Of a stretch of 64,000 bases of DNA, positions 1 through 64,000 are shown piece after piece. Each line of letters begins with the position of its first letter. Position 1 is the stretch's first letter. The stretch is taken from NCBI GenBank assembly GCA_001560915.1, contig CP014214.1:62001-126000 (forward strand), written 5' to 3'. The notes under the pieces were generated by a model. That model was not told the origin of the DNA and did no database searches. It saw only the letters and a program-made list of their open reading frames with translations. The DNA comes from a methanogenic archaeon ISO4-H5. GTDB taxonomy: Archaea; Thermoplasmatota; Thermoplasmata; Methanomassiliicoccales; Methanomethylophilaceae. The position numbers and the translations under genes are program-made.

Positions 1-2225
1 TCGACAGGACCTCCAACATGTCCGCCATGTCCCACCTCAGGAGGATTACCTCCTCCCTGACCAGGAGCCAGCCTCACTTCGAGGCCCGTGACCTTCACCC
101 TACCCAGTGGGGAAGGCTGTGCCCCTCCGAGACCCCCGAGGGTCAGAACTGCGGTCTGGTGAAGAACGCCGCCCTCATCATCGACGTCTCTCACGCCTGC
201 AACGAGCGCGACGTATTCAAGCTCCTGAAGGAGCTGGGACTTGACACCGTCAACGAGGAGGAGACCCGTGTGTTCCTCAACGGTGACCTGGTCGGAACCT
301 CCCGCGATCCCCAGAGGCTCGTCGACGAGCTCAGGAACCGCAGGAGGTACGGACTCATCGCCAACACCATCAACGTGCACTACGACACCGCGATGGAAGA
401 GATCATCATCAACTGCGACGAGGGCCGTCTCAGAAGGCCCCTGCTCGTTCTCAAGGACGGAAAGACCGTCCTCACCAGGAAGCACCTGGAGGCCATCCGC
501 GAGAGTCTCGCCGACGAGAACCACACCGGATTCACCTGGGACGACCTCTTCGGAGAGGGAATCATCGAGTGGCTTGACGCAGAGGAAGAGGAGGACGCAT
601 ACGTTCTTGTCTCCCCCTACGACCTGCCCCACAGGTGTCCCTGCTGCGGTCACGCACTGTCCGAGACCGACGTCGACTGGATGAACCCCGGAAAAGCCGA
701 GGACTGCGAGCTCACCTGCAGGTGGTGCAACGGCAAGTTCACCCTGCCCTCCAACATCACCCCCGAGCACACCCACCTCGAGGTCGACCCCATGATCATC
801 CTGGGAGTCGCCGCCGGTATCGTCCCCTACCCCGAGCACAACTCCGCACCCCGTATCACCATGGGTGCAGGAATGGCTAAGCAGGCCCTCGGAATCGCTA
901 CCGCCAACTACCGTATCAGGCCCGACACCCGCGGACACCTGATGCACTACCCCCAGGTCCCTCTGGTACAGACCCAGACCATGGACTTCATGGGCTACAA
1001 GTACAGGCCCGCAGGACAGAACTTCTGTATCGCGGTCATGTGCTACCACGGATACAACATCGAGGATGCTATCGTTATGAACAGGTCCTCCGTGCAGAGG
1101 GGTCTCGGAAGGTCCACCTTCATGAGGTCCTACCGTGCCGAGGAGCGTCTCTACCCCGGAGGAACCGCCGATAAGTTCCAGATCCCCTCGCCCGATGTGG
1201 TCGGCGTCCGCGCCGACGAGGCATACGCACACCTCGGAGAGGACGGTCTCATCTCCCCCGAGTCCTACGTCGAGGGATCCGATGTCCTCATCGGAAAGAC
1301 CTCTCCCCCCAGGTTCCTCGAGGAGGATACCGGAAGCATGCTGTCCACCCAGAAGGACAGGGAGACCTCCGTCACCGTCAGGCCCGGAGAGAAAGGATAC
1401 GTCGACTCTGTCATCGTCACCGCCAGCGAGAACGGCTCCAGGCTCGTTCGCGTAAAGGTCAGGGACGAGAGGATCCCCGAGCTCGGTGACAAGTTCTGTT
1501 CCAGGTTCGGACAGAAGGGAGTCGTCGGAAGGCTCGTCGACCAGTGCGACATGCCCTTCACCTCCGACGGTATCACCCCTGATATCATCGTCAACCCCCA
1601 CGGTATTCCTTCCCGTATGACCGTCGGACACGTCCTTGAGATGATCGCCGGTAAGGTCGGATCCATGGAGGCACGCACCATCGACGGTACCGCCTTCTCC
1701 GGAGAGTCCGAGGACTCCATCCGTGACGGACTCGTCAGGAACGGTTTCGCAAGGTCCGGAAAAGAGATCATGTACGACGGAAGGACCGGACACATGGTCG
1801 AGGCCGACATCTACACCGGAGTCATCTTCTACGAGAAGCTGCACCACATGGTTTCCGGAAAGCTGCACTACAGGTCCAGGGGACCCGTGCAGATCCTCAC
1901 TAGGCAGCCTACCGAGGGACGTTCCAGGCAGGGAGGTCTCAGGTTCGGAGAGATGGAGCGTGACTGTCTGATTGGTCACGGTGTATCCATGGTCATCAAG
2001 GACCGTCTCCTCGACCAGTCCGACGGAACCCAGCAGTACGTCTGCGGCAACCCGAACTGCGGTCACATCGCCATCACCGACAGGCAGGGCCAGTGCTACT
2101 GTCCTGTCTGTAAGAGCAACACGAACATCCACCTCGTGCAGACCTCCTACGCGTTCAAGCTCCTCATGGATGAGCTTCTGTCGCTGGGTGTAGCCATGAG
2201 GCTTCAGCTGGAGGACCTTTCATGA
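1..2225 (+). CDS. rpoB: DNA-directed RNA polymerase subunit B (RpoB), 5' truncated by the window edge
   Basis: Second-largest RNA polymerase subunit, forming the catalytic cleft with A'. The frame is open from base 3, and the first residues (DRTSNMSAMSHLRR) match the fork-loop region of RpoB, so the true start lies upstream and about the first third is missing. Visible RpoB blocks are SQPHFEARDLHPTQWGR, CPSETPEG, SRFGQKG and the switch region near GGLRFGEMERDCLIGHG. A C-terminal zinc ribbon with two cysteine pairs lies at about 2043-2125. An additional cysteine cluster (CPCC at 636-647, CRWC at 717-728) sits in an insertion before the EHTHLEVDP block. The stop overlaps the rpoA1 start (ATGA), implying translational coupling. 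Confidence 0.97.
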   Translation, partial: DRTSNMSAMSHLRRITSSLTRSQPHFEARDLHPTQWGRLCPSETPEGQNCGLVKNAALIIDVSHACNERDVFKLLKELGLDTVNEEETRVFLNGDLVGTSRDPQRLVDELRNRRRYGLIANTINVHYDTAMEEIIINCDEGRLRRPLLVLKDGKTVLTRKHLEAIRESLADENHTGFTWDDLFGEGIIEWLDAEEEEDAYVLVSPYDLPHRCPCCGHALSETDVDWMNPGKAEDCELTCRWCNGKFTLPSNITPEHTHLEVDPMIILGVAAGIVPYPEHNSAPRITMGAGMAKQALGIATANYRIRPDTRGHLMHYPQVPLVQTQTMDFMGYKYRPAGQNFCIAVMCYHGYNIEDAIVMNRSSVQRGLGRSTFMRSYRAEERLYPGGTADKFQIPSPDVVGVRADEAYAHLGEDGLISPESYVEGSDVLIGKTSPPRFLEEDTGSMLSTQKDRETSVTVRPGEKGYVDSVIVTASENGSRLVRVKVRDERIPELGDKFCSRFGQKGVVGRLVDQCDMPFTSDGITPDIIVNPHGIPSRMTVGHVLEMIAGKVGSMEARTIDGTAFSGESEDSIRDGLVRNGFARSGKEIMYDGRTGHMVEADIYTGVIFYEKLHHMVSGKLHYRSRGPVQILTRQPTEGRSRQGGLRFGEMERDCLIGHGVSMVIKDRLLDQSDGTQQYVCGNPNCGHIAITDRQGQCYCPVCKSNTNIHLVQTSYAFKLLMDELLSLGVAMRLQLEDLS

Positions 2226-5200
2226 ACACTGTAGATAGGAAAATCGGATCCATCAAGTTCTCCTGCATCTCTCCTGAAGAGATCAAGAACATGTCCGCGG
2301 TGAAGATCATCACCGCCGACACCTACGACGACGAGGGATACCCCATCCAGGGCGGTCTCATGGATCCCCGTATGGGAGTCATCGAGCCCGGACTCCGCTG
2401 TAAGACCTGTAACTGTAAGGTCGACGAGTGTCCCGGACACTTCGGACGTATCGAGCTCGCCATGCCTGTCATCCACGTCGGATTCGTGAAGGACATCAAG
2501 CTCATGCTCGAGTCCACCTGCTGCAAGTGCGGCAGGCTCATGCTGTCCCCCGAGGAGATCCAGAACAGGATCGACAGGCTGAACACCATCTCCGATCTCG
2601 GAGGAGACACCATCGATCAGAAGAATTACAGTAAAGAGACTGTCAAAGCGGCCTCTAACAGGGGAATCTGCCCCTACTGTAACGCTGAGCAGAGCAAGAT
2701 CAAGCTCGACAAGCCCACCACCTTCAGGATCGTCAACGAGAACAACAAGAAGCTGACCCCCCTCGAGGTCCGTGAGAGGCTCGAGAGGATCCCCGACGAC
2801 GACCTCAGGGCACTCGGAATGGATCCCGCGGTCTGCAGGCCCGAGTGGATGGTCCTCACCGCACTCGCCGTGCCCCCCGTGACCGTCAGGCCTTCCATCA
2901 CCCTGGAGTCCGGAGACAGGTCCGAGGATGACCTCACCCACAAGCTGGTCGATGTCCTCAGGATCAACCAGAGGCTCAGGGAGAACCGTGACAACGGTGC
3001 ACCCCAGCTCATCGTCGAGGATCTCTGGGAGCTCCTTCAGTACCATGTAACCACCTACTTCGACAACCAGACCTCCGGAATCCCTCCCGCAAGGCACAGG
3101 TCCGGAAGGCCCCTCAAGACCCTGGCCCAGAGGCTCAAGGGTAAGGAGGGAAGGTTCAGGTCCAACCTGTCCGGTAAACGTGTGAACTTCTCCGCACGTA
3201 CCGTCATCTCGCCCGACCCCAACCTCTCCATCAACCACGTCGGAGTACCTGTCCGCGCCGCCAGGGAGCTCACCGTTCCCATGCACGTCAACGAGCATAA
3301 CCTCGAGGAGATGAGGAAGTTCGTCATGCGCGGTCCCATCGCCTTCGGCAGGTTCCTCAACAAAGAGGACGGAACCTACGACCTGGAGGCATCCAACGCC
3401 TACATCGCCAAGGGACTCACCGACGAAGAGATGGACGAAGACTTCCTGACCGGAGTCAACTACGTCTTCAGGAACGACGGAAGGAGGATCAAGGTCACCT
3501 CCGAGAACGCCCCCACCGTGGCGGAGAACCTCAACATCGACTACGTCATCGAGAGGCAGCTCAGCGACGGACGCAACGGAGAGAAGGATATCGTCCTGTT
3601 CAACAGGCAGCCTTCGCTGCACAGGATGTCCATCATGGCCCACCGCGTCGTCGTCATGAAAGGACGTACCTTCAGGTTCAACCTCACCGACTGCGCACCT
3701 TACAACGCAGACTTCGACGGTGACGAGATGAACCTCCACGTCCTCCAGTCCGAGGAGGCCAGGGCCGAGGCCCGCATCATCATGCAGGTCCAGGAGAACA
3801 TCCTGTCCCCCAGGTACGGAGGACCCATCATCGGAGGAATCCACGACCACATCTCCGGTTCGTACTTCCTCACCCACGGTGATGTCAGGTTCAACAGGTA
3901 CGAGACCATGAACATCCTCTACAAACTGAGCGATGTCGGACTCGGCGGAAAGAAGAACATGCTCTTCGAGGAACTCAACAAGGACGGAGCAAGGCCCATC
4001 CCCGAGCCCAGCGGCACCGACGAGAACGGTCAGCCCTACTGGACCGGAAAGGACCTGTTCTCCATCGCCCTTCCCGAGGACCTCAACCTCACCTACAGGG
4101 CAGCCGTCTGCCAGTGCGGCGGACGCTGCCAGGGACAGAACCCCGGAGGAGTCTGCCCCACCGACGGATTCGTGAGGATCCGCAACGGAAAGCTCATCAC
4201 CGGAACCATCGACGAGAAGGGAATCGGAAACAGCAAGGGCAAGATCCTCGAGAAGATCGCCCGCGACTACGGATCCGACCGTGCCGCCAGGTTCCTGTAC
4301 GACGCCACCAGGCTCGCACTGGGAGCTGTCATGAACCACGGATTCTCCACCGGTATCAGCGATGAGGATATCCCCGAGGAGGCAGCCAACCAGATCAGGG
4401 AGAACTCCAAGGAGTGCATCCAGCAGGTCGACGAGCTCGTTGAGTCCTTCAGGGACGGAACCCTCGAGCAGATGCCCGGAAGGTCCGTCAGGGAGACCCT
4501 CGAGGTCAGGGCCCAGGGAATCCTGTCCGGAGCCCGTGACCAGGCCGGTAAGATCGCAGGAAACTACCTCGGTATGACTAACCCCGCCGTCATCATGGCC
4601 AAGACCGGAGCCCGTGGTTCGATGCTCAACCTGTCCCAGATGGCAGGATGTGTCGGACAGCAGTCCGTCCGTGGTGAGAGGATTGCAAGGGGATACTGGG
4701 ACAGGACCCTGCCCCACTTCCACAAGGGAGACCTCGGAGCATACGCAAAGGGATTCTGTCTGGATTCCTACAAGTCCGGTCTGACCCCCACCGAGTTCTT
4801 CTTCCACGCTATGGGAGGAAGAGAGGGTCTGGTCGATACCGCTGTCCGTACCGCCAGGTCCGGATACATGCAGAGGCGTCTGATCTCCGCACTGGAGGAC
4901 CTCAAGCTCACCACCGAGAACGCAGCTACCGTCTACCACGACGGACGTATCACCAATACTGTCGGAACCATCGTTCAGTTCAAGTACGGAGAGGACGGAA
5001 TCGACCCCTCCAAGGCAGTCCGCGGAGACGCGGTCAACCTCAACGACCTGTTCGCCGAGGTCCTCGGAGAGGACGCAGACAAGCTCCTCAACGTCGACAA
5101 GAAGGAGAACGAGGGAGACGACTACGGATCCCGCGAGAAGGACCTCGAGGGCTTCGATGACGATTCCGACTACGACAGCGACGAGGACAGCCTCGATTCC

Positions 5201-5233
5201 GACGGCGACTCCGACTACGAGGGAGGTGAGTGA
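2222..5233 (+). CDS. rpoA1: DNA-directed RNA polymerase subunit A' (RpoA1)
   Basis: N-terminal part of the largest RNA polymerase subunit (beta' equivalent). It holds the absolutely conserved Mg-binding loop [10 protein letters not shown] at residues 495-504, whose three aspartates coordinate the catalytic metal. Two N-terminal zinc-binding cysteine groups are visible ([16 protein letters not shown] and CCKCGRLML...CPYC). At 1003 residues it is about 100 longer than many archaeal A' subunits as I know them; part of the excess is a strongly acidic Asp/Ser/Glu tail over the last ~45 residues (about 5100-5230). The start overlaps the rpoB stop (ATGA), and the stop directly precedes rpoA2. Confidence 0.97.
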
Positions 5234-5235
5234 TA

Positions 5236-6747
5236 ATGGCACAGAAAGATACCATCGCAGCATTAGTGAAGAGGGGTATTGCCGACGAGGTCGCAACCAC
5301 CGTCGTGAAACAGTACGGATACGGCAGCCTCGGAGACATTTCCTCCGCAGGAGTCGACGGACTCGTCGAGAAAGGTCTCGACGAGGCAGTCGCCAAGGAG
5401 ATCATCGACAAGATCGGTACCCGCAAGGCCCCCAAGTCCCGCGCTCCCAAGGTAGTCGTTGCCGAGGAGCCCGAGGCTCCCGCCGAGCCCCAGGTACCCC
5501 AGGAGGAGTACTCAAACCCCCACGTGGAGACCGAGACCGAGTCCAAGCTCATGGGCATGGCAGCATCCCTGAAACTCGAGATCCCCAAGAAGGTCATCTA
5601 CGACATCGCCGACAGGATCGAGGGAGCAGAGCTCACCGACGACGTCTGCGAGAAGCTCCTGATCCGTGCGGCCGAGATGTACGCCAGCCACAAGATGGTC
5701 CAGAACGAGTCCGCCGGAGTCATGGCGGCCCACTCCATCGGAGAGCCCGGTACCCAGATGAACCTGCGTACCTTCCACTTCGCGGGAGTCGCATCCGTGT
5801 CCGTTACCCAGGGTCTTCCCCGTCTCATCGAGATCGTGGATGCCAGGCGCGAGCCCAGCACCCCTTCGATGAACATCCCCCTCAAGGGACTCGCACAGGA
5901 AGACCAGGCAATTGCCGAGCACGTTGCATCCGAGATCGAGATCACCACTCTGCTGGACGTCGCCTCTATCGAGACCGACATCACCAACATGAGGATTCTC
6001 ATCATCCCTGATGCGACCAAGATGGACAGGCGCGGTCTGACCGTTGACGACATCGTCGAGAAACTCAACAAGATCAAGGCCGTCCGCGGTCTGGTCGAGA
6101 AGAGTGCCGTCTCCTTCGACGGACCCAACAACGATGTTGCATGCAACATCATCATCTCGTCCGACCCCGAGAATCCCGCGCCTTTCACCAAACTGCAGGA
6201 GATGTACGAGGCCATCAAGAACGCCAGGCTCAAGGGAGTCGAGGGCATCAAGAGGGCACTCATCCACCCTGACCCCAAGACCGGTCAGTACAGCATCATC
6301 ACCGAGGGAAGCAACCTGAAGGAGATCCTGCAGGTCGAGGGTGTAGACGTGGACAACGTCATGACCAACTCCATCATCGAGATCGCAGACGTCTTCGGAA
6401 TCGAGGCGGCCAGGAACTCTATCATCCACGAGGCCACCTCTACCCTGGGCAACGCAGGTCTGGATGTCGACGTCAGGCACATCATGCTTGTCGCGGACCT
6501 CATGACCAACGACGGTACCGTAAGGGCCATCGGAAGGAACGGAGTGTCCGGAAAGAAGTCCTCTGTCCTGGCAAGGGCAGCCTTCGAGATCACCGCCGCC
6601 CACCTGCTGCACGCAGCAATGGTCGGAGAGGTCGACAAACTCGAGGGAGTGACTGAAAACATCATCGTAGGTCAGCCGGTGACCTTAGGAACCGGAGCAA
6701 TCAAACTTTATTACGATCCCAAAGCAAACAAGGAGGATATTGAATGA
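5236..6747 (+). CDS. rpoA2: DNA-directed RNA polymerase subunit A'' (RpoA2)
   Basis: C-terminal part of the split archaeal largest subunit, containing the bridge-helix/trigger-loop side of the enzyme ([35 protein letters not shown]). I start it at ATG 5236 because a GGAGGTGA ribosome-binding site ends seven bases before it; an in-frame GTG at 5230 is less likely. At 503 aa it is roughly 100 longer than usual A'' subunits. The extra part is N-terminal: residues 1-55 look like helix-hairpin-helix repeats ([18 protein letters not shown], then [19 protein letters not shown]), followed by a Pro/Glu-rich linker. The stop overlaps the rpl30e start (ATGA). Confidence 0.96.
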
Positions 6748-7025
6748 GCGAAGTAGATATTAGCAAGGCACTGAAGGCAGCAATCTCCACCGGTAAGGTG
6801 GAGTTCGGAGTTGACCAGACCGAGAAGGCAGTCAAGAACGGAAAGGCACAGATGATCGTCCTTTCCGCCAACTGCCCCAGCGCGGAACTTGTCAACAACA
6901 AGGACGTCAAAATCCACATCTACAGTGGAAACAACATGGAGCTCGGCGCTCTGTGTGGAAAGCCCTTCTCCGTATCTGCTCTTGCCATCATCGACAAGGG
7001 TACTTCCAACATCTTAACGCTGTGA
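6744..7025 (+). CDS. rpl30e: Large ribosomal subunit protein L30e (eL30)
   Basis: Ribosomal protein of the L7Ae/L30e fold, 93 aa, the usual length. Recognisable segments are [30 protein letters not shown] and the C-terminal [17 protein letters not shown]. The position between rpoA2 and nusA is the standard archaeal arrangement. It overlaps rpoA2 by four bases (ATGA) and is followed by nusA after four bases, so it belongs to the polymerase operon. Confidence 0.95.
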
Positions 7026-7029
7026 GACC

Positions 7030-7458
7030 ATGGCCGCAGATATCGTGCTAACGGAGGATACCCTGCGTTACATCGCACTCTTCCAGCAGCTGACCCACAC
7101 CAACGCGGTCGACTGCATGGAGACTGAGGACAAGCTCGTCTTCGTCGTCGAGAATGGACAGGGAAACATCGCTGTAGGAAAGAAAGGGGAGCACGTAATC
7201 AAACTCAAGGATATGACCGGAAAGAACATCCAGGTCGTCGAGTACTCCGATGATCCCCAGCAGTTCGTGATGAACGTATTCCACATCTACGGTCCTCAGA
7301 AGGTCGTTATCGAGCAGCGCGGAAACATCACCCACGCCACGGTAACTGTGGATCCCAAACTCAAGGGACGTGCCATCGGCAAAGCGGGAAAGAACCTCCG
7401 CATTGCCAGGGATATCGTGAACAGGCATCACGACATCCAGAGCATCAGCGTTGACTGA
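7030..7458 (+). CDS. nusA: Archaeal NusA-like transcription factor (two KH domains)
   Basis: Short archaeal NusA homologue (142 aa) with no S1 domain. Two KH-type RNA-binding motifs are visible, GNIAVGKKGEHVIKL at about residues 48-62 and GRAIGKAGKNLRIARDI at about residues 117-133. The family takes part in transcription elongation or termination and in RNA binding; the exact archaeal role is less clear. It is the last gene of the polymerase operon here: a strong stem-loop follows 24 bases after the stop, whereas many archaea continue into rps12 and rps7. Confidence 0.93.
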   Translation: MAADIVLTEDTLRYIALFQQLTHTNAVDCMETEDKLVFVVENGQGNIAVGKKGEHVIKLKDMTGKNIQVVEYSDDPQQFVMNVFHIYGPQKVVIEQRGNITHATVTVDPKLKGRAIGKAGKNLRIARDIVNRHHDIQSISVD

Positions 7459-7482
7459 AGCCGGAAGGCCCAAACATCTTAC

Positions 7483-7515
7483 ATCCCCCTTGCGGGGGAT
7501 ATTTCCTTTTTTCTG
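7483..7515 (+). terminator. Transcription terminator of the RNA polymerase operon
   Basis: Perfect 7-bp stem ATCCCCC / GGGGGAT with a TTGC loop (7483-7500), followed by a T-rich stretch (ATTTCCTTTTTTCTG). It ends the rpoB-nusA operon and lies just before the convergent end of the radical SAM gene. Confidence 0.8.
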
Positions 7516-7526
7516 TTATAAGAAAA

Positions 7527-8588
7527 TCAGTTGATGGGCGTCCTCTCGACCTCGAGACGGTCCTCGGTCGGGTACTCTTCGATGATGTAACATCTGTATG
7601 GGAGCTCTGTTCCAACTTCTTCCAGGATCCAGGGAGCTATCTCGAGTCTGTTGCGCTCCCTGTCAATGAACATAAGTTCGTCTGGCACATCGTAAGTTTC
7701 GGCAAGGAAGCGATATGCCTCATCAAGGTCCTTATGGTACACAATACCCTTGACTAAAGTTCCGTCGTCTGTAATAACATCGTATTCTTTTGCTATATGC
7801 TCCGCACGGCGGGCCAGGCGGTTCCTGAGCTGTACGCTGTCCTTGAAGGTGGACGAACAGAAGTGGATTGGGAGGTCCGGCAGTCTCTCGAGCACTTCCA
7901 TGGCGGTCTCCTCCGAACCCTTCACCGCGGATGACAGTTCGTCCTTGATCTCCAGGCCGAAACGGTCCATCATGCTCCAGTTGCTCTCGGAGAATTCCAG
8001 TTCGTTGAGGTTCACGAACTTCACTCCCGCCTCGAAGGCACTCTTGATCATCGTCACGAGTTCTTCCGTCTTCCCGGGGAGGGCGGGAACCTCGATGCCG
8101 ACGTCCAGGGAGGTCTGTTCCACTATAGAGGCGAGCTCGGTGGAACCGAGTTCTGCCCAGAGGTCTTCGGTCGGGTGGTACCTGATTTCGTCGAGACCCG
8201 CAGCCTCCAGCTTCTTGGCGTTCTCCAGGCTGATGACCGCGGTGTACATGTGGATGTGATGTTCCTTTCCGAACTGGGCTTTCAGGAGTTCGATGTAGTG
8301 GATGGTGCGGTCCAGCACGGCGGAGGGGTCCCCTCCGGTGATGCCGGTACCCTCAGCGTCCATGGATTCGGCCTCGCGGATGATATCCTCGTCGGAGTAG
8401 GCCCTGCCTTCGTTGGCATAGACGACATCCCTGCCCTTCTTTTCGTTGGAAATGGGGCAGTAGAAGCATCCCGCGCTGCATCTGCCGGTCACCAGGAGCA
8501 CCATCTTGGATCCCCTGATGCAGTACTGGCAGCCTTTGGCGAGATCGCCGTTGGCGGCGGAGCCCGATTCAAACCTCTGAACGCTCAT
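7527..8588 (-). CDS. Archaeal radical SAM protein with two cysteine motifs
   Basis: 353-aa radical S-adenosylmethionine enzyme. The [4Fe-4S]/SAM motif CSAGCFYC is at about residues 38-45, and an extra CQYC pair lies just before it (about residues 20-23), which could bind a second cluster or zinc. ITGGDPS matches the glycine-rich GGE-type SAM-binding motif. The start at 8588 (MSVQRFESG) is chosen because the frame further upstream is only antisense to pyrF and a TATA box lies 24 nt before it. It resembles uncharacterised archaeal radical SAM proteins (COG2108-like, tentative). The substrate is unknown. It is divergent from pyrF. Confidence 0.85.
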   Translation of the reverse strand: MSVQRFESGSAANGDLAKGCQYCIRGSKMVLLVTGRCSAGCFYCPISNEKKGRDVVYANEGRAYSDEDIIREAESMDAEGTGITGGDPSAVLDRTIHYIELLKAQFGKEHHIHMYTAVISLENAKKLEAAGLDEIRYHPTEDLWAELGSTELASIVEQTSLDVGIEVPALPGKTEELVTMIKSAFEAGVKFVNLNELEFSESNWSMMDRFGLEIKDELSSAVKGSEETAMEVLERLPDLPIHFCSSTFKDSVQLRNRLARRAEHIAKEYDVITDDGTLVKGIVYHKDLDEAYRFLAETYDVPDELMFIDRERNRLEIAPWILEEVGTELPYRCYIIEEYPTEDRLEVERTPIN

Positions 8589-8608
8589 GCCACTTCCATT
8601 GGCGAGTG

Positions 8609-8616
8609 TTATATAA
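8609..8616. promoter_or_regulatory. Palindromic TATA box shared by two divergent genes
   Basis: TTATATAA is its own reverse complement. Its centre (8612.5) lies exactly 24.5 nt from the first base of pyrF (8637) and 24.5 nt from the first base of the radical SAM gene (8588). This is the normal TATA-to-start distance for archaeal leaderless transcripts, so one box can serve both directions. No second TATA-like stretch exists in the 48-bp gap. Confidence 0.75.
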
Positions 8617-8636
8617 GATTCGTGCGATGGGCATGC

Positions 8637-9284
8637 ATGAGAAAGAGTTCGCGCCTTATTCTGGCACTCGACGAGACCGACAAGAGCAAAGCCTTGGCAA
8701 TCGCCGGGTCCGTGGCCGGACTCGTGGACGCCATCAAGATCAACTGGCCCCTGGTCCTTTCGGCCGGCCCCGAGATCATCACCGAGCTGTCCAAGTTCTC
8801 CGACGTCATCTGCGATTTCAAGGTCGCGGACATCCCCAACACCGTCCACCTCATCGTGGAGGGTTCCGTCAACCGCGGGGCCGCCGCAGTGATCGTGCAC
8901 GCCTTCCCCGGTAGCGACTCCCTCGAGGAAGCTGTAAAGACCGCCGGAGACCGTGCTGTCATCTATGCGGTTACCGAGATGAGCCATCCCGGAGGCAAGG
9001 AGTTCACAGCCCCCAACGCCGAGGCGCTGGCACAGATGGGTGTGAAGTGCGGAGTGGCAGGTTTCATCGCTCCCGCGACCCGTCCCGAGCGTATCGCCGC
9101 TATCAGGAAAATCATCGGAGACCGCGAGATCCTCTCTCCCGGTGTCGGTGCCCAGGGCGGTTCCGCCGCCGATGCCATCAAGGCCGGTGCCGATTACGTC
9201 ATCGTGGGCAGAGCAATCTACAAGGCCGAGAATCCCAGAGCTGTCGCCGAGCAGATCTGCAAAGAGATTCAGAGCGTACTCTGA
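8637..9284 (+). CDS. pyrF: Orotidine 5'-phosphate decarboxylase
   Basis: Last step of de novo UMP synthesis (OMP to UMP plus CO2). The 215-aa TIM-barrel protein shows LILALDET at the N-terminus, the catalytic DFKVADIPNT motif (Asp-Lys-Asp network) at about residues 60-69, and the phosphate-binding end SPGVGAQGG plus DYVIVGRAIY. The start ATG 8637 is the only suitable start in frame near the conserved N-terminus, and it follows a TATA box at leaderless distance. The open frame continues upstream only as antisense of the radical SAM gene. Confidence 0.95.
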   Translation: MRKSSRLILALDETDKSKALAIAGSVAGLVDAIKINWPLVLSAGPEIITELSKFSDVICDFKVADIPNTVHLIVEGSVNRGAAAVIVHAFPGSDSLEEAVKTAGDRAVIYAVTEMSHPGGKEFTAPNAEALAQMGVKCGVAGFIAPATRPERIAAIRKIIGDREILSPGVGAQGGSAADAIKAGADYVIVGRAIYKAENPRAVAEQICKEIQSVL

Positions 9285-9311
9285 ACGCTGTTCACGCGGG
9301 CGCTGGCTCTT

Positions 9312-9329
9312 TTTATAATATAATATAAG
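9312..9329 (+). promoter_or_regulatory. A/T-rich promoter upstream of aglB
   Basis: TTTATAATATAATATAAG is the only strong TATA-like tract in the 108-bp gap between pyrF and aglB. It predicts a transcript start near 9345-9355 and hence a short leader before ATG 9393. Confidence 0.6.
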
Positions 9330-9392
9330 AAGGGGTTAAATAGAGATTCGGGTATTGTGCGCTATTCCAAATCGATTTACGGAGATTCGAGA

Positions 9393-12300
9393 ATGCGCAC
9401 AGTTGCAAAAGAAAAGACCAGTCCCGTCGCTTCTGAAGGCGGGGCATCCGCAGCTCCCGAGAACGGGAACAGCGGATCATGGTTCAGAACGCACTGGTGC
9501 CTGATCTCCCTGTTCGTGATCATCGCGGTATCCTTCATTCTGAGGTTCGCATTCGCGTACGGGGTCTCCGCCGGCGACAATTATGCCCTGTCCGGCGGTT
9601 CCAGTGCATCCAGTCACCTTCGCATCGTAACCGAGATACTTGCAGGAACCTATGATCCTGCCAACCAGATCACCATCAACTACCCGTACGGATCTGGAAG
9701 CATCTCTGGCCCCCTGTTCGACTACATCATCGCGGCCTTTGCCTACATCGTGACCCTCTGCGGGGTCAGCCAGGCAACTGCGGCCGCAGGAACCCTCGCC
9801 TGGTCCGCACCCATCTTCGGTGCGCTCACCTGCATCCCTGTCTATCTTCTCGGCAGGAAGCTGTTCAAGGACGAGAAAATCGGACTGCTGGCAGCGGTGT
9901 TCTACGCACTGTTCCCGCTCATGATCATGACGACCGCCTTCTCCAACGGAACCGAGAATGCATTCGTATGCTTCCTTATGGTCTGGTTCGTTTACTTCGT
10001 CGTGAAGACCCTCGAGGCCGTCGACGCAGTCGAGATCACCGGCGTAAAGCAGGTCTTCTCCAACGAGCCCGTCAGGACCTACATGCTCTTCTCCGCGGTG
10101 TTCCTGGCCTTCCTGGTCCTCTCCTGGACCGGATTCTGGACCATCATCGCCTGCGCGGCGGCCATCATGTTCGTCACTCTCCTGTTCAGGCGCATCGGCA
10201 GGAAGGACCTCCTGGCCACCGTCGTCATCGGCAGTTTCATCCTGCTGGTGGGAGTCGGAATCGGAGCCATCTACTACATCCCCCTCGGACTGTGGAGCCC
10301 CGTCTTCCAGGGCGGCTGCCTCCTGGCAGTCCTCGTGGTGGTCTACAGCGTGCTGTTCCTCGTCCTCGAGAAGCAGCCCTGGGTACTCTCCATCCCCCTC
10401 ACCATCGTGGTGATTGTCGCCGTCGCGGCCGTTCTCGCCGTGTTCGCACCTTCCGTATCTTCGGCACTCCTCCACGGCAGCAGCCCCCAGGTTGGTGCAC
10501 TCGCCACCGATCTCTCACACCAGTTCAGCAGGACCAGCATCTCCTCCATGGCGGCATACTATGGATGGATGACCGTCTGGTTCCCCCTGGCTCTCGGTGT
10601 CTGGATGGCATACAAGTACCGTGCGAACGCCAAATCCCACCTCTACACCTTCCTCATGCTGTGGCTGTTCTGCTGCTTCTTCATCGGCTGGTTCAGCGCC
10701 GACTACGCAGTCGTCGCCGGAGCCGGATTCGCAGTAGGATCCGCTGCACTCGTCGTCATGGTGTTCAGGGCAGTCGATCTCAAAGCCTACCTCAAGTCCC
10801 TCCGCGGCCTCGGCGTCAAGGGCGGACTGAAGAAGGCATTCGACTTCTTCCCCCTCGTCACCCTCCTCGTGGCCGTCTGCCTGGTCGCTGCCCCTGCCGC
10901 AGTGTATGCCGCAGATGCAGCCACCCCCACCAACAACGAGCACGCCAACTACTTCGGCGGACTCGGATACACGATCAACACCAACGATTCCAGCATGGTG
11001 AACGCCACCTGGAATTCCTACAGTACCCAGGCCAAGGCCGGTGCCCTCATGTCCTGGTACGGTTACTCCGATGCCGCCAGCTCCGTAGGCGGATTCAGTA
11101 CCGTCACTAGCTCCGTGGGCGGCGGAACCTCGGCCATGGCCTCCGCCTACTTGTCCGCAGGCAGCGCAGGAGCGATTGCCTCCTTCATCATCCGTCTTGC
11201 CGAGAGCAACCCCGACGCCTACAGCGCAACCTTCGCCTCTGCCGGCGTCCCCGACCTCGTCAAGTACATCAAGAACCCCGCCGACGCCCGCGCCTACATG
11301 TCCGCCCACGTCGACAAGTTCGTCGCATACAACACCAACGTCCACGACGAGAGCCTGCCCTACATCGTAGGTGTCTCCTACCTTACCGAGAACCTCGGTG
11401 AGAACCAGCTCGCAGACCTGTACAACAAGGTCCGTGCCGTCAGCGGCAACACAATCTCCTACATCGAGGTCGACGGAAGCATGCTCCCGACCTACTACGG
11501 CGACGGAAGCTACACCTCCACCATCGGTTACTACGGAGACTACGTGTCCACCCAGTATGACGGACTCGCTTCCCTGTACGAAGTGAGCTCCACCACCCAG
11601 ATGTACTACCAGTACGGTGGACTCGCACAGCTCTACTACAACTACCTCGACGGAATGTACGAGACCTTCCTGTGGAACGCACTCATCGGAGTGACCCCCT
11701 CCCAGTACGGACTCACCTCCACCGCCGGATCCAGCAACCTGACCCTCTTCGAGGCTCTCGCCAACTCCGACGGAACTGTCAAGGCACAGCCCGCAGCCGG
11801 TATGAGCGACTTCACTGTCTCCTACTGGCACGTCAAATACCGCGCCAACGACAACGCCGACTGGGTCGACATGGACGCCAACGCAGCCCTTGCCAAACAG
11901 AAGGCAGAGGGAGGTTACATCAACTACCTCGCCTCCGTCGTCGTCCTTGAGTACAACTCCACCGCCAGGACCGCTATCAGCGGAACCGTGACCTCCGCCG
12001 AGGACATCTCCGGCCTCAGGGTCGCTGTCTTCGAGAAGGACACCCTCGGCGCCAGCGGAGCCACCTCTTACATCCAGCGCAGCACCACCCACGTCAACGC
12101 TGACGGAACCTACACTGTCTCCGTGCCCACCGGCACCGATTATGTCGTAAGGTACTACGTCGGATCCACCGGCCTCAGGGACGGAACCCTCTACAAGACC
12201 TTCGACAGCGTCCAGACCGCCATGACCCTCTCCGCAGTAGCGGTCAGCGGAAACCTCACCTACGCTACCGGAGCAGGCAACGTTACTGAAGAGGTCAAGA

Positions 12301-14999
12301 TGACCTTCACCGGAAGCAACGGCAACGTCGTCTCCGCGACCTTCGGAGATTCCGCCCACCCCGAGGCATTCTCCGCCGACCTGCTGCCCGACGTCTACAC
12401 CGTCAAGGTATACAGCAAGAACAACACCGCACTCGGAACCTCCACTGTGTCTGTCGTCGACACCATCACTGGCCTCACCATCAGCGCCGGTATGAGCGAG
12501 ATCAAGGTCACCGTGAACGATGTCTACGGAGCAGCCCTCACCGAGGCTGCCGAGGTGACCTTCATCGATGCTTCCGGTAACGTGTTCACCAGGTCCGTTG
12601 CTAACGGCAGCGCATCCGTCTACCTCAATGCAGGCGAATACTCCGCATACATCGGAGGAAAGGACTCCTCTGCAACTAAGGCCTATGTCTCCACCGAGAC
12701 CAAGACCGTCACTGCCGGAAGCTCCGCAGGATCCGTGACCTTCACCGTCTGCGAAGCAACCGACATGTCTCCCTCGGCCGGAACCGTCTACTCGACCCTC
12801 GGATACACCACCGTTTCGGGAACCACCAACTACGTCCCCTCCACTCTGAACGGTAAGCTCACTGCTCTCGACAGCAGCAAGGCCGCTCTGAACGGAACCC
12901 TCACTTACAACAACAATGGCGTAGCCGGAACCGTCGCATTCATCAAAGCCGACGCAGTGTACCAGTTCGCAGCCGGTACCGACGGTAAGTTCAGTGCCAC
13001 TGTGGATGCCGGAGACTACACCGTCTATGCAAAGGACAGCAGCGGACACGTGACAATCGCTACCGTGGAGGCGAAAGAGGGAATGTCCATCGCTCTCGAG
13101 AATGGTAACAAGTATACCGCCTACGTCAGCATGTATCCCTTCAACACCACAGTCGGTCTGCCCTTCGTGCCTCTGACCTTCACCGTCAACGACTCCTTCA
13201 CCATCCCCGCCGCCACCGGCGCGGACGGTAAGTTCGTACTGAGCGTGCCTTCCGGTGCAACTGTGAAGTACGCCGTGGCAGCTGCAGACCTCACCGGTGT
13301 GTATGGAACCGTCATGACCTTCACCGATTACACCTCCGATGTTACCACCGTATCTGGAGACTCGACCGTCGAGTGCAAGATCGACAGGGCATCCAGCACC
13401 ACCGCTACCAACAAGATCAACGATGTCTCCAAGGACAGTCTGAGCTTCGTCGACTCCGACGGAAACCCCATCTCCAGTCTGACCATCAAGTTCAGCACCT
13501 ATGAGGCAACCATTTCCAGCGGAGCTATCACCGATCTGAAGAAGGGTACCGAGGCAGCTACCGGAATCACCCCCGGAACCTACTACGTGACCGTGAAGGA
13601 CCCCACTGACGTGTTCATCAACAGCCAGTCCATCAAGGTATATCCCAACACTACCAAGATTGCCCTGGAGACCGTCAACTGCTTCAAGCTCGAGTACACC
13701 CTCGGCGAGACCTCCGACAGCATCTCTATCGTTGCTGTGAAGGATGCAGACGGCAAGCAGGGAGCCACCTACAGGGATACCAATGCATACCTGGTTGAGG
13801 ACGGATTCGAGTACTACTTCAAGGTAACCAACGGTGACAAGGTCGCTTACTCGCAGACCTACTCCGCAGCAGGTTCCTTCAGCGGATACACCCTTGAGAA
13901 CAAGGTCACCGTGTCCGGATACGTCGGATCCAAGGCCGCCGGAACCGTCAAGGCAGTCTATGACACCAACGTCAATGTCATCGCCACCCTCTCCGAGGGA
14001 TCCTACAGCCTCGACCTGCCCGCAGCGAAGGTCGTCGACCTGATCCTCAACGCATCCACCACCAACGGCGGATACGTCTACAAGGCGACCGATGTCATCT
14101 TCGCTGACGACTACACCGTTCCCAACGAGAACGCGGTCTACAACGCATCCGTTAACATGACCCGCACCGAGGAGACTGGTGTCATCGCAATCTCCTCCGC
14201 ATCCTTCAGCAACGGAACCGGAACCGTCACCCTGACCGTGGAGAACAAGAACGACTATCCTGTCACCTACTTCGTGAACGGAAGCGACGCATTCATCCTC
14301 GACAAGACCTATGTCGTGACCCTCGACAAACTGGCGACCTCCTCATCCATCACCGTCACCGGATTCTACAACGAGAACACCGTCGGAGCTGGCAACACCG
14401 GAGTCTCCATCTCTGTCACCGACAGCGCCGGAACCAACGTCGCTACCAAGGTCATCCCCCGCACCGCGTCCTGGACCGGTGTCACCGGCGATCTGACTTG
14501 GGAGCGTTCCACCGACACCAACAACGTGCACGACTCCGTCGACGGATACAGCTACAAGTACGCCCTTGTGTTCCACAACGGCAACACCACGCTGAAATCC
14601 GCCACCGTCACCGCCACCGTAAGCGATGCAGATGCATGGAACGTCTCGGTCACCGATGCTGACGGATACCTCGTACAGGCCTCCGGAAGCGCATTCGAGC
14701 TCAACGGTCTCGGCGACACCACTCTGTATGTGGTTATCAGCAGCAAGACCGGATCCTCCATCACCTCCATTCCCAACGTGGAGCTTACCGTGGGCGGAGA
14801 TGTCAGCGGAACCGCCACTCTGGCCGCGGCCACCGGTACTCTCAACGAGACCGAGGGCTCCGCATCCGGTGACAAGTCCGACAACAACAAGACAGGCCTC
14901 GCACCCGCCTTCTGGATCTTCACCGTGCTTACAATCCTGATGTTCCTGATCCTTCTGTGGTCTGGAATGAAGAGGGGGGTGTTCTCACGCAGAAACTGA
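9393..14999 (+). CDS. aglB: Giant AglB/STT3-like oligosaccharyltransferase with repeat-rich extracellular extension
   Basis: Membrane protein of 1868 aa related to the archaeal oligosaccharyltransferase that N-glycosylates surface proteins. The first ~500 residues hold about a dozen hydrophobic helices with STT3-like loops (AGDNYALSGGSSASSHLR, then FSNGTENAFVCF). The expected WWDYG acceptor-site motif is represented only by SWYGY (about 11051-11065). The remaining ~1330 residues are Thr/Ser/Gly-rich and look like serial Ig-like or carboxypeptidase-regulatory-like beta domains, ending in one transmembrane helix and an Arg-rich tail. Typical AglB proteins are 600-1000 aa. I use ATG 9393 with a GGAG about nine bases upstream; GTG 9357 is an alternative. 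The downstream gene overlaps it by 43 bases. Confidence 0.8.
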   Translation: MRTVAKEKTSPVASEGGASAAPENGNSGSWFRTHWCLISLFVIIAVSFILRFAFAYGVSAGDNYALSGGSSASSHLRIVTEILAGTYDPANQITINYPYGSGSISGPLFDYIIAAFAYIVTLCGVSQATAAAGTLAWSAPIFGALTCIPVYLLGRKLFKDEKIGLLAAVFYALFPLMIMTTAFSNGTENAFVCFLMVWFVYFVVKTLEAVDAVEITGVKQVFSNEPVRTYMLFSAVFLAFLVLSWTGFWTIIACAAAIMFVTLLFRRIGRKDLLATVVIGSFILLVGVGIGAIYYIPLGLWSPVFQGGCLLAVLVVVYSVLFLVLEKQPWVLSIPLTIVVIVAVAAVLAVFAPSVSSALLHGSSPQVGALATDLSHQFSRTSISSMAAYYGWMTVWFPLALGVWMAYKYRANAKSHLYTFLMLWLFCCFFIGWFSADYAVVAGAGFAVGSAALVVMVFRAVDLKAYLKSLRGLGVKGGLKKAFDFFPLVTLLVAVCLVAAPAAVYAADAATPTNNEHANYFGGLGYTINTNDSSMVNATWNSYSTQAKAGALMSWYGYSDAASSVGGFSTVTSSVGGGTSAMASAYLSAGSAGAIASFIIRLAESNPDAYSATFASAGVPDLVKYIKNPADARAYMSAHVDKFVAYNTNVHDESLPYIVGVSYLTENLGENQLADLYNKVRAVSGNTISYIEVDGSMLPTYYGDGSYTSTIGYYGDYVSTQYDGLASLYEVSSTTQMYYQYGGLAQLYYNYLDGMYETFLWNALIGVTPSQYGLTSTAGSSNLTLFEALANSDGTVKAQPAAGMSDFTVSYWHVKYRANDNADWVDMDANAALAKQKAEGGYINYLASVVVLEYNSTARTAISGTVTSAEDISGLRVAVFEKDTLGASGATSYIQRSTTHVNADGTYTVSVPTGTDYVVRYYVGSTGLRDGTLYKTFDSVQTAMTLSAVAVSGNLTYATGAGNVTEEVKMTFTGSNGNVVSATFGDSAHPEAFSADLLPDVYTVKVYSKNNTALGTSTVSVVDTITGLTISAGMSEIKVTVNDVYGAALTEAAEVTFIDASGNVFTRSVANGSASVYLNAGEYSAYIGGKDSSATKAYVSTETKTVTAGSSAGSVTFTVCEATDMSPSAGTVYSTLGYTTVSGTTNYVPSTLNGKLTALDSSKAALNGTLTYNNNGVAGTVAFIKADAVYQFAAGTDGKFSATVDAGDYTVYAKDSSGHVTIATVEAKEGMSIALENGNKYTAYVSMYPFNTTVGLPFVPLTFTVNDSFTIPAATGADGKFVLSVPSGATVKYAVAAADLTGVYGTVMTFTDYTSDVTTVSGDSTVECKIDRASSTTATNKINDVSKDSLSFVDSDGNPISSLTIKFSTYEATISSGAITDLKKGTEAATGITPGTYYVTVKDPTDVFINSQSIKVYPNTTKIALETVNCFKLEYTLGETSDSISIVAVKDADGKQGATYRDTNAYLVEDGFEYYFKVTNGDKVAYSQTYSAAGSFSGYTLENKVTVSGYVGSKAAGTVKAVYDTNVNVIATLSEGSYSLDLPAAKVVDLILNASTTNGGYVYKATDVIFADDYTVPNENAVYNASVNMTRTEETGVIAISSASFSNGTGTVTLTVENKNDYPVTYFVNGSDAFILDKTYVVTLDKLATSSSITVTGFYNENTVGAGNTGVSISVTDSAGTNVATKVIPRTASWTGVTGDLTWERSTDTNNVHDSVDGYSYKYALVFHNGNTTLKSATVTATVSDADAWNVSVTDADGYLVQASGSAFELNGLGDTTLYVVISSKTGSSITSIPNVELTVGGDVSGTATLAAATGTLNETEGSASGDKSDNNKTGLAPAFWIFTVLTILMFLILLWSGMKRGVFSRRN

Positions 15000-15790
15000 A
15001 CTTCGCAATCTTCGCCGTGGCCCTTCTGGCCCTTACGGGATTCGCGGGCGTCGCCATCGCTGACGACAGCTCCGCGGATTCCTACGCATCCGCAGACGTG
15101 ACCTTCTCCGCAAGCGAGGTCAAGACCTCGGGCACCGTCACCGCCACCCTGAACTTCAACGAGGGCGATGCCGGCTTCTCCAAGGTGGAGTACTCCGCTA
15201 CTCTGCTCGATTCCACGGGAAAGAACACCTCCGCGACGATCACCAGCCCCACCGGGAGCTCAGCCACTGTGCCCTTCACCAAGGACCTCACCGTGACCGC
15301 ACCCAGCAAGGCCGGTACCTATACCCTCAAGGTGGTATACACCGAGACCATCGGTACCGAGACCAAGGAGTACACCGTCAACAAGGACCTGAAGGTCAGC
15401 GAACCCGTGACCCTCACCGTGAAGATCACCAACCCCGAGACCAGCAGTCTCGCCATCACCGACGGAGTGTTCTACTTCGTCCTTGACAATAAGAGGATCG
15501 AGGAGAGCAAGACCACCAAGAGCATCGCCATCGGTGATACCGCTACCTTCACCTACGAGCTCCTGGGAAGCACCCTCTCCAAGGGAAAGCACACCTACAG
15601 CCTGGTGGCAGCAGATAACGCTTACAACGTCTCCGGTCTCGGAACTGAGCACACCTTCTACTACGATCAGGGCAACATGAACGCATACACCTATCTGATG
15701 GTGCTGCTGTTCATCATTGTGACCATCATCGCCGTCTGGATCTACCGCAAGCCTGTCAAGAACTACGGTAAACCCAAGGCAAGGCGCTAA
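14957..15790 (+). CDS. Secreted membrane-anchored Ig-like protein, possible AglB partner
   Basis: 277 aa with an N-terminal signal-type helix (NFAIFAVALLALTGFAGVAIA) ending before ADDSSADSY, one or two beta-rich Thr/Ser/Lys domains, and a C-terminal transmembrane helix (about residues 240-260) with a basic tail (RKPVKNYGKPKARR). The start is uncertain: GTG 14957 overlaps the end of aglB, and a G-rich stretch (GAGGGGGG) lies inside. The composition matches the aglB extracellular repeats, and the overlap implies co-translation. No family is recognised. A surface-layer or cell-envelope partner role is an inference. Confidence 0.7.
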   Translation: MVWNEEGGVLTQKLNFAIFAVALLALTGFAGVAIADDSSADSYASADVTFSASEVKTSGTVTATLNFNEGDAGFSKVEYSATLLDSTGKNTSATITSPTGSSATVPFTKDLTVTAPSKAGTYTLKVVYTETIGTETKEYTVNKDLKVSEPVTLTVKITNPETSSLAITDGVFYFVLDNKRIEESKTTKSIAIGDTATFTYELLGSTLSKGKHTYSLVAADNAYNVSGLGTEHTFYYDQGNMNAYTYLMVLLFIIVTIIAVWIYRKPVKNYGKPKARR

Positions 15791-15800
15791 ACCTTTCAAC

Positions 15801-15827
15801 GAAGGGGGTCTCCCCCTTCACATTTTT
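15801..15827 (+). terminator. Terminator after the aglB operon
   Basis: Perfect 8-bp stem GAAGGGGG / CCCCCTTC with a TCT loop (15801-15819), followed by ACATTTTTATG. It lies 10 bases after the stop of the secreted-protein gene. Confidence 0.85.
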
Positions 15828-15922
15828 ATGTCTGTCCAATCATGGTGAATTTCCCGTTTTGGATGCTAACTTGCTAACTGTACTATTCTCATTTTAACTA
15901 GTTCTAAGAAGAAATACTCTGC

Positions 15923-16846
15923 ATGAACCAAGAAATTGATTCTGCAGCAAGTGCAATGTATACGAACAATAGGGAGAATCAGCTCTTCAAAGGTAGGATC
16001 ATCGGAAAGGATCTCTTAGCAAAATTGCTTGAGATGGTCAGTCCAGAGTTCAAGGGTCTGCCCAAGGAAGAGATATACGCATGCATGGACCTGGAAGACG
16101 ACGGGACAACCGTTGCAGGCACTAGCATAATGTCTCCATTCCCCTTCAATGGGCCGATTCTGTTTGATTCGGCATATCGTATCAGACTACCCAAGACCGG
16201 GGAACCCGGACCCATCGTCGGTATCGTGGTTCAAGGTCGCAAAACGCTGGATCCCCGGATGAAATGGAAGGTTATGCAATACTACTCGCGCTTGATAGTT
16301 GATCAGAGAAAGGACTACTCAACGGACGAGGAACTATTCGAGAATCTGAGGAAATCCATACTCATTTGGATTAGGTTATCGCAAAAACCGGATTTCCGCA
16401 ATTGTATGTACCGTTCATCGTGGTACAAGTATGATCGTGATCACCCTGAAAAAAAGGAGTACTGCCCTGATTGGTCCGAGTCTTTTGAGCTTAATGTGGG
16501 TACATATGATGAAGTTCCCGAGACTCCCGAATTGGGGGCACTTAGTATACTGTTCTCCAGTGAGCTGGATAATGCCGAGAAGACAAAGGAACTCAGAGAA
16601 AAGTATGATATTGTGGTGAACGGAGGCATTCTAAAAGAGGCGAGGGCGATGATTGCTGTAGCCACCGAGATGAACAAAATCCGCGAGGAACGCGACGAAG
16701 AACTGGCGAGGTTGTATACGGATGAGATTCTGAAGAAGGCAGAGGAATCAGATCGGTCCGAGGAGGATATTTTATCCGAGTTGACGGTTCTTCCCGAGCA
16801 TCGCAATCTTATCCGTGAACATCTCAAGAAGTGTCAGAATTCTTGA
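15923..16846 (+). CDS. PD-(D/E)XK nuclease family protein, Rpn/transposase-like
   Basis: 307-aa protein. Residues about 88-130 contain an Asp (ILFDSAYRIRL), then a beta-strand with IVGIVVQGRK and a following MQYYSRLI helix. This is the layout of PD-(D/E)XK nuclease-fold proteins of the Rpn / PDDEXK transposase group, where the acidic/Gln strand supplies the active site. The C-terminal half is acidic and helical (EEDILSELTVLPEHRNL). The gene is clearly richer in A/T and in codons such as ATA, AGA and TCA than its neighbours, consistent with horizontal acquisition. The exact active residues need alignment; the family call is moderate. Confidence 0.6.
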   Translation: MNQEIDSAASAMYTNNRENQLFKGRIIGKDLLAKLLEMVSPEFKGLPKEEIYACMDLEDDGTTVAGTSIMSPFPFNGPILFDSAYRIRLPKTGEPGPIVGIVVQGRKTLDPRMKWKVMQYYSRLIVDQRKDYSTDEELFENLRKSILIWIRLSQKPDFRNCMYRSSWYKYDRDHPEKKEYCPDWSESFELNVGTYDEVPETPELGALSILFSSELDNAEKTKELREKYDIVVNGGILKEARAMIAVATEMNKIREERDEELARLYTDEILKKAEESDRSEEDILSELTVLPEHRNLIREHLKKCQNS

Positions 16847-16853
16847 ACATAAT

Positions 16854-16953
16854 CTGTCGGAAGCCGTTTGTATGAACCGTTTTCCGACAGTCATTCCTTA
16901 TCCGAGACTAATGCCTCTGGAACAGAATCAGCGACCTTCAGAAACGCTGATTC
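16854..16953. other. Two hairpins between convergent genes
   Basis: The gap between the nuclease-like gene and the translin gene holds a 9-bp stem CTGTCGGAA / TTCCGACAG (16854-16862 with 16882-16890) and a perfect 9-bp stem GAATCAGCG / CGCTGATTC (16925-16933 with 16945-16953). Neither has a clear T-run, but the position between two converging genes suggests bidirectional termination. Confidence 0.5.
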
Positions 16954-16990
16954 ATCCAAGGTGGTTAGTACGCCCCAATGACAGGCTGTT

Positions 16991-17572
16991 TCAGGCAGTC
17001 TTCATCATCGACGCAGTGGTAATGTCTGTCCTTGAACGGTCCATGATACCGCGTGCGATGTCCTGTTTCCTTCTGACGGGAGCTACGGAATCCTTGATAT
17101 CAAGGGTCATGAGGACGTCACACAGCTCCTCCATCTTGGAGAAGATACGGGTAGCTTCCTGCAGGTTCCCTTTCATGAGCCTGTCGAGCATATCCCTTCT
17201 GAGCTCGCCGATGCTGTCCGCAAGACCCAGCACCCATGCGGCGGGTGTGATCTCCAGGACGCGGTAGGAGGGAATCTCCTCCCCGCGGAGGGCATAATCG
17301 TAGATGACCGTCTCTGCGAACTCCATCATGGCACTCTCCACATCGGCCCCGTAAACCAGCTTGGGATAACCGGAGACCGCTTCGATAAGGCCTGCCAGGT
17401 CGCTGGAAATGCTGTCGATGAGTTCCGGATCCCTCTGACCTGCGTGGATACCGTGGATGGCGGTCTTGGTCTTGCGGATGATCTTCCTGGAAAGGCTGAA
17501 TGCGAGATTGGTGGCCTCCTCTTCCGCGGCGAGCGCCTGCTCCGCCTCGGACATGAGTTCGTGAAGCTGCAT
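16991..17572 (-). CDS. Translin-family protein
   Basis: 193-aa all-helical protein of the archaeal translin family (COG2178-type), related to eukaryotic translin/TRAX, which bind single-stranded nucleic acids and degrade RNA. The diagnostic segment is YDYALRGEEIPSYRVLEITPAAWVLGLADSIGELRRDML at about residues 91-130. It is the last gene of a minus-strand run: truA ends 21 bases upstream. Its archaeal role is poorly known; RNA processing or tRNA metabolism is plausible next to truA. Confidence 0.85.
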   Translation of the reverse strand: MQLHELMSEAEQALAAEEEATNLAFSLSRKIIRKTKTAIHGIHAGQRDPELIDSISSDLAGLIEAVSGYPKLVYGADVESAMMEFAETVIYDYALRGEEIPSYRVLEITPAAWVLGLADSIGELRRDMLDRLMKGNLQEATRIFSKMEELCDVLMTLDIKDSVAPVRRKQDIARGIMDRSRTDITTASMMKTA

Positions 17573-17593
17573 AGACGGGTGATGGTGTTCCCG

Positions 17594-18388
17594 TCATAAG
17601 GATTTGTGGAACATCCTGCGCACGCTGTCCAGGTAGAGATCGCGTCTGAGGCGTTTCTCGTAAGGGGGTATGTCAGGCCTCTTGAATTCGAGATCTGGGT
17701 ATGTCACATCGAGCAGGGTCAGCCCATCGGGTTTGGCGATGCCGAAGGTCCCGTCCTCGCCGGCGAGTTTGGCCTTCACGTCATCCATGGATGACATGCC
17801 CTTGCTGACCTGCAGGATGGCGGCCATGATGCGGCGGATCTGATTCCACAGGAAATAGTCGGCGCAGAAATCGGTGATGATGAGTCCGTTCTCGTATCTT
17901 ACGTCGATGCTGTCTATCGCCATAACCGTGGACCTGCCGGTCTCGTTCTTGGCGAATCTCTTGAAGTCGTGATGTCCCTCGAAGAGTTTGGCGGCCATGA
18001 TGAATTTGTCTAGGTCGATGCCGAATTCGGGCACTATGTAACGATAGTAACGTTTCCAGGCCATGCGGGGATTGAACGCATCATCGATCTCGGTGGCTGC
18101 TGTATAATACACCCCATGGGAGATCGAATTGACTGCCTGAAGGAGAAGACCCAAATCCTTGAATTCGGTGTAGAATGTGACGACATTGCCGAGCGCACTG
18201 ACCCCCGCATCCGTGCGGCTCGCGAACTTCAGGTCGATCTTCTCCGGCGGTACGTGGTCCACCAGTTCCAGGTTCTTCAGAATCTCCCCTGCGACGGTGC
18301 GTATGCTGGGGTTGTCGTCGGTAGGCTGTATCTGGGAGCCGTTGAACTCGTCTCCCAGGTAGGCTATCTTGACTGCGACGCGTCTCAT
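17594..18388 (-). CDS. truA: tRNA pseudouridine synthase A
   Basis: 264-aa enzyme that converts uridines 38-40 in the tRNA anticodon arm to pseudouridine. The catalytic aspartate is in SRTDAGVSALGNVV (about residues 56-69), and the family motifs KRYYRYI, FEGHHDFKRFAK and FLWNQIRRI are present. ATG 18388 is the natural start (MRRVAVKIAYLGDEFNG) and overlaps the purD stop (ATGA), so the two are translationally coupled. Confidence 0.93.
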   Translation of the reverse strand: MRRVAVKIAYLGDEFNGSQIQPTDDNPSIRTVAGEILKNLELVDHVPPEKIDLKFASRTDAGVSALGNVVTFYTEFKDLGLLLQAVNSISHGVYYTAATEIDDAFNPRMAWKRYYRYIVPEFGIDLDKFIMAAKLFEGHHDFKRFAKNETGRSTVMAIDSIDVRYENGLIITDFCADYFLWNQIRRIMAAILQVSKGMSSMDDVKAKLAGEDGTFGIAKPDGLTLLDVTYPDLEFKRPDIPPYEKRLRRDLYLDSVRRMFHKSL

Positions 18389-19710
18389 TGTCCGCGGATC
18401 TGCTTCATGTGGTCGATCCTCTTCTGGATGAGGGCGGCCGTGCCGATGTCGTGGCGGACAGCGATGGCGTCGCACTTGACATAGCTGAGTCCTGCCTCGC
18501 AGTTCCTCTCAGCCTCTTCCAGACTGTCGCCGACTCCGACGATTCCGATGGAACGGGAGGTGCCGGTGACCAGTTTGCCACCGTTCTTGTCGACGCTTCC
18601 GAAGTAAGCCACCGATCCGGTGTTGGCGATGCTGTCGAGGTCGATGGAGATGGTGTGCCCTGCCTCGGACTTGACTCCGTATCCCCTGGGTACGACGTAC
18701 TTGCAGACAGTGGCCTTGTTGGCGAATCTGACCTCTTTGTCCTTCAGTTTGCCGCCGGCCATCCATTTGATGATCTCGGTGAAGTCGGTCTGGAGCGTGG
18801 TGAGGACGTTCATGGCCTCGGGGTCTCCGAACCTGGCGTTGATCTCGATGATCTTGGGTCCGGTCTTGGTGAGCATGAACTGGCCGTACATGGTTCCGCG
18901 GTAGGGGCAGCCCTCGGAGGCGAGTGCCTTGACGATGGCCCTCACGATCTCGATGGATTTCTGGCGTTCCTCCTCGGTGACGAAGGGCAGGAGGTGGTTG
19001 GCATCGCTGTACGAACCCATTCCTCCGGTGTTGGGTCCGAGGTCTCCCTCGTAGGCCCTCTTGTGGTCCTGGACCAGGGGCATGGGGTAGACCTCATCTC
19101 CGTTGGTGAAGACCATCTGGGTGAACTCCTCTCCCTCGGCCTTTTCCTCGATTATGACCTTTCCTCCGCCGACGTTGCCCTCGAAGATCTCCTTGATGTA
19201 CTCGATGGTCTCCTCGAGGTTGGTGAGCTGGTCTCCCTGGACCTTGACTCCCTTTCCGCCGGTGAGTCCGACGGGTTTTACTGCGACTTTGTAGGGAACG
19301 GTCTTGACGTATTCGATGGCATCCGCTTCGTTGTCGAAGCTCTTGTATCCGAGGTTGCCGTCGATCTTGTATTTGTCGACCAGGTTCCTCATGAAGGTCT
19401 TGGAGGTCTCGATCCTGGCGGCATCTTTGGTGGGAGAGGCGCATTTGATTCCGATGTGTTCCAGAGCATCCACGACTCCGCTCGAGAGAGGTGCCTCGGG
19501 TCCGATGAACGCGTACTCCACGAAGTTGTTGATGGCGAAATCGCAGATTTTGTCGATGTCGTCCTCGCTGGCGAGAAGCACCTCCTTGGCCCTCTTGGCG
19601 ATTCCGGGGTTGCTGTTCTTCATCACTGCGTAGATTTCCGCATTGGCACGTGCCAACGCCTCAACGGCCGCATGCTCCCTTGCTCCTCCGCCTACTGTAA
19701 GAATCTTCAT
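18385..19710 (-). CDS. purD: Phosphoribosylamine-glycine ligase (GAR synthetase)
   Basis: Second step of purine biosynthesis: ATP-dependent ligation of glycine to phosphoribosylamine. 441 aa. The N-terminus MKILTVGGGAREHA is typical. ATP-grasp segments include KPVGLTGGKGVKV, GPNTGGMGSYSDA and the metal-binding EINARFGDPEAM. It starts 12 bases after the hypB stop and overlaps truA at its end, so hypB-purD-truA-translin forms a probable operon. Confidence 0.96.
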   Translation of the reverse strand: MKILTVGGGAREHAAVEALARANAEIYAVMKNSNPGIAKRAKEVLLASEDDIDKICDFAINNFVEYAFIGPEAPLSSGVVDALEHIGIKCASPTKDAARIETSKTFMRNLVDKYKIDGNLGYKSFDNEADAIEYVKTVPYKVAVKPVGLTGGKGVKVQGDQLTNLEETIEYIKEIFEGNVGGGKVIIEEKAEGEEFTQMVFTNGDEVYPMPLVQDHKRAYEGDLGPNTGGMGSYSDANHLLPFVTEEERQKSIEIVRAIVKALASEGCPYRGTMYGQFMLTKTGPKIIEINARFGDPEAMNVLTTLQTDFTEIIKWMAGGKLKDKEVRFANKATVCKYVVPRGYGVKSEAGHTISIDLDSIANTGSVAYFGSVDKNGGKLVTGTSRSIGIVGVGDSLEEAERNCEAGLSYVKCDAIAVRHDIGTAALIQKRIDHMKQIRGQ

Positions 19711-19722
19711 GAACTCTCCTCC

Positions 19723-20373
19723 TCAAAATCCGAATGCATCTATGATCTCGTCGACCCCGTTTCCCTTCCTGGCACTGCAGGTGTACATTTCTTTGAGGCC
19801 GCCGGTCAGCTTGTTGTAGTCCTTGGTGATGACGCTCGGGTCGACACCCACCGCATCCGCGATATCCATCTTGTTCAGGATGGCGATGTCGGAGTGCTGG
19901 AAGACGGCATGGTGCTTCCTGACCATGTCGTCGCCCTCGGTGGTGGAGACCACCACGGCGCGGTAATCGGTGCCCAGCGGGAAGTCCGCGGGGCAGACCA
20001 GGTTGCCCACGTTCTCGATAATCATCACATCGTATTTGTCCAGGTCGATGTCCGCAAGGCACTTCTTGATCAGGTTGGCGTCGAGATGGCATTCCTTCCC
20101 GGTGTTGCAGTTGACCGCATCCAGTCCCGCCTCGCGGAACCTGGTGAAGTCATCGTCGCCGGTGACATCGCCCGCGATGACGCAGACCCTTTTGCCGCGG
20201 GACACCAGTCTCTTGCCGATCTCGATGATGAGAGCGGTCTTGCCGGCGCCGATGGAGCCCATGAAGTCCACGGATTTGATGCCGTGTTCCTTCAGAAGGT
20301 GGTAGTTCTCGTGTGCGATCTTGTTGTTCGCTCTCAGAACATCGAACTCCATTCCGGCCTGGATAATGTGCAT
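19723..20373 (-). CDS. hypB: Hydrogenase nickel-insertion GTPase HypB
   Basis: GTPase that delivers nickel during NiFe-hydrogenase maturation. 216 aa, with the P-loop GSIGAGKTALI at about residues 40-50, the metal-site Cys-His of GKECHLDA, the switch DVMIIENVGNL and the base-specificity segment LNKMDIADAVG. The N-terminus lacks the histidine-rich nickel-storage stretch found in some bacterial HypB. The start MHIIQAGMEFDVLRANN fits the family, and CTTATAG lies about 27 nt upstream (around 20397-20404). hypE is elsewhere in the window (32660-33706), so the hyp genes are dispersed. Confidence 0.94.
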   Translation of the reverse strand: MHIIQAGMEFDVLRANNKIAHENYHLLKEHGIKSVDFMGSIGAGKTALIIEIGKRLVSRGKRVCVIAGDVTGDDDFTRFREAGLDAVNCNTGKECHLDANLIKKCLADIDLDKYDVMIIENVGNLVCPADFPLGTDYRAVVVSTTEGDDMVRKHHAVFQHSDIAILNKMDIADAVGVDPSVITKDYNKLTGGLKEMYTCSARKGNGVDEIIDAFGF

Positions 20374-20461
20374 AATGCCTCTATCGACACGGTCCCCTAT
20401 AAGGGTATCCACGCACGCACACGATACATTAAAGAAAAAGGGGAGCATAGTCCCACCCATT

Positions 20462-21757
20462 ATGAGCTATGCTGACTTCCTTTCAAAGAAACTGGCTGAC
20501 GCCGGTGCGGAAGAGGGCTGCATGCTGAACGTGGAGTCTTCCGGTAAGACCTACCGCGGGGTGCTGATGCCCCACCACGAGTTCAGCGGGCACGATATCC
20601 TTATCCTCAAGATGAAGAGCGGATACAACATCGGTATCAGGATGGCGGAGGATGCCAAGATCTCCGTCGAGTCCAGGCCCGTGGAGAGGGTCAAGCACGA
20701 GTCCGAGGACGCCCCCAAGGCCGGTCTGAAGACCATCGTCCTCATCGGTACCGGCGGAACCATCGCATCCTACGTGGATTACCGTACCGGAGCCGTCCAC
20801 CCCGCGCTTTCCACCTCTGACATGATCAACGCGGTCCCCGAGATCAAGGAGATCGCCAACCTGAAGGCCAATGTCCTGTTCTCCATCTTCTCCGAGAACA
20901 TGACCGTCCCCCACTGGCAGAAGCTCGCCGAGGCCATCGCCGACGAGCTCAACAACGGTGCGGATGCGGTCATTGTGCCCCACGGAACCGACACTATGGG
21001 ATACACCGCCGCGGCAGTGTCATTCATGCTCGGCGACATCTCCAAACCCGTGGTCTTCGTAGGTGCCCAGAGGTCCTCCGACAGGCCTTCTTCCGATGCA
21101 AGCAGCAACCTCATGGCAGCAGCCAGGTTCTGCGTCAACGGCAACGCCGCAGGCGTGTTCGTCGTCATGCACGAGGGCTCCGGCGACGATACCTTCGCCG
21201 TCCACCTCGGTACCAGGGTCAGGAAGATGCACACCTCCCGCAGGGATGCCTTCAAGAGCATCAACGTGCCCCCCGTGGCCATCGTGGACAGGGCAGGAAA
21301 GATCACCTTCAACGAGAAGCTCAGGCCCGTCAGCAAGGACAAGGTCGCAGTCAGCAGCGACATGTGCCAGCAGGTCGTACTTCTCCAGTTCTACCCCGGC
21401 ATGGATCCTGAACTCTTCCGTGACGTGATCCTCAAAAGCAAGGGAGTTGTCATTGCCGGCTCCGGACTCGGACACGTCAACGGCAACATGGTCCCCCTCC
21501 TGAAGGAGGCTTCCGACAAGGGCATCGTGGTGGTCATCACCTCCCAGTGTCTCAACGGAAGGACCAACCTCAATGTGTACAACACCGGCAGGGATATGCT
21601 GAACGCGGGAGTCATCACCGTCCAGGATATGCTGCCCGAGACCGCCTACGCCAAGCTCATGTGGGCGCTCGCCAACACCAAATCCGCCGAAGCGGCCAAG
21701 GAGGTCATGAAGACCTGCCTGGCCGGCGAGATGAGCGACAGGAGGCTGATGCTGTGA
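20462..21757 (+). CDS. gatD: Glutamyl-tRNA(Gln) amidotransferase subunit D
   Basis: Asparaginase-like subunit (431 aa) of the archaea-specific GatDE amidotransferase, which makes Gln-tRNA(Gln) by amidating mischarged Glu-tRNA(Gln); GatD supplies ammonia from glutamine. Residues 1-85 form the GatD N-terminal domain. The catalytic asparaginase motifs are LIGTGGTIASYVDY and VPHGTDTMGYTAAAV. The start MSYADFLSKKLADAG is at ATG 20462, with a TACATTAAAG-type box about 30 nt upstream. The stop overlaps the gatE GTG (GTGA). Confidence 0.95.
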   Translation: MSYADFLSKKLADAGAEEGCMLNVESSGKTYRGVLMPHHEFSGHDILILKMKSGYNIGIRMAEDAKISVESRPVERVKHESEDAPKAGLKTIVLIGTGGTIASYVDYRTGAVHPALSTSDMINAVPEIKEIANLKANVLFSIFSENMTVPHWQKLAEAIADELNNGADAVIVPHGTDTMGYTAAAVSFMLGDISKPVVFVGAQRSSDRPSSDASSNLMAAARFCVNGNAAGVFVVMHEGSGDDTFAVHLGTRVRKMHTSRRDAFKSINVPPVAIVDRAGKITFNEKLRPVSKDKVAVSSDMCQQVVLLQFYPGMDPELFRDVILKSKGVVIAGSGLGHVNGNMVPLLKEASDKGIVVVITSQCLNGRTNLNVYNTGRDMLNAGVITVQDMLPETAYAKLMWALANTKSAEAAKEVMKTCLAGEMSDRRLML

Positions 21758-23631
21758 GCGATGAGAAATACGAGATGATGTGCGGTATCGAGATCCATCA
21801 GCAGCTCGACACCCACAAGCTCTTCTGCGACTGCGAGAGCAACCTGTCGGAAGAGGGAACCGGCGGAATCTACCGCCGCCTCAGGCCCACCACCTCCGAG
21901 ATGGGAGAGGTCGACCGTGCCGCTCTGGCACAGTTCATGAGGGGCTACGGATACAGCTATCAGAGCTGCCCCTGCGAGACCTGTCTGGTGGAGCTCGACG
22001 AGGAGCCTCCCCACGAGGTCAACCCCGAGGCCATGGAGACCACGCTCATCTTCTCCGAGCTGGTCGGGGCCAACGTCATCGACGAAGTGCAGTTCATGAG
22101 GAAGATCGTCGTCGACGGTTCCAACACCTCCGGATTCCAGAGGACCTCCCTGGTCGCCGTGGACGGCGCCATCGATGTGGAGGCCATCGGCAAGAAGGTC
22201 GGCATTCTCTCCGTATGTCTTGAGGAGGATGCATGCCGTAAGATCGACGCCACCGCCGACACCGTCACCTGGAGGACCGACCGTCTGGGTATTCCCCTCA
22301 TCGAGGTCGCAACCGCACCCGACATGAGGACTCCCGAGGAGGTCTACGAGGTAGCCGCCAGGATCGGATCCCTGCTCAGGGCCACCAAGAGGGTCAAGAG
22401 GGGACTCGGAACCATCAGGGAGGATCTCAACATCTCCATCCCCGAGGGTGCACGTATCGAGATCAAGGGAGTACAGGAGCTCAGGCTGCTGCCCGAGTTC
22501 GTTTCCAACGAGGTCAACAGGCAGAAGAACCTGGTCAGGGTCATGAAGATCCTGAAGGAGAGGGGAACCGCCCCCGCACCCGTCGACATCGTGGACGTCA
22601 CCGACCTCTTCAAGGACTGTCAGGCCAAGGTCATCGTCGGTGCCCTGAAGGACAAGGGAAAGGTCCTCGCAGTGAGGCTTCCCGGATTCGCGGGTGTCAT
22701 GAACGGCGACAACAAGACCCTCAGGCTGGGTGCCGAGATGGCACAGTACGCCCGTACTGTCGGAGTAAAGGGAATCTTCCACTCCGACGAGCTTCCCAAC
22801 TACGGAATCGAGCAGGCAGAGGTCGACAGGCTGCGCGAACACCTCGGAATGACCGGCGAGTTCGATGCGTTCGTCATCTGCGCCGCACCCGAGAAGAAGG
22901 CCAAATCCGCTCTCAATCTGGCTGTCGAGAGGGCCAACATGGCTCTCGACGGAGTCCCCGAGGAGACCAGGGATCCCCTTCCCGACGGAACCACCAGGTA
23001 CTCCAGGCCTCTGCCCGGAGCCGCCAGGATGTATCCTGAGACCGATGTGCCTCCCACTCCCATCCCCGCGGTGAGGCTGGAACGCATCAAAGCCAACCTT
23101 CCCGAGATGCCCGAGCAGGTGGAGGCACGCCTCATCAGCAAGTACGGAATCAATGCCCAGCAGGCCCACCAGATCGTCAGGCAGGGCAGGGACGACCTCT
23201 TCTGTCAGATCGCCGATGAGTTCGACCTGTCCGCAGTGGCCGCCACCACCTTCCAGAACACCTTCCAGGAGCTGGAGCACGAGGGCATCGACACCGACTT
23301 ATTCTCCTATGATGAACTGTATGCAGTGTTCTCCGGACTCAAGGCCGGCAAATACGCCAAGGAAGCCATCCCCGCCATCCTCAAGGAGATGGCGACCGGA
23401 ACCGACCTCGAGGCCGCCGTTAAGAAGCTCGGAGTCACCGCAGTCGGTGCCGACGAGGCAGCGGCCATCATCGAGAAGATTGTGAAGGAGCGCGAGGACT
23501 TTGTCCGCGCCAAGGGCATGGCCGCCATCGGCGGACTTATGGGCCCCGTCATGGGTGCGCTCAGAGGAAAGATCGACGGCAAACAGGCCAACGAGCTCCT
23601 CACCGCAGCCATCAAGAAGTTGCTCGGCTGA
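21754..23631 (+). CDS. gatE: Glutamyl-tRNA(Gln) amidotransferase subunit E
   Basis: Kinase/tRNA-binding subunit (625 aa) of GatDE. It phosphorylates the Glu on tRNA(Gln) and passes it ammonia from GatD. The N-terminal signature CGIEIHQQLDTHKLFCDC and the GatB/E catalytic core (IREDLNISIPEGARIEIKG, RYSRPLPGAARMYPETD) are present. The C-terminal helical tail (about residues 480-625) is the YqeY/tRNA-binding part. The start is a GTG that overlaps the gatD stop, typical translational coupling. Confidence 0.95.
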   Translation: MSDEKYEMMCGIEIHQQLDTHKLFCDCESNLSEEGTGGIYRRLRPTTSEMGEVDRAALAQFMRGYGYSYQSCPCETCLVELDEEPPHEVNPEAMETTLIFSELVGANVIDEVQFMRKIVVDGSNTSGFQRTSLVAVDGAIDVEAIGKKVGILSVCLEEDACRKIDATADTVTWRTDRLGIPLIEVATAPDMRTPEEVYEVAARIGSLLRATKRVKRGLGTIREDLNISIPEGARIEIKGVQELRLLPEFVSNEVNRQKNLVRVMKILKERGTAPAPVDIVDVTDLFKDCQAKVIVGALKDKGKVLAVRLPGFAGVMNGDNKTLRLGAEMAQYARTVGVKGIFHSDELPNYGIEQAEVDRLREHLGMTGEFDAFVICAAPEKKAKSALNLAVERANMALDGVPEETRDPLPDGTTRYSRPLPGAARMYPETDVPPTPIPAVRLERIKANLPEMPEQVEARLISKYGINAQQAHQIVRQGRDDLFCQIADEFDLSAVAATTFQNTFQELEHEGIDTDLFSYDELYAVFSGLKAGKYAKEAIPAILKEMATGTDLEAAVKKLGVTAVGADEAAAIIEKIVKEREDFVRAKGMAAIGGLMGPVMGALRGKIDGKQANELLTAAIKKLLG

Positions 23632-23642
23632 TCAAACTCTAA

Positions 23643-23697
23643 ACCGGCCCGGCAACGGGCCGGTACACATGTGCCAGACATGTGTTGGCACATAACT
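23643..23697. terminator. Tandem hairpins between gatE and the convergent methyltransferase gene
   Basis: The first stem is ACCGGCCCG / CGGGCCGGT with a GCAA loop (23643-23664). The second stem is ATGTGCCA / TGGCACAT, followed by AACTTTTTCTTTC. The pair lies in the 73-bp space between two converging genes and probably ends both transcripts. Confidence 0.75.
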
Positions 23698-23704
23698 TTT
23701 TCTT

Positions 23705-24271
23705 TCAGAAATCTATCTCGAGGACACGCAGGACCTCGAAGAACAGAGGCAGTTTCCCGAGTTCCTTCATGGTCCTGCCTTTCAGGAGGTCGTCAAGCTT
23801 TTCCTGATCCATGAGGGACGAGACCACCACAATGACCCTGCCTCCAGGCAGGAGATGTTCCGGTGCTTTCTCCAAGAGTTCGGGTAAGGGGCCCATACCG
23901 TCCGACCCTCCCGACCAGGCCTTGGCGAGGAGACCTTCTTCCTCCACGGGCAGATAGGGGAGGTTGAAGATAATCGTATCATATCTCTCGGAGAATGCCG
24001 AGTAGATGTCGGTCTCCCTCACGTCGAGCCTCGCTCCGTTCGCCTCTGCGTTCCTCCTTGCGAGGGCCACCGCCTTCGGGTTGATGTCGCCGCAGGAGAC
24101 CTCCGCACCGTTCAGCGCGCAATGGATGGAGACGATCCCGGAACCGCAGCCGATCTCCAGCACCCTCTCTCCCTGACGGACATCGAAGGATTTCACCAGT
24201 AGGATGCTGTCTTCCGATGGCGGATAGACGTCGTCATCCTTGGCGATATCGAGGTCGTGGAGATACTGCAT
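23705..24271 (-). CDS. HemK2/Mtq2-like SAM-dependent methyltransferase (release-factor glutamine methyltransferase type)
   Basis: 188-aa class I methyltransferase resembling archaeal HemK proteins, which methylate the GGQ glutamine of release factor aRF1 or other targets. Motif I is VLEIGCGSGIVSIHCA, motif II GDINPKAVALARRN. The substrate loop, normally NPPY, here reads FNLPYLP (about residues 98-104). It ends against the gatE terminator and is divergent from an MBL-fold gene, with a short shared promoter region. Confidence 0.8.
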   Translation of the reverse strand: MQYLHDLDIAKDDDVYPPSEDSILLVKSFDVRQGERVLEIGCGSGIVSIHCALNGAEVSCGDINPKAVALARRNAEANGARLDVRETDIYSAFSERYDTIIFNLPYLPVEEEGLLAKAWSGGSDGMGPLPELLEKAPEHLLPGGRVIVVVSSLMDQEKLDDLLKGRTMKELGKLPLFFEVLRVLEIDF

Positions 24272-24295
24272 GTGTCACAAAAGCGACTAAATCCG

Positions 24296-24301
24296 TTTAA
24301 A
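24296..24301. promoter_or_regulatory. Palindromic TATA element between divergent genes
   Basis: TTTAAA, its own reverse complement, is the only strong A/T core in the 51-bp gap. Its centre is 24.5 nt before the MBL-fold gene start (24323) and 27.5 nt before the methyltransferase start (24271), suitable for leaderless transcription in both directions. Confidence 0.6.
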
Positions 24302-24322
24302 TGTGCGGGTCGATGACCATGC

Positions 24323-24907
24323 ATGAATTCCATCGATGTACTGGTGCTCGGATATCTCGAGCGCTTCGAGGACGGCTCCGTGAACCTGAAGGAGACCTGG
24401 TCCACCTCGTCACTCATACGCACCGACGACGGGCACGTCATCGTGGTAGACACCAGCAGCGATTTCATGAGGTCCCCCATAAAATCAGCCTTCAAGCAGA
24501 TCGGGAAGATCTTCCCGGACGATGTGGACATGGTGGTGCTCACCCACTGCCATACCGACCACATCGGCAACGTATCCCTGTTCAAGAATGCCGCCGTCTA
24601 CGTCCACGAGGGGGAGGAATGCACCATCCCTAATGCGAAGATCGTGAAGGCGGACACGGAGATCGCCAAGGGCGTCCGCCTGGTCCACACCCCCGGCCAT
24701 TCAGACGGTTCCATGAGCGTGTTCGTGGAGGCCGACCGCAGGTACGCGATCGTAGGCGACGTGGCACCCCTGAAGGACAACTTCACCAAGAGGATCATCC
24801 CCGCCCTTCACACGGATGCGGAGGCCGCCAGGGCGAGCCTCGAGAAGATAGCGGAATGGGCGGACGTCATCGTACCCGGCCACGACAAGCCTTTCAAGGT
24901 CAGATGA
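24323..24907 (+). CDS. MBL-fold metallohydrolase
   Basis: 194-aa metallo-beta-lactamase fold protein. The zinc motif HxHxDH reads THCHTDHIGN (about residues 73-82), and further ligands are in HTPGHSDGS, VGDVA and VPGHDKP. It is a single-domain hydrolase without a diagnostic extra domain, so the substrate is unknown. Leaderless start at ATG 24323. A bypass role such as thioester or glyoxalase-II-like hydrolysis is possible but not shown. Confidence 0.85.
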   Translation: MNSIDVLVLGYLERFEDGSVNLKETWSTSSLIRTDDGHVIVVDTSSDFMRSPIKSAFKQIGKIFPDDVDMVVLTHCHTDHIGNVSLFKNAAVYVHEGEECTIPNAKIVKADTEIAKGVRLVHTPGHSDGSMSVFVEADRRYAIVGDVAPLKDNFTKRIIPALHTDAEAARASLEKIAEWADVIVPGHDKPFKVR

Positions 24908-24981
24908 GGAGATAAGCTTAAATCCCGAACTATATAGGCCGCGATACAAATTCTGCGGATTGTCCGCAGGTGGTGAGAAAC

Positions 24982-25662
24982 ATGTCCGATATGCCCGATA
25001 CGATTTACAACGAGTGCCCCGACTGCGGGGATGTCACCGAACACAAGATACTGAAAGCCAAGATGGGCAACTTCAACGTCAACGGAACCTTCCAATGCAA
25101 GGAGTGCGGACGTGTGTTCTCGGGAGTCATCAGGCTTCCCAAGGAGTTCGAGGTGAAGGTCCTGCTCAGCGATGGCGACCTGACCGAGACCACCCAGACC
25201 ATGCTGAGGGAGGACGAGATCGTCGCCGTGGGCGATGAGTTCGACCTCGATGACGGCAGGCATGTGCAGATCACCTACATCGAGCTTCCCGACGGAAGCA
25301 GGAAGAAGAAGGTCCCCGCCACCGAGGTCAAAGCCCTCTGGGTCAAGGCCTTCGGCGTGCTGATGGTGAAGGTCTCCGTCAACGATTACAAGAAGACCTA
25401 TCCCATGCTCTGCGAGGCGGAACCCGACGACGAGTTCACCGTCGGAATGTTCATGCACTTCGACCTCTGGGACTGCGTGATCCACGCCATCAAGACCAAG
25501 GACCGTCTGCTCAGGAAGGGTACCGCGGAGGCCAGGGACATCGTCCGTATCTACGCCAAGATCAGGCACAGGGACGGCACCACCGCACCCATGGACGACA
25601 GCGAGTTCGATGACGAGCAGTTCGAGTTCGCGGACGACGCAGTCATGGACTTCGAAGAGTGA
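24982..25662 (+). CDS. HVO_0476-family archaeal zinc-finger protein
   Basis: 226-aa archaeal protein with an N-terminal zinc ribbon of two CxxC pairs (CPDCGD and CKECGR, about residues 11-40), followed by a beta-rich region and an acidic C-terminus (DDSEFDDEQFEFADDAVMDFEE). It matches the uncharacterised archaeal family known as HVO_0476 / COG1326. ATG 24982 is preferred because GGTGGTGAG lies six to eight bases before it; an upstream in-frame GTG (24970) is less likely. A TATA-like ACTATATAGG is at about 24930. No function is established. Confidence 0.85.
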   Translation: MSDMPDTIYNECPDCGDVTEHKILKAKMGNFNVNGTFQCKECGRVFSGVIRLPKEFEVKVLLSDGDLTETTQTMLREDEIVAVGDEFDLDDGRHVQITYIELPDGSRKKKVPATEVKALWVKAFGVLMVKVSVNDYKKTYPMLCEAEPDDEFTVGMFMHFDLWDCVIHAIKTKDRLLRKGTAEARDIVRIYAKIRHRDGTTAPMDDSEFDDEQFEFADDAVMDFEE

Positions 25663-25672
25663 AACCATTCAA

Positions 25673-25690
25673 CCCGGGCATCTGCCCGGG
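25673..25690. terminator. Hairpin between convergent genes
   Basis: Perfect 8-bp stem CCCGGGCA / TGCCCGGG with a TC loop, between the zinc-finger gene (ends 25662) and the HAD phosphatase (ends 25710). It probably serves both directions. Confidence 0.75.
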
Positions 25691-25709
25691 ATTCATGTTA
25701 TTTGCAAAA

Positions 25710-26372
25710 TCAGTTAATGTCGCTCGGCAGGATGTAGTCGAGGACGTCTGAGATAGTTTCGGAGACTATCGTGTGGGTGGCCGCGTCTGAGGTGTAGGGA
25801 TCGGTGGGATTGAACGCGATCGACAGTGCCGAGTTCTTGAACATGGGGATGTCGGTGAACGAGTTGCCGATGGACACTGTGCGTTCGGGAGTGGTGTGAT
25901 ACTTCTCGATGAACTTCCTCACCCAGGGACTCTTGTCCGCCAAATCGACGATATCGATGCCTTCTCCCGTGAGTTTTCCTTCGTCATCGACCTCCAATGC
26001 ATCGGAGATGAAGTCGTCGAAGCCGAATTCGTTCATGATCATCTTGGCGGCAATGTCGATGCCTCCGCTGACGATGACACACTTCATTCCAGCTTCCTGC
26101 AGGGAAGCCACAGTCTCCTGGATGCCGTCGATGAGCGGTACCTTCTGGAAGATACCTATGAGATCCTTGACACAGAGGTCGGGCTTGGCCTTCTTCCAGG
26201 TGCTGATATCGCTGCGCATGAACTCCCTCTCGGTGATCTCCTGGTTGATGAAGGCTTTGTACCCTTCCTCGTTGGAGGTCCCAAGGCATTCGTGGATCCA
26301 TTTCCATGTACTCCTCACCCTGGTAAGGGTGCCGTCCATGTCGAAACAGACCAGGTCGTACTTGCTCAGCAT
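25710..26372 (-). CDS. HAD-superfamily phosphatase, phosphoserine phosphatase-like
   Basis: 220-aa hydrolase with the HAD motifs DMDGTLT (nucleophile Asp, about residues 11-17), VSGG (motif II) and the late GNSFTDIPMF segment (motif IV), like SerB-type enzymes. The cap region is helical. Phosphoserine phosphatase is possible, but several archaeal paralogues act on other phosphomonoesters. The start MLSKYDLVCFDMDG (26372) is chosen because GGAG lies upstream and a TTATG box is about 26 nt away. It is divergent from the MORN gene. Confidence 0.82.
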   Translation of the reverse strand: MLSKYDLVCFDMDGTLTRVRSTWKWIHECLGTSNEEGYKAFINQEITEREFMRSDISTWKKAKPDLCVKDLIGIFQKVPLIDGIQETVASLQEAGMKCVIVSGGIDIAAKMIMNEFGFDDFISDALEVDDEGKLTGEGIDIVDLADKSPWVRKFIEKYHTTPERTVSIGNSFTDIPMFKNSALSIAFNPTDPYTSDAATHTIVSETISDVLDYILPSDIN

Positions 26373-26432
26373 GCTGCCCCATATCTCCTTTCGACATAAG
26401 TTCTTATCTAGGACGAGAACATCGGTCAATCA

Positions 26433-26897
26433 ATGGAAATGCCTGAGGATTATGTCAGGATTCAGTATGCGGACGGTTTCTACCTGGGACAGGTGGCCGA
26501 GGACGGGAAGACCGAACACGGTCACGGAATGTTCTCCTGGGACAACGGCAATATCTATACCGGAGAGTTCAGGAACGGACGCTTCAACGGCCACGGACGC
26601 TATGCCTGGGCCGACGGAAGGATCTACGACGGAGATTTCCTCGACGATACCATTTCGGGACGCGGAGTCATGACCTGGCCTTCCGGCGACAGGTATGAGG
26701 GCGATTTCTCCAACGGGGTCATGGCAGGACAGGGTATCCGTTATTTCGCCAACGGCGACAGGTACGAAGGGGCATTCGCCAACAACACCATGGAAGGCGA
26801 GGGCAGGTACTACGCGGCGGACGGTTCCATCGTTTATGACGGCCCCTGGGTGCAGGGATGCGCTGTCAACTCCGACGACAAGCGTCTCACCGAGTGA
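26433..26897 (+). CDS. MORN-repeat protein
   Basis: 154 aa made almost wholly of MORN repeats (about six). Repeated Y-x-G-x-F/Y segments include IYTGEFRNGRFNGHGRYAW, IYDGDFLDDTISGRGVMTW and RYEGDFSNGVMAGQGIRYF. MORN repeats form an extended beta-meander used for membrane or protein binding in eukaryotes and in some bacteria. There is no signal peptide or membrane helix. Start ATG 26433, with TTCTTATCTA about 27 nt upstream; ATG 26439 is an alternative. Confidence 0.85.
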   Translation: MEMPEDYVRIQYADGFYLGQVAEDGKTEHGHGMFSWDNGNIYTGEFRNGRFNGHGRYAWADGRIYDGDFLDDTISGRGVMTWPSGDRYEGDFSNGVMAGQGIRYFANGDRYEGAFANNTMEGEGRYYAADGSIVYDGPWVQGCAVNSDDKRLTE

Positions 26898-26938
26898 AGT
26901 GCTTTTTATCGGTACGCACATACTGTCTACGAACACGC

Positions 26939-27694
26939 ATGCTTACCATAATCGGCACCGGACACGTTTTCAAAATCGGCGAGGCAGTATCCTTCCTCAC
27001 CCGTCAGTGCTGGCCGGATGCCGTGTGTGTGGAACTGGACGATTTGAGGTATCACGCAATCACAGGTGATAAGGAAGCTCTCCGGGAGGACCTCATCGCC
27101 AAGGGTATCGATCCCGATGCTTCGAAGGAGGAGCGCATGAAGAATGCCTCCCCTGTATACCGCCAGTCCGCCAAATACCAGGAAAGGGTATCGAAGGACA
27201 ACCGCAGTTCGGCGGGAGCGGACATGGTGGCGGCCATTGGTGCCGCCAAATCCGTGGATGCGGAGATCTTCCGCATCGACCTCGATGCACAGGAAACCAT
27301 GGAGAAGATGTGGAACGAGATGTCCGGCGGAGAGAGGTTCCGCTACAAGATGTCCGGCATCGCCGACAACCTGTTCAAGAAACGCAGGGTGAACAAGACC
27401 CAGGCAGATTATTCCAAAGACCAGGCGGCGTACATCGAGAACATGCGCAAGAAGTATCCCACCCTCGTCAGGGTACTCATAGACGAACGTAACGAACACA
27501 TGGCGAAGGAGATCATCAGGGTCTGCTCCGCCCACCGCAACGTGGTCGCTGTCGTAGGCGACGGCCATGTCGACGGTCTTCTCAAACTTCTTCCGTCCGA
27601 CCTCGAGGTGCGCGTCGTGCGCCTCGCCGAGATCATGGACGACAAACGCCTTAAAGAACTCAAAACAGAATTTTGGGAGTCTCCGGAACAATGA
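26939..27694 (+). CDS. TraB/PrgY-family (TIKI-like) protein
   Basis: 251-aa member of the TraB/PrgY (pheromone shutdown) family found across archaea. It shows the conserved start TIIGTGHVF, the CVELDDLRY segment, FRIDLDAQETM and the C-terminal RNEHMAKEI...VVAVVGDGHVDGL, where Glu and His residues form the putative metal site shared with TIKI proteases. It lacks the C-terminal transmembrane helices of some members. The start ATG 26939 follows a CTTTTTATC box. The stop overlaps thyX (ATGA). Confidence 0.85.
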   Translation: MLTIIGTGHVFKIGEAVSFLTRQCWPDAVCVELDDLRYHAITGDKEALREDLIAKGIDPDASKEERMKNASPVYRQSAKYQERVSKDNRSSAGADMVAAIGAAKSVDAEIFRIDLDAQETMEKMWNEMSGGERFRYKMSGIADNLFKKRRVNKTQADYSKDQAAYIENMRKKYPTLVRVLIDERNEHMAKEIIRVCSAHRNVVAVVGDGHVDGLLKLLPSDLEVRVVRLAEIMDDKRLKELKTEFWESPEQ

Positions 27695-28374
27695 TAGTGA
27701 AACTTTTAGCCCACACCCCCGACGCAGATAGGGTCTGCGCCGCAGCCGCCCGTTCCTGCTATTCGGCCAAACCCGCCAGCGAACTGTACGATACCATGAA
27801 GGACCCCGCCAAGTTCCTGGCGAACGTGGTCGCCATGGGACACCACTCCGTTATCGAGCATGCAGTCTTCACATTCTCGGTGGAAGGTGTCTCCCGTTCC
27901 CTCACCCACCAGCTGGTAAGGCACAGGATCGCCTCCTATTCGCAGCAGAGCCAGAGGTACGTTTCCCTCAACACCCCCGATTACGTGGTGCCCGAGGAGA
28001 TCGCCAAGAATCCTGAGGCGAAGAAGCTGTATGACGACCTGATGCAGAACATCTGGGACACCTACAACAAACTGGAGGATCTCGGTATCATCGCGGAGGA
28101 TGCGAGGTACGTCCTGCCCAACGCTTGTACCACCAACATCACCCTTACCATGAACGCCCGCCAGCTCATGCACTTCTTCACCCTGAGGTGCTGCAACCGT
28201 GCCCAGACCGAGATCAGGCAGCTGGCCGACGAGATGCTCAAGCTCTGCAAAGTGGCCTGCCCCAACATCTTCGCCTACGGAGGACCCTCTTGCGTAAGGG
28301 GCCCCTGCCCCGAGGGCGAGAAGTGCTGCGGCCACTCTCGCAGGGCCGAGTTCATCGGCGTCAAGGAGGAGTGA
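27691..28374 (+). CDS. thyX: FAD-dependent thymidylate synthase
   Basis: Makes dTMP from dUMP using methylene-tetrahydrofolate or an archaeal analogue and reduced FAD. 227 aa. The ThyX motif RHRxxSxxxxSxR is present as RHRIASYSQQSQRY (about residues 78-91). The conserved C-terminal NARQLMHFFTLRCCNRAQTEIR is also present. The tail has an unusual cysteine cluster (CVRGPCPEGEKCCGH). Overlaps the TraB-family gene by four bases. Confidence 0.95.
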   Translation: MIVKLLAHTPDADRVCAAAARSCYSAKPASELYDTMKDPAKFLANVVAMGHHSVIEHAVFTFSVEGVSRSLTHQLVRHRIASYSQQSQRYVSLNTPDYVVPEEIAKNPEAKKLYDDLMQNIWDTYNKLEDLGIIAEDARYVLPNACTTNITLTMNARQLMHFFTLRCCNRAQTEIRQLADEMLKLCKVACPNIFAYGGPSCVRGPCPEGEKCCGHSRRAEFIGVKEE

Positions 28375-28388
28375 ACGCCTTTATAGGA

Positions 28389-28427
28389 GGGGACAGCCCC
28401 CTGTCCCATCCCATTAGTTTAAATATG
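28389..28427 (+). promoter_or_regulatory. thyX stem-loop followed by the rps17e promoter
   Basis: A 7-bp stem GGGACAG / CTGTCCC with a CCCC loop (28390-28407) follows thyX. AGTTTAAATATGG (about 28416-28428) is a TATA-type box that predicts a start near 28450, leaving a short leader with a GGTGA ribosome-binding site before rps17e. Confidence 0.6.
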
Positions 28428-28464
28428 GCATACCTATCACACACAACATAACTCGGTGAACGAT

Positions 28465-28656
28465 ATGGGAAGAATAAGACCCACCTACATCAAGAGAGTA
28501 TCCATCGAACTGATCAACAAATATCCTCAGGCATTCAGCAAGGACTTCGACAACAACAAAGAGATGGTCGCCCAGCTGACTGACGTTTCCACCGTCCCCA
28601 TGAGGAACAAGATCGCCGGATACATCACCCGCTACCTCTGCCACCCTGAGGCTTGA
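28465..28656 (+). CDS. rps17e: Small ribosomal subunit protein S17e (eS17)
   Basis: 63-aa archaeal S17e. It has MGRIRPTYIKRVSIELINKYP, NNKEMVAQLTDVSTVPMRNKIAGYITRYL, the usual length and layout. GGTGA lies six bases before ATG 28465. A small TATCC-GAAA-GGATA stem-loop lies just downstream, before tRNA-Arg. Confidence 0.95.
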   Translation: MGRIRPTYIKRVSIELINKYPQAFSKDFDNNKEMVAQLTDVSTVPMRNKIAGYITRYLCHPEA

Positions 28657-28706
28657 AGGTAGAAACCATTTACCTATCCGAAAGGATAAGACCGCATAAA
28701 ATCCAC

Positions 28707-28783
28707 GGGCGTATGGGGTAGCTTGGATATCCTGAGGGCTTGCGGAGCCCCAGACTTGGGTTCGAATCCCAATACGCCCGCCA
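28707..28783 (+). tRNA. tRNA-Arg (anticodon GCG)
   Basis: Acceptor stem GGGCGTA / TACGCCC, T arm TTGGG-TTCGAAT-CCCAA, anticodon stem AGGGC / GCCCC with loop TTGCGGA, giving anticodon GCG. The closing A-C pair of the anticodon stem is a mismatch. The CCA end (28781-28783) is encoded. No intron. Confidence 0.85.
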
Positions 28784-28821
28784 TACTTTTTCGGATTTTA
28801 CAGAATTTGAACGGATTCAGT

Positions 28822-30771
28822 TCATTCTTCCGTTTCTTCATCCTCTTCGTCGGGCTTGGGCCATACGGTCTTGACGATCTCGATCGATCCCGGAGGGAGA
28901 ATCCTGGAGATCTCCTCCTCGGGAACCTCCATGGCCTTGGCGATATCGCCGTTGATCCTGCCGTTCTTCTCTTTCGAGGGCTTGATCACGTAGTACTTCT
29001 CGCTGCACTTCTCGATGACCTCGGTGGGTGCGCACATGATCTTCCTGCTGCCTTCGTAGGTGATCTCTCCCACTGCGAGTTCGAGAGGAAGGTGGTACTC
29101 CCAGTTCCTCTTACCGCGGATGATGAACGCTCCCCTGGGGACGAACTCTCCCGCGTTGGGGGTCTTGGAGACCTGGTCGGGATAGGCCCAGAAGGCGCCT
29201 CCTTCGGAGGATCCGGCCATCCAAGCTTTCGATTGTGCCAGAGCGAACCAGCAGGCCTCTCTGAGCTCCTGGTCCGAGGCCTTGGAACCGTCCTTGAGGA
29301 TGACTGAAGGGGCACCGTGGATATCGGCGTGAACGTATACGTCAGGGTCTTTGAGGTGCTTCTTAACGATACTGTCGTTGGAGTGGGTGTCCCTTCCAGC
29401 GATGACAAGTTTACCTTCGGAAGTGATGAACCATTTGAAGGTCTCGAACCAGAACCTCTTGGTGGGTGCCGCTTTGGAAAGTTCGGCGGCGACCTTCTTA
29501 TCGAATCCCTTCTGTTTCTTCTCCAGTTCGGCCTGGCTGTCCGTCAGTGCCTTCTCGGCGTTATCGGCTTTCTCGCTCTCGGTCTTGCCCTTGGCGTAGA
29601 TGTCCGAGGCGTTGGCATCGATTCCTTTGGTGTAGTTGAGTTCGATGGTGAGATATCCGATCTTCACGGCGACGATGAGCTTCTCGGGGTTGATGTAATC
29701 CACATAGGGAATCTTGAGCGCACCCTCGGTGAGCTTCTCCCAGGAGAGTTTTTTGCTCTGTTCGTCGAGGACCTTCAGGAGTTCGGTCACCTTCTGGTAT
29801 TCGGTGTAGAGGGCATCGGCCTGGGCCTTGAGACGCTCTGCGGACTGCCTGTATGCCTGCACGGTCTCGGTCTGTTTCTCGATCCTCTTCTTGAGCTTCT
29901 CGATCTCTGGGTCTTTGAATTCTTTCTTCTCGGTGGCCGCGGTCTCCGCCATCAGCTTGCCGATGGCCAGCGACATGGTCTCGGCGGATTCCTTCTCGCA
30001 GTCCTCGTAGATCTGCAGATCCACCGGTGCGATATCCTCTATCTTGCCGTCCCTGCGGAAGATCATGGGCTGTGATTTGACGTTGATCTGTGAGACGATG
30101 TCGTTCATCGCCTTGTACATCTGGGACAGCGCCTCGTCGGTGACTTCGGCGGCGGGCACGTTCTTCTCGCATCCCGCACGTTTGCAGACCTCCTCGGCAT
30201 ACTGACCTCCAAGGTTGTTGACGGTGGCGAGGGTCCTGACGGTATCGGATTCGGAGGTCCTGAACACCCTGCTGAACTCCTCCTCCGTGGAGGTGAGGGG
30301 GTTAAAACGCTCCTTGGGCATGACGTAGTCTTCGCCGGGACGGGTTGCCCTGTCCCTGAAGGTCCTCTGCGTCAGGCAGTTCACGATCTTGCCGTCCTGC
30401 ACCAGGAGGACGTTGCCTCCTCCGAACATCTCGAAGATGAGGCTGTAGTCTGCCTCGGCTTTGAAAACCTCCATGATGACGATACGGTCGAAGCCCACCT
30501 GGCGGGTCTTGCCGATGCGTGCGTTGGTGAGGTATTTCCTCATGAAGGTGGCGAAGGAAGTGGGCGTGGTGGGTGTTTCGGGCCTGTCGGGGGATAGGAA
30601 CAGCCATTTCTTGTCCTTGAAGAAAAGGTCCACCTTACCGTTGCCTTTGGCGTTGATGCGGAACAGGACGTTGTTGTCCCATTGGTAGGTCTTGTCCAGG
30701 TGCGCATCTTCGAGCGCGGCCATTTCGGTGACCAGCGAACTGACATCGAAAGAGCTCATTTCCTTCTTCAT
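28822..30771 (-). CDS. rqcH: RqcH/NEMF-family ribosome quality-control protein (NFACT)
   Basis: 649-aa homologue of bacterial RqcH and eukaryotic NEMF/Rqc2, which bind 60S/50S-nascent chain complexes and recruit tRNA to add C-terminal tails. Order: NFACT-N domain (MSSFDVSSLVTEM..., about 1-190), helix-hairpin-helix and a long coiled coil (about 260-440, KKRIEKQTETVQAYRQSAERLKAQ), then NFACT-R with WFITSEGKLVIAGRDTHSND, where the Asp-Arg pair is the family hallmark. The tail is acidic. Start at 30771 or 30759 (both Met); the conserved part begins at the second. Confidence 0.92.
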   Translation of the reverse strand: MKKEMSSFDVSSLVTEMAALEDAHLDKTYQWDNNVLFRINAKGNGKVDLFFKDKKWLFLSPDRPETPTTPTSFATFMRKYLTNARIGKTRQVGFDRIVIMEVFKAEADYSLIFEMFGGGNVLLVQDGKIVNCLTQRTFRDRATRPGEDYVMPKERFNPLTSTEEEFSRVFRTSESDTVRTLATVNNLGGQYAEEVCKRAGCEKNVPAAEVTDEALSQMYKAMNDIVSQINVKSQPMIFRRDGKIEDIAPVDLQIYEDCEKESAETMSLAIGKLMAETAATEKKEFKDPEIEKLKKRIEKQTETVQAYRQSAERLKAQADALYTEYQKVTELLKVLDEQSKKLSWEKLTEGALKIPYVDYINPEKLIVAVKIGYLTIELNYTKGIDANASDIYAKGKTESEKADNAEKALTDSQAELEKKQKGFDKKVAAELSKAAPTKRFWFETFKWFITSEGKLVIAGRDTHSNDSIVKKHLKDPDVYVHADIHGAPSVILKDGSKASDQELREACWFALAQSKAWMAGSSEGGAFWAYPDQVSKTPNAGEFVPRGAFIIRGKRNWEYHLPLELAVGEITYEGSRKIMCAPTEVIEKCSEKYYVIKPSKEKNGRINGDIAKAMEVPEEEISRILPPGSIEIVKTVWPKPDEEDEETEE

Positions 30772-30867
30772 ACAGTACCCGATAACGCTCGATTTCAAAA
30801 ACTCATCTATCTTTTTCTGGCCGATTCAGAAACCTTTATTTATGCCAGCCTATTATTCGGCTATGCT

Positions 30868-30942
30868 GCCGCAGTGGCTAAGGGGTATAGCGACGCCTTG
30901 GTAAGGCGTAGGCCGAGGGTTCAATTCCCTCCTGTGGCTCCA
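30868..30942 (+). tRNA. tRNA-Thr (anticodon GGT)
   Basis: Acceptor GCCGCAG / CTGTGGC (one G-T pair), D arm GCTA / TAGC, anticodon arm ACGCC-TTGGTAA-GGCGT (anticodon GGT), T arm GAGGG-TTCAATT-CCCTC, discriminator T, encoded CCA (30940-30942). A TTTATTTATG box is centred about 27 bases upstream. Confidence 0.92.
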
Positions 30943-30999
30943 TTTTCATTTCAATTCGGTGGGCGGAGCTATGGATTTCCGTCCGATTTTTGAAATTTC

Positions 31000-31028
31000 A
31001 AAAAAGTGAATCCGGGGCTGTGCCCCGG
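31000..31028 (-). terminator. Terminator of the DUF1015 gene
   Basis: On the minus strand, a 7-bp stem CCGGGGC / GCCCCGG with an ACA loop is followed by ATTCACTTTTTTG. Next to it lies an 18-bp perfect palindrome TTTTTGAAATTTCAAAAA (30987-31004), which supplies T-runs on both strands. Confidence 0.8.
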
Positions 31029-31060
31029 CAGTAAGGCGTTTCGGTAACGTTTTGCGATTG

Positions 31061-32251
31061 TCAGTGCATCAGGTAGAACACCCATCCGGACCAGATCTTC
31101 GGGAAGAAGTAGGTGGTCTTCTTGGGCATCCTCTTGCCTTTCTCGGACAAGTCCCAGATGGTGGAAAGCTGAGGGTCGTTGAGGATGATGGCGGCGTCGT
31201 GCTTCTTCTCTGCCATTGCTTTTTTGACAGACTCGAGCTCAGCGTCGTAGGAGACCTTGGATTTACCCTCATCGGACTTGTAGATGCCTTTGAGGATGTT
31301 CTCCTGTGCCGAGTAGGTGTCGAGTTCGAACAGTATGTTCTCGTTCTGTTCCTTGTTGTCGAACAGGAAGCACCTGCCGGACTTGAAGATCATTCCGAAG
31401 AGGTGATCCTTCAGCTGGGCCTCCATCTCCTCCTCGGCGACCTCCTTCATGACCATCTTCTTCTCCATCTTCTTGAGGGCGCTGGTCTCGCCGATGTCCT
31501 CGGCGTCGATGAGCCTGTGGGTGGGCCAGATGACAAGGCCCTGGTCGTCGGCGGCGACCATGGTGCAGAGAACGTACTGCTTCGCTTCGCAGTCGGGGTT
31601 CTCCTTGGCGTAGTTGAGGGCGGTCTCGTACCTGTGGTGTCCGTCCGCGATGAGCATGTTCTGGTCCTTCAGCTTCTCGGTGATCTCCTTGCAGATGGTC
31701 TCATCGCCTACCCTGCTGTACCTGTGCTCCACGCCGTCGGAGTCGACGTACCTGTAGCAGAGGCGGGCGGCGTTGTCCACTTTCTTGGCAAGGTCCGCTC
31801 CGAGTCCGGGGAAGATTCCGAAGATGGACTCTAGATGGGTCTCCATGTCCCTCAGGAGATTGAGACGGTCTGCCTTGACCTTGGAGAAGGTCTCCTCATG
31901 GGGAATGATGTGTCCTTCGGAGTATTCCTCGGTCTTCAGGATTCCGACGAGTCCCCTCCTGTTGTACTCTTTGCCACCGGAGGTGAATCTCTGGTCGTAG
32001 ATGTAGAAGGAGGGTTGGTCAGGCAGGAGGATCTCCTGTGCAATCATCTTATCGAGGAGTTTCCTGGATGCGGTATATCTCTTGTCCGCATCGGGGGAAA
32101 GGGTCAGGTTGGTGACGTTGTATTGGTTGGACTGCAGCTGTTTCAGATACTCGTCGCCGATCACGTCATAGGGAGGGGAGATCCTGCTCTCGATCTTCTC
32201 TCCTGCCTGGAGTCTGGGCCTGTAGCCCTTGAAAGGAAGGAACGTTACCAT
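31061..32251 (-). CDS. DUF1015 family protein
   Basis: 396-aa protein matching DUF1015 (COG4198-type). Start VTFLPFKGYRPR, then ISPPYDVIGDEY at about residues 24-36 and the central LIADGHHRYETAL (about residues 200-212), which resembles a ParB/Srx-like HGxHR catalytic segment. The family occurs in bacteria and archaea, with no firm function known to me. A TTTTTATAGG box lies about 32 bases upstream on the minus strand. Confidence 0.82.
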   Translation of the reverse strand: MVTFLPFKGYRPRLQAGEKIESRISPPYDVIGDEYLKQLQSNQYNVTNLTLSPDADKRYTASRKLLDKMIAQEILLPDQPSFYIYDQRFTSGGKEYNRRGLVGILKTEEYSEGHIIPHEETFSKVKADRLNLLRDMETHLESIFGIFPGLGADLAKKVDNAARLCYRYVDSDGVEHRYSRVGDETICKEITEKLKDQNMLIADGHHRYETALNYAKENPDCEAKQYVLCTMVAADDQGLVIWPTHRLIDAEDIGETSALKKMEKKMVMKEVAEEEMEAQLKDHLFGMIFKSGRCFLFDNKEQNENILFELDTYSAQENILKGIYKSDEGKSKVSYDAELESVKKAMAEKKHDAAIILNDPQLSTIWDLSEKGKRMPKKTTYFFPKIWSGWVFYLMH

Positions 32252-32523
32252 GGTATCGATTTGCGATAGAAAACAATCCTATAAAAAGAGAATCAGGATA
32301 TTGAAAAGGAAGTGAAGGAGTTTGGCTGCCGTCCGGGCGATCTGCGACCTCTCCGCGACTTCAGTAATCAGACGCGCCAACTGGCCCTGCGTCGCTTTTT
32401 ACTTCCGTCTCCGAGATCGGGTACGATTCGGGGCAGATTTCCAGCGTATTCTGTTTGCCTATTGTTGTGCGCCTCCTATGTTTACTATAATCTGATTATC
32501 ATATATAAACTAATCTTTTCGTA

Positions 32524-32553
32524 ACGAATTTCGTATTTTTCTACGAAATTCGT
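32524..32553. repeat. 12-bp perfect inverted repeat
   Basis: ACGAATTTCGTA (32524-32535) and TACGAAATTCGT (32542-32553) separated by TTTTTC. Each arm is itself nearly palindromic. It lies about 20 bases from a TATA-like tract, so it could be an operator or a short structured RNA. Confidence 0.75.
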
Positions 32554-32626
32554 AAATTAGCTATGGAAACCACATAACAACGAACAATAGATTGCAGTAG
32601 TAACGGTAGAGTGGCGGTAGAATGGA

Positions 32627-32650
32627 AAAAAGATGCGGGGAAACCCCCGC
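32627..32650 (-). terminator. Terminator of hypE
   Basis: On the minus strand, GCGGGG / CCCCGC stem (32635-32650) followed by ATCTTTTTTCC. Starts ten bases after the hypE stop. Confidence 0.85.
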
Positions 32651-32659
32651 GGTAAAGTT

Positions 32660-33706
32660 TCAGCAGATCCTGGGAACAGGGTCACCGGACGGTGGCTCGA
32701 GGATCCTCTTGCCTCCGATCTCGGTCTTGAGGACGACGCGGGAGGGACCTTCGACGGCCCTGCCGATGATGGCGGCGTCCTTTCCTTCGGGAGTGGCGCG
32801 GAGTGCCTTGAGGACCTCCTCTGCCATCTCGGGGACGACAGAGATGACGCACTTGCCTTCGTTCCCGATGTTGAGGGGCTCGATACCGAGCAGTTCGCAG
32901 GCGTTCTCGACACCGTCCCTGATGGGGATGTCTGCTTCGTTGACATCAAGCTGGCACTTCGATTTGTCAGCCCATTCGTTGAGGGTGTTGGCGAGTCCTC
33001 CCCTGGTGGGGTCCTTCATCGCCACGATACCTCCGACGCGGAGGGCTTTCTCGATCATCTTGTTGAGTGGCTGCACGTCCGATTTGACATCGGACTCGAA
33101 TCCGTATCCCTCGCGGAAGGAGAGCAGTGCGATTCCGTGGTCTCCCATGTAACCGGAGACGATGATGACGTCTCCAGGGCGGGTGTTGGAATCGGCACAC
33201 CAGCGGTTGTCTACCTTCCTGTAGCTGTTGGCGACCTCCATGTCATGGTCCAGGTAGTCGGGCCTGATGCCGATGGCCGAGGTGGTGATGATCATCTTGT
33301 CGAGTTCGCCGGCGCCCATGACCTTGGTGTCGCCGGTGACCACGGGGACCCCGCATTCCTGGGAGGTCTTACCCATGCTCTCCATGACCTTGTCGACGGT
33401 GTCGGAGTCCAGGCCCTCTTCGAGGATGACCGAGCTTCCGAGTCCGACGGGTTTGGCACCCATCACGGAGATGTCGTTGACAGTTCCGGAGACCGCGATC
33501 CTTCCGATGTCGCCTCCGGGGAAGAACAGGGGGTTGACGGTGTGGCCGTCGATGGTGAATACGATGTCATCCACAACCGCAGAATCATCCAGGGCATCGA
33601 GGGGGATCTCGGTCTTCATCCTGGGGAAGTGGCTGGTGATATGCTTGGAGATGAACTCCTGCATGATGTCGCCGCCGGCTCCGTCGTTCATGATGACTTT
33701 GGACAT
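32660..33706 (-). CDS. hypE: Hydrogenase maturation protein HypE
   Basis: Makes the thiocyanate group that becomes the CN ligands of NiFe hydrogenase: ATP-dependent dehydration of the carbamoylated C-terminal cysteine. 348 aa, AIR-synthase fold. The C-terminus ends in the required PRIC. Other motifs are DDSAVVDD, GDIGRIAVSGTVNDISVMGA, VVTGDTKVM and MKDPTRGGLANTLNEWA. ATG 33706 (MSKVIMNDGAGG) is preferred over ATG 33721; TTTTTATG is 29 bases upstream. The partner gene hypB is at 19723-20373. Confidence 0.95.
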   Translation of the reverse strand: MSKVIMNDGAGGDIMQEFISKHITSHFPRMKTEIPLDALDDSAVVDDIVFTIDGHTVNPLFFPGGDIGRIAVSGTVNDISVMGAKPVGLGSSVILEEGLDSDTVDKVMESMGKTSQECGVPVVTGDTKVMGAGELDKMIITTSAIGIRPDYLDHDMEVANSYRKVDNRWCADSNTRPGDVIIVSGYMGDHGIALLSFREGYGFESDVKSDVQPLNKMIEKALRVGGIVAMKDPTRGGLANTLNEWADKSKCQLDVNEADIPIRDGVENACELLGIEPLNIGNEGKCVISVVPEMAEEVLKALRATPEGKDAAIIGRAVEGPSRVVLKTEIGGKRILEPPSGDPVPRIC

Positions 33707-33770
33707 GAGTTCCGAATGCACCCCCTCACATAAAAAGGATAGATATAGTGGACTGTTGATTTCGTGATAA

Positions 33771-33844
33771 GGGCTTGTGAGGTAGCCAGGATATCCTGTC
33801 AGTCTTCGGAACTGAGAACCCGGGTTCGAATCCCGGCAGGCCCT
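33771..33844 (+). tRNA. tRNA-Arg (anticodon TCG)
   Basis: Acceptor GGGCTTG / CAGGCCC (one G-T pair), anticodon arm TCAGT-CTTCGGA-ACTGA (anticodon TCG), T arm CCGGG-TTCGAAT-CCCGG, discriminator T. CCA is not encoded (TCTATT follows). The A/T boxes upstream (ATAAAAAGG, GATATAG) could serve both this gene and the divergent hypE. Confidence 0.9.
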
Positions 33845-33869
33845 CTATTTTCCGTCTGTTACGGGAGGA

Positions 33870-34868
33870 TCAATCGTTCCTGAATTCCCACTTGTAAGCG
33901 GTCTCAATGGAATGTGCCAGATTCCTTTTGGGAGCCCATCCGAGCACCCTCTGAGCCTTGGCGTTGTCGGCCACCAGGACCGCCGGGTCCCCAGGTCTGC
34001 GGCCTTCGATCGTGACAGGGATCTTCTTTCCGGTGACCCTCTCGCATTCCGCGAATACCTCTTTGACGGTGGAGCCCTCGTTGGTTCCGAGGTTGAAGAA
34101 ATCGGTGTTGCCGCCGTTCTCGAGATAATGCAGGGCGAGCACGTGTGCATCACAGAGATCTTCCACGTTCACATAGTCCCTGACACAGGTCCCGTCCCTG
34201 GTGGGATAGTCGGTGCCGTACATGCGGAACACCTTCCCGTCGCCCCTGAGGGATTTCAGGATATTGGGGATCAGATGGGTCTCTGGCACATGCACTTCTC
34301 CGACCCTGTTCTGGGAATCTGCACCGGCCACGTTGAAGTATCTCAGCCTGACCGATTTCAGGCCGTAGGCACGGTCGTAGTCGTCCATCATGTACTCGAT
34401 GTCGAGCTTGGTCCTGCCGTAGGGGTTGATGGGCTTCTGGGGGTGCTTCTCGTCGATGGGGGTGTAGTCGGGTTCGCCGTAGGTGGCGGCGGTCGATGAG
34501 AACACGATGCGTTTCACGTTGTGGGCGACCATGGAATCCAGGAGGTTCATGGTGCCAGCCACGTTGTTGCGGTAGTACTTGGCGGGGTCGCTCATGGATT
34601 CGGCGACCTGGGAGAATGCTGCGAAATGGACTACTGCATCGATGCGGTAGATCTCGAAGGCGGCGTCGATATCATCGCGGACCAGCAGATCCCCTTTGTA
34701 AACAGCCTCGAGCCTTCCTTTGGACTCGATCTTCATCAGGGCTTCGCCGGTCTCCGCATGCCCGGTGGATTCGTTGTCGAAGATCACCACGTCGTATCCT
34801 GCGTCGAGAAGCGCGATAACACAGTGGGATCCGATGTAGCCCTCTCCTCCGGTCACAAGTATTGCCAT
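33870..34868 (-). CDS. galE: UDP-glucose 4-epimerase
   Basis: Interconverts UDP-glucose and UDP-galactose. 332-aa short-chain dehydrogenase/reductase: NAD-binding GGEGYIGSH at residues 7-15, catalytic S-x-YxxxK as SSTAATYGEPD with YGRTK (about residues 123-153), and NVAGAD plus GDGTCVRDYVNVEDL near the sugar-nucleotide site. It precedes galM by about 25 bases (galM is upstream in the minus direction), so the two probably form an operon that feeds surface-sugar precursors. Confidence 0.94.
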   Translation of the reverse strand: MAILVTGGEGYIGSHCVIALLDAGYDVVIFDNESTGHAETGEALMKIESKGRLEAVYKGDLLVRDDIDAAFEIYRIDAVVHFAAFSQVAESMSDPAKYYRNNVAGTMNLLDSMVAHNVKRIVFSSTAATYGEPDYTPIDEKHPQKPINPYGRTKLDIEYMMDDYDRAYGLKSVRLRYFNVAGADSQNRVGEVHVPETHLIPNILKSLRGDGKVFRMYGTDYPTRDGTCVRDYVNVEDLCDAHVLALHYLENGGNTDFFNLGTNEGSTVKEVFAECERVTGKKIPVTIEGRRPGDPAVLVADNAKAQRVLGWAPKRNLAHSIETAYKWEFRND

Positions 34869-34893
34869 GGGTATCTAATCGGCGGACTTGTTG

Positions 34894-35883
34894 TTAATGC
34901 TTGGCCTCGAAGGAGAACACCGTGGTGTGGCGGTATTCCTCTCCCTCCCTCAGTACGCAGGAGGGGAACTCGGGGCGGTTGGGGGAATCGGGACAGAACT
35001 GGGTCTCGAAGCACATGCCTGAGAATCTTCCGTAGACGGCACTGTTCTTGCCGGGAGTACCGTCTTTGAGGCCTCCCGCGGTGTAGAACTGGAGTGCGGG
35101 CATGTCGGTGTCAACCTTCATGTGGATGCCGGTGCGGGGACAGTACGCCAGGGCGCAGGTGCCTTTCGCATCGAGGAGGTAGTTGACGTCGTAGCTACCC
35201 TCCTTCAGCCTGTCGCCGATAACTACCGGGGAGCTGAGGTCGTAGAACCCTTCGGTGGGCAGGATCCTGCCGGTGGGGATACCCTCGGAGTCGGCCTCGG
35301 TGTATCTCTCTAGCGGGAGGGCGACGGTATGGTCCTCCACGGTGCCCGTACCGCCGAGGTTGAAATAGGAGTGGTTGGTGAGGCTGCAGACGGTGTCGGA
35401 ATCGGATTGTGCCAGATACTTCAATCTGAGAGACTTTTCAGTAAGAATGTAAGTGAGTTCGGCATCCAGTTTCCCGGGGTAGCCCTCGTCCCCGTCGGGG
35501 GAAGTAAGGTGCAGGGTGACGGAATCATCCTTCAGGGATGCGATCTCCCAGACTCTCTTATCGAAGCCGTGGTTGCCGCCGTGGATGTGATGCTTCCCGC
35601 GGTTCATGGTGACGTCGTATACCTTTCCGCCGAGGGGGAAGCTGGCGCCGCTGATGCGGTTGGCGAAGCGCCCTATGGTGGCACCTAACCTGCCGGAACG
35701 GGACGTGTAGTCCTCTAGAGAATCGTATCCGAGGACCACGTCCACCGGGGCACCGTTCACATCCGGAACATTGAGGGATCTCAGGGTCGCACCGTAGGTG
35801 AGGATCTCGGCGGACATCTCTCCGCATTCGAGTCTCACTGCTTCCACGGGGGTTCCGTTGATACGGCCGAATTCCCTCTTCAT
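34894..35883 (-). CDS. galM: Aldose 1-epimerase (mutarotase)
   Basis: 329-aa beta-sandwich enzyme interconverting alpha and beta anomers of aldoses. Motifs: GYDSLEDY, GRFANRISGASF, catalytic His in HIHGGNHGFDKRVWE (about residues 89-103), TNHSYFNLGG and C-terminal FETQFCPDSPNRPEFPSCVL. Start ATG 35883. Just upstream of galE in transcription order. Confidence 0.94.
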   Translation of the reverse strand: MKREFGRINGTPVEAVRLECGEMSAEILTYGATLRSLNVPDVNGAPVDVVLGYDSLEDYTSRSGRLGATIGRFANRISGASFPLGGKVYDVTMNRGKHHIHGGNHGFDKRVWEIASLKDDSVTLHLTSPDGDEGYPGKLDAELTYILTEKSLRLKYLAQSDSDTVCSLTNHSYFNLGGTGTVEDHTVALPLERYTEADSEGIPTGRILPTEGFYDLSSPVVIGDRLKEGSYDVNYLLDAKGTCALAYCPRTGIHMKVDTDMPALQFYTAGGLKDGTPGKNSAVYGRFSGMCFETQFCPDSPNRPEFPSCVLREGEEYRHTTVFSFEAKH

Positions 35884-35909
35884 GAGTGTCCGTACCTCAT
35901 TACCCTATT

Positions 35910-36794
35910 TCAGATTGTGGCCCTGAGCCTGACAGAGTTAACTTTGTTAAGATTTGCCGTGTAGTTGGAGTCCTTCCTGGGCAACTCGGTCCAGGCTTCG
36001 GCAACCTGTCTGATCTTCTCGATATCGATGAGGCAGAACATGGAACAGAGCAGCAGGACCTTCCTCTGCATGAACAGTATGATGACCATGAGCTCCCACA
36101 GCGTGTAGGTGAGTTTGGGCATGCCGTCGACGCCGTCGAAAGAGATGGTGTCGCCTTTGAGCTTGTATCTCTTCTCCCTGTACATCCTGCGGAGCCAGCG
36201 GATATCGGATACCGCCTTGCCGTTGACCAGGAAGACGGAGTCCATAGAGAAGTTCTCCTCGATGAGGGTCCCGACATTCCTGCAGTTGCTGCCGAGCAGG
36301 TTCTTCATGAATATCCTGTAAAGATCCGCATAGGGGCGGTAGACGTTCTTCATGAAGGATGTGTACAGTTTGAAGACCAGCCTGAGATAGGTTTCCGGGT
36401 CATCGACGGGCCTGGGCATCTTCTCCCTGATTCTCTCGACGTCGGCGTTGAAGCGGTTCATGAACCATGCGCGCTCGATGTCGTAAGGCATCATGCCGAT
36501 CTGGCGGTACTTGTTCTTCTTGCCGGGCTCGGCAGCCATCCTGTCGGAGAGGAGATCGAGGGCCGAGATGGCGGATTTCCTCATGCCTCCGATGAGGCGC
36601 TGGTCGAGGCCGCTGATATCGCCGGCGAACCTGACGGTTCTGGCGTCGGAATAGAGGCTCCTCAGTGCACCGGAGAGGAACCTGTTGTCAAGTCTTTGTC
36701 TCATGAAGTTGGCGGAGTTGTGGCAGTCCATCCTCTCGAATATCGAGGCCATGGACATTATTTCCGCATAGAGGTTCTCGTGAACATCCTGCAT
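35910..36794 (-). CDS. Hypothetical helical protein
   Basis: 294 aa, not recognised. It is rich in Arg, Met and aromatic residues and mostly helical by eye. A hydrophobic segment (LTYTLWELMVIILFMQRKVLLLCSMFCLIDI, about residues 222-252) could be a membrane-associated hairpin or a buried core. Conserved-looking segments are MRQRLDNRFLSGALRSLYSDAR and SFMKNVYRPYADLYRIF. I start at ATG 36794 (MQDVHENLYAEI); the frame extends 21 codons upstream without a better signal. It lies between galM and apt on the same strand. Confidence 0.65.
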   Translation of the reverse strand: MQDVHENLYAEIMSMASIFERMDCHNSANFMRQRLDNRFLSGALRSLYSDARTVRFAGDISGLDQRLIGGMRKSAISALDLLSDRMAAEPGKKNKYRQIGMMPYDIERAWFMNRFNADVERIREKMPRPVDDPETYLRLVFKLYTSFMKNVYRPYADLYRIFMKNLLGSNCRNVGTLIEENFSMDSVFLVNGKAVSDIRWLRRMYREKRYKLKGDTISFDGVDGMPKLTYTLWELMVIILFMQRKVLLLCSMFCLIDIEKIRQVAEAWTELPRKDSNYTANLNKVNSVRLRATI

Positions 36795-36880
36795 ATATGC
36801 ATCCCGAGACGGGACAGTACATGCAAATAATAAAACCAATCGGAAATCTGGGTGCACGCAGGAGCGTATAAATTGTGATT

Positions 36881-36895
36881 GGGGGCGAGGCCCCC
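36881..36895 (-). terminator. Stem-loop after apt
   Basis: GGGGGC / GCCCCC with a three-base loop, nine bases past the apt stop on the minus strand, followed by an A/T-rich tract. Confidence 0.7.
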
Positions 36896-36903
36896 TTGAA
36901 GTT

Positions 36904-37434
36904 TCAGGCGCCGGGGTAGCTGATGAGGCTGAAGACGTCGTAGTCCTTGAGGACGGTCTCCTTGGCCTTGAAGCCCTCGAGCTCCATGACGAAACCGATC
37001 TTGAGGATGTTTCCTCCGAACTTCTCGATCATGTTGCAGATGGCTTTGGTGGTTCCGCCGGTGGCGATGAGATCGTCGATGATGACGATGTTCGCTCCTT
37101 TGGGGAAGGAATCGAGGTGCATCTCGAGGGTGGCCTGTCCGTACTCGAGGTCGTAGGTCTCGGAGATGCATTCCCTGGGGAGCTTTCCCTTCTTCCTGGC
37201 GAGGACGAATCCCTTGCCGAGGGCGTAGGCGACGGGTGCTCCGAAGATGAATCCCCTGGATTCGCTGCCGACCACATAGTCGAAATCGAGTCCTTTGAGT
37301 TTCTCGCAGAGCTGGTCGACGGCCATCTTGAATCCTTCGGGACTCTGGATGATGGTGGTGATGTCCCTGAACATGATTCCGGGCTTGGGGAAGTCGGGGA
37401 TGGTGGTGACGAAGTCGCTGAGCTGTTTTGCCAT
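36904..37434 (-). CDS. apt: Adenine phosphoribosyltransferase
   Basis: Salvages adenine to AMP with PRPP. 176 aa. The PRPP-binding motif is VIIDDLIATGGTT at about residues 121-133. The N-terminal segment IPDFPKPGIMFRDITTI and GSESRGFIFGAPVAYALGKGFVLARKKGKLP are characteristic of Apt. Some archaeal enzymes of this group have other purine preferences, so the substrate is inferred from similarity. The inositol-phosphatase-like gene lies just upstream. Confidence 0.92.
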   Translation of the reverse strand: MAKQLSDFVTTIPDFPKPGIMFRDITTIIQSPEGFKMAVDQLCEKLKGLDFDYVVGSESRGFIFGAPVAYALGKGFVLARKKGKLPRECISETYDLEYGQATLEMHLDSFPKGANIVIIDDLIATGGTTKAICNMIEKFGGNILKIGFVMELEGFKAKETVLKDYDVFSLISYPGA

Positions 37435-37448
37435 GAAGTTCAGTAGCG

Positions 37449-38270
37449 TCAGAAGGCAATATCAATATTTGCCTCTGGGTGGCGGGTTACGGCTTCGCGG
37501 ACGACACCCTTCAGGAAATCAAGATTATCGGTGCGATTAGCGGCAAGGATTGGGCTCGGACGGGTGCAGTCAAGACCGCTGGAAGCGGTGATGATAGTTC
37601 CTCCCGCTTCCTTCAGTATACAGGCCGCGGCGGAGTAGTCCCAGGGGGACAGAAACGCTTCGAAATAAAGGTCGCATGAACCCTTCGCAAGCAGGCAGAG
37701 TTCGTAGGCTGCGGTGCCGATCCTGCGGATGTCCTCGCATATATCGTACAGGGTCTGGGACACGTCGAAGCAGAGTGCCGCGCGGGATTTGTTGTAGCAG
37801 GACCAGGCGGTGCAAACCATGCAGTGCTCCCTGGTGCGCTCGGATACGTGTATGGGTGTTCCGTTGAGGAAGGCGCCCTCGCCCACGGCAGCCGAGAAGG
37901 TCTCGTTCAGACGGGGATGGCGGACCACCCCGAGGATCGGGACACGGTCTTTCACAAGGGCTATCGAGACCACGCTCATGGGAATCCCCCGGACATAATT
38001 GGCGGTACCGTCGATGGGATCGACCACCCACATGAGGCGGTCCGGATCGGTATCTCCGTCGGAGGGGATGTCCTCTTCCTCGCCCATGAATCCCGATCCC
38101 GGGAGCAGGGCGGTCAGTTCATTCCTGAGGAACTTCTGGATCTTGAGGTCGGTGGAGGTTACATAGTTCTCCTTGGTGCCTTTGGTGTCCACATGCACAT
38201 CCTGTTCGGTGAGCATGATCTCCCCCGCCGCTTCGGCGATGGCAATGACCTTCTCTCTCAGTCCTTCCAT
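37449..38270 (-). CDS. Inositol monophosphatase-family phosphatase
   Basis: 273-aa Li-sensitive-type phosphatase fold. Metal-binding motifs are MGEEE (about residues 60-64), WVVDPIDGTANY (about residues 80-91) and the late WDYSAAACILKEAGG. Archaeal members act on inositol-1-phosphate, fructose-1,6-bisphosphate or NADP. The start ATG 38270 (MEGLREKVIAIAEAAGE) is the natural N-terminus; the frame runs on upstream only as antisense to the SPFH gene. A terminator separates it from the upstream operon. Confidence 0.88.
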   Translation of the reverse strand: MEGLREKVIAIAEAAGEIMLTEQDVHVDTKGTKENYVTSTDLKIQKFLRNELTALLPGSGFMGEEEDIPSDGDTDPDRLMWVVDPIDGTANYVRGIPMSVVSIALVKDRVPILGVVRHPRLNETFSAAVGEGAFLNGTPIHVSERTREHCMVCTAWSCYNKSRAALCFDVSQTLYDICEDIRRIGTAAYELCLLAKGSCDLYFEAFLSPWDYSAAACILKEAGGTIITASSGLDCTRPSPILAANRTDNLDFLKGVVREAVTRHPEANIDIAF

Positions 38271-38280
38271 GGAATCACGT

Positions 38281-38308
38281 AAAAGTATGCCGGCCCCGGA
38301 GGGCCGGC
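38281..38308 (-). terminator. Terminator of the five-gene SPFH operon
   Basis: Perfect 8-bp stem GCCGGCCC / GGGCCGGC (loop four bases; 38289-38308), followed on the minus strand by ATACTTTTACG. It lies ten bases after the SPFH gene stop. Confidence 0.8.
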
Positions 38309-38317
38309 GGGAGGGTT

Positions 38318-39439
38318 TCAGGAAAGTTCTTCCGCGCAGTAAGGGCAGAACTTGGGGGTCTTCTTCAGAGTGCTGAGGTCCTCTCCGCAGTACGGGCAGC
38401 GCATGAACGCACGTGCTCCGCCGGTAGGCTGGGGAGCAGGCTGAGGTGCGGGCTGGGGAGCCGGGGTCTGCTGTGCCTGCATCTGGGGCGAGGGCTTTCC
38501 GCAGTTGCCGCAGAACTTGTAGGGATAGTCGTTGAGACCTCCGCAGAAGGGACACATGACTTTCTGTGCCTGGGGCTGGGCCTGCTGCGCCTGGACTCCT
38601 GCGACGGGCTGCTGCTGGAGCTGCTGGTACATCTGGGGGAACAGGAGCATACCGGTTCCCATGGCGGCTCCTCCCTCGGAATTGCCGATGGCATCCGCCA
38701 TCCTGTCCATGACTTCGTACCTCTTGTAGGCCTCTCCGTTGGCGCTGGAGAACTGGAGATATTCGAAGACCTTCTTCTTCTCCTCCTCGGTGGTGGAGAC
38801 CTCGTTGATCTTCAGCGAGAGCAGTTCGATACCCCTCTGCTGGAAGTAGGGGTCGATGAGGATCTTGGTGGTGGAAGAGGCCTTCTCCAGGTTCTGCATG
38901 ACATCCATGTAGTACTGCTGGGACAGCTGCTGGGTAATCTGCTCGTTGATGAAGCTTTTCATGAAGGCGTTGACGTCGCCGGTGGAGTAGGATTTCATTC
39001 CTCCGAGGACCTGGGTGTAGAACACGGAGGTGTCGGAGATCCTGAACTGGAACTCTCCGTTGGACATCAGGGTGATGGGGACCTCGTAGCCGGGGGCGGC
39101 CTTGATCATTCCCCTGATTCCCCATTTGCCGTTGAACATCTTCAGCGAGATGAAGACGATCCACACTTTGAACGGAGTGTCCCTGTAACCGAGGGCCTTG
39201 TTGTAGATGGCGGTCAGCCAGGGGATGTTGTTGGAGGTCACGATGTGCCTGCCGGGCTCCAGTACTCCCTGGAGCTGTCCGTCCTTGAGGAACAGGGCGA
39301 CAGCGTGTTCCGGGACCGTGACGGAGGTCAGGGTCCTGAGGTCGTCGTCTTTGGAAACGTAAATGATGTCGTCGGGGCCCTGGTCCTTCCAGAACACCAC
39401 GTTCTCTTTCTTCTCTGCGTTGGATCCGAATAGTGCCAT
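38318..39439 (-). CDS. SPFH/Band-7 domain protein with C-terminal double zinc ribbon (YdjI-like)
   Basis: 373 aa. An N-terminal SPFH-type region (about residues 20-260) includes SVTVPEHAVALFLKDGQLQGVLEPGRH, and a coiled-coil end (EVSTTEEEKKKVFEYLQFSS). A Gln/Pro-rich linker then leads to two zinc ribbons (CPFCGG...CGNCGK and CPYCGE...CPYCAE). This architecture is that of bacterial YdjI-type proteins found beside PspA. No signal peptide. GGAGGA seven bases before ATG 39439 favours that start over ATG 39445, which overlaps the upstream stop. It is the last gene of a five-gene operon. Confidence 0.85.
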   Translation of the reverse strand: MALFGSNAEKKENVVFWKDQGPDDIIYVSKDDDLRTLTSVTVPEHAVALFLKDGQLQGVLEPGRHIVTSNNIPWLTAIYNKALGYRDTPFKVWIVFISLKMFNGKWGIRGMIKAAPGYEVPITLMSNGEFQFRISDTSVFYTQVLGGMKSYSTGDVNAFMKSFINEQITQQLSQQYYMDVMQNLEKASSTTKILIDPYFQQRGIELLSLKINEVSTTEEEKKKVFEYLQFSSANGEAYKRYEVMDRMADAIGNSEGGAAMGTGMLLFPQMYQQLQQQPVAGVQAQQAQPQAQKVMCPFCGGLNDYPYKFCGNCGKPSPQMQAQQTPAPQPAPQPAPQPTGGARAFMRCPYCGEDLSTLKKTPKFCPYCAEELS

Positions 39440-39441
39440 CT

Positions 39442-39981
39442 TCATTCCTCCTCTACCAGGTTCTTCATGACGTTGTCCCTCTCGCGGAAGGTGTTGATCA
39501 TCTCGTCGACGGTCTGCTCGATCACCCTCATGTCGGATTTGATGGGGAGTCCCTCGTCGATGTTCTGCAGCATCTTGGCGGACTGCTCCTTGAGGAGTTC
39601 CACGTCGTCGATGAGATTAGCATCCCACTCGATGACCTTGTCGAGTTCGCTCTCCAGGACCTTCACGGAGGCGTGCACTCCGCTGTATCCTCCGACCGCC
39701 TTCTTGACATCGGTGCAGTATCTGTCGACTTTGGTCCTGATCCTTTCCATGTCTCTCATGGCGTTCACATCGCCCAGGGTGGCCCTGGCGGCGTTGGCGA
39801 GATCGTTCTTGACCGCGGTCAGGACCTTGGCGACAACGTCCCTGATGGCACGGTCCTCGTCCCTGCGGAGGTTCTTCTGTTTGTAACCCCTGTAGATGGG
39901 GATGTACATCTGGATCCTCTCGATGAGGGTCCTGTTCTTGCCGATGGATGCCTCGGCACTGTTTTCGAGTGCGTTTCCCAT
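39442..39981 (-). CDS. Coiled-coil protein of the SPFH operon
   Basis: 179-aa protein, all helical with heptad-like spacing and no membrane segment. It resembles, from memory, a bacterial family found next to SPFH and PspA genes: the block GYKQKNLRRDEDRAIRDVVAKVL, then a GYSGVHASVKVLESELDKV segment (about residues 98-116). The start is ATG 39981 (MGNALENSAEAS) because GAGGTG precedes it by six bases; a GTG two codons earlier is weaker. It is separated by nine bases from the membrane protein gene upstream. Confidence 0.7.
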   Translation of the reverse strand: MGNALENSAEASIGKNRTLIERIQMYIPIYRGYKQKNLRRDEDRAIRDVVAKVLTAVKNDLANAARATLGDVNAMRDMERIRTKVDRYCTDVKKAVGGYSGVHASVKVLESELDKVIEWDANLIDDVELLKEQSAKMLQNIDEGLPIKSDMRVIEQTVDEMINTFRERDNVMKNLVEEE

Positions 39982-39990
39982 TTTCACACC

Positions 39991-40368
39991 TCAGTATTTT
40001 GCTTGCTTGCTGTTAGAGATTGCCGTCAGGGCTCCCAGGATGGCGATGCCTATGAGGAGCACGGCGATGAGTATGTACCATGCGGCCCCGAATCCGTGGA
40101 GGAGCAGGACCGCTCCGATGATCGCCAGGAGGACGCCTGCGACCAGACGGTAGACCCTCTCGGAAGGTCCGAATTTGTCGGGGGTGCCGCTGAACATGAG
40201 CGACAGGGCTGCGATGCCGATGCCGACCACGAGGATGAAGATTCCTGCGGCAGCCAGGGCGCCCAGGTCGGTGGCACCGTATATTACGATGGCCAGGGCC
40301 GCTGCGATCAGGATGAATGCACCCACCAGTGCCTGGCGGGTCCTGTATGCGTTTCCGGTGTTTTCCAT
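39991..40368 (-). CDS. Four-helix membrane protein of the SPFH operon
   Basis: 125 aa with four strongly hydrophobic helices (about residues 14-30, 36-58, 72-90 and 95-114) and short loops. The N-terminus (MENTGNAYRTRQ) and C-terminus (SNSKQAKY) are hydrophilic, so both ends face the same side. No family recognised. GAGGTATTGAA provides a ribosome-binding site. Likely the membrane anchor of the operon's system (inference). Confidence 0.75.
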   Translation of the reverse strand: MENTGNAYRTRQALVGAFILIAAALAIVIYGATDLGALAAAGIFILVVGIGIAALSLMFSGTPDKFGPSERVYRLVAGVLLAIIGAVLLLHGFGAAWYILIAVLLIGIAILGALTAISNSKQAKY

Positions 40369-40377
40369 TTCAATACC

Positions 40378-41916
40378 TCACAATACGATCAATTGTCCGA
40401 GGTCGGTGCGTTTGACTCTCTCGGGGGTCAGGACACCGAATTCAGGTTTTACTGTAAGTCTGTTGCCCGAGCTCTCGAAGGGGATGTATATCAGCTCCTT
40501 CACATCGGGGTTGCTGAGTTTGAGCTTGTCCAGGGTCTTGGACATCCACTGGATGTAGGTCTCGGCGATGCGTTCCGCCTCGCGTTTCGTGCTGAGAGGG
40601 GCCACGATCTTCCTGCCTGCGGCTGAGTTCTGGGCGGCGGATTCGGCCAGTCTTCCCAGTCCTTGGGAGTTGCTGATGCTGGTCTCGTTGCCGGTGAGTC
40701 CGGCGAACAGTCCGTTGGATCCTTTGACGCTGAAGACGTCGGTGACCGCGAGACGGGGGGAGCTGAGACAGTCCCCGTCGATGACGAAGTCGGCCGGAAT
40801 CAGGAGGATCTCGCTGACCTCCACGCTGTGCTTCTTCCACAGGGAACCGGTCTGGAAACTGTATTTCAGATCGATGTGCCAGAACGGTACGAGTATGTCT
40901 CCGGATCCTGCGGTTATGGGCAGGGTTCCGGAACCGTTCTTGGCCTTTACGCACTCCGCCATATAACCGAATATCTCGGCGAGGCGGTCGTGGTTGTTGA
41001 GCAGGAACGCCCAGTTGCCCTGGGCGGGATATTGGAAGGTGAAAATGCGCCTGACAGCATCGAAGATCTCCTTGCTGCCGCCCATTCCGTTGACGTAATC
41101 GGTCAGTTCAATCAGGACCTCGGCCATTTTGGCCTCCTGGTTGACCGCCTGACCCATGATTGCGACCTTGATGTTCCCCATGACTGCGGCTGAAGCGCTC
41201 TTCAGTTTGTCCCTGCCCGCTTCGAAGAGGGGGCGGGAGGAGGCCACGTCGCCGTTCATCAGCATCTCGCAGCCGTTGCACAGCTGTGCCAGCGCGTCGA
41301 AACGGTCGCGTGCCGGAGCATAGTCGTCCATGTGTCCGAAGTCGGCGGAGGCCAGGGTGAAGTTGTTGGCCATGAGGGTGAACCTGCCGGGTTTGTCCTC
41401 GCCGATGAGGGCGCAGTTGTTGATCAGGAGCGCATAGGCATCGGTGACCCTCGTGACCTCTGTCATTACCTTGGATGTCTCGCCGCTGACCGCCAGGGGC
41501 GCGATCTCGTTCATCTTGGCGCCGAACTCGAAGGCCTGGTTGGAGGTGTGGCTCGTCACGATCTTCCTGGTGGTGAAGGGCATCACCATCAGTGATTGGG
41601 AAAGGAGGTTGTTCATGCCGAATTTGTAGGCGGCGAACTCCATGTCCACCTTCGGTTTGAAGTTGGTCATGAAGATGTTGTGCCTTGCCACGCTGTCGAC
41701 GTTCTCGGTCATGGCGGGGGTCATGCCTCCGGGCATGGCCTGACTGACCCATGAGCGGACCTGTCCCATCAGCTGATCAAGGTAGGCACGGGCATCCATT
41801 TTCTGCTGGGTGGTACCGCAGCTGGAACATGTGATATAGGGGCTGTCGTCCTTCACGGCGGAGGCATCGAGCGGGGCTCCGCAGTACTTGCATCTTAGCG
41901 CTATCATGTCATCCAT
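40378..41916 (-). CDS. Zinc-ribbon protein of the SPFH operon
   Basis: 512 aa. An N-terminal zinc ribbon (CKYCGA...CSSCGT, residues 9-35) precedes a long region of unknown fold, helical to about residue 310 (SYITCSS..., DVASSRPLFEAGRDKLKSASAAV) and then more mixed with strands (SGDILVPFWHIDLKYSFQTG). No membrane helix. The start at 41916 follows a GGTGATC ribosome-binding site that overlaps the preceding stop. No enzymatic motif is visible. Confidence 0.7.
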   Translation of the reverse strand: MDDMIALRCKYCGAPLDASAVKDDSPYITCSSCGTTQQKMDARAYLDQLMGQVRSWVSQAMPGGMTPAMTENVDSVARHNIFMTNFKPKVDMEFAAYKFGMNNLLSQSLMVMPFTTRKIVTSHTSNQAFEFGAKMNEIAPLAVSGETSKVMTEVTRVTDAYALLINNCALIGEDKPGRFTLMANNFTLASADFGHMDDYAPARDRFDALAQLCNGCEMLMNGDVASSRPLFEAGRDKLKSASAAVMGNIKVAIMGQAVNQEAKMAEVLIELTDYVNGMGGSKEIFDAVRRIFTFQYPAQGNWAFLLNNHDRLAEIFGYMAECVKAKNGSGTLPITAGSGDILVPFWHIDLKYSFQTGSLWKKHSVEVSEILLIPADFVIDGDCLSSPRLAVTDVFSVKGSNGLFAGLTGNETSISNSQGLGRLAESAAQNSAAGRKIVAPLSTKREAERIAETYIQWMSKTLDKLKLSNPDVKELIYIPFESSGNRLTVKPEFGVLTPERVKRTDLGQLIVL

Positions 41917-41920
41917 CGGA

Positions 41921-42838
41921 TCACCTGTGCATCGATGCGCTGAACCTCACGGAAGCGATTTCCGCTTCGAGGCGGGCCTCAATGGCATGTACCTCTGCCA
42001 TGGCACGTTCGTAGTATACCCTGGAGATGTCGTCGGACCTGTTGGAGATGGCGGTATAGCAGGGGACGCAGACGTAGATGGATCTCACATCTTCGGAAAT
42101 GGGTTTGACGATGTCGCCCTCGGTCTCCTTGGCGAAAACTGGTGCGATGGTGCTCCTCATAGGCTGGAAGTGGATGCCCTCTCCGTTGGCAGGCCTGCCG
42201 CAGATCCAGCACCTGGCCGATCTGGCATAATCCTGGGCAAGTTTGAGTTCCTGGTCTCCGCTGTCTCCCAGCTGACGGCGGAAGTTGTAGGACATCTGCA
42301 TGTATTCCGAGGCCATCTTGGGGTCCTCGGATACGCTGCCCTCTCCGAGGACGTAGTATCCCTCGGCCTGCAGGATGAGGGCCTCCCTGTTTCCGGTGGC
42401 GGCGGTGGTGCCTTTGAAGATCTCGTCGAATTTGAGGTTCTTCTCCCCGATGCGGGCCATGAACTCCCCCGCGCAGGCGATGAGTGCGGCGCTCTTCTCC
42501 TTATAGAGCGAGTCGGGAAGGTTGTTGGCCTCGATCTCCTTGATGTCGAGCTCGGTCTCTGCGATGAGGTCCGCCACATCTATGTCGGTGAGTCCGAATT
42601 TGAAAGAATTGATTTTCAGATCTCCGAGAGCGTTCCTCAGGGTCTTGTAGCAGCCGAGGCTGGAACGGTTGGCCCCAACGTCCAGGATGCCTATGTAGAC
42701 CTGTGCCAGACCGTCGTTGGTGTACCCTTTCTGGGTGGCGTCGGTGAATTTTTTCTTAGCTCCGCTGAAGTCGCGCCTCCCGATCATATCGAGGCCTTCG
42801 GTGTAGAGCTGTTCTCCGTTTTTGAATAAGAACGCCAA
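41921..42838 (-). CDS. TPR-like protein with a zinc site, first gene of the SPFH operon
   Basis: 305 aa. The start is TTG 42838 with GGGAG upstream (MAFLFKNGEQLYTEG). The N-terminal part looks like a TPR-type helical repeat (LYTEGLDMIGRRDFSGAKKKFTDATQKG). A later CWICGR ... CVPC pair of cysteine pairs (about residues 207-253) probably binds zinc. A GGATAAGGATATTCC tract lies upstream on the minus strand as promoter. All five genes are spaced by at most ten bases, with stop/start overlap at one junction. Confidence 0.72.
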   Translation of the reverse strand: MAFLFKNGEQLYTEGLDMIGRRDFSGAKKKFTDATQKGYTNDGLAQVYIGILDVGANRSSLGCYKTLRNALGDLKINSFKFGLTDIDVADLIAETELDIKEIEANNLPDSLYKEKSAALIACAGEFMARIGEKNLKFDEIFKGTTAATGNREALILQAEGYYVLGEGSVSEDPKMASEYMQMSYNFRRQLGDSGDQELKLAQDYARSARCWICGRPANGEGIHFQPMRSTIAPVFAKETEGDIVKPISEDVRSIYVCVPCYTAISNRSDDISRVYYERAMAEVHAIEARLEAEIASVRFSASMHR

Positions 42839-43177
42839 GATTCTCCCTTCTTTAACAGTACGGAATATCCTTATCCAATACTAAAACTATCGGCCGTTAT
42901 TTTTCTCCGAAGGGTGTAGATAATGTAAGTCTGGCTATGTTGGGGGCATCCCCGGATGAACTCCCCGGTTATTTACATAACGGGACGGATTTAGGACAGA
43001 AAATACTACAGTACTTCTGTCCTATTGTCTATTTTCACGGTGATTTTCTAGGTGTTTATAGTCATTTGTCTATTTTCTATGTGTAAAACTATACGAATCG
43101 ATAATAAAGATATCTGGGAATATATTTTTGATTATGGCGCTCGAAAGGTTTATTAATATACTGGTGCAGTACAGGTC
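42839..43177. promoter_or_regulatory. 339-bp divergent regulatory region between the SPFH operon and glnN
   Basis: Non-coding and A/T-rich. It holds a perfect 8-bp inverted repeat GGACAGAA / TTCTGTCC (42994-43001 and 43015-43022), two copies of TTGTCTATTTTC (43025-43036 and 43066-43077) and two near-copies of ATTTTCTA(G/T)GTGT (43043-43055, 43072-43084), all upstream of the glnN TATA box TTTATTAATATA (about 43149-43160), which lies about 24 nt before ATG 43178. Confidence 0.65.
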
Positions 43178-45361
43178 ATGATTAATTTTAGGTTCGACGC
43201 CGTTAAGAGGGCCACTGCGAAAGAACCGATCGAAGCGACAGCTCCTTCCAGGGAGACATCCGACTACTACGGATGCAACGTATTCAACAGGGCGGCTATG
43301 AGGAAGTACCTCGATGCCGACACCCGCAGGACCATCTACGAGACCATCGAGAGGGGTGCAACCCTCGATACCACCATTGCCGAGTATGTTGCGGCCGGTA
43401 TGAAGAGATGGGCCATCGACCGCGGGGTAACCCACTACACCCACTGGTTCCAGCCCCTCACCGGCGGTACCGCGGAGAAGCACGACTCCTTCGCCGACCC
43501 GCGCGCCCGTGACGAATCCATCGAGAAGTTCAGCGGAAAGCTGCTGTGCCAGCAGGAGCCTGACGCATCCTCGTTCCCCAGCGGAGGACTGAGGAACACC
43601 TTCGAGGCCAGGGGCTATACCGCATGGGACCCCTCCTCCCCCGCCTTCATCATCGGAGATACCCTCTGTATCCCCACCGTGTTCGTTTCCTACGCAGGAG
43701 AGGCCCTCGACTACAAGACCCCCCTCCTGAAATCCGACGCCGCCGTGACCAAGGCCGCCAGCGAGCTGCTGACCATCATGGGCATGCCCGGCGAGGTCAC
43801 CCACTCCTATCTCGGATGGGAGCAGGAGTACTTCCTGGTCGACAAGGACCTGTACTCGCAGCGTCCCGACCTGGTGCTCACCGACCGTACCCTCATCGGA
43901 CACGTATCCTCCAAGAACCAGCAGCTCGAGGACCACTACTTCGGTTCCATCCCCGCCAGGGTCATGGAGTTCATGAGAGACCTGGAGTTCGAGTGCTACA
44001 AGCTCGGAATCCCTGTCAAGACCAGGCACAACGAGGTGGCACCGGGACAGTACGAAATCGCACCCGTGTACGAAATCTCCAACCTGGCCATCGACCACAA
44101 CCTTCTGCTCATGTCCGTCATGAAGTCCGTGGCGGCCAAGCACAGCTTCGCCGTGCTGCTCCACGAGAAGCCCTATGCGGGTGTCAACGGATCCGGCAAG
44201 CACTGCAACTGGTCCATCGGCACCGAGAGCGGAATCGGACTGTTCTCCCCCGGCAAGACCGACAACGAGAACCTCAGGTTCCTCTGTTTCATGGCCAACA
44301 CCCTCAAGGCGGTCTACGACAACAACGCACTGCTGAAGGCATCCGTCATGACCGCTTCCAACTCCCACAGGCTGGGAGCCAACGAGGCACCTCCCGCGAT
44401 CATTTCCTCGTTCCTCGGAACTCAGGTCCACTCGGCCTTCGAGGAGCTCCTGAAATCCAAGGACATGGTCAAGATCGCAGGAAAGAAAGGATACAGTCTC
44501 GGAATCCCGCAGGTCCCCGAGCTCATCGTGGACAACACCGACAGGAACAGGACCTCTCCCTTTGCCTTTACCGGTAACAGGTTCGAGTTCAGGGCCGTCG
44601 GTTCGTCCGCCAACTGCTCCGGACCCATCACCATCCTGAACACCCTGCTGGCATATCAGCTCGAGCAGTTCATCGCAACCGTCAAGAAGCAGATCAAGAA
44701 CGGTGTCGACCCCCTCAGGGCGATCCTCGACGAGACCCGCGAGACCTACAGGTCCTGCCAGGCCATCTGCTTCGACGGAAACGGATATTCCGACGAGTGG
44801 AAGGAGGAGGCCAAGAAGCGCGGACTGGACTGCGAGAGCTCAGTCCCCGTGTGCATGGACGCCTACACCACCAAGCAGACTGTCAAGATCTTCGAGACCG
44901 AGAAGGTCCTGACCAAGGTCGAGCTGGAATCCAGGAAGGAGGTTTTCCTAGAGATTTACTGTAAGAGGATCTCCATCGAGGCCAAGACTCTGGGCGATCT
45001 GGTGACCAACCACGTCATTCCCGTGGCGATCAGGTATCAGAACATCCTGCTGGAGAATGTGAAGAACCTCAAGGACATCTACGGGGAGAAGGACTTCAAG
45101 AAGTACGCCGCTTCGCAGCTCGACCTGATCAAGTGCATCTCCGAGGATATCTCCGCCGCTGAGTCGGAGATCGACCGTCTCGACATCCTGGTGGAGAAGA
45201 TCGAAGCCAACGGAGAGGGACGTGCAGCAGCCGTTCAGTACCATGACAAAGTGGTCCCCATGCTGGAGAATATCCGTAAGCACGTGGACTCCCTGGAGCT
45301 CATGGTCGACGACCAGATGTGGCCCCTGCCCAAGTACAGGGAGCTGCTCTTCATCCACTGA
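43178..45361 (+). CDS. glnN: Glutamine synthetase type III
   Basis: ATP-dependent glutamate + ammonia to glutamine. 727 aa, the length of the GSIII family rather than the ~450-aa GSI usual in methanogens. GSIII features seen: N-terminal YYGCNVFNRAAMRKYL, THWFQPLTGGTAEKHDSF, GWEQEYFLVDKDLY (metal ligands), RHNEVAPGQYEIAP and GVNGSGKHCNWSIG (catalytic core), and the C-terminal helical extension (KVVPMLENIRKHVDSLELMVDD). Predicted leaderless. It stands alone, with no nitrogen-regulation genes next to it. Confidence 0.95.
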   Translation: MINFRFDAVKRATAKEPIEATAPSRETSDYYGCNVFNRAAMRKYLDADTRRTIYETIERGATLDTTIAEYVAAGMKRWAIDRGVTHYTHWFQPLTGGTAEKHDSFADPRARDESIEKFSGKLLCQQEPDASSFPSGGLRNTFEARGYTAWDPSSPAFIIGDTLCIPTVFVSYAGEALDYKTPLLKSDAAVTKAASELLTIMGMPGEVTHSYLGWEQEYFLVDKDLYSQRPDLVLTDRTLIGHVSSKNQQLEDHYFGSIPARVMEFMRDLEFECYKLGIPVKTRHNEVAPGQYEIAPVYEISNLAIDHNLLLMSVMKSVAAKHSFAVLLHEKPYAGVNGSGKHCNWSIGTESGIGLFSPGKTDNENLRFLCFMANTLKAVYDNNALLKASVMTASNSHRLGANEAPPAIISSFLGTQVHSAFEELLKSKDMVKIAGKKGYSLGIPQVPELIVDNTDRNRTSPFAFTGNRFEFRAVGSSANCSGPITILNTLLAYQLEQFIATVKKQIKNGVDPLRAILDETRETYRSCQAICFDGNGYSDEWKEEAKKRGLDCESSVPVCMDAYTTKQTVKIFETEKVLTKVELESRKEVFLEIYCKRISIEAKTLGDLVTNHVIPVAIRYQNILLENVKNLKDIYGEKDFKKYAASQLDLIKCISEDISAAESEIDRLDILVEKIEANGEGRAAAVQYHDKVVPMLENIRKHVDSLELMVDDQMWPLPKYRELLFIH

Positions 45362-45373
45362 AACCTTAATCAT

Positions 45374-45394
45374 CGGGCGGGTCACTCCCGCCCG
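45374..45394 (+). terminator. Terminator of glnN
   Basis: Perfect 8-bp stem CGGGCGGG / CCCGCCCG with a five-base loop, followed by a T-rich tract (TCTTACTTCTATTCTCTTTATTC). Confidence 0.8.
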
Positions 45395-45680
45395 TCTTAC
45401 TTCTATTCTCTTTATTCTATTAAGAATCCGGACCCCTGTTTTGGGATTCCATTATCATTGTTCATTTTACAATTAGGATAACGATTATACAAAAGTATCC
45501 ATTTAAGGAATATGTAAAAATATTACAAAAAATGCCGAATACAGATTGAGCCAGATAAATGGAATAACCCATCCATGCTGTTTGTAACTTGCAGTTGTGA
45601 ACCTTACAAACATTTATATAGAAGGACAAATAATAACTACGCATCAACCGCGAAAGGCGGTACCATAGGAGTATAACACA
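45395..45680 (+). promoter_or_regulatory. Upstream region of the thermosome gene
   Basis: 286 bp without a gene, A/T-rich. A clear TATA box TTTATATAG (about 45613-45621) predicts a start near 45645 and a leader of about 35 nt that carries ATAGGAG as ribosome-binding site before ATG 45681. Short inverted repeats further upstream (GGATA...TATCC at 45475-45499 and TGTAA...TTACA at 45513-45527) are candidate regulator sites. Confidence 0.6.
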
Positions 45681-47291
45681 ATGGGAATGGGTAACGCACC
45701 TGTACTTATCCTCAGAGAAGGAAGTAAAAGAGAAAAAGGAAAAGACGCGCAGTTCAACAACATCACTGCCGCCAGGACCATCGCTGACGCCGTAAGGAGC
45801 AGCCTCGGACCCAGGGGAATGGACAAGATGCTCGTCGACTCCCTCGGAGACGTCGTCATCACCAACGACGGTGTCACCATCCTTAAAGAGATGGATGTCC
45901 AGCACCCCGCAGCAAAGATGCTCGTCGAGGTCGCCAAGGCCCAGGACGACGAGGTCGGAGACGGAACTACCACCTCCGTCATCATCGCAGGAGAGCTCCT
46001 CAAGAAAGCCCTCGACCTGATCGACTCCAACGTCCACCCCACCATCATCACCGCTGGATACAGGCTTGCCAACGAGAAGGCTCAGGAGATCCTCAAACAG
46101 GTCTCCAAGAAGGTCACCCTCAAAGACGAGGATCTCCTCCTGAAGATCGCCCAGGTCTCCATGAACAGCAAGCAGATCAACTCCGCCAAGGACTTCTTCT
46201 CCAAGATGATCGTCGACGCTGTCAAGACCATCGTCGAGAAGGACGACCAGGGCAACTACTTCGCCAACCTGAAGAACATCTGCACCGTCAAGAAGGCCGG
46301 AGCCAACATGGAAGAGTCTGAGCTCATCAAAGGTCTCATCATCGACAAGGAGCCCGTCTCCCCCACCATGCCCAAGGTAGTCAAGGGCGCCAAGATCGCA
46401 CTCATCGACGGAGCCTTCGAGGTCAAGAAGCCCGAGATGGACGCAAAGATCCAGATCACCGACCCCGAGATGCTCTCCCAGTTCATCAAGGAAGAGGAGA
46501 ACACCCTCAAGGCCATGGTCGACGCATGCAAGAAGGCCGGAGCCAATGTCGTCTTCTGCCAGAAGGGAATCGACGACCTCGCACAGCACTTCTTCGCCAG
46601 GGAAGGCATCTACGCCTGCCGCCGTGTGAAGAAGAGCGACATGGAGAGGCTCGCCAAATCCTGCAACGCCAACATCGTCAGCAAGATCAGCGAACTCACC
46701 GCAGAGGACCTCGGAGCAGCCGACACCGTCGAGCTCAGGTTCATCGGCGACGAGCAGATGACCTTCGTCACCGGATGCAAGGACCCCAAGACCGTCTCCA
46801 TCCTCGTAAGGGGAGGAACCAACCACGTCACCGACGAGGTCGAGAGGTCTCTGGTCGACGCCTGGTCTGTCGTAAAGGTCTCCATCGAGGACGGTCTCAT
46901 CTGCACTGGAGGAGGTTCCACCGCAATGGAACTCGCCATGAAGATCAGGGACTACGCCGCATCTGTCGGCGGAAGGGAGCAGATCGCCATCGAGGCCTTC
47001 GCCTCTGCCATGGAGATTATCCCCACCACCCTCGCCGAGAACGCCGGCCTCGACCCCATCAACATGGTCATCGAGCTCAGGAGGAAGCATAAGGCAGGCA
47101 AGACCTACGCCGGAATCAACCCCTTCACCGGCAAGGTCGAGGACATGATGAAGAACGATGTCATCGAGCCCTACAGGATCGGAAAACAGGCCATCAACTC
47201 TGCAACCGATGCCGCGGTCATGATCCTCAGGATCGACGATGTCATCGCCTCCAAATCCGCACCTGCACCCGCAGCACCCGGAACGGACTGA
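45681..47291 (+). CDS. thsA: Thermosome subunit (group II chaperonin)
   Basis: ATP-driven protein-folding chaperonin. 536 aa, standard length. Signature segments: SLGPRGMDKMLVDSLGDVVITNDGVTILKEM, VGDGTTTSVIIAGELL and, in the C-terminal equatorial part, GGGSTAMELAMKI. The C-terminus (SAPAPAAPGTD) lacks the Gly-Gly-Met tail. Only one subunit gene is visible here. A strong terminator follows, and the bacterial-type grpE-dnaK-dnaJ genes come directly after. Confidence 0.96.
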   Translation: MGMGNAPVLILREGSKREKGKDAQFNNITAARTIADAVRSSLGPRGMDKMLVDSLGDVVITNDGVTILKEMDVQHPAAKMLVEVAKAQDDEVGDGTTTSVIIAGELLKKALDLIDSNVHPTIITAGYRLANEKAQEILKQVSKKVTLKDEDLLLKIAQVSMNSKQINSAKDFFSKMIVDAVKTIVEKDDQGNYFANLKNICTVKKAGANMEESELIKGLIIDKEPVSPTMPKVVKGAKIALIDGAFEVKKPEMDAKIQITDPEMLSQFIKEEENTLKAMVDACKKAGANVVFCQKGIDDLAQHFFAREGIYACRRVKKSDMERLAKSCNANIVSKISELTAEDLGAADTVELRFIGDEQMTFVTGCKDPKTVSILVRGGTNHVTDEVERSLVDAWSVVKVSIEDGLICTGGGSTAMELAMKIRDYAASVGGREQIAIEAFASAMEIIPTTLAENAGLDPINMVIELRRKHKAGKTYAGINPFTGKVEDMMKNDVIEPYRIGKQAINSATDAAVMILRIDDVIASKSAPAPAAPGTD

Positions 47292-47308
47292 AGCTTCTAA
47301 ACTATCAA

Positions 47309-47326
47309 GGGGGGCTTCAGCCCCCC
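47309..47326 (+). terminator. Terminator after the thermosome gene
   Basis: 7-bp stem GGGGGGC / GCCCCCC with a TTCA loop. Confidence 0.8.
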
Positions 47327-47361
47327 GAAAACCTCTCAAAATATCTCAAAAGTGGTAATGT

Positions 47362-47937
47362 ATGACTGGCAAGTCTAAAGAAAAAACAGAAGCGCCCTCC
47401 GAGGAGAAAGAGGTAGAAGCCACTCCGGAAGAACCCTCTCTGGAAGCACAGCTGGAGCAGGCCAAGGCGGAAGCCGCCGAGAACCTGGACCGCTGGCAGC
47501 GCACCTTTGCCGAGTTCGACAATTACCGCAAGAGGACCGAGAAGGAGATGGCCGACTTCAGGAAGTTCGCCAACAGCGGGCTCGTCACCGAGCTGCTGAA
47601 CGTGGTGGACGATCTGGGGAGGGCCCTCGACTCCGCTCCCGACGCCGAAGCCTCCTTCGTCGTCGGAGTCAAGGCCGTCAGGGGAAACCTGGTGAAGATC
47701 CTGGAAGCACAGGGTGTAAGCGAGGTTCCCACCGACAAGTTCGACCCCAACATGCACGAAGCACTGATGGTGGTCGACGGAGAGGAGGACAACAAAATCG
47801 CTCAGGTGTATCAGAAAGGATACATGATGAACGGCCGCGTGCTGAGGTTCGCCAAAGTCGTGGTCACCAAGAAGAAGGAGCAGGAAGCGGCTCCTGAGCA
47901 GGATGAGAAAACTGCTGAAGAAAACACAGAAAATTGA
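47362..47937 (+). CDS. grpE: Nucleotide exchange factor GrpE
   Basis: 191-aa co-chaperone that releases ADP from DnaK. A charged N-terminus leads to a long coiled coil (about residues 30-80, LDRWQRTFAEFDNYRKRTEKEM) and the beta domain ending with GYMMNGRVLRFAKVVV, the typical GrpE end. First gene of grpE-dnaK-dnaJ. In archaea this set is of bacterial ancestry. Confidence 0.93.
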   Translation: MTGKSKEKTEAPSEEKEVEATPEEPSLEAQLEQAKAEAAENLDRWQRTFAEFDNYRKRTEKEMADFRKFANSGLVTELLNVVDDLGRALDSAPDAEASFVVGVKAVRGNLVKILEAQGVSEVPTDKFDPNMHEALMVVDGEEDNKIAQVYQKGYMMNGRVLRFAKVVVTKKKEQEAAPEQDEKTAEENTEN

Positions 47938-47948
47938 GGTGAAAGAAT

Positions 47949-49847
47949 ATGTCTAGAATCATCGGAATTGATCTCGGAACCAGCAACTCTGCCGCCTCCG
48001 TCATGGAGGGAGGTATACCTACCATCATCCCCAGCGCCGAAGGAACCAGCGTCGGAGGAAAATCCTTCCCGTCTTACGTCGCATTCACTAAAGACGGCCA
48101 GCTGCTCGTCGGAGAGCCCGCCAGGAGGCAGGCTGTCACCAACCCTGAGGGAACCATCAAGAACGTCAAGAGGAAGATGGGATCCAGCGAGAAAGTGACC
48201 GCACTCGGAAAAGAGTACACCCCCCAGCAGATCTCCGCCTTCATCCTCGGAAAGATCAAGAAGGATGCAGAGGCCTTCATCGGCGAGAAAGTCGAGAAAG
48301 CAGTCATCACCGTCCCCGCCTACTTCAACGACAACCAGAGGCAGGCAACCAAGGACGCAGGAGCCATCGCAGGACTCGACGTCGTCCGTATCATCAACGA
48401 GCCCACCGCCGCAGCACTGGCTTACGGACTCGACAAAGCAGGACAGTCCCAGAAGATCCTGGTCTTCGACCTCGGAGGAGGAACCCTTGATGTCACCATC
48501 ATGGACTTCGACGACGGAGTGTTCGAGGTCATGTCCACTTCCGGAGATACCGCTCTCGGAGGATCCGACATGGATGAGGCACTCACCAGCTTCATCATCA
48601 AGCAGTTCCAGAACGAGACCGGCATCGACCTCTCCAAGGACCACGCGGCATACGTCCGTGTCAGGGAGGCCGCCGAGAAAGCGAAGATCGAGCTGTCCAC
48701 CACCATGCAGACCGAGGTCAACCTGCCTTTCATCACCGCAGATGCCTCCGGACCCAAGCACCTGGTGCAGACCCTCACCCGTGCCAAACTCGAGGAGCTC
48801 GTCACCCCCATCGTGGAGAGGTGCCGCGGACCTATCGAGCAGGCTCTTAGGGATGCCGAACTCACCGCAGACAAGGTCGACAAGGTCATCATGGTCGGAG
48901 GACCTACCAGGATGCCCATCATCCAGAACTTCGTCGAGAACATCGTCGGACCCAAGATCCAGCGCGGTGTCGACCCCATGGAGTGCGTCTCCAAGGGTGC
49001 AGCCATCCAGGGAGCAGTCCTCTCCGGAGACGTCAAGGACGTCCTTCTGCTGGATGTCACTCCTCTGTCCCTCAGCATCGAGACCCTCGGAGGAGTCGCT
49101 ACCAGGCTGATCGAGAGGAACACCACCATCCCCACCAAGAAGTCCCAGGTGTTCTCCACCGCAGTGGACAACCAGCCCTCCGTCGAGATCAACGTCGTGC
49201 AGGGAGAGAGGAAGATGGCGGCAGACAACACCAGTCTCGGAAGGTTCACCCTGGACGGAATACCCCCCGCAAGGCGCGGAGTCCCCCAGATCGAGGTCAC
49301 CTTCGATATCGATGCCAACGGAATCATCAATGTCTCCGCCAAGGACCTCGGTACCGGAAAGGAGCAGAAGATCACCATCGCATCCTCCAACAAGCTCTCC
49401 AAAGAGGAGATCGACGCGGCCATCAAGAACGCAGAGCAGTTCGCAGAGGCCGACAAGAAGAAGGAGGAGCTCATCAACGCCCGCAACCAGGCTGAGACCA
49501 TCGTCTACACCACCAAGAAGACCCTGGACGAACTCGGCGACAAGGTCACCCAGGAAGAGCGCACCACCGTCGAGAACGCCATCAAGGATCTCGAGGCGGT
49601 GCAGAACTCCGACAATATCGACGACATCAAGGCCAAGACCGATGCCGTCATGAAGGCTGTCGAGCCCATCAGCGAGAAGATCTACAAGAACGCCACCCCT
49701 GAGCAGCAGCAGGCCGCCCAGCAGGCATACGAGCAGGCCCAGCAGCAGGCACAGGGCAACCAGTCCGCCGGCAGCAGCAAGAAGGCTGACGACGACAACG
49801 TCATCGACGCAGACTACAAGATCGTCGATGATGACGACAAGAACTGA
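47949..49847 (+). CDS. dnaK: Molecular chaperone DnaK (Hsp70)
   Basis: 632-aa Hsp70. The ATPase phosphate-1 motif [11 protein letters not shown], phosphate-2 [12 protein letters not shown] and adenosine motif VGGPTRMP are visible. The substrate-binding domain follows from about residue 385, and the C-terminal lid has a Gln-rich tail and the EEVD-like KIVDDDDKN end. GAGGTGAAAG is the ribosome-binding site, 11 bases after the grpE stop. Family-standard length. Confidence 0.97.
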
Positions 49848-49861
49848 GAAGGTAAGTTCAG

Positions 49862-50995
49862 ATGGCAGAATCGAAAAGGGACTACTACGAGGTACTCGGG
49901 GTCTCCAAGACTGCGTCCGCCGACGAGATCAAGAAGGCGTACCGTACACTCGTCAAGAAATACCATCCTGATGTGTCGACGGAGCCCAAGGACGTCGCAG
50001 AGGCCAAGTTCAAGGAGATCTCGGAGGCCTACGAGGTCCTTTCCGACTCCGAGAAACGCAGCCTGTACGACCAGTACGGTCATGCCGGTGTCGACGGTTC
50101 CTTCGGAGCCGGCGGTTTCAACATGAGTGACTTCACCCACGGCGACGATCTCAACGACATCCTCAGCGAGATCTTCGGAGGCTTTGGGGGATTCGGCGGC
50201 TTTGGCCGCTCCTCCCGCCCCAACGCCCCCCGTCAGGGGGACTCCCTCCGTTACGATCTCGAGATCGACATGCTCGACGTGCTGAACGGGAAGGAAGTAC
50301 CGATCACCGTCAAGCACACCGTGGCCTGTCCTGACTGCCGGGGAACCGGAGGCAAGGGCGGCAAGACCCAGCAGTGTCCGGCCTGTAACGGTCAGGGACA
50401 GCGTCAGGAGATGCGCCGTACCATGTTCGGCAACACCATCTCCGTCAGCGAGTGTTCCCGCTGCAACGGTACCGGAAAGATCCCTGTGGAGATGTGTCCC
50501 CGCTGCAACGGCAGGGGCCGTGTCAACAAGGATTCCAAGGTATCCCTCAGCATCCCCAAGGGAATCGAGGACGGTATGCGTATCCGCGTGGGCGGTGCAG
50601 GAGATGCCGGCTATAACGGAGGTCCATCGGGAGATCTCTATGTGGTCATCCATGTCAAGGAGCACAAGAACTACGAGCGCGACGGAGCCGACCTGTGGAT
50701 GAAGTGCGACGTCTCCTACCCCAAGCTGGTCCTGGGAGGCAGCATCACCATCACCACCCTGGAAGGCAAGAGCGTGGAGATCACCATCTCCCCCGGAACC
50801 CCTGTCGGCAGCGTCCTGAAGGTGCCTGGTCAGGGTCTTCCCGAGATGCGCCGCACCACCCGCGGAAACCTCTATGTGCGTCTGGGCGTGACGATACCTA
50901 AGAGGGTAACGGCAGAGGAGAAGGAACTCCTCATGAAACTGGATGCCAACGCAGGCAAGAAAACCACTTCCAAGAAGAAGGGCCTGTTCAAGTGA
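49862..50995 (+). CDS. dnaJ: Chaperone protein DnaJ (Hsp40)
   Basis: 377 aa with the J domain (HPD motif in [11 protein letters not shown], about residues 33-43), the Gly/Phe-rich region ([13 protein letters not shown]), four CxxCxGxG-type zinc repeats (CPDCRG, CPACNG, CSRCNG, CPRCNG; about residues 156-220) and the C-terminal substrate-binding domains. Fifteen bases after dnaK. Confidence 0.97.
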
Positions 50996-51000
50996 GCAGG

Positions 51001-51028
51001 GGCGGGAACCCCCGCCACCCTTCATTTT
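51001..51028 (+). terminator. Terminator of the dnaK operon
   Basis: GGCGGG / CCCGCC stem with a four-base loop, then TTCATTTTTC. Confidence 0.75.
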
Positions 51029-51056
51029 TCATATCTGGCACTTGAGGTGCGCTAAC

Positions 51057-51701
51057 ATGATCGCGGTCACGGGAAGTACGGTCGGAGAGAACGGGACTGC
51101 GAGGCTTCTGAAGGACGAGACCGTCCTTTCCATGTCCAAATCCGACCAGCTTGTCATCCTGGGAGGATGCGGTATCACCGAGGCCCGCACCGATGTCGAT
51201 GCACGGGTGAAGCAGTACCGCGACCTGCCGTGTTCCGTCCTGTTCATCGACGGCAGCACCGACGACTACGATCTCCTGGCGGAATATCCGTTCTTCCCCT
51301 GGAATGGAGGAAAAACAAGGAACATCTCCCGTGGTATCACCTATCTGGCGAGGGGGCAGCTGTTCTCCCTGGGAGGGCGGTCGCTTTTGACCATGGGCGG
51401 GGCCCCCACTCCCGGACGCGACGACACCGGGAAATACTATACCTGGTGGCCGGAGCAGGACATCTCCCCAGATGATGAGAAGGAGGCGGAGCTGAACCTT
51501 CTGGAAGGTGGCTGGAGGGCGGATTACGTGTTCACCAGCGACCGTCCCCGCGGCTGGGGAGGTCCCGGAGGATCCGAAGTCCTGGAGAGGCTGGCCTTCC
51601 AGACTGATTACGGAAGCTGGTTCTTCGCCGGCCCTGAGGACCGTGAGTTCCCGGATTACCGTGCGGTACAGGTCTGTGATAAGGTTATATCCCTGGGCTG
51701 A
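51057..51701 (+). CDS. Metallophosphoesterase-fold protein without metal ligands (pseudo-phosphoesterase)
   Basis: 214 aa. The framework matches small calcineurin-like phosphoesterases: a LVILGG strand, LFIDG followed by YDLLAEYPFFPWNGGK, RGQLFSLGGRSLLTMGGA, and the WWPEQDISPDDE helix. All expected metal ligands appear changed: the first Asp/His pair (TGDxHGD) reads TGSTVGE, GDxGG reads GGCGI, GNHEN reads GSTDD, the later TH reads TSD and the final GHxH reads AGPE. It may therefore bind nucleotides or proteins instead of hydrolysing phosphoesters. GAGGTG precedes ATG 51057. The next gene follows after 12 bases. Confidence 0.65.
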   Translation: MIAVTGSTVGENGTARLLKDETVLSMSKSDQLVILGGCGITEARTDVDARVKQYRDLPCSVLFIDGSTDDYDLLAEYPFFPWNGGKTRNISRGITYLARGQLFSLGGRSLLTMGGAPTPGRDDTGKYYTWWPEQDISPDDEKEAELNLLEGGWRADYVFTSDRPRGWGGPGGSEVLERLAFQTDYGSWFFAGPEDREFPDYRAVQVCDKVISLG

Positions 51702-51713
51702 CCTCATCGTATC

Positions 51714-52508
51714 ATGCAGGACCCTTACAGTAAGGAACTGGAAGTCGCTTCGGCGGCGGTGCGCGAAGCAGCCGACAGGTATGTCTCTGACGGAGACCGC
51801 GATGCCGACGAGAAGCAGAATTCGGTAGGGTCCTTCGACATCGTTACCCATTCCGACGTGGAGGCGCAGGATTCTATCGTTAATGCACTGCGCAATGCAT
51901 TCCCGGGTGACCGTTTCTACTGCGAGGAGAGCGAGGGCAATACCCTTACCAATGAGCGTACCTGGGTCATCGATCCCATCGACGGGACCCTCAGCTATGA
52001 GCGCGGCATGCCCATCTACGGAACGCAGCTGGCACTGTTCATCCGCAAGGAACCCGTGCTCTCGGTGATCTATGTTCCTGTGCTGAAGGAGATGTATACC
52101 GCGACCGTTGTTTCGGGAGCACGTCTCAACGGCAATCCCATAGGAAACAACGTCTCCCGCGAGCTCAGGAAATGCGTGGTGTCCACCGGCGACTTCTCCA
52201 GGAAGAAGCAAGAGTGGAGAGACAAGCATTACGAACTTATCGGAGCGATGAGGGACGAATTGGCAAGGATTCGCATGCTTGGTGCGGCTTGCTGTGATTT
52301 CGCCTTCTTCGCTGCTGGCAGGATCGACATACACATAAGGTTCGTCAACAAGATCTGGGACTTCATGCCCGGGCTGTTCCTGGCGAGGGTCTCCGGTGCA
52401 TATGTGGACGAGGAACTCCTGAAGGAAAAGAGTTTCCTTCTTCTAACCCAATCGAAAGAAGAGGCCGAGGAGTTTAGGCAGAAAGTCCTTTCCAAGATGG
52501 AACTTTAA
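51714..52508 (+). CDS. Inositol monophosphatase-family phosphatase
   Basis: 264 aa, second family member of the window. It has the motifs EESEG (metal ligands, about residues 71-75), WVIDPIDGTLSY (about residues 83-94) and the late WDFMPGLFLARVSGA. Substrate not predictable (inositol-1-phosphate, fructose-1,6-bisphosphate or NADP type). Directly downstream of the phosphoesterase-fold gene, so both may be co-transcribed. Its stop abuts the stop of the converging gene at 52509 without any gap. Confidence 0.87.
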   Translation: MQDPYSKELEVASAAVREAADRYVSDGDRDADEKQNSVGSFDIVTHSDVEAQDSIVNALRNAFPGDRFYCEESEGNTLTNERTWVIDPIDGTLSYERGMPIYGTQLALFIRKEPVLSVIYVPVLKEMYTATVVSGARLNGNPIGNNVSRELRKCVVSTGDFSRKKQEWRDKHYELIGAMRDELARIRMLGAACCDFAFFAAGRIDIHIRFVNKIWDFMPGLFLARVSGAYVDEELLKEKSFLLLTQSKEEAEEFRQKVLSKMEL

Positions 52509-53006
52509 TCAGTGCATTACCTTGTGGTCAGGCATAGGTTTGTGATACTTTCCGGTCGCCGTTTCGATGCTTATCTCGAATACCGCAGCTGCGGCGGCAC
52601 GTTCCTCTTTCATCGGGAATCCGGCACGTTCGGGAACAGTTTTCGCGATGATTGCTCTGAGAACAGCGATTTTCTTGTCGAGATCCTCGATGGTTCTGAC
52701 GGTTCCGCGCACGATAACCGACTCGTAGACCGTGGTGGTGTTGCATCCGTTAGGACCGGTAATCTCGAATCCCCCGGTCTCCATGGCGGTGAGGCAGACC
52801 TTGTCGCAGGCCTCCATGTTCTCGTTTTTCTCTCCGGATTTCCTTCCGTGGAAGTAGATTTTGTTCCCGATGCGGACGAAGTTGACTGGGATGCAATACG
52901 GATATCCGTCCTTCCCTACGGTACCGAGAACGCCTTCCTTCACACGGTCGAGAAGAGCGTAGATTTCGTCATCCGAAAGATGGAACTTCTCCATGTTGGG
53001 CTGCAT
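52509..53006 (-). CDS. Pyridoxamine 5'-phosphate oxidase-fold, FMN-binding protein (NimA-like)
   Basis: 165-aa split-barrel flavin-binding family protein: LDRVKEGVLGTVGKDGYPYCIPVNFV (FMN-phosphate binding region), KIYFHGRKSGEKNENM, then VYESVIVRGTVRTIED. Such proteins reduce or bind small aromatic substrates; the substrate is unknown. GGAGTGA five bases before ATG 53006 supports this start. Last gene of a minus-strand run behind the thi genes. Confidence 0.82.
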   Translation of the reverse strand: MQPNMEKFHLSDDEIYALLDRVKEGVLGTVGKDGYPYCIPVNFVRIGNKIYFHGRKSGEKNENMEACDKVCLTAMETGGFEITGPNGCNTTTVYESVIVRGTVRTIEDLDKKIAVLRAIIAKTVPERAGFPMKEERAAAAAVFEISIETATGKYHKPMPDHKVMH

Positions 53007-53010
53007 GGAA

Positions 53011-53628
53011 TCACTCCTTGAATCCGAGGTATGTGACCCAGCCCCTGTCCGGGTTGAGGATCATCTGGGTCTTCAGTCCTGCCGCTTCCATATAGGAGAG
53101 CATGACGTCGTTGTCCACGAGCTTCATGTGGTACTTCTCACAGGCCGCGTTCATCTTCTCGCGGTTCTCGTCGGTGAAGTACTGCTCGGAAATGATGCAC
53201 AGGCACCCCTTGGGAGAGAGCTTGGATGCGAGGTGTGCGATGTTCGCCTTGAGATCGGGCCAGAAGAAGTATGTCTCGACGGCGGTGATGATATCGAGAG
53301 AAGAATCTTCGAAGGGGACATTCTCGACGGATGCCACTTTGGCATCGACCTTTCCCCATTGGTGGAAGACCTTGTTGTAATCGAGGGTGGCCTGTATGCA
53401 GTCTTCCGAGATGTCAATCCCAGTGACCTTGGCGTTGGGATATTTTAGTGCAAGCATCTTGACTGCCATACCTCCGCCGCATCCCACGTCCAGAACAGTC
53501 ATGGTGGTCTTGGCGGGTATGTTGGCAAGGCCCCAGATAGTGAGCTCGCGGTGGTGCTCGTACATCTTGGCGATGACTGCTTTACCCTCTTCGCCTACGG
53601 GTTTCTGGTACTGTTCTTCCTCTGCCAT
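53011..53628 (-). CDS. Class I SAM-dependent methyltransferase
   Basis: 205 aa. Motif I VLDVGCGGGMAVKML (about residues 45-59), VTGIDISEDC (motif II) and the ubiE-like SSLDIITAVETYFFW (motif post II). The substrate is unknown. TTTTTACAATATC lies about 27 nt before the start on the minus strand, so it may have its own promoter although thiE ends just upstream. Confidence 0.85.
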   Translation of the reverse strand: MAEEEQYQKPVGEEGKAVIAKMYEHHRELTIWGLANIPAKTTMTVLDVGCGGGMAVKMLALKYPNAKVTGIDISEDCIQATLDYNKVFHQWGKVDAKVASVENVPFEDSSLDIITAVETYFFWPDLKANIAHLASKLSPKGCLCIISEQYFTDENREKMNAACEKYHMKLVDNDVMLSYMEAAGLKTQMILNPDRGWVTYLGFKE

Positions 53629-53638
53629 GGGATAGGTA

Positions 53639-54244
53639 TCAGCGATATTGTAAAAATCGGTATCGGCAGAACGGCGAGGTAAGGTCGCGAATCAGTTTCT
53701 GCGGGTCCTCGGAGACCATTGCCCCCGACATGGAACACACTCCCGCTGCCCCGGTACCGGCCACGGAATCCACGTTCGCGGGGGAGATGCCCCCGATACC
53801 GTAGACAGGGATATCGACCGCTTCGCAGACCTTCCTGAGGAATTCCAACCCCCTCGGTTCGAATGGTTTGCAGGCGGTCTCGAATACATGGCCCGCAATG
53901 AGATAATCGGCTCCGAGGGATTCTGCCTCGACAGCCTCCTCGGGACTGTGCACGGATGCACCGACTATGGTGAACCCCGACAGGTCAGCAGTCCTCAGGA
54001 CCGGCAGCGGCAGGTGCACTCTGCAGATGTCCAATTCCCTTGCGGCATCGAGATCCCCGTTGACGGAGAGCGGGACCTCGTACTGTTCGCAGAGCATGAG
54101 GCAGTCGTAGGCCAACGGAACGAGTTCGTTCCGGGACAGGGATTTCTCCCTCAGGATGACCATCTCGGGATGTCCGGAGAGTATGGATTCCAGCTGTGCC
54201 AGGAACGGCCTTTTGCAGAGGCTGCGGTCGGTGACCACTATCAT
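53639..54244 (-). CDS. thiE: Thiamine-phosphate synthase-like protein (ThiE/TenI)
   Basis: 201-aa TIM-barrel protein. ILREKSLSRNELVPLAYDC, LSVNGDLDAARELDICRVHLP, GASVHSPEEAVEAESLGADYLIAGHVF, VYGIGGISPANVDSVAGTGAAGVC match ThiE/TenI, which couple the thiazole and pyrimidine halves of thiamine phosphate or isomerise the thiazole. Position in the thi operon supports thiamine synthesis. ThiE versus TenI cannot be settled by eye. Confidence 0.83.
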   Translation of the reverse strand: MIVVTDRSLCKRPFLAQLESILSGHPEMVILREKSLSRNELVPLAYDCLMLCEQYEVPLSVNGDLDAARELDICRVHLPLPVLRTADLSGFTIVGASVHSPEEAVEAESLGADYLIAGHVFETACKPFEPRGLEFLRKVCEAVDIPVYGIGGISPANVDSVAGTGAAGVCSMSGAMVSEDPQKLIRDLTSPFCRYRFLQYR

Positions 54245-54245
54245 C

Positions 54246-55400
54246 TCAGGTCCTCACGTAATCGTTCATCACGGGCTGGAGGCCGGCGTTCCTGATGGAG
54301 CCGACGATCTCCTCCAGGTTCCTGGGGTCGGAGATTACGAACTGTCCGTCACCCTTGGATTTGCCGCTGTGTTCGCCGATACCGACGCTGACACCGGCGG
54401 ACATCTTGGTGGCGCTGAGACCTATGATACCATCCCTGAATCTGGGACGTTCCCTGGTGGAGATGGTCTGTCCTGCGTAAGGCATGAAAATCCTGTATGC
54501 CAGAGAGACCTGCAGGAGTTCCCTCTCTCCGACGGGGATCTGTTCGTCCTCATGGTGTTTGAACGGCCTCAGGCGGGGTAGGGAAAGCGAGATCTCGGCA
54601 TGGGGATACCTCCTCTGGAGTTCGGACGCATGGAGTCCGCACCTGAGCGCATCCTTCCTGAAATCGTCAAGACCCAGAAGTGCTCCGAAGGCCACTCCCC
54701 TCATGCCTCCCATGAGTGCTCTTTCCTGTGCGTCGAAACGGTAGGAGAAGATCCTCTTGTTGCCGTAGGGGTGGAGTTCCGCGTATCTTTCGGGATTGTA
54801 GGTCTCCTGGAACACGGTCACATAATCGGCACCCGCTTCCTGAACCCTGCGGTACTCATCGGAGTTCATGGGGTAGACCTCGATACCGACATTGGTGAAG
54901 TATTTGGATGCTAGCGAGACACTCTCGCAGATGTAATCGATATCCGAGTGGGTGCGTGATTCGCCGGTGAGCATGAGGATCTCCTCGAGACCTGTATCGG
55001 CGATGGCCTTGAGCTCCGCCTCCACCTGTCCAAGGTCGAGCTTCGCCCTGTTGATGTGGTTCTTGCTGTTGAATCCGCAGTAGACGCATCCGTTGGTGCA
55101 GTAGTTGGAGATGTAGAGCGGGGTGAACAGGCAGACACTGTTGCCAAAATGTCTCAATCTCTCGTCGCGGGCCCTCTCAGCCATCTTCTCCATGTATTTC
55201 TCGGCGGCTGGAGACAGCAAAGCAGCGAATCCGGCGTCGTCCACGGTCTCCGAGGACAATGCTCTCCTCACATCCCTGTCGGAGAACGAGTAGGGGTCGA
55301 GTTTGGAGGCTTTCTCGAGGACGCAGTCGAGGGTGTCGGTGCCGATGTCTTCCATACCCTCGTGGTACGGTTCCGCATCCACGCTCTTGTCTATGGCCAC
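54246..55400 (-). CDS. thiH: 2-iminoacetate synthase ThiH
   Basis: Radical SAM tyrosine lyase that supplies dehydroglycine for thiazole formation in anaerobes. 384 aa. The cluster motif is SNYCTNGCVYCGF (about residues 98-110). ThiH-specific parts: YTVFQETYN-like segment VTVFQETYNPERYAELHP and LSLPRLRPF. The start is GTG 55400 with GGAGTGATCCC before it. One base separates its stop from thiE. Confidence 0.93.
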   Translation of the reverse strand: MAIDKSVDAEPYHEGMEDIGTDTLDCVLEKASKLDPYSFSDRDVRRALSSETVDDAGFAALLSPAAEKYMEKMAERARDERLRHFGNSVCLFTPLYISNYCTNGCVYCGFNSKNHINRAKLDLGQVEAELKAIADTGLEEILMLTGESRTHSDIDYICESVSLASKYFTNVGIEVYPMNSDEYRRVQEAGADYVTVFQETYNPERYAELHPYGNKRIFSYRFDAQERALMGGMRGVAFGALLGLDDFRKDALRCGLHASELQRRYPHAEISLSLPRLRPFKHHEDEQIPVGERELLQVSLAYRIFMPYAGQTISTRERPRFRDGIIGLSATKMSAGVSVGIGEHSGKSKGDGQFVISDPRNLEEIVGSIRNAGLQPVMNDYVRT

Positions 55401-55404
55401 GGGA

Positions 55405-56166
55405 TCACTCCAGGAATCCGGTCAGAGGACTCGATGCCTCTGCCCTGTCGAGCACCCTTCCGGGGCCTGCCAGATATGCCATGCGGCCCGCCTCGATGGC
55501 GGTTCTGAAGGCCTTGGCCATGAGTGCCACATCCCCTGCGGTGGCGATGGCGGTGTTGGCCATGACGGCGGCACAGCCGATCTCCATGGCCTCGCAGGCC
55601 TGGGAGGGCCTGCCGATTCCCGCATCCACGATGATAGGGAGGTCGATCTCCTCCACCATCATCTTGATGAAATCCTTGGTCAGAACGCCCTTGTTGCTGC
55701 CGATGGGTGCGCCCAGGGGCATGATAGCCGCGGCACCCGCCTCAGCCATGGAACGGGCTGCGGTGAGGTCAGGCATCATGTACGGCATGGGGATGAAATC
55801 CTCTTTGGCGAGAAGTTCCACCGCTTTGATGGTCTCGCGGTTGTCGGGAAGGAGGTATTTGGAGTCGCGGATGATTTCGATCTTGATGAAATCCCCGCAG
55901 CCCAGTTCCCTCGCCAGCCTGGCAATCCTGAGTGCTTCCTCAGCATCCCTTGCCCCGGAGGTGTTGGGCAGCAGCGTGATGCCCTTGGGCATGTGGTCGA
56001 GGATGTTGCCCTCGCCAGTGGAATTGGCCCTTCTGACGGCCAGAGTGGCCATCTGTACTCCGCCGTTCTCGATGACGGCGCGTGTCATGTCGAGGGAGAA
56101 CTTCCCCGAACCGAGTATGAACCTTGATTGGAAACGATGTCCTCCGATCACGAGATCATCATTCAT
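55405..56166 (-). CDS. thiG: Thiazole synthase
   Basis: Builds the thiazole phosphate ring from deoxyxylulose phosphate, dehydroglycine and ThiS thiocarboxylate. 253 aa. Segments typical of Thi[91 protein letters not shown] lies about 24 nt upstream of ATG 56166 on the minus strand, suggesting an internal promoter between thiF and thiG. Confidence 0.95.
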
Positions 56167-56199
56167 GCCGGTGGCATTCGTTTCATGCTATAAGGAATA

Positions 56200-57003
56200 T
56201 CAGACTGTTTCTTCCAAGATTAATCTGACTGCTGTGTGGGCCATCATCCCCGCACAGGTCATGACCCTGGTGGCTACGAGGCCGACCTCATCCTTGTCGC
56301 TGATTCCGTCGCCTACGATGACGACGTGACCGAACCTCTGTTTGATGTCCATGGTCGAGGTGGAATCGAAACCAGCCATGCCGGAGCAGCTCACTATCCA
56401 TTTTTTCGGATGGGATTCGTACATGGCAGAAACGAGCATGGCCTTCGCCTCGGGAGAATCGAACGCTTCGATGACGATGTCGCAGTTCCCGAAGATCTCT
56501 GCCACGTTATCCTCGGTCAGTCTGATGTTGTGAGCCTCCACCGTTATCCACGGTGCGATGCTCTTCAGAACACGCTCGGTGGCTTCGGATTTCGGAAGAC
56601 CCAGATCCTTCATGGAATAGTTCTGTCTGGAGAGATTGGTAATGTCTACACGGTCGAAATCCGCGATGACAAGGTCCCTGATCCCGGCCCTTACGAGGCT
56701 CACCGCCACATGGGAACCTATGCCCCCGAGACCGGCTATTCCTATCCTCGCTTTCGAGATCTTTTCGTATTTCTCGGCGGAGTACCTCTGTATCAGGGAA
56801 TGGTCCGAAATATCCTCCTCTGAGTCTCCTTTTTTCACGATACGGACGGTGTCTCCGTCGCTGAGAACGTAATCGGATTCCTCATGTCTTCCGTTGACCA
56901 GAGCGTACATGAAATCGGACGTCTGGGTCTCCTTCAGTTCGGAGATAGAGGTACCTTCGGACAGTTCGGTCTTCTTTCCGTCGACTGTAATGTGCAAGGT
57001 CAT
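56200..57003 (-). CDS. thiF: ThiF adenylyltransferase with N-terminal ThiS-like domain
   Basis: 267 aa. Residues 1-64 form a ubiquitin-like ThiS-type domain (MTLHITVDGKKTELSEGTSISELKE) lacking the terminal Gly-Gly. The E1-like domain has the ATP site GLGGIGSHVAVSL (about residues 91-103) and ITNLSRQNY (about residues 120-128), with a CSGMAGFD segment. It adenylates the carrier ThiS. The fused architecture occurs in several anaerobic bacteria. Overlaps thiS by four bases. Confidence 0.9.
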   Translation of the reverse strand: MTLHITVDGKKTELSEGTSISELKETQTSDFMYALVNGRHEESDYVLSDGDTVRIVKKGDSEEDISDHSLIQRYSAEKYEKISKARIGIAGLGGIGSHVAVSLVRAGIRDLVIADFDRVDITNLSRQNYSMKDLGLPKSEATERVLKSIAPWITVEAHNIRLTEDNVAEIFGNCDIVIEAFDSPEAKAMLVSAMYESHPKKWIVSCSGMAGFDSTSTMDIKQRFGHVVIVGDGISDKDEVGLVATRVMTCAGMMAHTAVRLILEETV

Positions 57004-57203
57004 CCCCCGCCTACGAAACTGACAATCTCGATTCTGTCTCCGGAGGTCAATTTCCTCTCTTCGAACATCCTCTGCGGAACGATGTCTAGGTTGATCTCGA
57101 CCGCCACACGGCCTCCGCTGAATCCTTCGGATTTGAGCATGGCTGCTACCGTAGTCCCTTCCTGGAACTGCTTTTTTATTCCGTTGACTGTGACATCTAT
57201 CAT
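57000..57203 (-). CDS. thiS: Sulfur carrier protein ThiS
   Basis: 67-aa ubiquitin-like protein ending in VGGG, so the C-terminal Gly-Gly needed for adenylation and thiocarboxylation is present. MIDVTVNGIKKQFQEGTTV is the start I prefer (57203); the frame extends 12 codons further. First gene of the thiS-F-G-H-E run. An AATAAATAG tract upstream (about 57280-57290) is a candidate promoter. No TPP riboswitch fold was seen in the 180 bp upstream. Confidence 0.9.
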   Translation of the reverse strand: MIDVTVNGIKKQFQEGTTVAAMLKSEGFSGGRVAVEINLDIVPQRMFEERKLTSGDRIEIVSFVGGG

Positions 57204-57345
57204 TTTTTCACACACTTCGCCGAGGTGCTGAGAGGACATATCGCTTGCCGGATGGTTTGCTATGTCTCAGGTATCCTATCTATTTATTCATCGTGTAGAG
57301 AAGTATCTGCACAATTTTCATTGTATTTTAATGCAGATACTCCGA

Positions 57346-57358
57346 CATATTTATAAAC
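57346..57358 (+). promoter_or_regulatory. TATA box of the fic gene
   Basis: ATTTATAAACAT, centred about 28 nt before GTG 57379, consistent with a leaderless transcript. Confidence 0.65.
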
Positions 57359-57378
57359 ATAAATATCAATAGTGAAAT

Positions 57379-58422
57379 GTGCACACATTTGATTACCGTT
57401 TCCTGAAGACTTTCAAGGTAGATCCGGATATTCTGAACCGGGCGGTGAAAATACAAGCTCTCATGGGGCGCACTGTCATAGCCAGGAAAACGGCTGACTC
57501 TGTATTGAAGGGTTTGGAGAGAAGGGCAATCATCATGTCCGTTGCTGATTCAAACGCCATCGAGGGCATCCGGACCAGTGAGACGAGACTGGTCGGTCTG
57601 ATATCCGGTAGGACCGCTCCCTTGGGACACGACGAGAAGGAGATTGCGGGATACCGCGATGCGTTGCGTTTCATCCATACCGACCATGAGAAGATTGTGT
57701 TGAACAAGGAGTCTGTACTGGATATTTACAGCATCCTGATGAGGTACAGTGAGCTCAATGAACCGGGATTCAAGACGAGGGATAATGTCATCGTCGACAG
57801 GGATTTAGAGGGAACCATTCTGAAGATACACCCTACTGTGCCGAAGGAGAAAACCGAGTGGGCAGTAGAGCAGGCGATATGGGCCTTCTGGGAAGCAAGG
57901 AACGATCCGGATATCAACAAGCTTCTTCTGATACCATGTTTCATCATGGATTTTCTGAGGATTCATCCGTTCCTTGACGGTAACGGGAGGATGTCAAGAC
58001 TCCTGACAGTTTTGCTCCTCTATCAGGAGGGATATGACATCTGCAGATACGTATCCCTGGAATCGAAGATCAATGCGGGCAAGAACGATTACTATCGGGC
58101 GTTGGAACAGTCGGAGATAGAATGGGATGATAACAAAAACGATTACACTCCATTCATCTCCTACTTCCTGGGACAGCTATTTTTATGCTACAGGGAACTC
58201 GACAGGTCCCTGGGAATCGAATTGTCCGGGAACAAGAAGTCGAACGCTCTCGAGGTCTATCTCAGACTCAGCAATCTGCCCGTTTCCAAGAAGGAGCTGA
58301 TGTCCATGTTCCCTGACGTTTCCGAGAGTACTGTGGAATTGGTGCTGAAACGGATGTCAGATGCCGGTGAGCTGAAGAAAATCGGGGCCGCCAGAAGCAC
58401 GAGATATGTCAGGAGAAGATGA
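57379..58422 (+). CDS. Fic-domain protein with N-terminal inhibitory helix and C-terminal winged helix
   Basis: 347-aa Fic protein, which typically transfers AMP to target Ser/Thr/Tyr. The catalytic loop HPFLDGNGR is intact (about residues 196-204). The inhibitory motif SNAIEG (about residues 58-63) fits the [S/T]xxxE[G/N] rule of self-inhibited class II Fics. The last ~70 residues look like a winged-helix domain (SKKELMSMFPDVSESTVELVLKRM). GTG 57379 is the start. Codon and base use are more A/T-rich than the neighbours. It ends two bases before a tRNA-Ser gene. Confidence 0.92.
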   Translation: MHTFDYRFLKTFKVDPDILNRAVKIQALMGRTVIARKTADSVLKGLERRAIIMSVADSNAIEGIRTSETRLVGLISGRTAPLGHDEKEIAGYRDALRFIHTDHEKIVLNKESVLDIYSILMRYSELNEPGFKTRDNVIVDRDLEGTILKIHPTVPKEKTEWAVEQAIWAFWEARNDPDINKLLLIPCFIMDFLRIHPFLDGNGRMSRLLTVLLLYQEGYDICRYVSLESKINAGKNDYYRALEQSEIEWDDNKNDYTPFISYFLGQLFLCYRELDRSLGIELSGNKKSNALEVYLRLSNLPVSKKELMSMFPDVSESTVELVLKRMSDAGELKKIGAARSTRYVRRR

Positions 58423-58424
58423 AA

Positions 58425-58510
58425 TGGCGCCGAGAGAGAGATTCGAACTCCCGAGGTCAGAGACCAGCGGTTTTCGAGACCGCCGCCTTACCGGGCTGGG
58501 CCATCTCGGC
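58425..58510 (-). tRNA. tRNA-Ser (anticodon CGA)
   Basis: Minus strand. Acceptor GCCGAGA / TCTCGGC, anticodon arm GCGGT-CTCGAAA-ACCGC (anticodon CGA), a long variable arm GGTCTCTGACC, T loop TTCGAAT, discriminator G, encoded CCA. The 3' end faces the end of fic. Confidence 0.93.
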
Positions 58511-58549
58511 TTATCCATCGCTATCTTTTCCGATTATAAAATCATAATC

Positions 58550-58554
58550 CCACG
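58550..58554. repeat. Target-site duplication of the outer insertion sequence, left copy
   Basis: CCACG directly before the left end TGTAGTAAG. The other copy is at 61281-61285. Confidence 0.7.
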
Positions 58555-58629
58555 TGTAGTAAGTACAGACTTCGTGAGTGTGTAATCGGGAAACAACTTC
58601 ACGGATAGATAATTCTTCTTAATTCAATC

Positions 58630-58686
58630 ACGAACACACCGGCAGGTACACGAACGAAGTGAGAGTACTACTGCCGGTGTGTTCGT
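58630..58686. repeat. 16-bp subterminal hairpin (outer element, 3' side of transposase)
   Basis: ACGAACACACCGGCAG pairs perfectly with CTGCCGGTGTGTTCGT (58671-58686). A further GTAC/GTAC pairing lies inside. The loop ACGAACGAAGTGAGA contains the ACGAAGT core also found in the inner element's hairpin at 61012-61073. Confidence 0.85.
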
Positions 58687-58714
58687 AAAAAACGCCGTAC
58701 CTTCGATCCTCACC

Positions 58715-59713
58715 TCATTCCGCCAGTTCCCTGATGAGATCCGTTACCATCGAACCCGCAAAGTACACATTGATCGGTATCTCGTAACCGAGTGCTCTGT
58801 GTGCGCAGTCGGTGTTATGGTATTCTATCCACTTCATGAACGTCTGTTTGGCATCTTCGAAAGTGCGTATCGTTCCGAAATAGGGTGTCTCTTCCTTAGC
58901 GGAACGGTGGGTCCTCTCCATCTTCCCGTTGGTCTGGGGATGCCTTATGCGGGCGTAAATATGCTTTATTCCGCGTTCTTTGCAATATCTGTCGAGTTTC
59001 GATTTCCCTTTTCCTCCGTTGACCGCATAATACTCTGTACCGTGGTCCGTCATCAGCTGGTTCGGCTGGCCATAGAGATCTATGGCCTGCCCCAGCATAT
59101 CTATGACGATATCTGCTGAAGTCTCCAATGTTATGCGCGCATTGAGGATGTATCTCGATGCATCGTCGATTATCCAGGTCGTGTGAACGGTACCGAAGTC
59201 GAATTCCCAGGTCTTGAAATCGGTATGCCATAGATCGTTGGGTATCGCTCTCTCGTATCTGCCGTATGAGAGATTGCGGTGCCTCTTCTTCGGGATGCCC
59301 ATCAGTCCTGCTTTGCGCAGGACTTTGTTGATGGTGCCGGTAGAAGCTGCGACCTTGGTTATCCCCTTGATCCTGTCCGCACCTTCGAAACCGTATTTCC
59401 AGCGTCTTTCCAGAACGTCCCGACGTATCCTGTCCTGGACAGGAGAGGATACGTTCTTGGGACGGTTGGATATGGATGCGAAACGCATGCGTATCTGGTC
59501 CTTCGGCCAGCTTCCCGAAGTTCTGACCAGGGTCTTGTGCGCCGCATACACCTTAGACCACTTCGCAGTGAATCCGTCGGAGACTCCGAACTGCTGCCGG
59601 ATCTGCCCGTAGGTCTTGTTGAATTCGATCCTTGCCACGGCGACGGTATACCGCAGGTTTATCAGGGGTTCCTGAGACTTGCCGAACGGTTTTAGGTCCC
59701 ATACGGACCCCAT
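58715..59713 (-). CDS. IS481-like transposase (outer element)
   Basis: 332-aa DDE transposase. An N-terminal helix-turn-helix region (TYGQIRQQFGVSDGFTAKW) is followed by an rve integrase core. DDE residues are in LWHTDFKTW, MTDHGTEYYA and NGKMERTHRSAKEE (about residues 172, 230 and 276). It is complete, but only 17 bases of its own upstream sequence remain before the inner insertion sequence, so its native promoter is separated from it. Confidence 0.9.
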   Translation of the reverse strand: MGSVWDLKPFGKSQEPLINLRYTVAVARIEFNKTYGQIRQQFGVSDGFTAKWSKVYAAHKTLVRTSGSWPKDQIRMRFASISNRPKNVSSPVQDRIRRDVLERRWKYGFEGADRIKGITKVAASTGTINKVLRKAGLMGIPKKRHRNLSYGRYERAIPNDLWHTDFKTWEFDFGTVHTTWIIDDASRYILNARITLETSADIVIDMLGQAIDLYGQPNQLMTDHGTEYYAVNGGKGKSKLDRYCKERGIKHIYARIRHPQTNGKMERTHRSAKEETPYFGTIRTFEDAKQTFMKWIEYHNTDCAHRALGYEIPINVYFAGSMVTDLIRELAE

Positions 59714-59715
59714 AT

Positions 59716-59730
59716 GTTCGTCGAATCTTT
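59716..59730. repeat. 15-bp target duplication of the inner element, left copy
   Basis: GTTCGTCGAATCTTT, identical to 61113-61127 on the other side of the inner insertion sequence. Confidence 0.9.
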
Positions 59731-59793
59731 TGTTTTAGAAAGAGGATTTGTTTCTAGAAGAAGTGATTCAGTTGGAAATATAAAACAGAATCA

Positions 59794-59855
59794 TAGAAAG
59801 ACCGTGTTTACGAACGAGCTGACGGAGTCGCGAGTGAGTAAACACGGTCTTTCTA
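59794..59855. repeat. 18-bp subterminal hairpin (inner element, 3' side)
   Basis: TAGAAAGACCGTGTTTAC pairs perfectly with GTAAACACGGTCTTTCTA around a 26-base loop that contains GAGCTGACGGAGTCGCGA. Confidence 0.9.
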
Positions 59856-59962
59856 CGCGTGCATCTACTCTTTCGAACCGCATCCGGCGAAAAAACTCCA
59901 TAGCTCACGCTGACAGAAATCGATGCAGGGCTTCACTGTGCAATCAAAATCGCACACTGCAG

Positions 59963-60964
59963 CTATCTGTCTTCACAGAATACGGAAGAAGGAGTCTTCA
60001 GATCCAATGCCCAATGCGGGCGCGTTTCGTTGTAGAATTCGATATACTGGCTCATGAGTGCGTCATATTCCTCCAGAGTTGCTTCTCCGGGAAGATTCGC
60101 CTCGCGGCGAATCGACCCGTGCCAGCGTTCCACCTTGCCTTGGGTCGTCGGTTTGCGTACGCCACCCATAACATGGCGGATACCTTTGGATTCGCACCAC
60201 TCGTCGAATCTCGTGTCCCCTCCGTTACTGGCTGCCCACTGGGTACCGTGATCTGATAATATCATCCGGGGTGTACCGTATTCCTCTATGCATTCTTCCA
60301 GTATCCTGAGGACGTTATCCGTCGTCGCATACACGTCGACGGTATGCGACAGCATCCTGCGTGACTTGTCGTCTATGACCGACAGGAACTCTACTTTCCT
60401 GCCTGTAGTTCTGTCTGTTCCCAGCTCCACGTAGTCGATCTGCCACATGTCGTTGGCATGTGGCATCTCGAAGGATTTGTAGACCTTCCCGAGACGCATC
60501 GTGACATTCTCGAATCCGGCTTCCCGGAGCACCGCATGTACTGTGGGATGGGAAGCGTTCACTCCGGAGATCTTGCCGATCTTAGCCGCACCCAGTTTCA
60601 TGTGGGCTTGCTTCGTTTCGATCACAGCGTCCCTGATTTCATCGCGTTTCGGAGTGTACTGCCCTTTTGCCGGCCCCGGGCGTTTCGGGGCCAGCATTTT
60701 CGTGTAGCCCTCGATCTTGGTGTATTTGGTGTAGGGCACTCCGAATCTGTGGTAATGCTTTGCCTTCAGGAAACGGTCGCGAAGGGTACGGATGTGCGTG
60801 TGGGAATATCCGAATTGCTTTCCGATATCCCTCAGCGAGGAGCGTTCCTTATCGGAACGCCCGTTTTCAAAGCAGAACATCTCCAAAACGAGGGCTCTTT
60901 TCCGCTCGGTCAAGGCTATCTTTTTTAACCTTTGTTTCTCATGATGACTTAGGGTTTTTTGCAT
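59963..60964 (-). CDS. IS481-like transposase (inner element), ends with TAG
   Basis: 333-aa DDE transposase from ATG 60964 (MQKTLSHHEKQRLKKIAL). A helix-turn-helix part (LRDIGKQFGYSHTHIRTLRDRF) precedes the rve core: WQIDYVELG, LSDHGTQWAAS and QGKVERWHGSIRRE carry the DDE residues. Its stop codon is TAG (59963-59965), the only TAG stop among the genes of the window. The frame continues nine more codons to TGA at 59933-59935. It shares the family of the outer transposase but is clearly diverged. Confidence 0.9.
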   Translation of the reverse strand: MQKTLSHHEKQRLKKIALTERKRALVLEMFCFENGRSDKERSSLRDIGKQFGYSHTHIRTLRDRFLKAKHYHRFGVPYTKYTKIEGYTKMLAPKRPGPAKGQYTPKRDEIRDAVIETKQAHMKLGAAKIGKISGVNASHPTVHAVLREAGFENVTMRLGKVYKSFEMPHANDMWQIDYVELGTDRTTGRKVEFLSVIDDKSRRMLSHTVDVYATTDNVLRILEECIEEYGTPRMILSDHGTQWAASNGGDTRFDEWCESKGIRHVMGGVRKPTTQGKVERWHGSIRREANLPGEATLEEYDALMSQYIEFYNETRPHWALDLKTPSSVFCEDR

Positions 60965-61011
60965 GTTTGGACAACCTGGAAAAAACCCTAACTTTTGATA
61001 AGTCTTTGCAG

Positions 61012-61073
61012 GAGCGAACAGACACTCGTAAGTTCGCGACTTCGTCAGCTCACTCACTCGTGTCTGTTCGCTC
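61012..61073. repeat. 14-bp subterminal hairpin (inner element, 5' side)
   Basis: GAGCGAACAGACAC pairs with GTGTCTGTTCGCTC. An outer pairing of GATAAGT (60997-61003) with ACTTATC (61092-61098) extends the structure. Read on the minus strand, the loop contains GAGCTGACGAAGTCGCGA, differing at one base from the loop core of the hairpin at 59794-59855. Confidence 0.85.
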
Positions 61074-61112
61074 AGATTCATTCTGCTGTAAACTTATCTT
61101 GTTTCTAAAACA

Positions 61113-61127
61113 GTTCGTCGAATCTTT
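61113..61127. repeat. 15-bp target duplication of the inner element, right copy
   Basis: GTTCGTCGAATCTTT, the partner of 59716-59730. Confidence 0.9.
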
Positions 61128-61164
61128 CGTTAAGTATTTGTGTTGCTGCGTATCTAGTTAGTAT

Positions 61165-61259
61165 CGGACTTTGCATTTTGTGACCAACTAACACTGCGAA
61201 GTCCGCTTCTTAAGTTTATCGTCGAGAATGTTGTTCGTCCGCGGACTAACAACATTCTC
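61165..61259. repeat. Two hairpins in the outer element's 5' end
   Basis: CGGACTTTGCA / TGCGAAGTCCG (61165-61175 with 61195-61205; one mismatch) and GAGAATGTTGTT / AACAACATTCTC (61224-61235 with 61248-61259; perfect 12 bp) with loop CGTCCGCGGACT. They lie just inside the right terminal repeat of the outer element. Confidence 0.8.
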
Positions 61260-61280
61260 ACGAACTGGGTGCTTACTACA

Positions 61281-61285
61281 CCACG
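61281..61285. repeat. Target-site duplication of the outer insertion sequence, right copy
   Basis: CCACG, directly after ...TACTACA; matches 58550-58554. Confidence 0.7.
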
Positions 61286-61290
61286 GAATA

Positions 61291-61299
61291 TTCTATAAA
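61291..61299 (+). promoter_or_regulatory. TATA box of proA
   Basis: TTCTATAAA, centred about 26 nt before ATG 61321 and outside the insertion sequence, so proA keeps a leaderless promoter. Confidence 0.65.
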
Positions 61300-61320
61300 C
61301 CGTATCACGATGCGAGCCCC

Positions 61321-62625
61321 ATGGCGACATCCGTATCCGAAGTGAAGGATGCAAAATTAGCGGCTCTTAAGATGGCCGCACTCGATACCGGGACGAAGGA
61401 TAATGCGCTGAAGGCGATGGCAGACGCCATAATCGCCAACAGGCAGAAGATCCTCGAAGCGAACGCAGCCGACGTGGCGGATGCCGAAGGCAACGTCCCT
61501 CCCGAGATTCTCAAGAGGCTGAAGCTCAACGACGACAAGGTCGATGATATGGTCGCCAGTATCCTTGACGTCGCCCGTCTGAAGGATCCGGTAGGCGAGA
61601 CCATGTCCGCCATCGAATTGGATGCCGGTCTCGAGCTCTATCAGAAGAGGTGTCCCATAGGATTGATCGGAGTGATCTTCGAAGCGAGACCCGAGGTGGT
61701 CCCTCAAATCATGTCGCTCTGCCTCAAGAGCGGGAATGCCGTCCTGTTCAAGGGCGGTTCCGAGGCCAAGAGGTCCAACAGGATCCTCTTCGATATCCTT
61801 CAGGAAGCAGCAGCTTCCGCAGGGGTTCCCCGCGAGGCCTTCGTCCTGATGGAGACCAGGGAGGACATTTCCGAGATCCTGAAGATGGATGAATATATCG
61901 ATCTCCTCATTCCCCGCGGTTCCTACAGTTTTGTCAAATTTATTCAGACAAATACAAACATCCCCGTCCTGGGGCACTCCGCAGGGGTCTGCCATATCTA
62001 TGTGGATTCAGACGCAGACCTTCTCAAGGCGTTCGGAGTGGTGCTCGATTCCAAGATCCAATATCCCGCAGCATGCAATGCCGTGGAGAAGGTGCTGGTC
62101 AATGGGGCCATCGCACCTTACTTCCTTCCCCGCATGGCCGACCAGTTCAAGGCCAACGGTGTGGAGATGAGGGTGGAGGAATCCCTCGCCAAGTACCTGC
62201 TCGGATTCGATTACAAGATTGCTACCGAAGAGGATTGGACTGCGGAATACGACGGTCTCACCATAGCCATCAGGTCTGTGAAGGATCTTGAAGAGGCAAT
62301 CACCATCATCAACAGCAACGGCTCCCACCACACCGACTGCATCATCACTGAGAACAAGGAGAAACAGGACGAGTTCGCCCGCAGGGTAGACTCCGCGGAT
62401 GTGTTCATCAACGCCTCCACCCGTTTCGCTGACGGATTCCGTTTCGGCAAGGGTGCCGAGGTAGGAATATCCACCAATAAGATCCATGCCCGCGGACCCA
62501 TGGGCATGGAGGGACTTATGATCTACAAGTACGTCCTTGTGGGCAACGGCCACATGGTCAAGGATTATGTCGGCAAGAACGCTAAACCCTACACCCACCG
62601 CAAGATCGACCTCAGGGAGGACTGA
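61321..62625 (+). CDS. proA: Glutamate-5-semialdehyde dehydrogenase (gamma-glutamyl phosphate reductase)
   Basis: Second step of proline synthesis: NADPH reduction of gamma-glutamyl phosphate. 434 aa. MATSVSEVKDAKLAALKMAALDT start, the catalytic cysteine in YPAACNAVEKVLV (about residue 252), and the family end NASTRFADGFRFGKGAEVGIS. Two bases separate it from proB. The order proA-proB is reversed from the common bacterial proB-proA. Confidence 0.95.
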   Translation: MATSVSEVKDAKLAALKMAALDTGTKDNALKAMADAIIANRQKILEANAADVADAEGNVPPEILKRLKLNDDKVDDMVASILDVARLKDPVGETMSAIELDAGLELYQKRCPIGLIGVIFEARPEVVPQIMSLCLKSGNAVLFKGGSEAKRSNRILFDILQEAAASAGVPREAFVLMETREDISEILKMDEYIDLLIPRGSYSFVKFIQTNTNIPVLGHSAGVCHIYVDSDADLLKAFGVVLDSKIQYPAACNAVEKVLVNGAIAPYFLPRMADQFKANGVEMRVEESLAKYLLGFDYKIATEEDWTAEYDGLTIAIRSVKDLEEAITIINSNGSHHTDCIITENKEKQDEFARRVDSADVFINASTRFADGFRFGKGAEVGISTNKIHARGPMGMEGLMIYKYVLVGNGHMVKDYVGKNAKPYTHRKIDLRED

Positions 62626-62627
62626 GC

Positions 62628-63755
62628 ATGGTCTCGAGGAAGGAGCAGCTCGCCAATGTGGAAAGAGTGGTAATCAAAGTCGGTACGTCTTCTATCACGC
62701 AGGGTGGCAGCACTCCTTCGGAAGCTTTCATGGATCTGGTCGCCAAGCAGATTGCCGAGATCAAAAAGGCAGGTATCGAGGTACTGATCGTGTCTTCCGG
62801 TGCCGTGGGTATCGGACTCAAAGCGATGAACGCCACCCCCAAGCCCAACGAGATCCCCATCAAGCAGGCCGCTGCCTCCGTAGGTCAGGGCATTCTCATG
62901 CAGAAGTGGAACGACAGCTTCCAGAAGTTCGGGCTCAACGTGGCGCAGATCCTCATCACCCTTGACGACTACTCGGACCGTGACACCGTACTCAACCTGA
63001 ACAATACGATCACTACTCTTCTGAAGTATGATGTGATACCCATCTTCAACGAGAATGATGCGATATGCATCAAGGAGATCGGAGCCGCCTTCGGCGATAA
63101 CGATACTCTCTCCGCAGTCATCGCGAGCAGGGCGGATGCGGACCTTCTCGTCATCCTGTCAGATGTTGCCGGATTGTACACCGCGAATCCCAACACAGAC
63201 CCTGACGCAAAGCTCATCGACACTGTCGGCGAGATTACCCAGGAGATCGAGGACATCGCAGGCGGGCCCGGCACCAAACTCGGTACCGGCGGTATGAAGA
63301 CCAAGATCAAAGCCGCTAAGATCTGTCAGGATGCCGGATGCATGATGATCATCGCCTCCAGTTCTGAGAACGATGTGATTTCCCGCACAGTGCTCGGAGA
63401 GCAGATCGGTACTCTGTTCACTGCGGATTCCGCCATCACCAAGAAGAGGCGCTGGATGAAATCCGCCAAATCCAACGGCAAGATCATCATCGACGACGGT
63501 GCCATGAAAGCACTGCTGGAACATCGTTCCCTGCTCCCGGTGGGAATCAAATTCGCCGAGGGTACATTCGAGCCTGGAGAGGTCGTCGATATAGAATGTG
63601 CGGGCACCGTCGTGGCAAAAGGATGTCCCGATTACGGTTCTGAGGACATCAACCGCGTCCGCGGAATGCGTTCCGATGTTGCAAAGAACGTCCTCGGACC
63701 CAAGATGAAGCACAAGGACATCATCCTCAGCGAGAACATTGCTCTGATGCCTTGA
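62628..63755 (+). CDS. proB: Glutamate 5-kinase
   Basis: First step of proline synthesis. 375 aa: amino-acid kinase domain (VVIKVGTSSITQG, VSSGAVGIGLKAM, IFNENDAI, GDNDTLSAVIASRADADLLVILSDVAGLY, GTGGMKTKIKAAK), then a C-terminal PUA domain from about residue 275 (SNGKIIIDDGAMKALLEHRSLLPVGI). Standard length. Its stop abuts the converging corrinoid-protein gene. Confidence 0.95.
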   Translation: MVSRKEQLANVERVVIKVGTSSITQGGSTPSEAFMDLVAKQIAEIKKAGIEVLIVSSGAVGIGLKAMNATPKPNEIPIKQAAASVGQGILMQKWNDSFQKFGLNVAQILITLDDYSDRDTVLNLNNTITTLLKYDVIPIFNENDAICIKEIGAAFGDNDTLSAVIASRADADLLVILSDVAGLYTANPNTDPDAKLIDTVGEITQEIEDIAGGPGTKLGTGGMKTKIKAAKICQDAGCMMIIASSSENDVISRTVLGEQIGTLFTADSAITKKRRWMKSAKSNGKIIIDDGAMKALLEHRSLLPVGIKFAEGTFEPGEVVDIECAGTVVAKGCPDYGSEDINRVRGMRSDVAKNVLGPKMKHKDIILSENIALMP

Positions 63756-64000
63756 TCAGTTACGTCTATCAGCGACCGTTTTACGGATAAGCGTACAGGT
63801 TTTCACAGCGGTCTCTGCGAATACGTCGCACCCGAACCTTTCGGCCACCTGTTCGGATACAGCGCCTCCGCCTGCGTTCAGGAGTATCCTGTCGCGGATG
63901 CCCATCTCCTTCAGAAGTCTGTCTGCCTTTCCGATATTCTCCAAGTCCCAGGTGGCCTGTACCGACAGGCACAGGACCGTGACCTCTTCGTCACAGCAGA
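63756..64000 (-). CDS. Corrinoid (B12-binding) methyltransferase protein, C-terminal part
   Basis: Partial: the gene runs off the right edge. The last 80 or so residues are readable: EVTVLCLSVQATWDLENIGKADRLLKEMGIRDRILLNAGGGAVSEQVAERFGCDVFAETAVKTC. This fits the end of the B12-binding Rossmann domain of MtaC/MtbC/MttC-type corrinoid proteins used in methylotrophic methanogenesis. The His-containing DxHxxG motif lies outside the window, so the substrate class cannot be told. Confidence 0.7.
   Translation of the reverse strand, partial: CCDEEVTVLCLSVQATWDLENIGKADRLLKEMGIRDRILLNAGGGAVSEQVAERFGCDVFAETAVKTCTLIRKTVADRRN

Follow-up and report, generated by a model that had tools for sequence, protein, structure and literature searches.

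The known components of the Psp system are all missing in more than half of 915 archaeal genomes (PMC9239133). The locus described here, from the methanogenic archaeon ISO4-H5 (Thermoplasmata; Methanomassiliicoccales; Methanomethylophilaceae), offers a concrete, conserved candidate for how such Psp-less archaea may look after their membranes. It lies in a window of 64,000 nucleotides (positions 62,001 to 126,000 of contig CP014214.1; all coordinates below are those of the window unless otherwise indicated), and the host genome is one contig of 1.94 Mb that is 99.9% complete. Does the locus encode a membrane-maintenance machine that operates without PspA, and if so, which of its genes make up the machine?

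Layout of the operon

A first-pass annotation of the window had singled out a compact operon of SPFH, zinc-ribbon and membrane protein genes. All five open reading frames were confirmed, as a minus-strand set at 38318-42838 in which neighbors lie no more than 9 nt apart. The order of transcription is TPR-Zn (gene 1), ZnR (gene 2), 4TM (gene 3), CC (gene 4) and SPFH (gene 5); the gaps in that order are 4, 9 and 3 nt, and genes 4 and 5 overlap by 4 nt. The genes and their surroundings are as follows.

41921..42838, minus strand: gene 1 (P0005), 305-aa TPR-like protein with a four-cysteine zinc site
40378..41916, minus strand: gene 2 (P0004), 512-aa protein with a zinc ribbon, a helical middle and a beta domain
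39991..40368, minus strand: gene 3 (P0003), 125-aa integral membrane protein with four predicted helices
39442..39987, minus strand: gene 4 (P0002, "CC"), helical-bundle protein
38318..39445, minus strand: gene 5 (P0001), 375-aa YdjI-type SPFH protein (Band_7_1) with two C-terminal zinc ribbons
38289..38308, minus strand: terminator-like hairpin directly after the last stop codon
42839..43177, no strand assigned: divergent intergenic region
43178-45361, plus strand: glnN, type III glutamine synthetase, the divergent 5' neighbor of the operon

The hairpin has 8 G-C pairs and is a consensus match only; hairpins of this kind are about as numerous in the region as the shuffle mean. An upstream divergent regulatory region had also been claimed; a divergent region is indeed there, but it is common to the operon and glnN, and neither a regulator nor a stress promoter was detected for the operon. 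Comparison with a 90%-identical relative gave dN/dS values of about 0.05-0.17 for each of the five genes, and by this measure all five evolve under purifying selection.

The SPFH protein and the zinc sites

The SPFH domain of gene 5 scored 82.7 bits against Pfam Band_7_1 (PF13421; cut-off 24), and the eight cysteines of its C-terminal ribbons are all invariant among 15 SPFH proteins. On these sequence features it qualifies as a YdjI-type SPFH protein, as the first-pass annotation had it; the DZR model fell slightly short on this protein (25.3 against a cut-off of 27.3). Gene 5 has no membrane helix of its own, the maximum 19-residue hydropathy being 0.92. A second Band_7 protein, of canonical type, is encoded in the same genome at 978958. 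Homologues of the SPFH protein on bacterial plasmids adjoin DUF4178 and polyamine genes, or unrelated genes, and CC is not annotated beside them.

Zinc-binding cysteine pairs had been noticed in three of the five proteins, and the ligands proved invariant in alignments of genes 1 and 2 (16 sequences and 29 sequences of the 512-aa protein, respectively) as well as gene 5. The sites are located as follows.

42059..42211, minus strand: zinc-ligand segment of gene 1 (CWICG ... CVPC; C210, C213, C257 and C260), from the invariant-cysteine alignment
41818..41892, minus strand: zinc ribbon of gene 2 (C9, C12, C30 and C33)
38501..38554, minus strand: first zinc ribbon of the SPFH protein (C298, C301, C312 and C315)
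38336..38398, minus strand: second zinc ribbon of the SPFH protein (C350, C353, C367 and C370)

The TPR-Zn and ZnR pair

Gene 1 starts at a TTG codon that aligns with the ATG starts of its relatives, and the sole support for a TPR-like N terminus is a profile match to consensus TPRs at E 4.5e-4. The AF2 model of gene 2 (mean pLDDT 86.6) has an N-terminal ribbon, an all-helical middle (residues ~39-326) and a C-terminal beta domain (~332-512), and by hydropathy the protein lacks a membrane helix. No significant PDB fold match was found for this model. The commonest among its top matches are Bro1 domains (HD-PTP, BROX), all weak (E ~0.9-3); many Bro1 chains are matched, yet with E near 1 and low TM-scores a Bro1-like middle was not adopted and is a lead only.

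Without the helical part, gene 2 can be aligned over its whole remaining length with a family of 195-aa ZnR/beta proteins (174 columns, probability 96.8%), a figure owed mostly to the ribbon. Taken by itself, the beta part scored above every column-shuffled control (0/60 controls reached it in four tests and 0/100 in a fifth). Such controls are not beaten by the helical part, and the homology of the beta domain by itself to ZnR/beta is weak (hhalign probability below 20%). These alignments and the model support, short of proof, the idea that gene 2 is a YdjG-like ZnR/beta protein carrying a large helical insertion. The same genome encodes a 335-aa protein with a gene-2-type N-terminal zinc ribbon (G000:C1:314025-314189; L159:3240-4247), whose gene lies near one for a putative DNA cytosine methyltransferase.

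The membrane protein and CC

Among the five proteins only that of gene 3 contains strongly hydrophobic segments, and on hydropathy it is the operon's only membrane protein; helices were predicted here by simple hydropathy, on open reading frames called mechanically.

CC measures 181 aa when counted from a GTG codon, but translation probably begins at a conserved ATG at 39981. In its AF2 model (pLDDT 81) CC forms a bundle of four helices, with a short helix at the N terminus, and the model matched nothing in the PDB at E <= 0.001; the top match was IncA at E 0.03, and neither ESCRT-III nor PspA is among the best 50 fold matches. CC was considered as a hidden ESCRT-III or PspA protein, and this was rejected on the fold search together with a sequence search in which CHMP1B appeared at chance level (E 0.37). 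The nearest named family, a distant one, is LIMLP_15305 of Leptospira (NCBIfam NF047596), which CC matches over nearly its full length at 37.5 bits (E 2e-9), a long way short of the 210 bits that the family requires; other archaeal CCs score 46-52 bits against it.

Conservation within the Methanomethylophilaceae

Gene 2 is present in 54 of 120 genomes of the order, all 54 of which belong to one family; genome counts here are species samples and not independent events. In that family the genes are kept together, as the first-pass annotation required of a real system: the order TPR-Zn, ZnR, CC, SPFH on a single strand was found in 44 of the 50 loci examined. The slot for gene 3, which we take as the interval between gene 2 and CC, is open in nearly all of these 44 loci and is occupied by an open reading frame with hydrophobic segments in at least 31, mechanically called starts hiding some cases; two family loci (L052 and L063) have no space for it. 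Of 40 family loci examined, 27 have glnN beside the operon, and this is thus a stable, vertically inherited chromosomal locus.

Departures from this arrangement also occur. Two family genomes carry genes 1 and 2 only (L061 and L062). Several others that are full-size and near-complete (G042, G045, G051, G054 and G076) lack both gene 2 and CC; the system is therefore dispensable in some members and not essential everywhere. Four loci (L067-L070) hold genes 1 and 2 and the SPFH gene in a diverged copy, and in the three of them that were read out the next gene encodes one protein that combines membrane helices with a helical tail. The idea that this protein is a fusion of genes 3 and 4 was considered and rejected, its C-terminal score of 15.5 lying within that of shuffled controls (maximum 21.1). 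Upstream of this paralogous operon runs a series of multi-zinc-ribbon proteins (L067:3085-7131, also in L068), one of which has InlB-type repeats and a transglutaminase domain; the run is possibly a larger zinc-ribbon gene cluster.

Distribution across the Thermoplasmatota

The CC profile matches 146 of 390 sampled Thermoplasmatota genomes, and the gene 2 profile finds full-length relatives in nine genomes of that sample outside the family. One hundred CC loci were fetched, 99 of them from outside the family, of which one (L209) was incomplete, and CC was found again in 98. In 83 of these 98 loci an SPFH-zinc gene lies in the same-strand run as CC, with CC before SPFH. The remaining 15 are mostly from the marine-type family f35, in which the next gene is divergent and ~400 aa long, or are cut by contig ends. 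In the marine-type loci (L197, L202, L290-L298 and L300) CC is followed by this ~400-aa gene, some versions of which have a C-terminal zinc ribbon and which gave no Pfam SPFH match; putative ABC transporter genes often precede CC there.

Outside the family CC and SPFH are usually accompanied by one to three YdjG-like zinc-ribbon/beta proteins, and a small membrane protein is encoded upstream of CC in about 20 loci. A distant lineage (L139) has the same five-gene order as the window, with 32% identity in CC and 37% in gene 2. In another family (L247, L251, L254 and L258) the order is ZnR/beta, 195-aa ZnR/beta, 4TM, CC, SPFH, which is the topology of the window with gene 2 standing where the 195-aa protein is. 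Family f34 has genes 1 and 2 in the slot at one locus (L139) and a ZnR/beta protein there at another (L198), an alternation that is expected of functional equivalents. The f7 operons are headed by ~1500-aa TPR proteins with CxxC motifs (L194:1144-5664, L201:7784-12403 and L207:1439-5935), perhaps counterparts of the TPR-zinc protein of gene 1.

In acidophile-type Thermoplasmata (L148, L149, L151, L152, L153 and L156) the gene 1-gene 2 pair stands with no SPFH or CC gene nearby. This TPR-Zn/ZnR pair can thus act apart from SPFH and CC, as a module separable from them. In many loci a 4TM protein is encoded separately or else the ZnR/beta protein bears a membrane helix, a pattern in keeping with gene 3 as an anchor; L193, L195 and L204 show neither, and the rule therefore has exceptions. 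The shared core is CC, SPFH and zinc-ribbon/beta, with the small membrane protein optional. No description of such a CC-SPFH-ZnR/beta operon was found in the literature searched, a search that was incomplete.

Of the 100 other loci, 11 have a gene with a Glu_synthase domain in the vicinity of the related operon, close and divergent in nine cases (sister-family examples are L190, L191, L222-L224, L226, L230, L234 and L237). Two different nitrogen-assimilation genes, glnN and the Glu_synthase-domain gene, thereby adjoin the same system across families.

PspA and other known membrane-remodeling proteins

PspA/IM30 (PF04012) was not detected in the 99.9%-complete single contig of the host, and the first-pass annotation was correct on that point; but its absence is nothing special to this organism. 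PF04012 passes the cut-off in only 3 of 390 Thermoplasmatota genomes (the sample used for CC), and was detected in the controls Haloferax and Methanosarcina, so absence of PspA is a trait of the phylum and not a local replacement. Snf7 (PF03357) is also absent from the host genome, a TPM (YdjH-like) match was found in none of the five proteins, and none of the five genes encodes an ATPase by Pfam.

A proposed mechanism and its alternatives

In Bacillus subtilis the SPFH protein YdjI is soluble and depends on two membrane proteins, YdjG and YdjH, for its localization at the membrane, where it brings in PspA and keeps the membrane fluid (PMC8581546). By analogy with that system we propose that the operon encodes a YdjGHI-like scaffold on the cytoplasmic side of the membrane, working without PspA, a reading in which our belief and our doubt are evenly balanced. 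The SPFH protein, having no membrane helix, would assemble into an oligomer that the four-helix protein of gene 3 would tether to the membrane. CC would be an obligate SPFH partner placed between the membrane anchor and the scaffold, and the zinc ribbons of SPFH, gene 2 and gene 1 may be protein-protein docking modules. Genes 2 and 1 would supply the adaptor or sensor part, a role that simpler ZnR/beta proteins would fill in other Thermoplasmatota, and the whole would maintain or protect the membrane. The genomic context gives good support to assembly on the membrane, and a role in envelope stress or membrane homeostasis is suggested by analogy only. The earlier picture of a self-contained membrane machine is thus kept in part: association with the membrane through one integral protein stands, but the shared core is CC-SPFH-ZnR/beta, and genes 1 and 2 can be separated from it.

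A broader version, tentative and in our judgment somewhat improbable, is that this is a new, phylum-wide archaeal membrane-maintenance system in which CC would take the role of PspA as the protein that the SPFH-zinc-ribbon scaffold recruits, and to which the Methanomethylophilaceae would add the gene 1/gene 2 adaptor pair. The candidate comes from a phylum nearly devoid of PspA; its core is defined (CC and SPFH-zinc), its adaptors can be exchanged, and it has a likely membrane anchor.

The same genes might instead serve as a housekeeping chaperone for the quality control or assembly of membrane proteins, SPFH and the TPR/ribbon adaptors holding clients in the manner of HflK/C or prohibitin, with no part in stress or repair. 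TPR-type adaptors are indeed encoded by gene 1 and by the ~1500-aa gene that heads the f7 operons, a stable chromosomal locus with conserved neighbors under purifying selection suits such a function, and Ravi et al. interpret Band-7/TPM partners as assembly chaperones (PMC11237479). However, the conserved run has no protease (FtsH-like) or chaperone gene, its SPFH protein is YdjI-like (PF13421) and not HflK/C-like, and a separate canonical Band_7 protein is encoded elsewhere in the genome (978958); we consider this alternative unlikely, though it deserves real weight. A good deal less probable is an ESCRT-like remodeling or vesicle system in which CC would be the ESCRT-III/PspA-type polymer and gene 2 a Bro1-like adaptor. 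Bro1 domains do head the gene 2 model matches, but only at E ~0.9-3, and other methanogens do have SPFH and zinc-ribbon genes within their Meth_adaptin ESCRT loci (PMC10936438). Against it, the CC model, a short bundle of four helices, has no ESCRT-III or PspA protein in its best 50 matches, the CHMP1B sequence match is at chance level (E 0.37), and Snf7 is missing from a genome whose operon also has no AAA ATPase.

The neighbors at the divergent end bring in nitrogen. A membrane module linked to nitrogen status and coupled to the divergent glutamine synthetase, or in sister families to the glutamate-synthase-like gene, might be read from the 27 of 40 family loci with glnN and the 11 of 100 other loci with a Glu_synthase-domain gene; but most CC-SPFH loci have other neighbors and divergent synteny may last without functional linkage, and we think such coupling very improbable. 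An antiviral or mobile defense module is the sort of function that a compact multi-gene operon without a known role brings to mind, and it is largely refuted: there was no PADLOC match, no relatives were found in viral contigs nor any of gene 2 or CC on plasmids, and the operon is inherited vertically with conserved flanks. A viral or plasmid origin of the operon was rejected on the same PADLOC, viral-contig and plasmid searches.

Comparison with known systems

The scaffold reading is drawn from the pspA-ydjGHI operon of Bacillus subtilis, and the likeness lies in a soluble Band_7_1 SPFH protein with C-terminal zinc ribbons (PMC8581546; PMC11237479; PMC9239133), a zinc-ribbon partner, a membrane-protein partner and a compact single operon. 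Unlike it, the window operon has neither PspA nor TPM/YdjH, two of the four Bacillus partners; in their place it has the unrelated helical bundle CC, the 4TM protein and the TPR-zinc/ZnR pair, and whereas YdjG has a membrane helix gene 2 has none. Since PspA and TPM are both missing, the operon does not count as a Psp system. Among archaeal loci, the Meth_adaptin ESCRT loci of Methanobacteriales also encode a protein with SPFH, coiled-coil and zinc-ribbon parts, together with a zinc-ribbon protein whose N-terminal domain is uncharacterized (PMC10936438). Those loci hold Vps4, adaptin-appendage, GOLD and ProX genes (PMC10936438), whereas the window operon has none of these, and on present evidence it is not an ESCRT system. 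The other Thermoplasmatota CC-SPFH-ZnR/beta operons resemble the window operon in having CC followed by SPFH with zinc ribbons, a ZnR/beta protein and often a 4TM gene upstream, and the window operon differs from them in that the gene 1/gene 2 pair replaces the simple ZnR/beta proteins.
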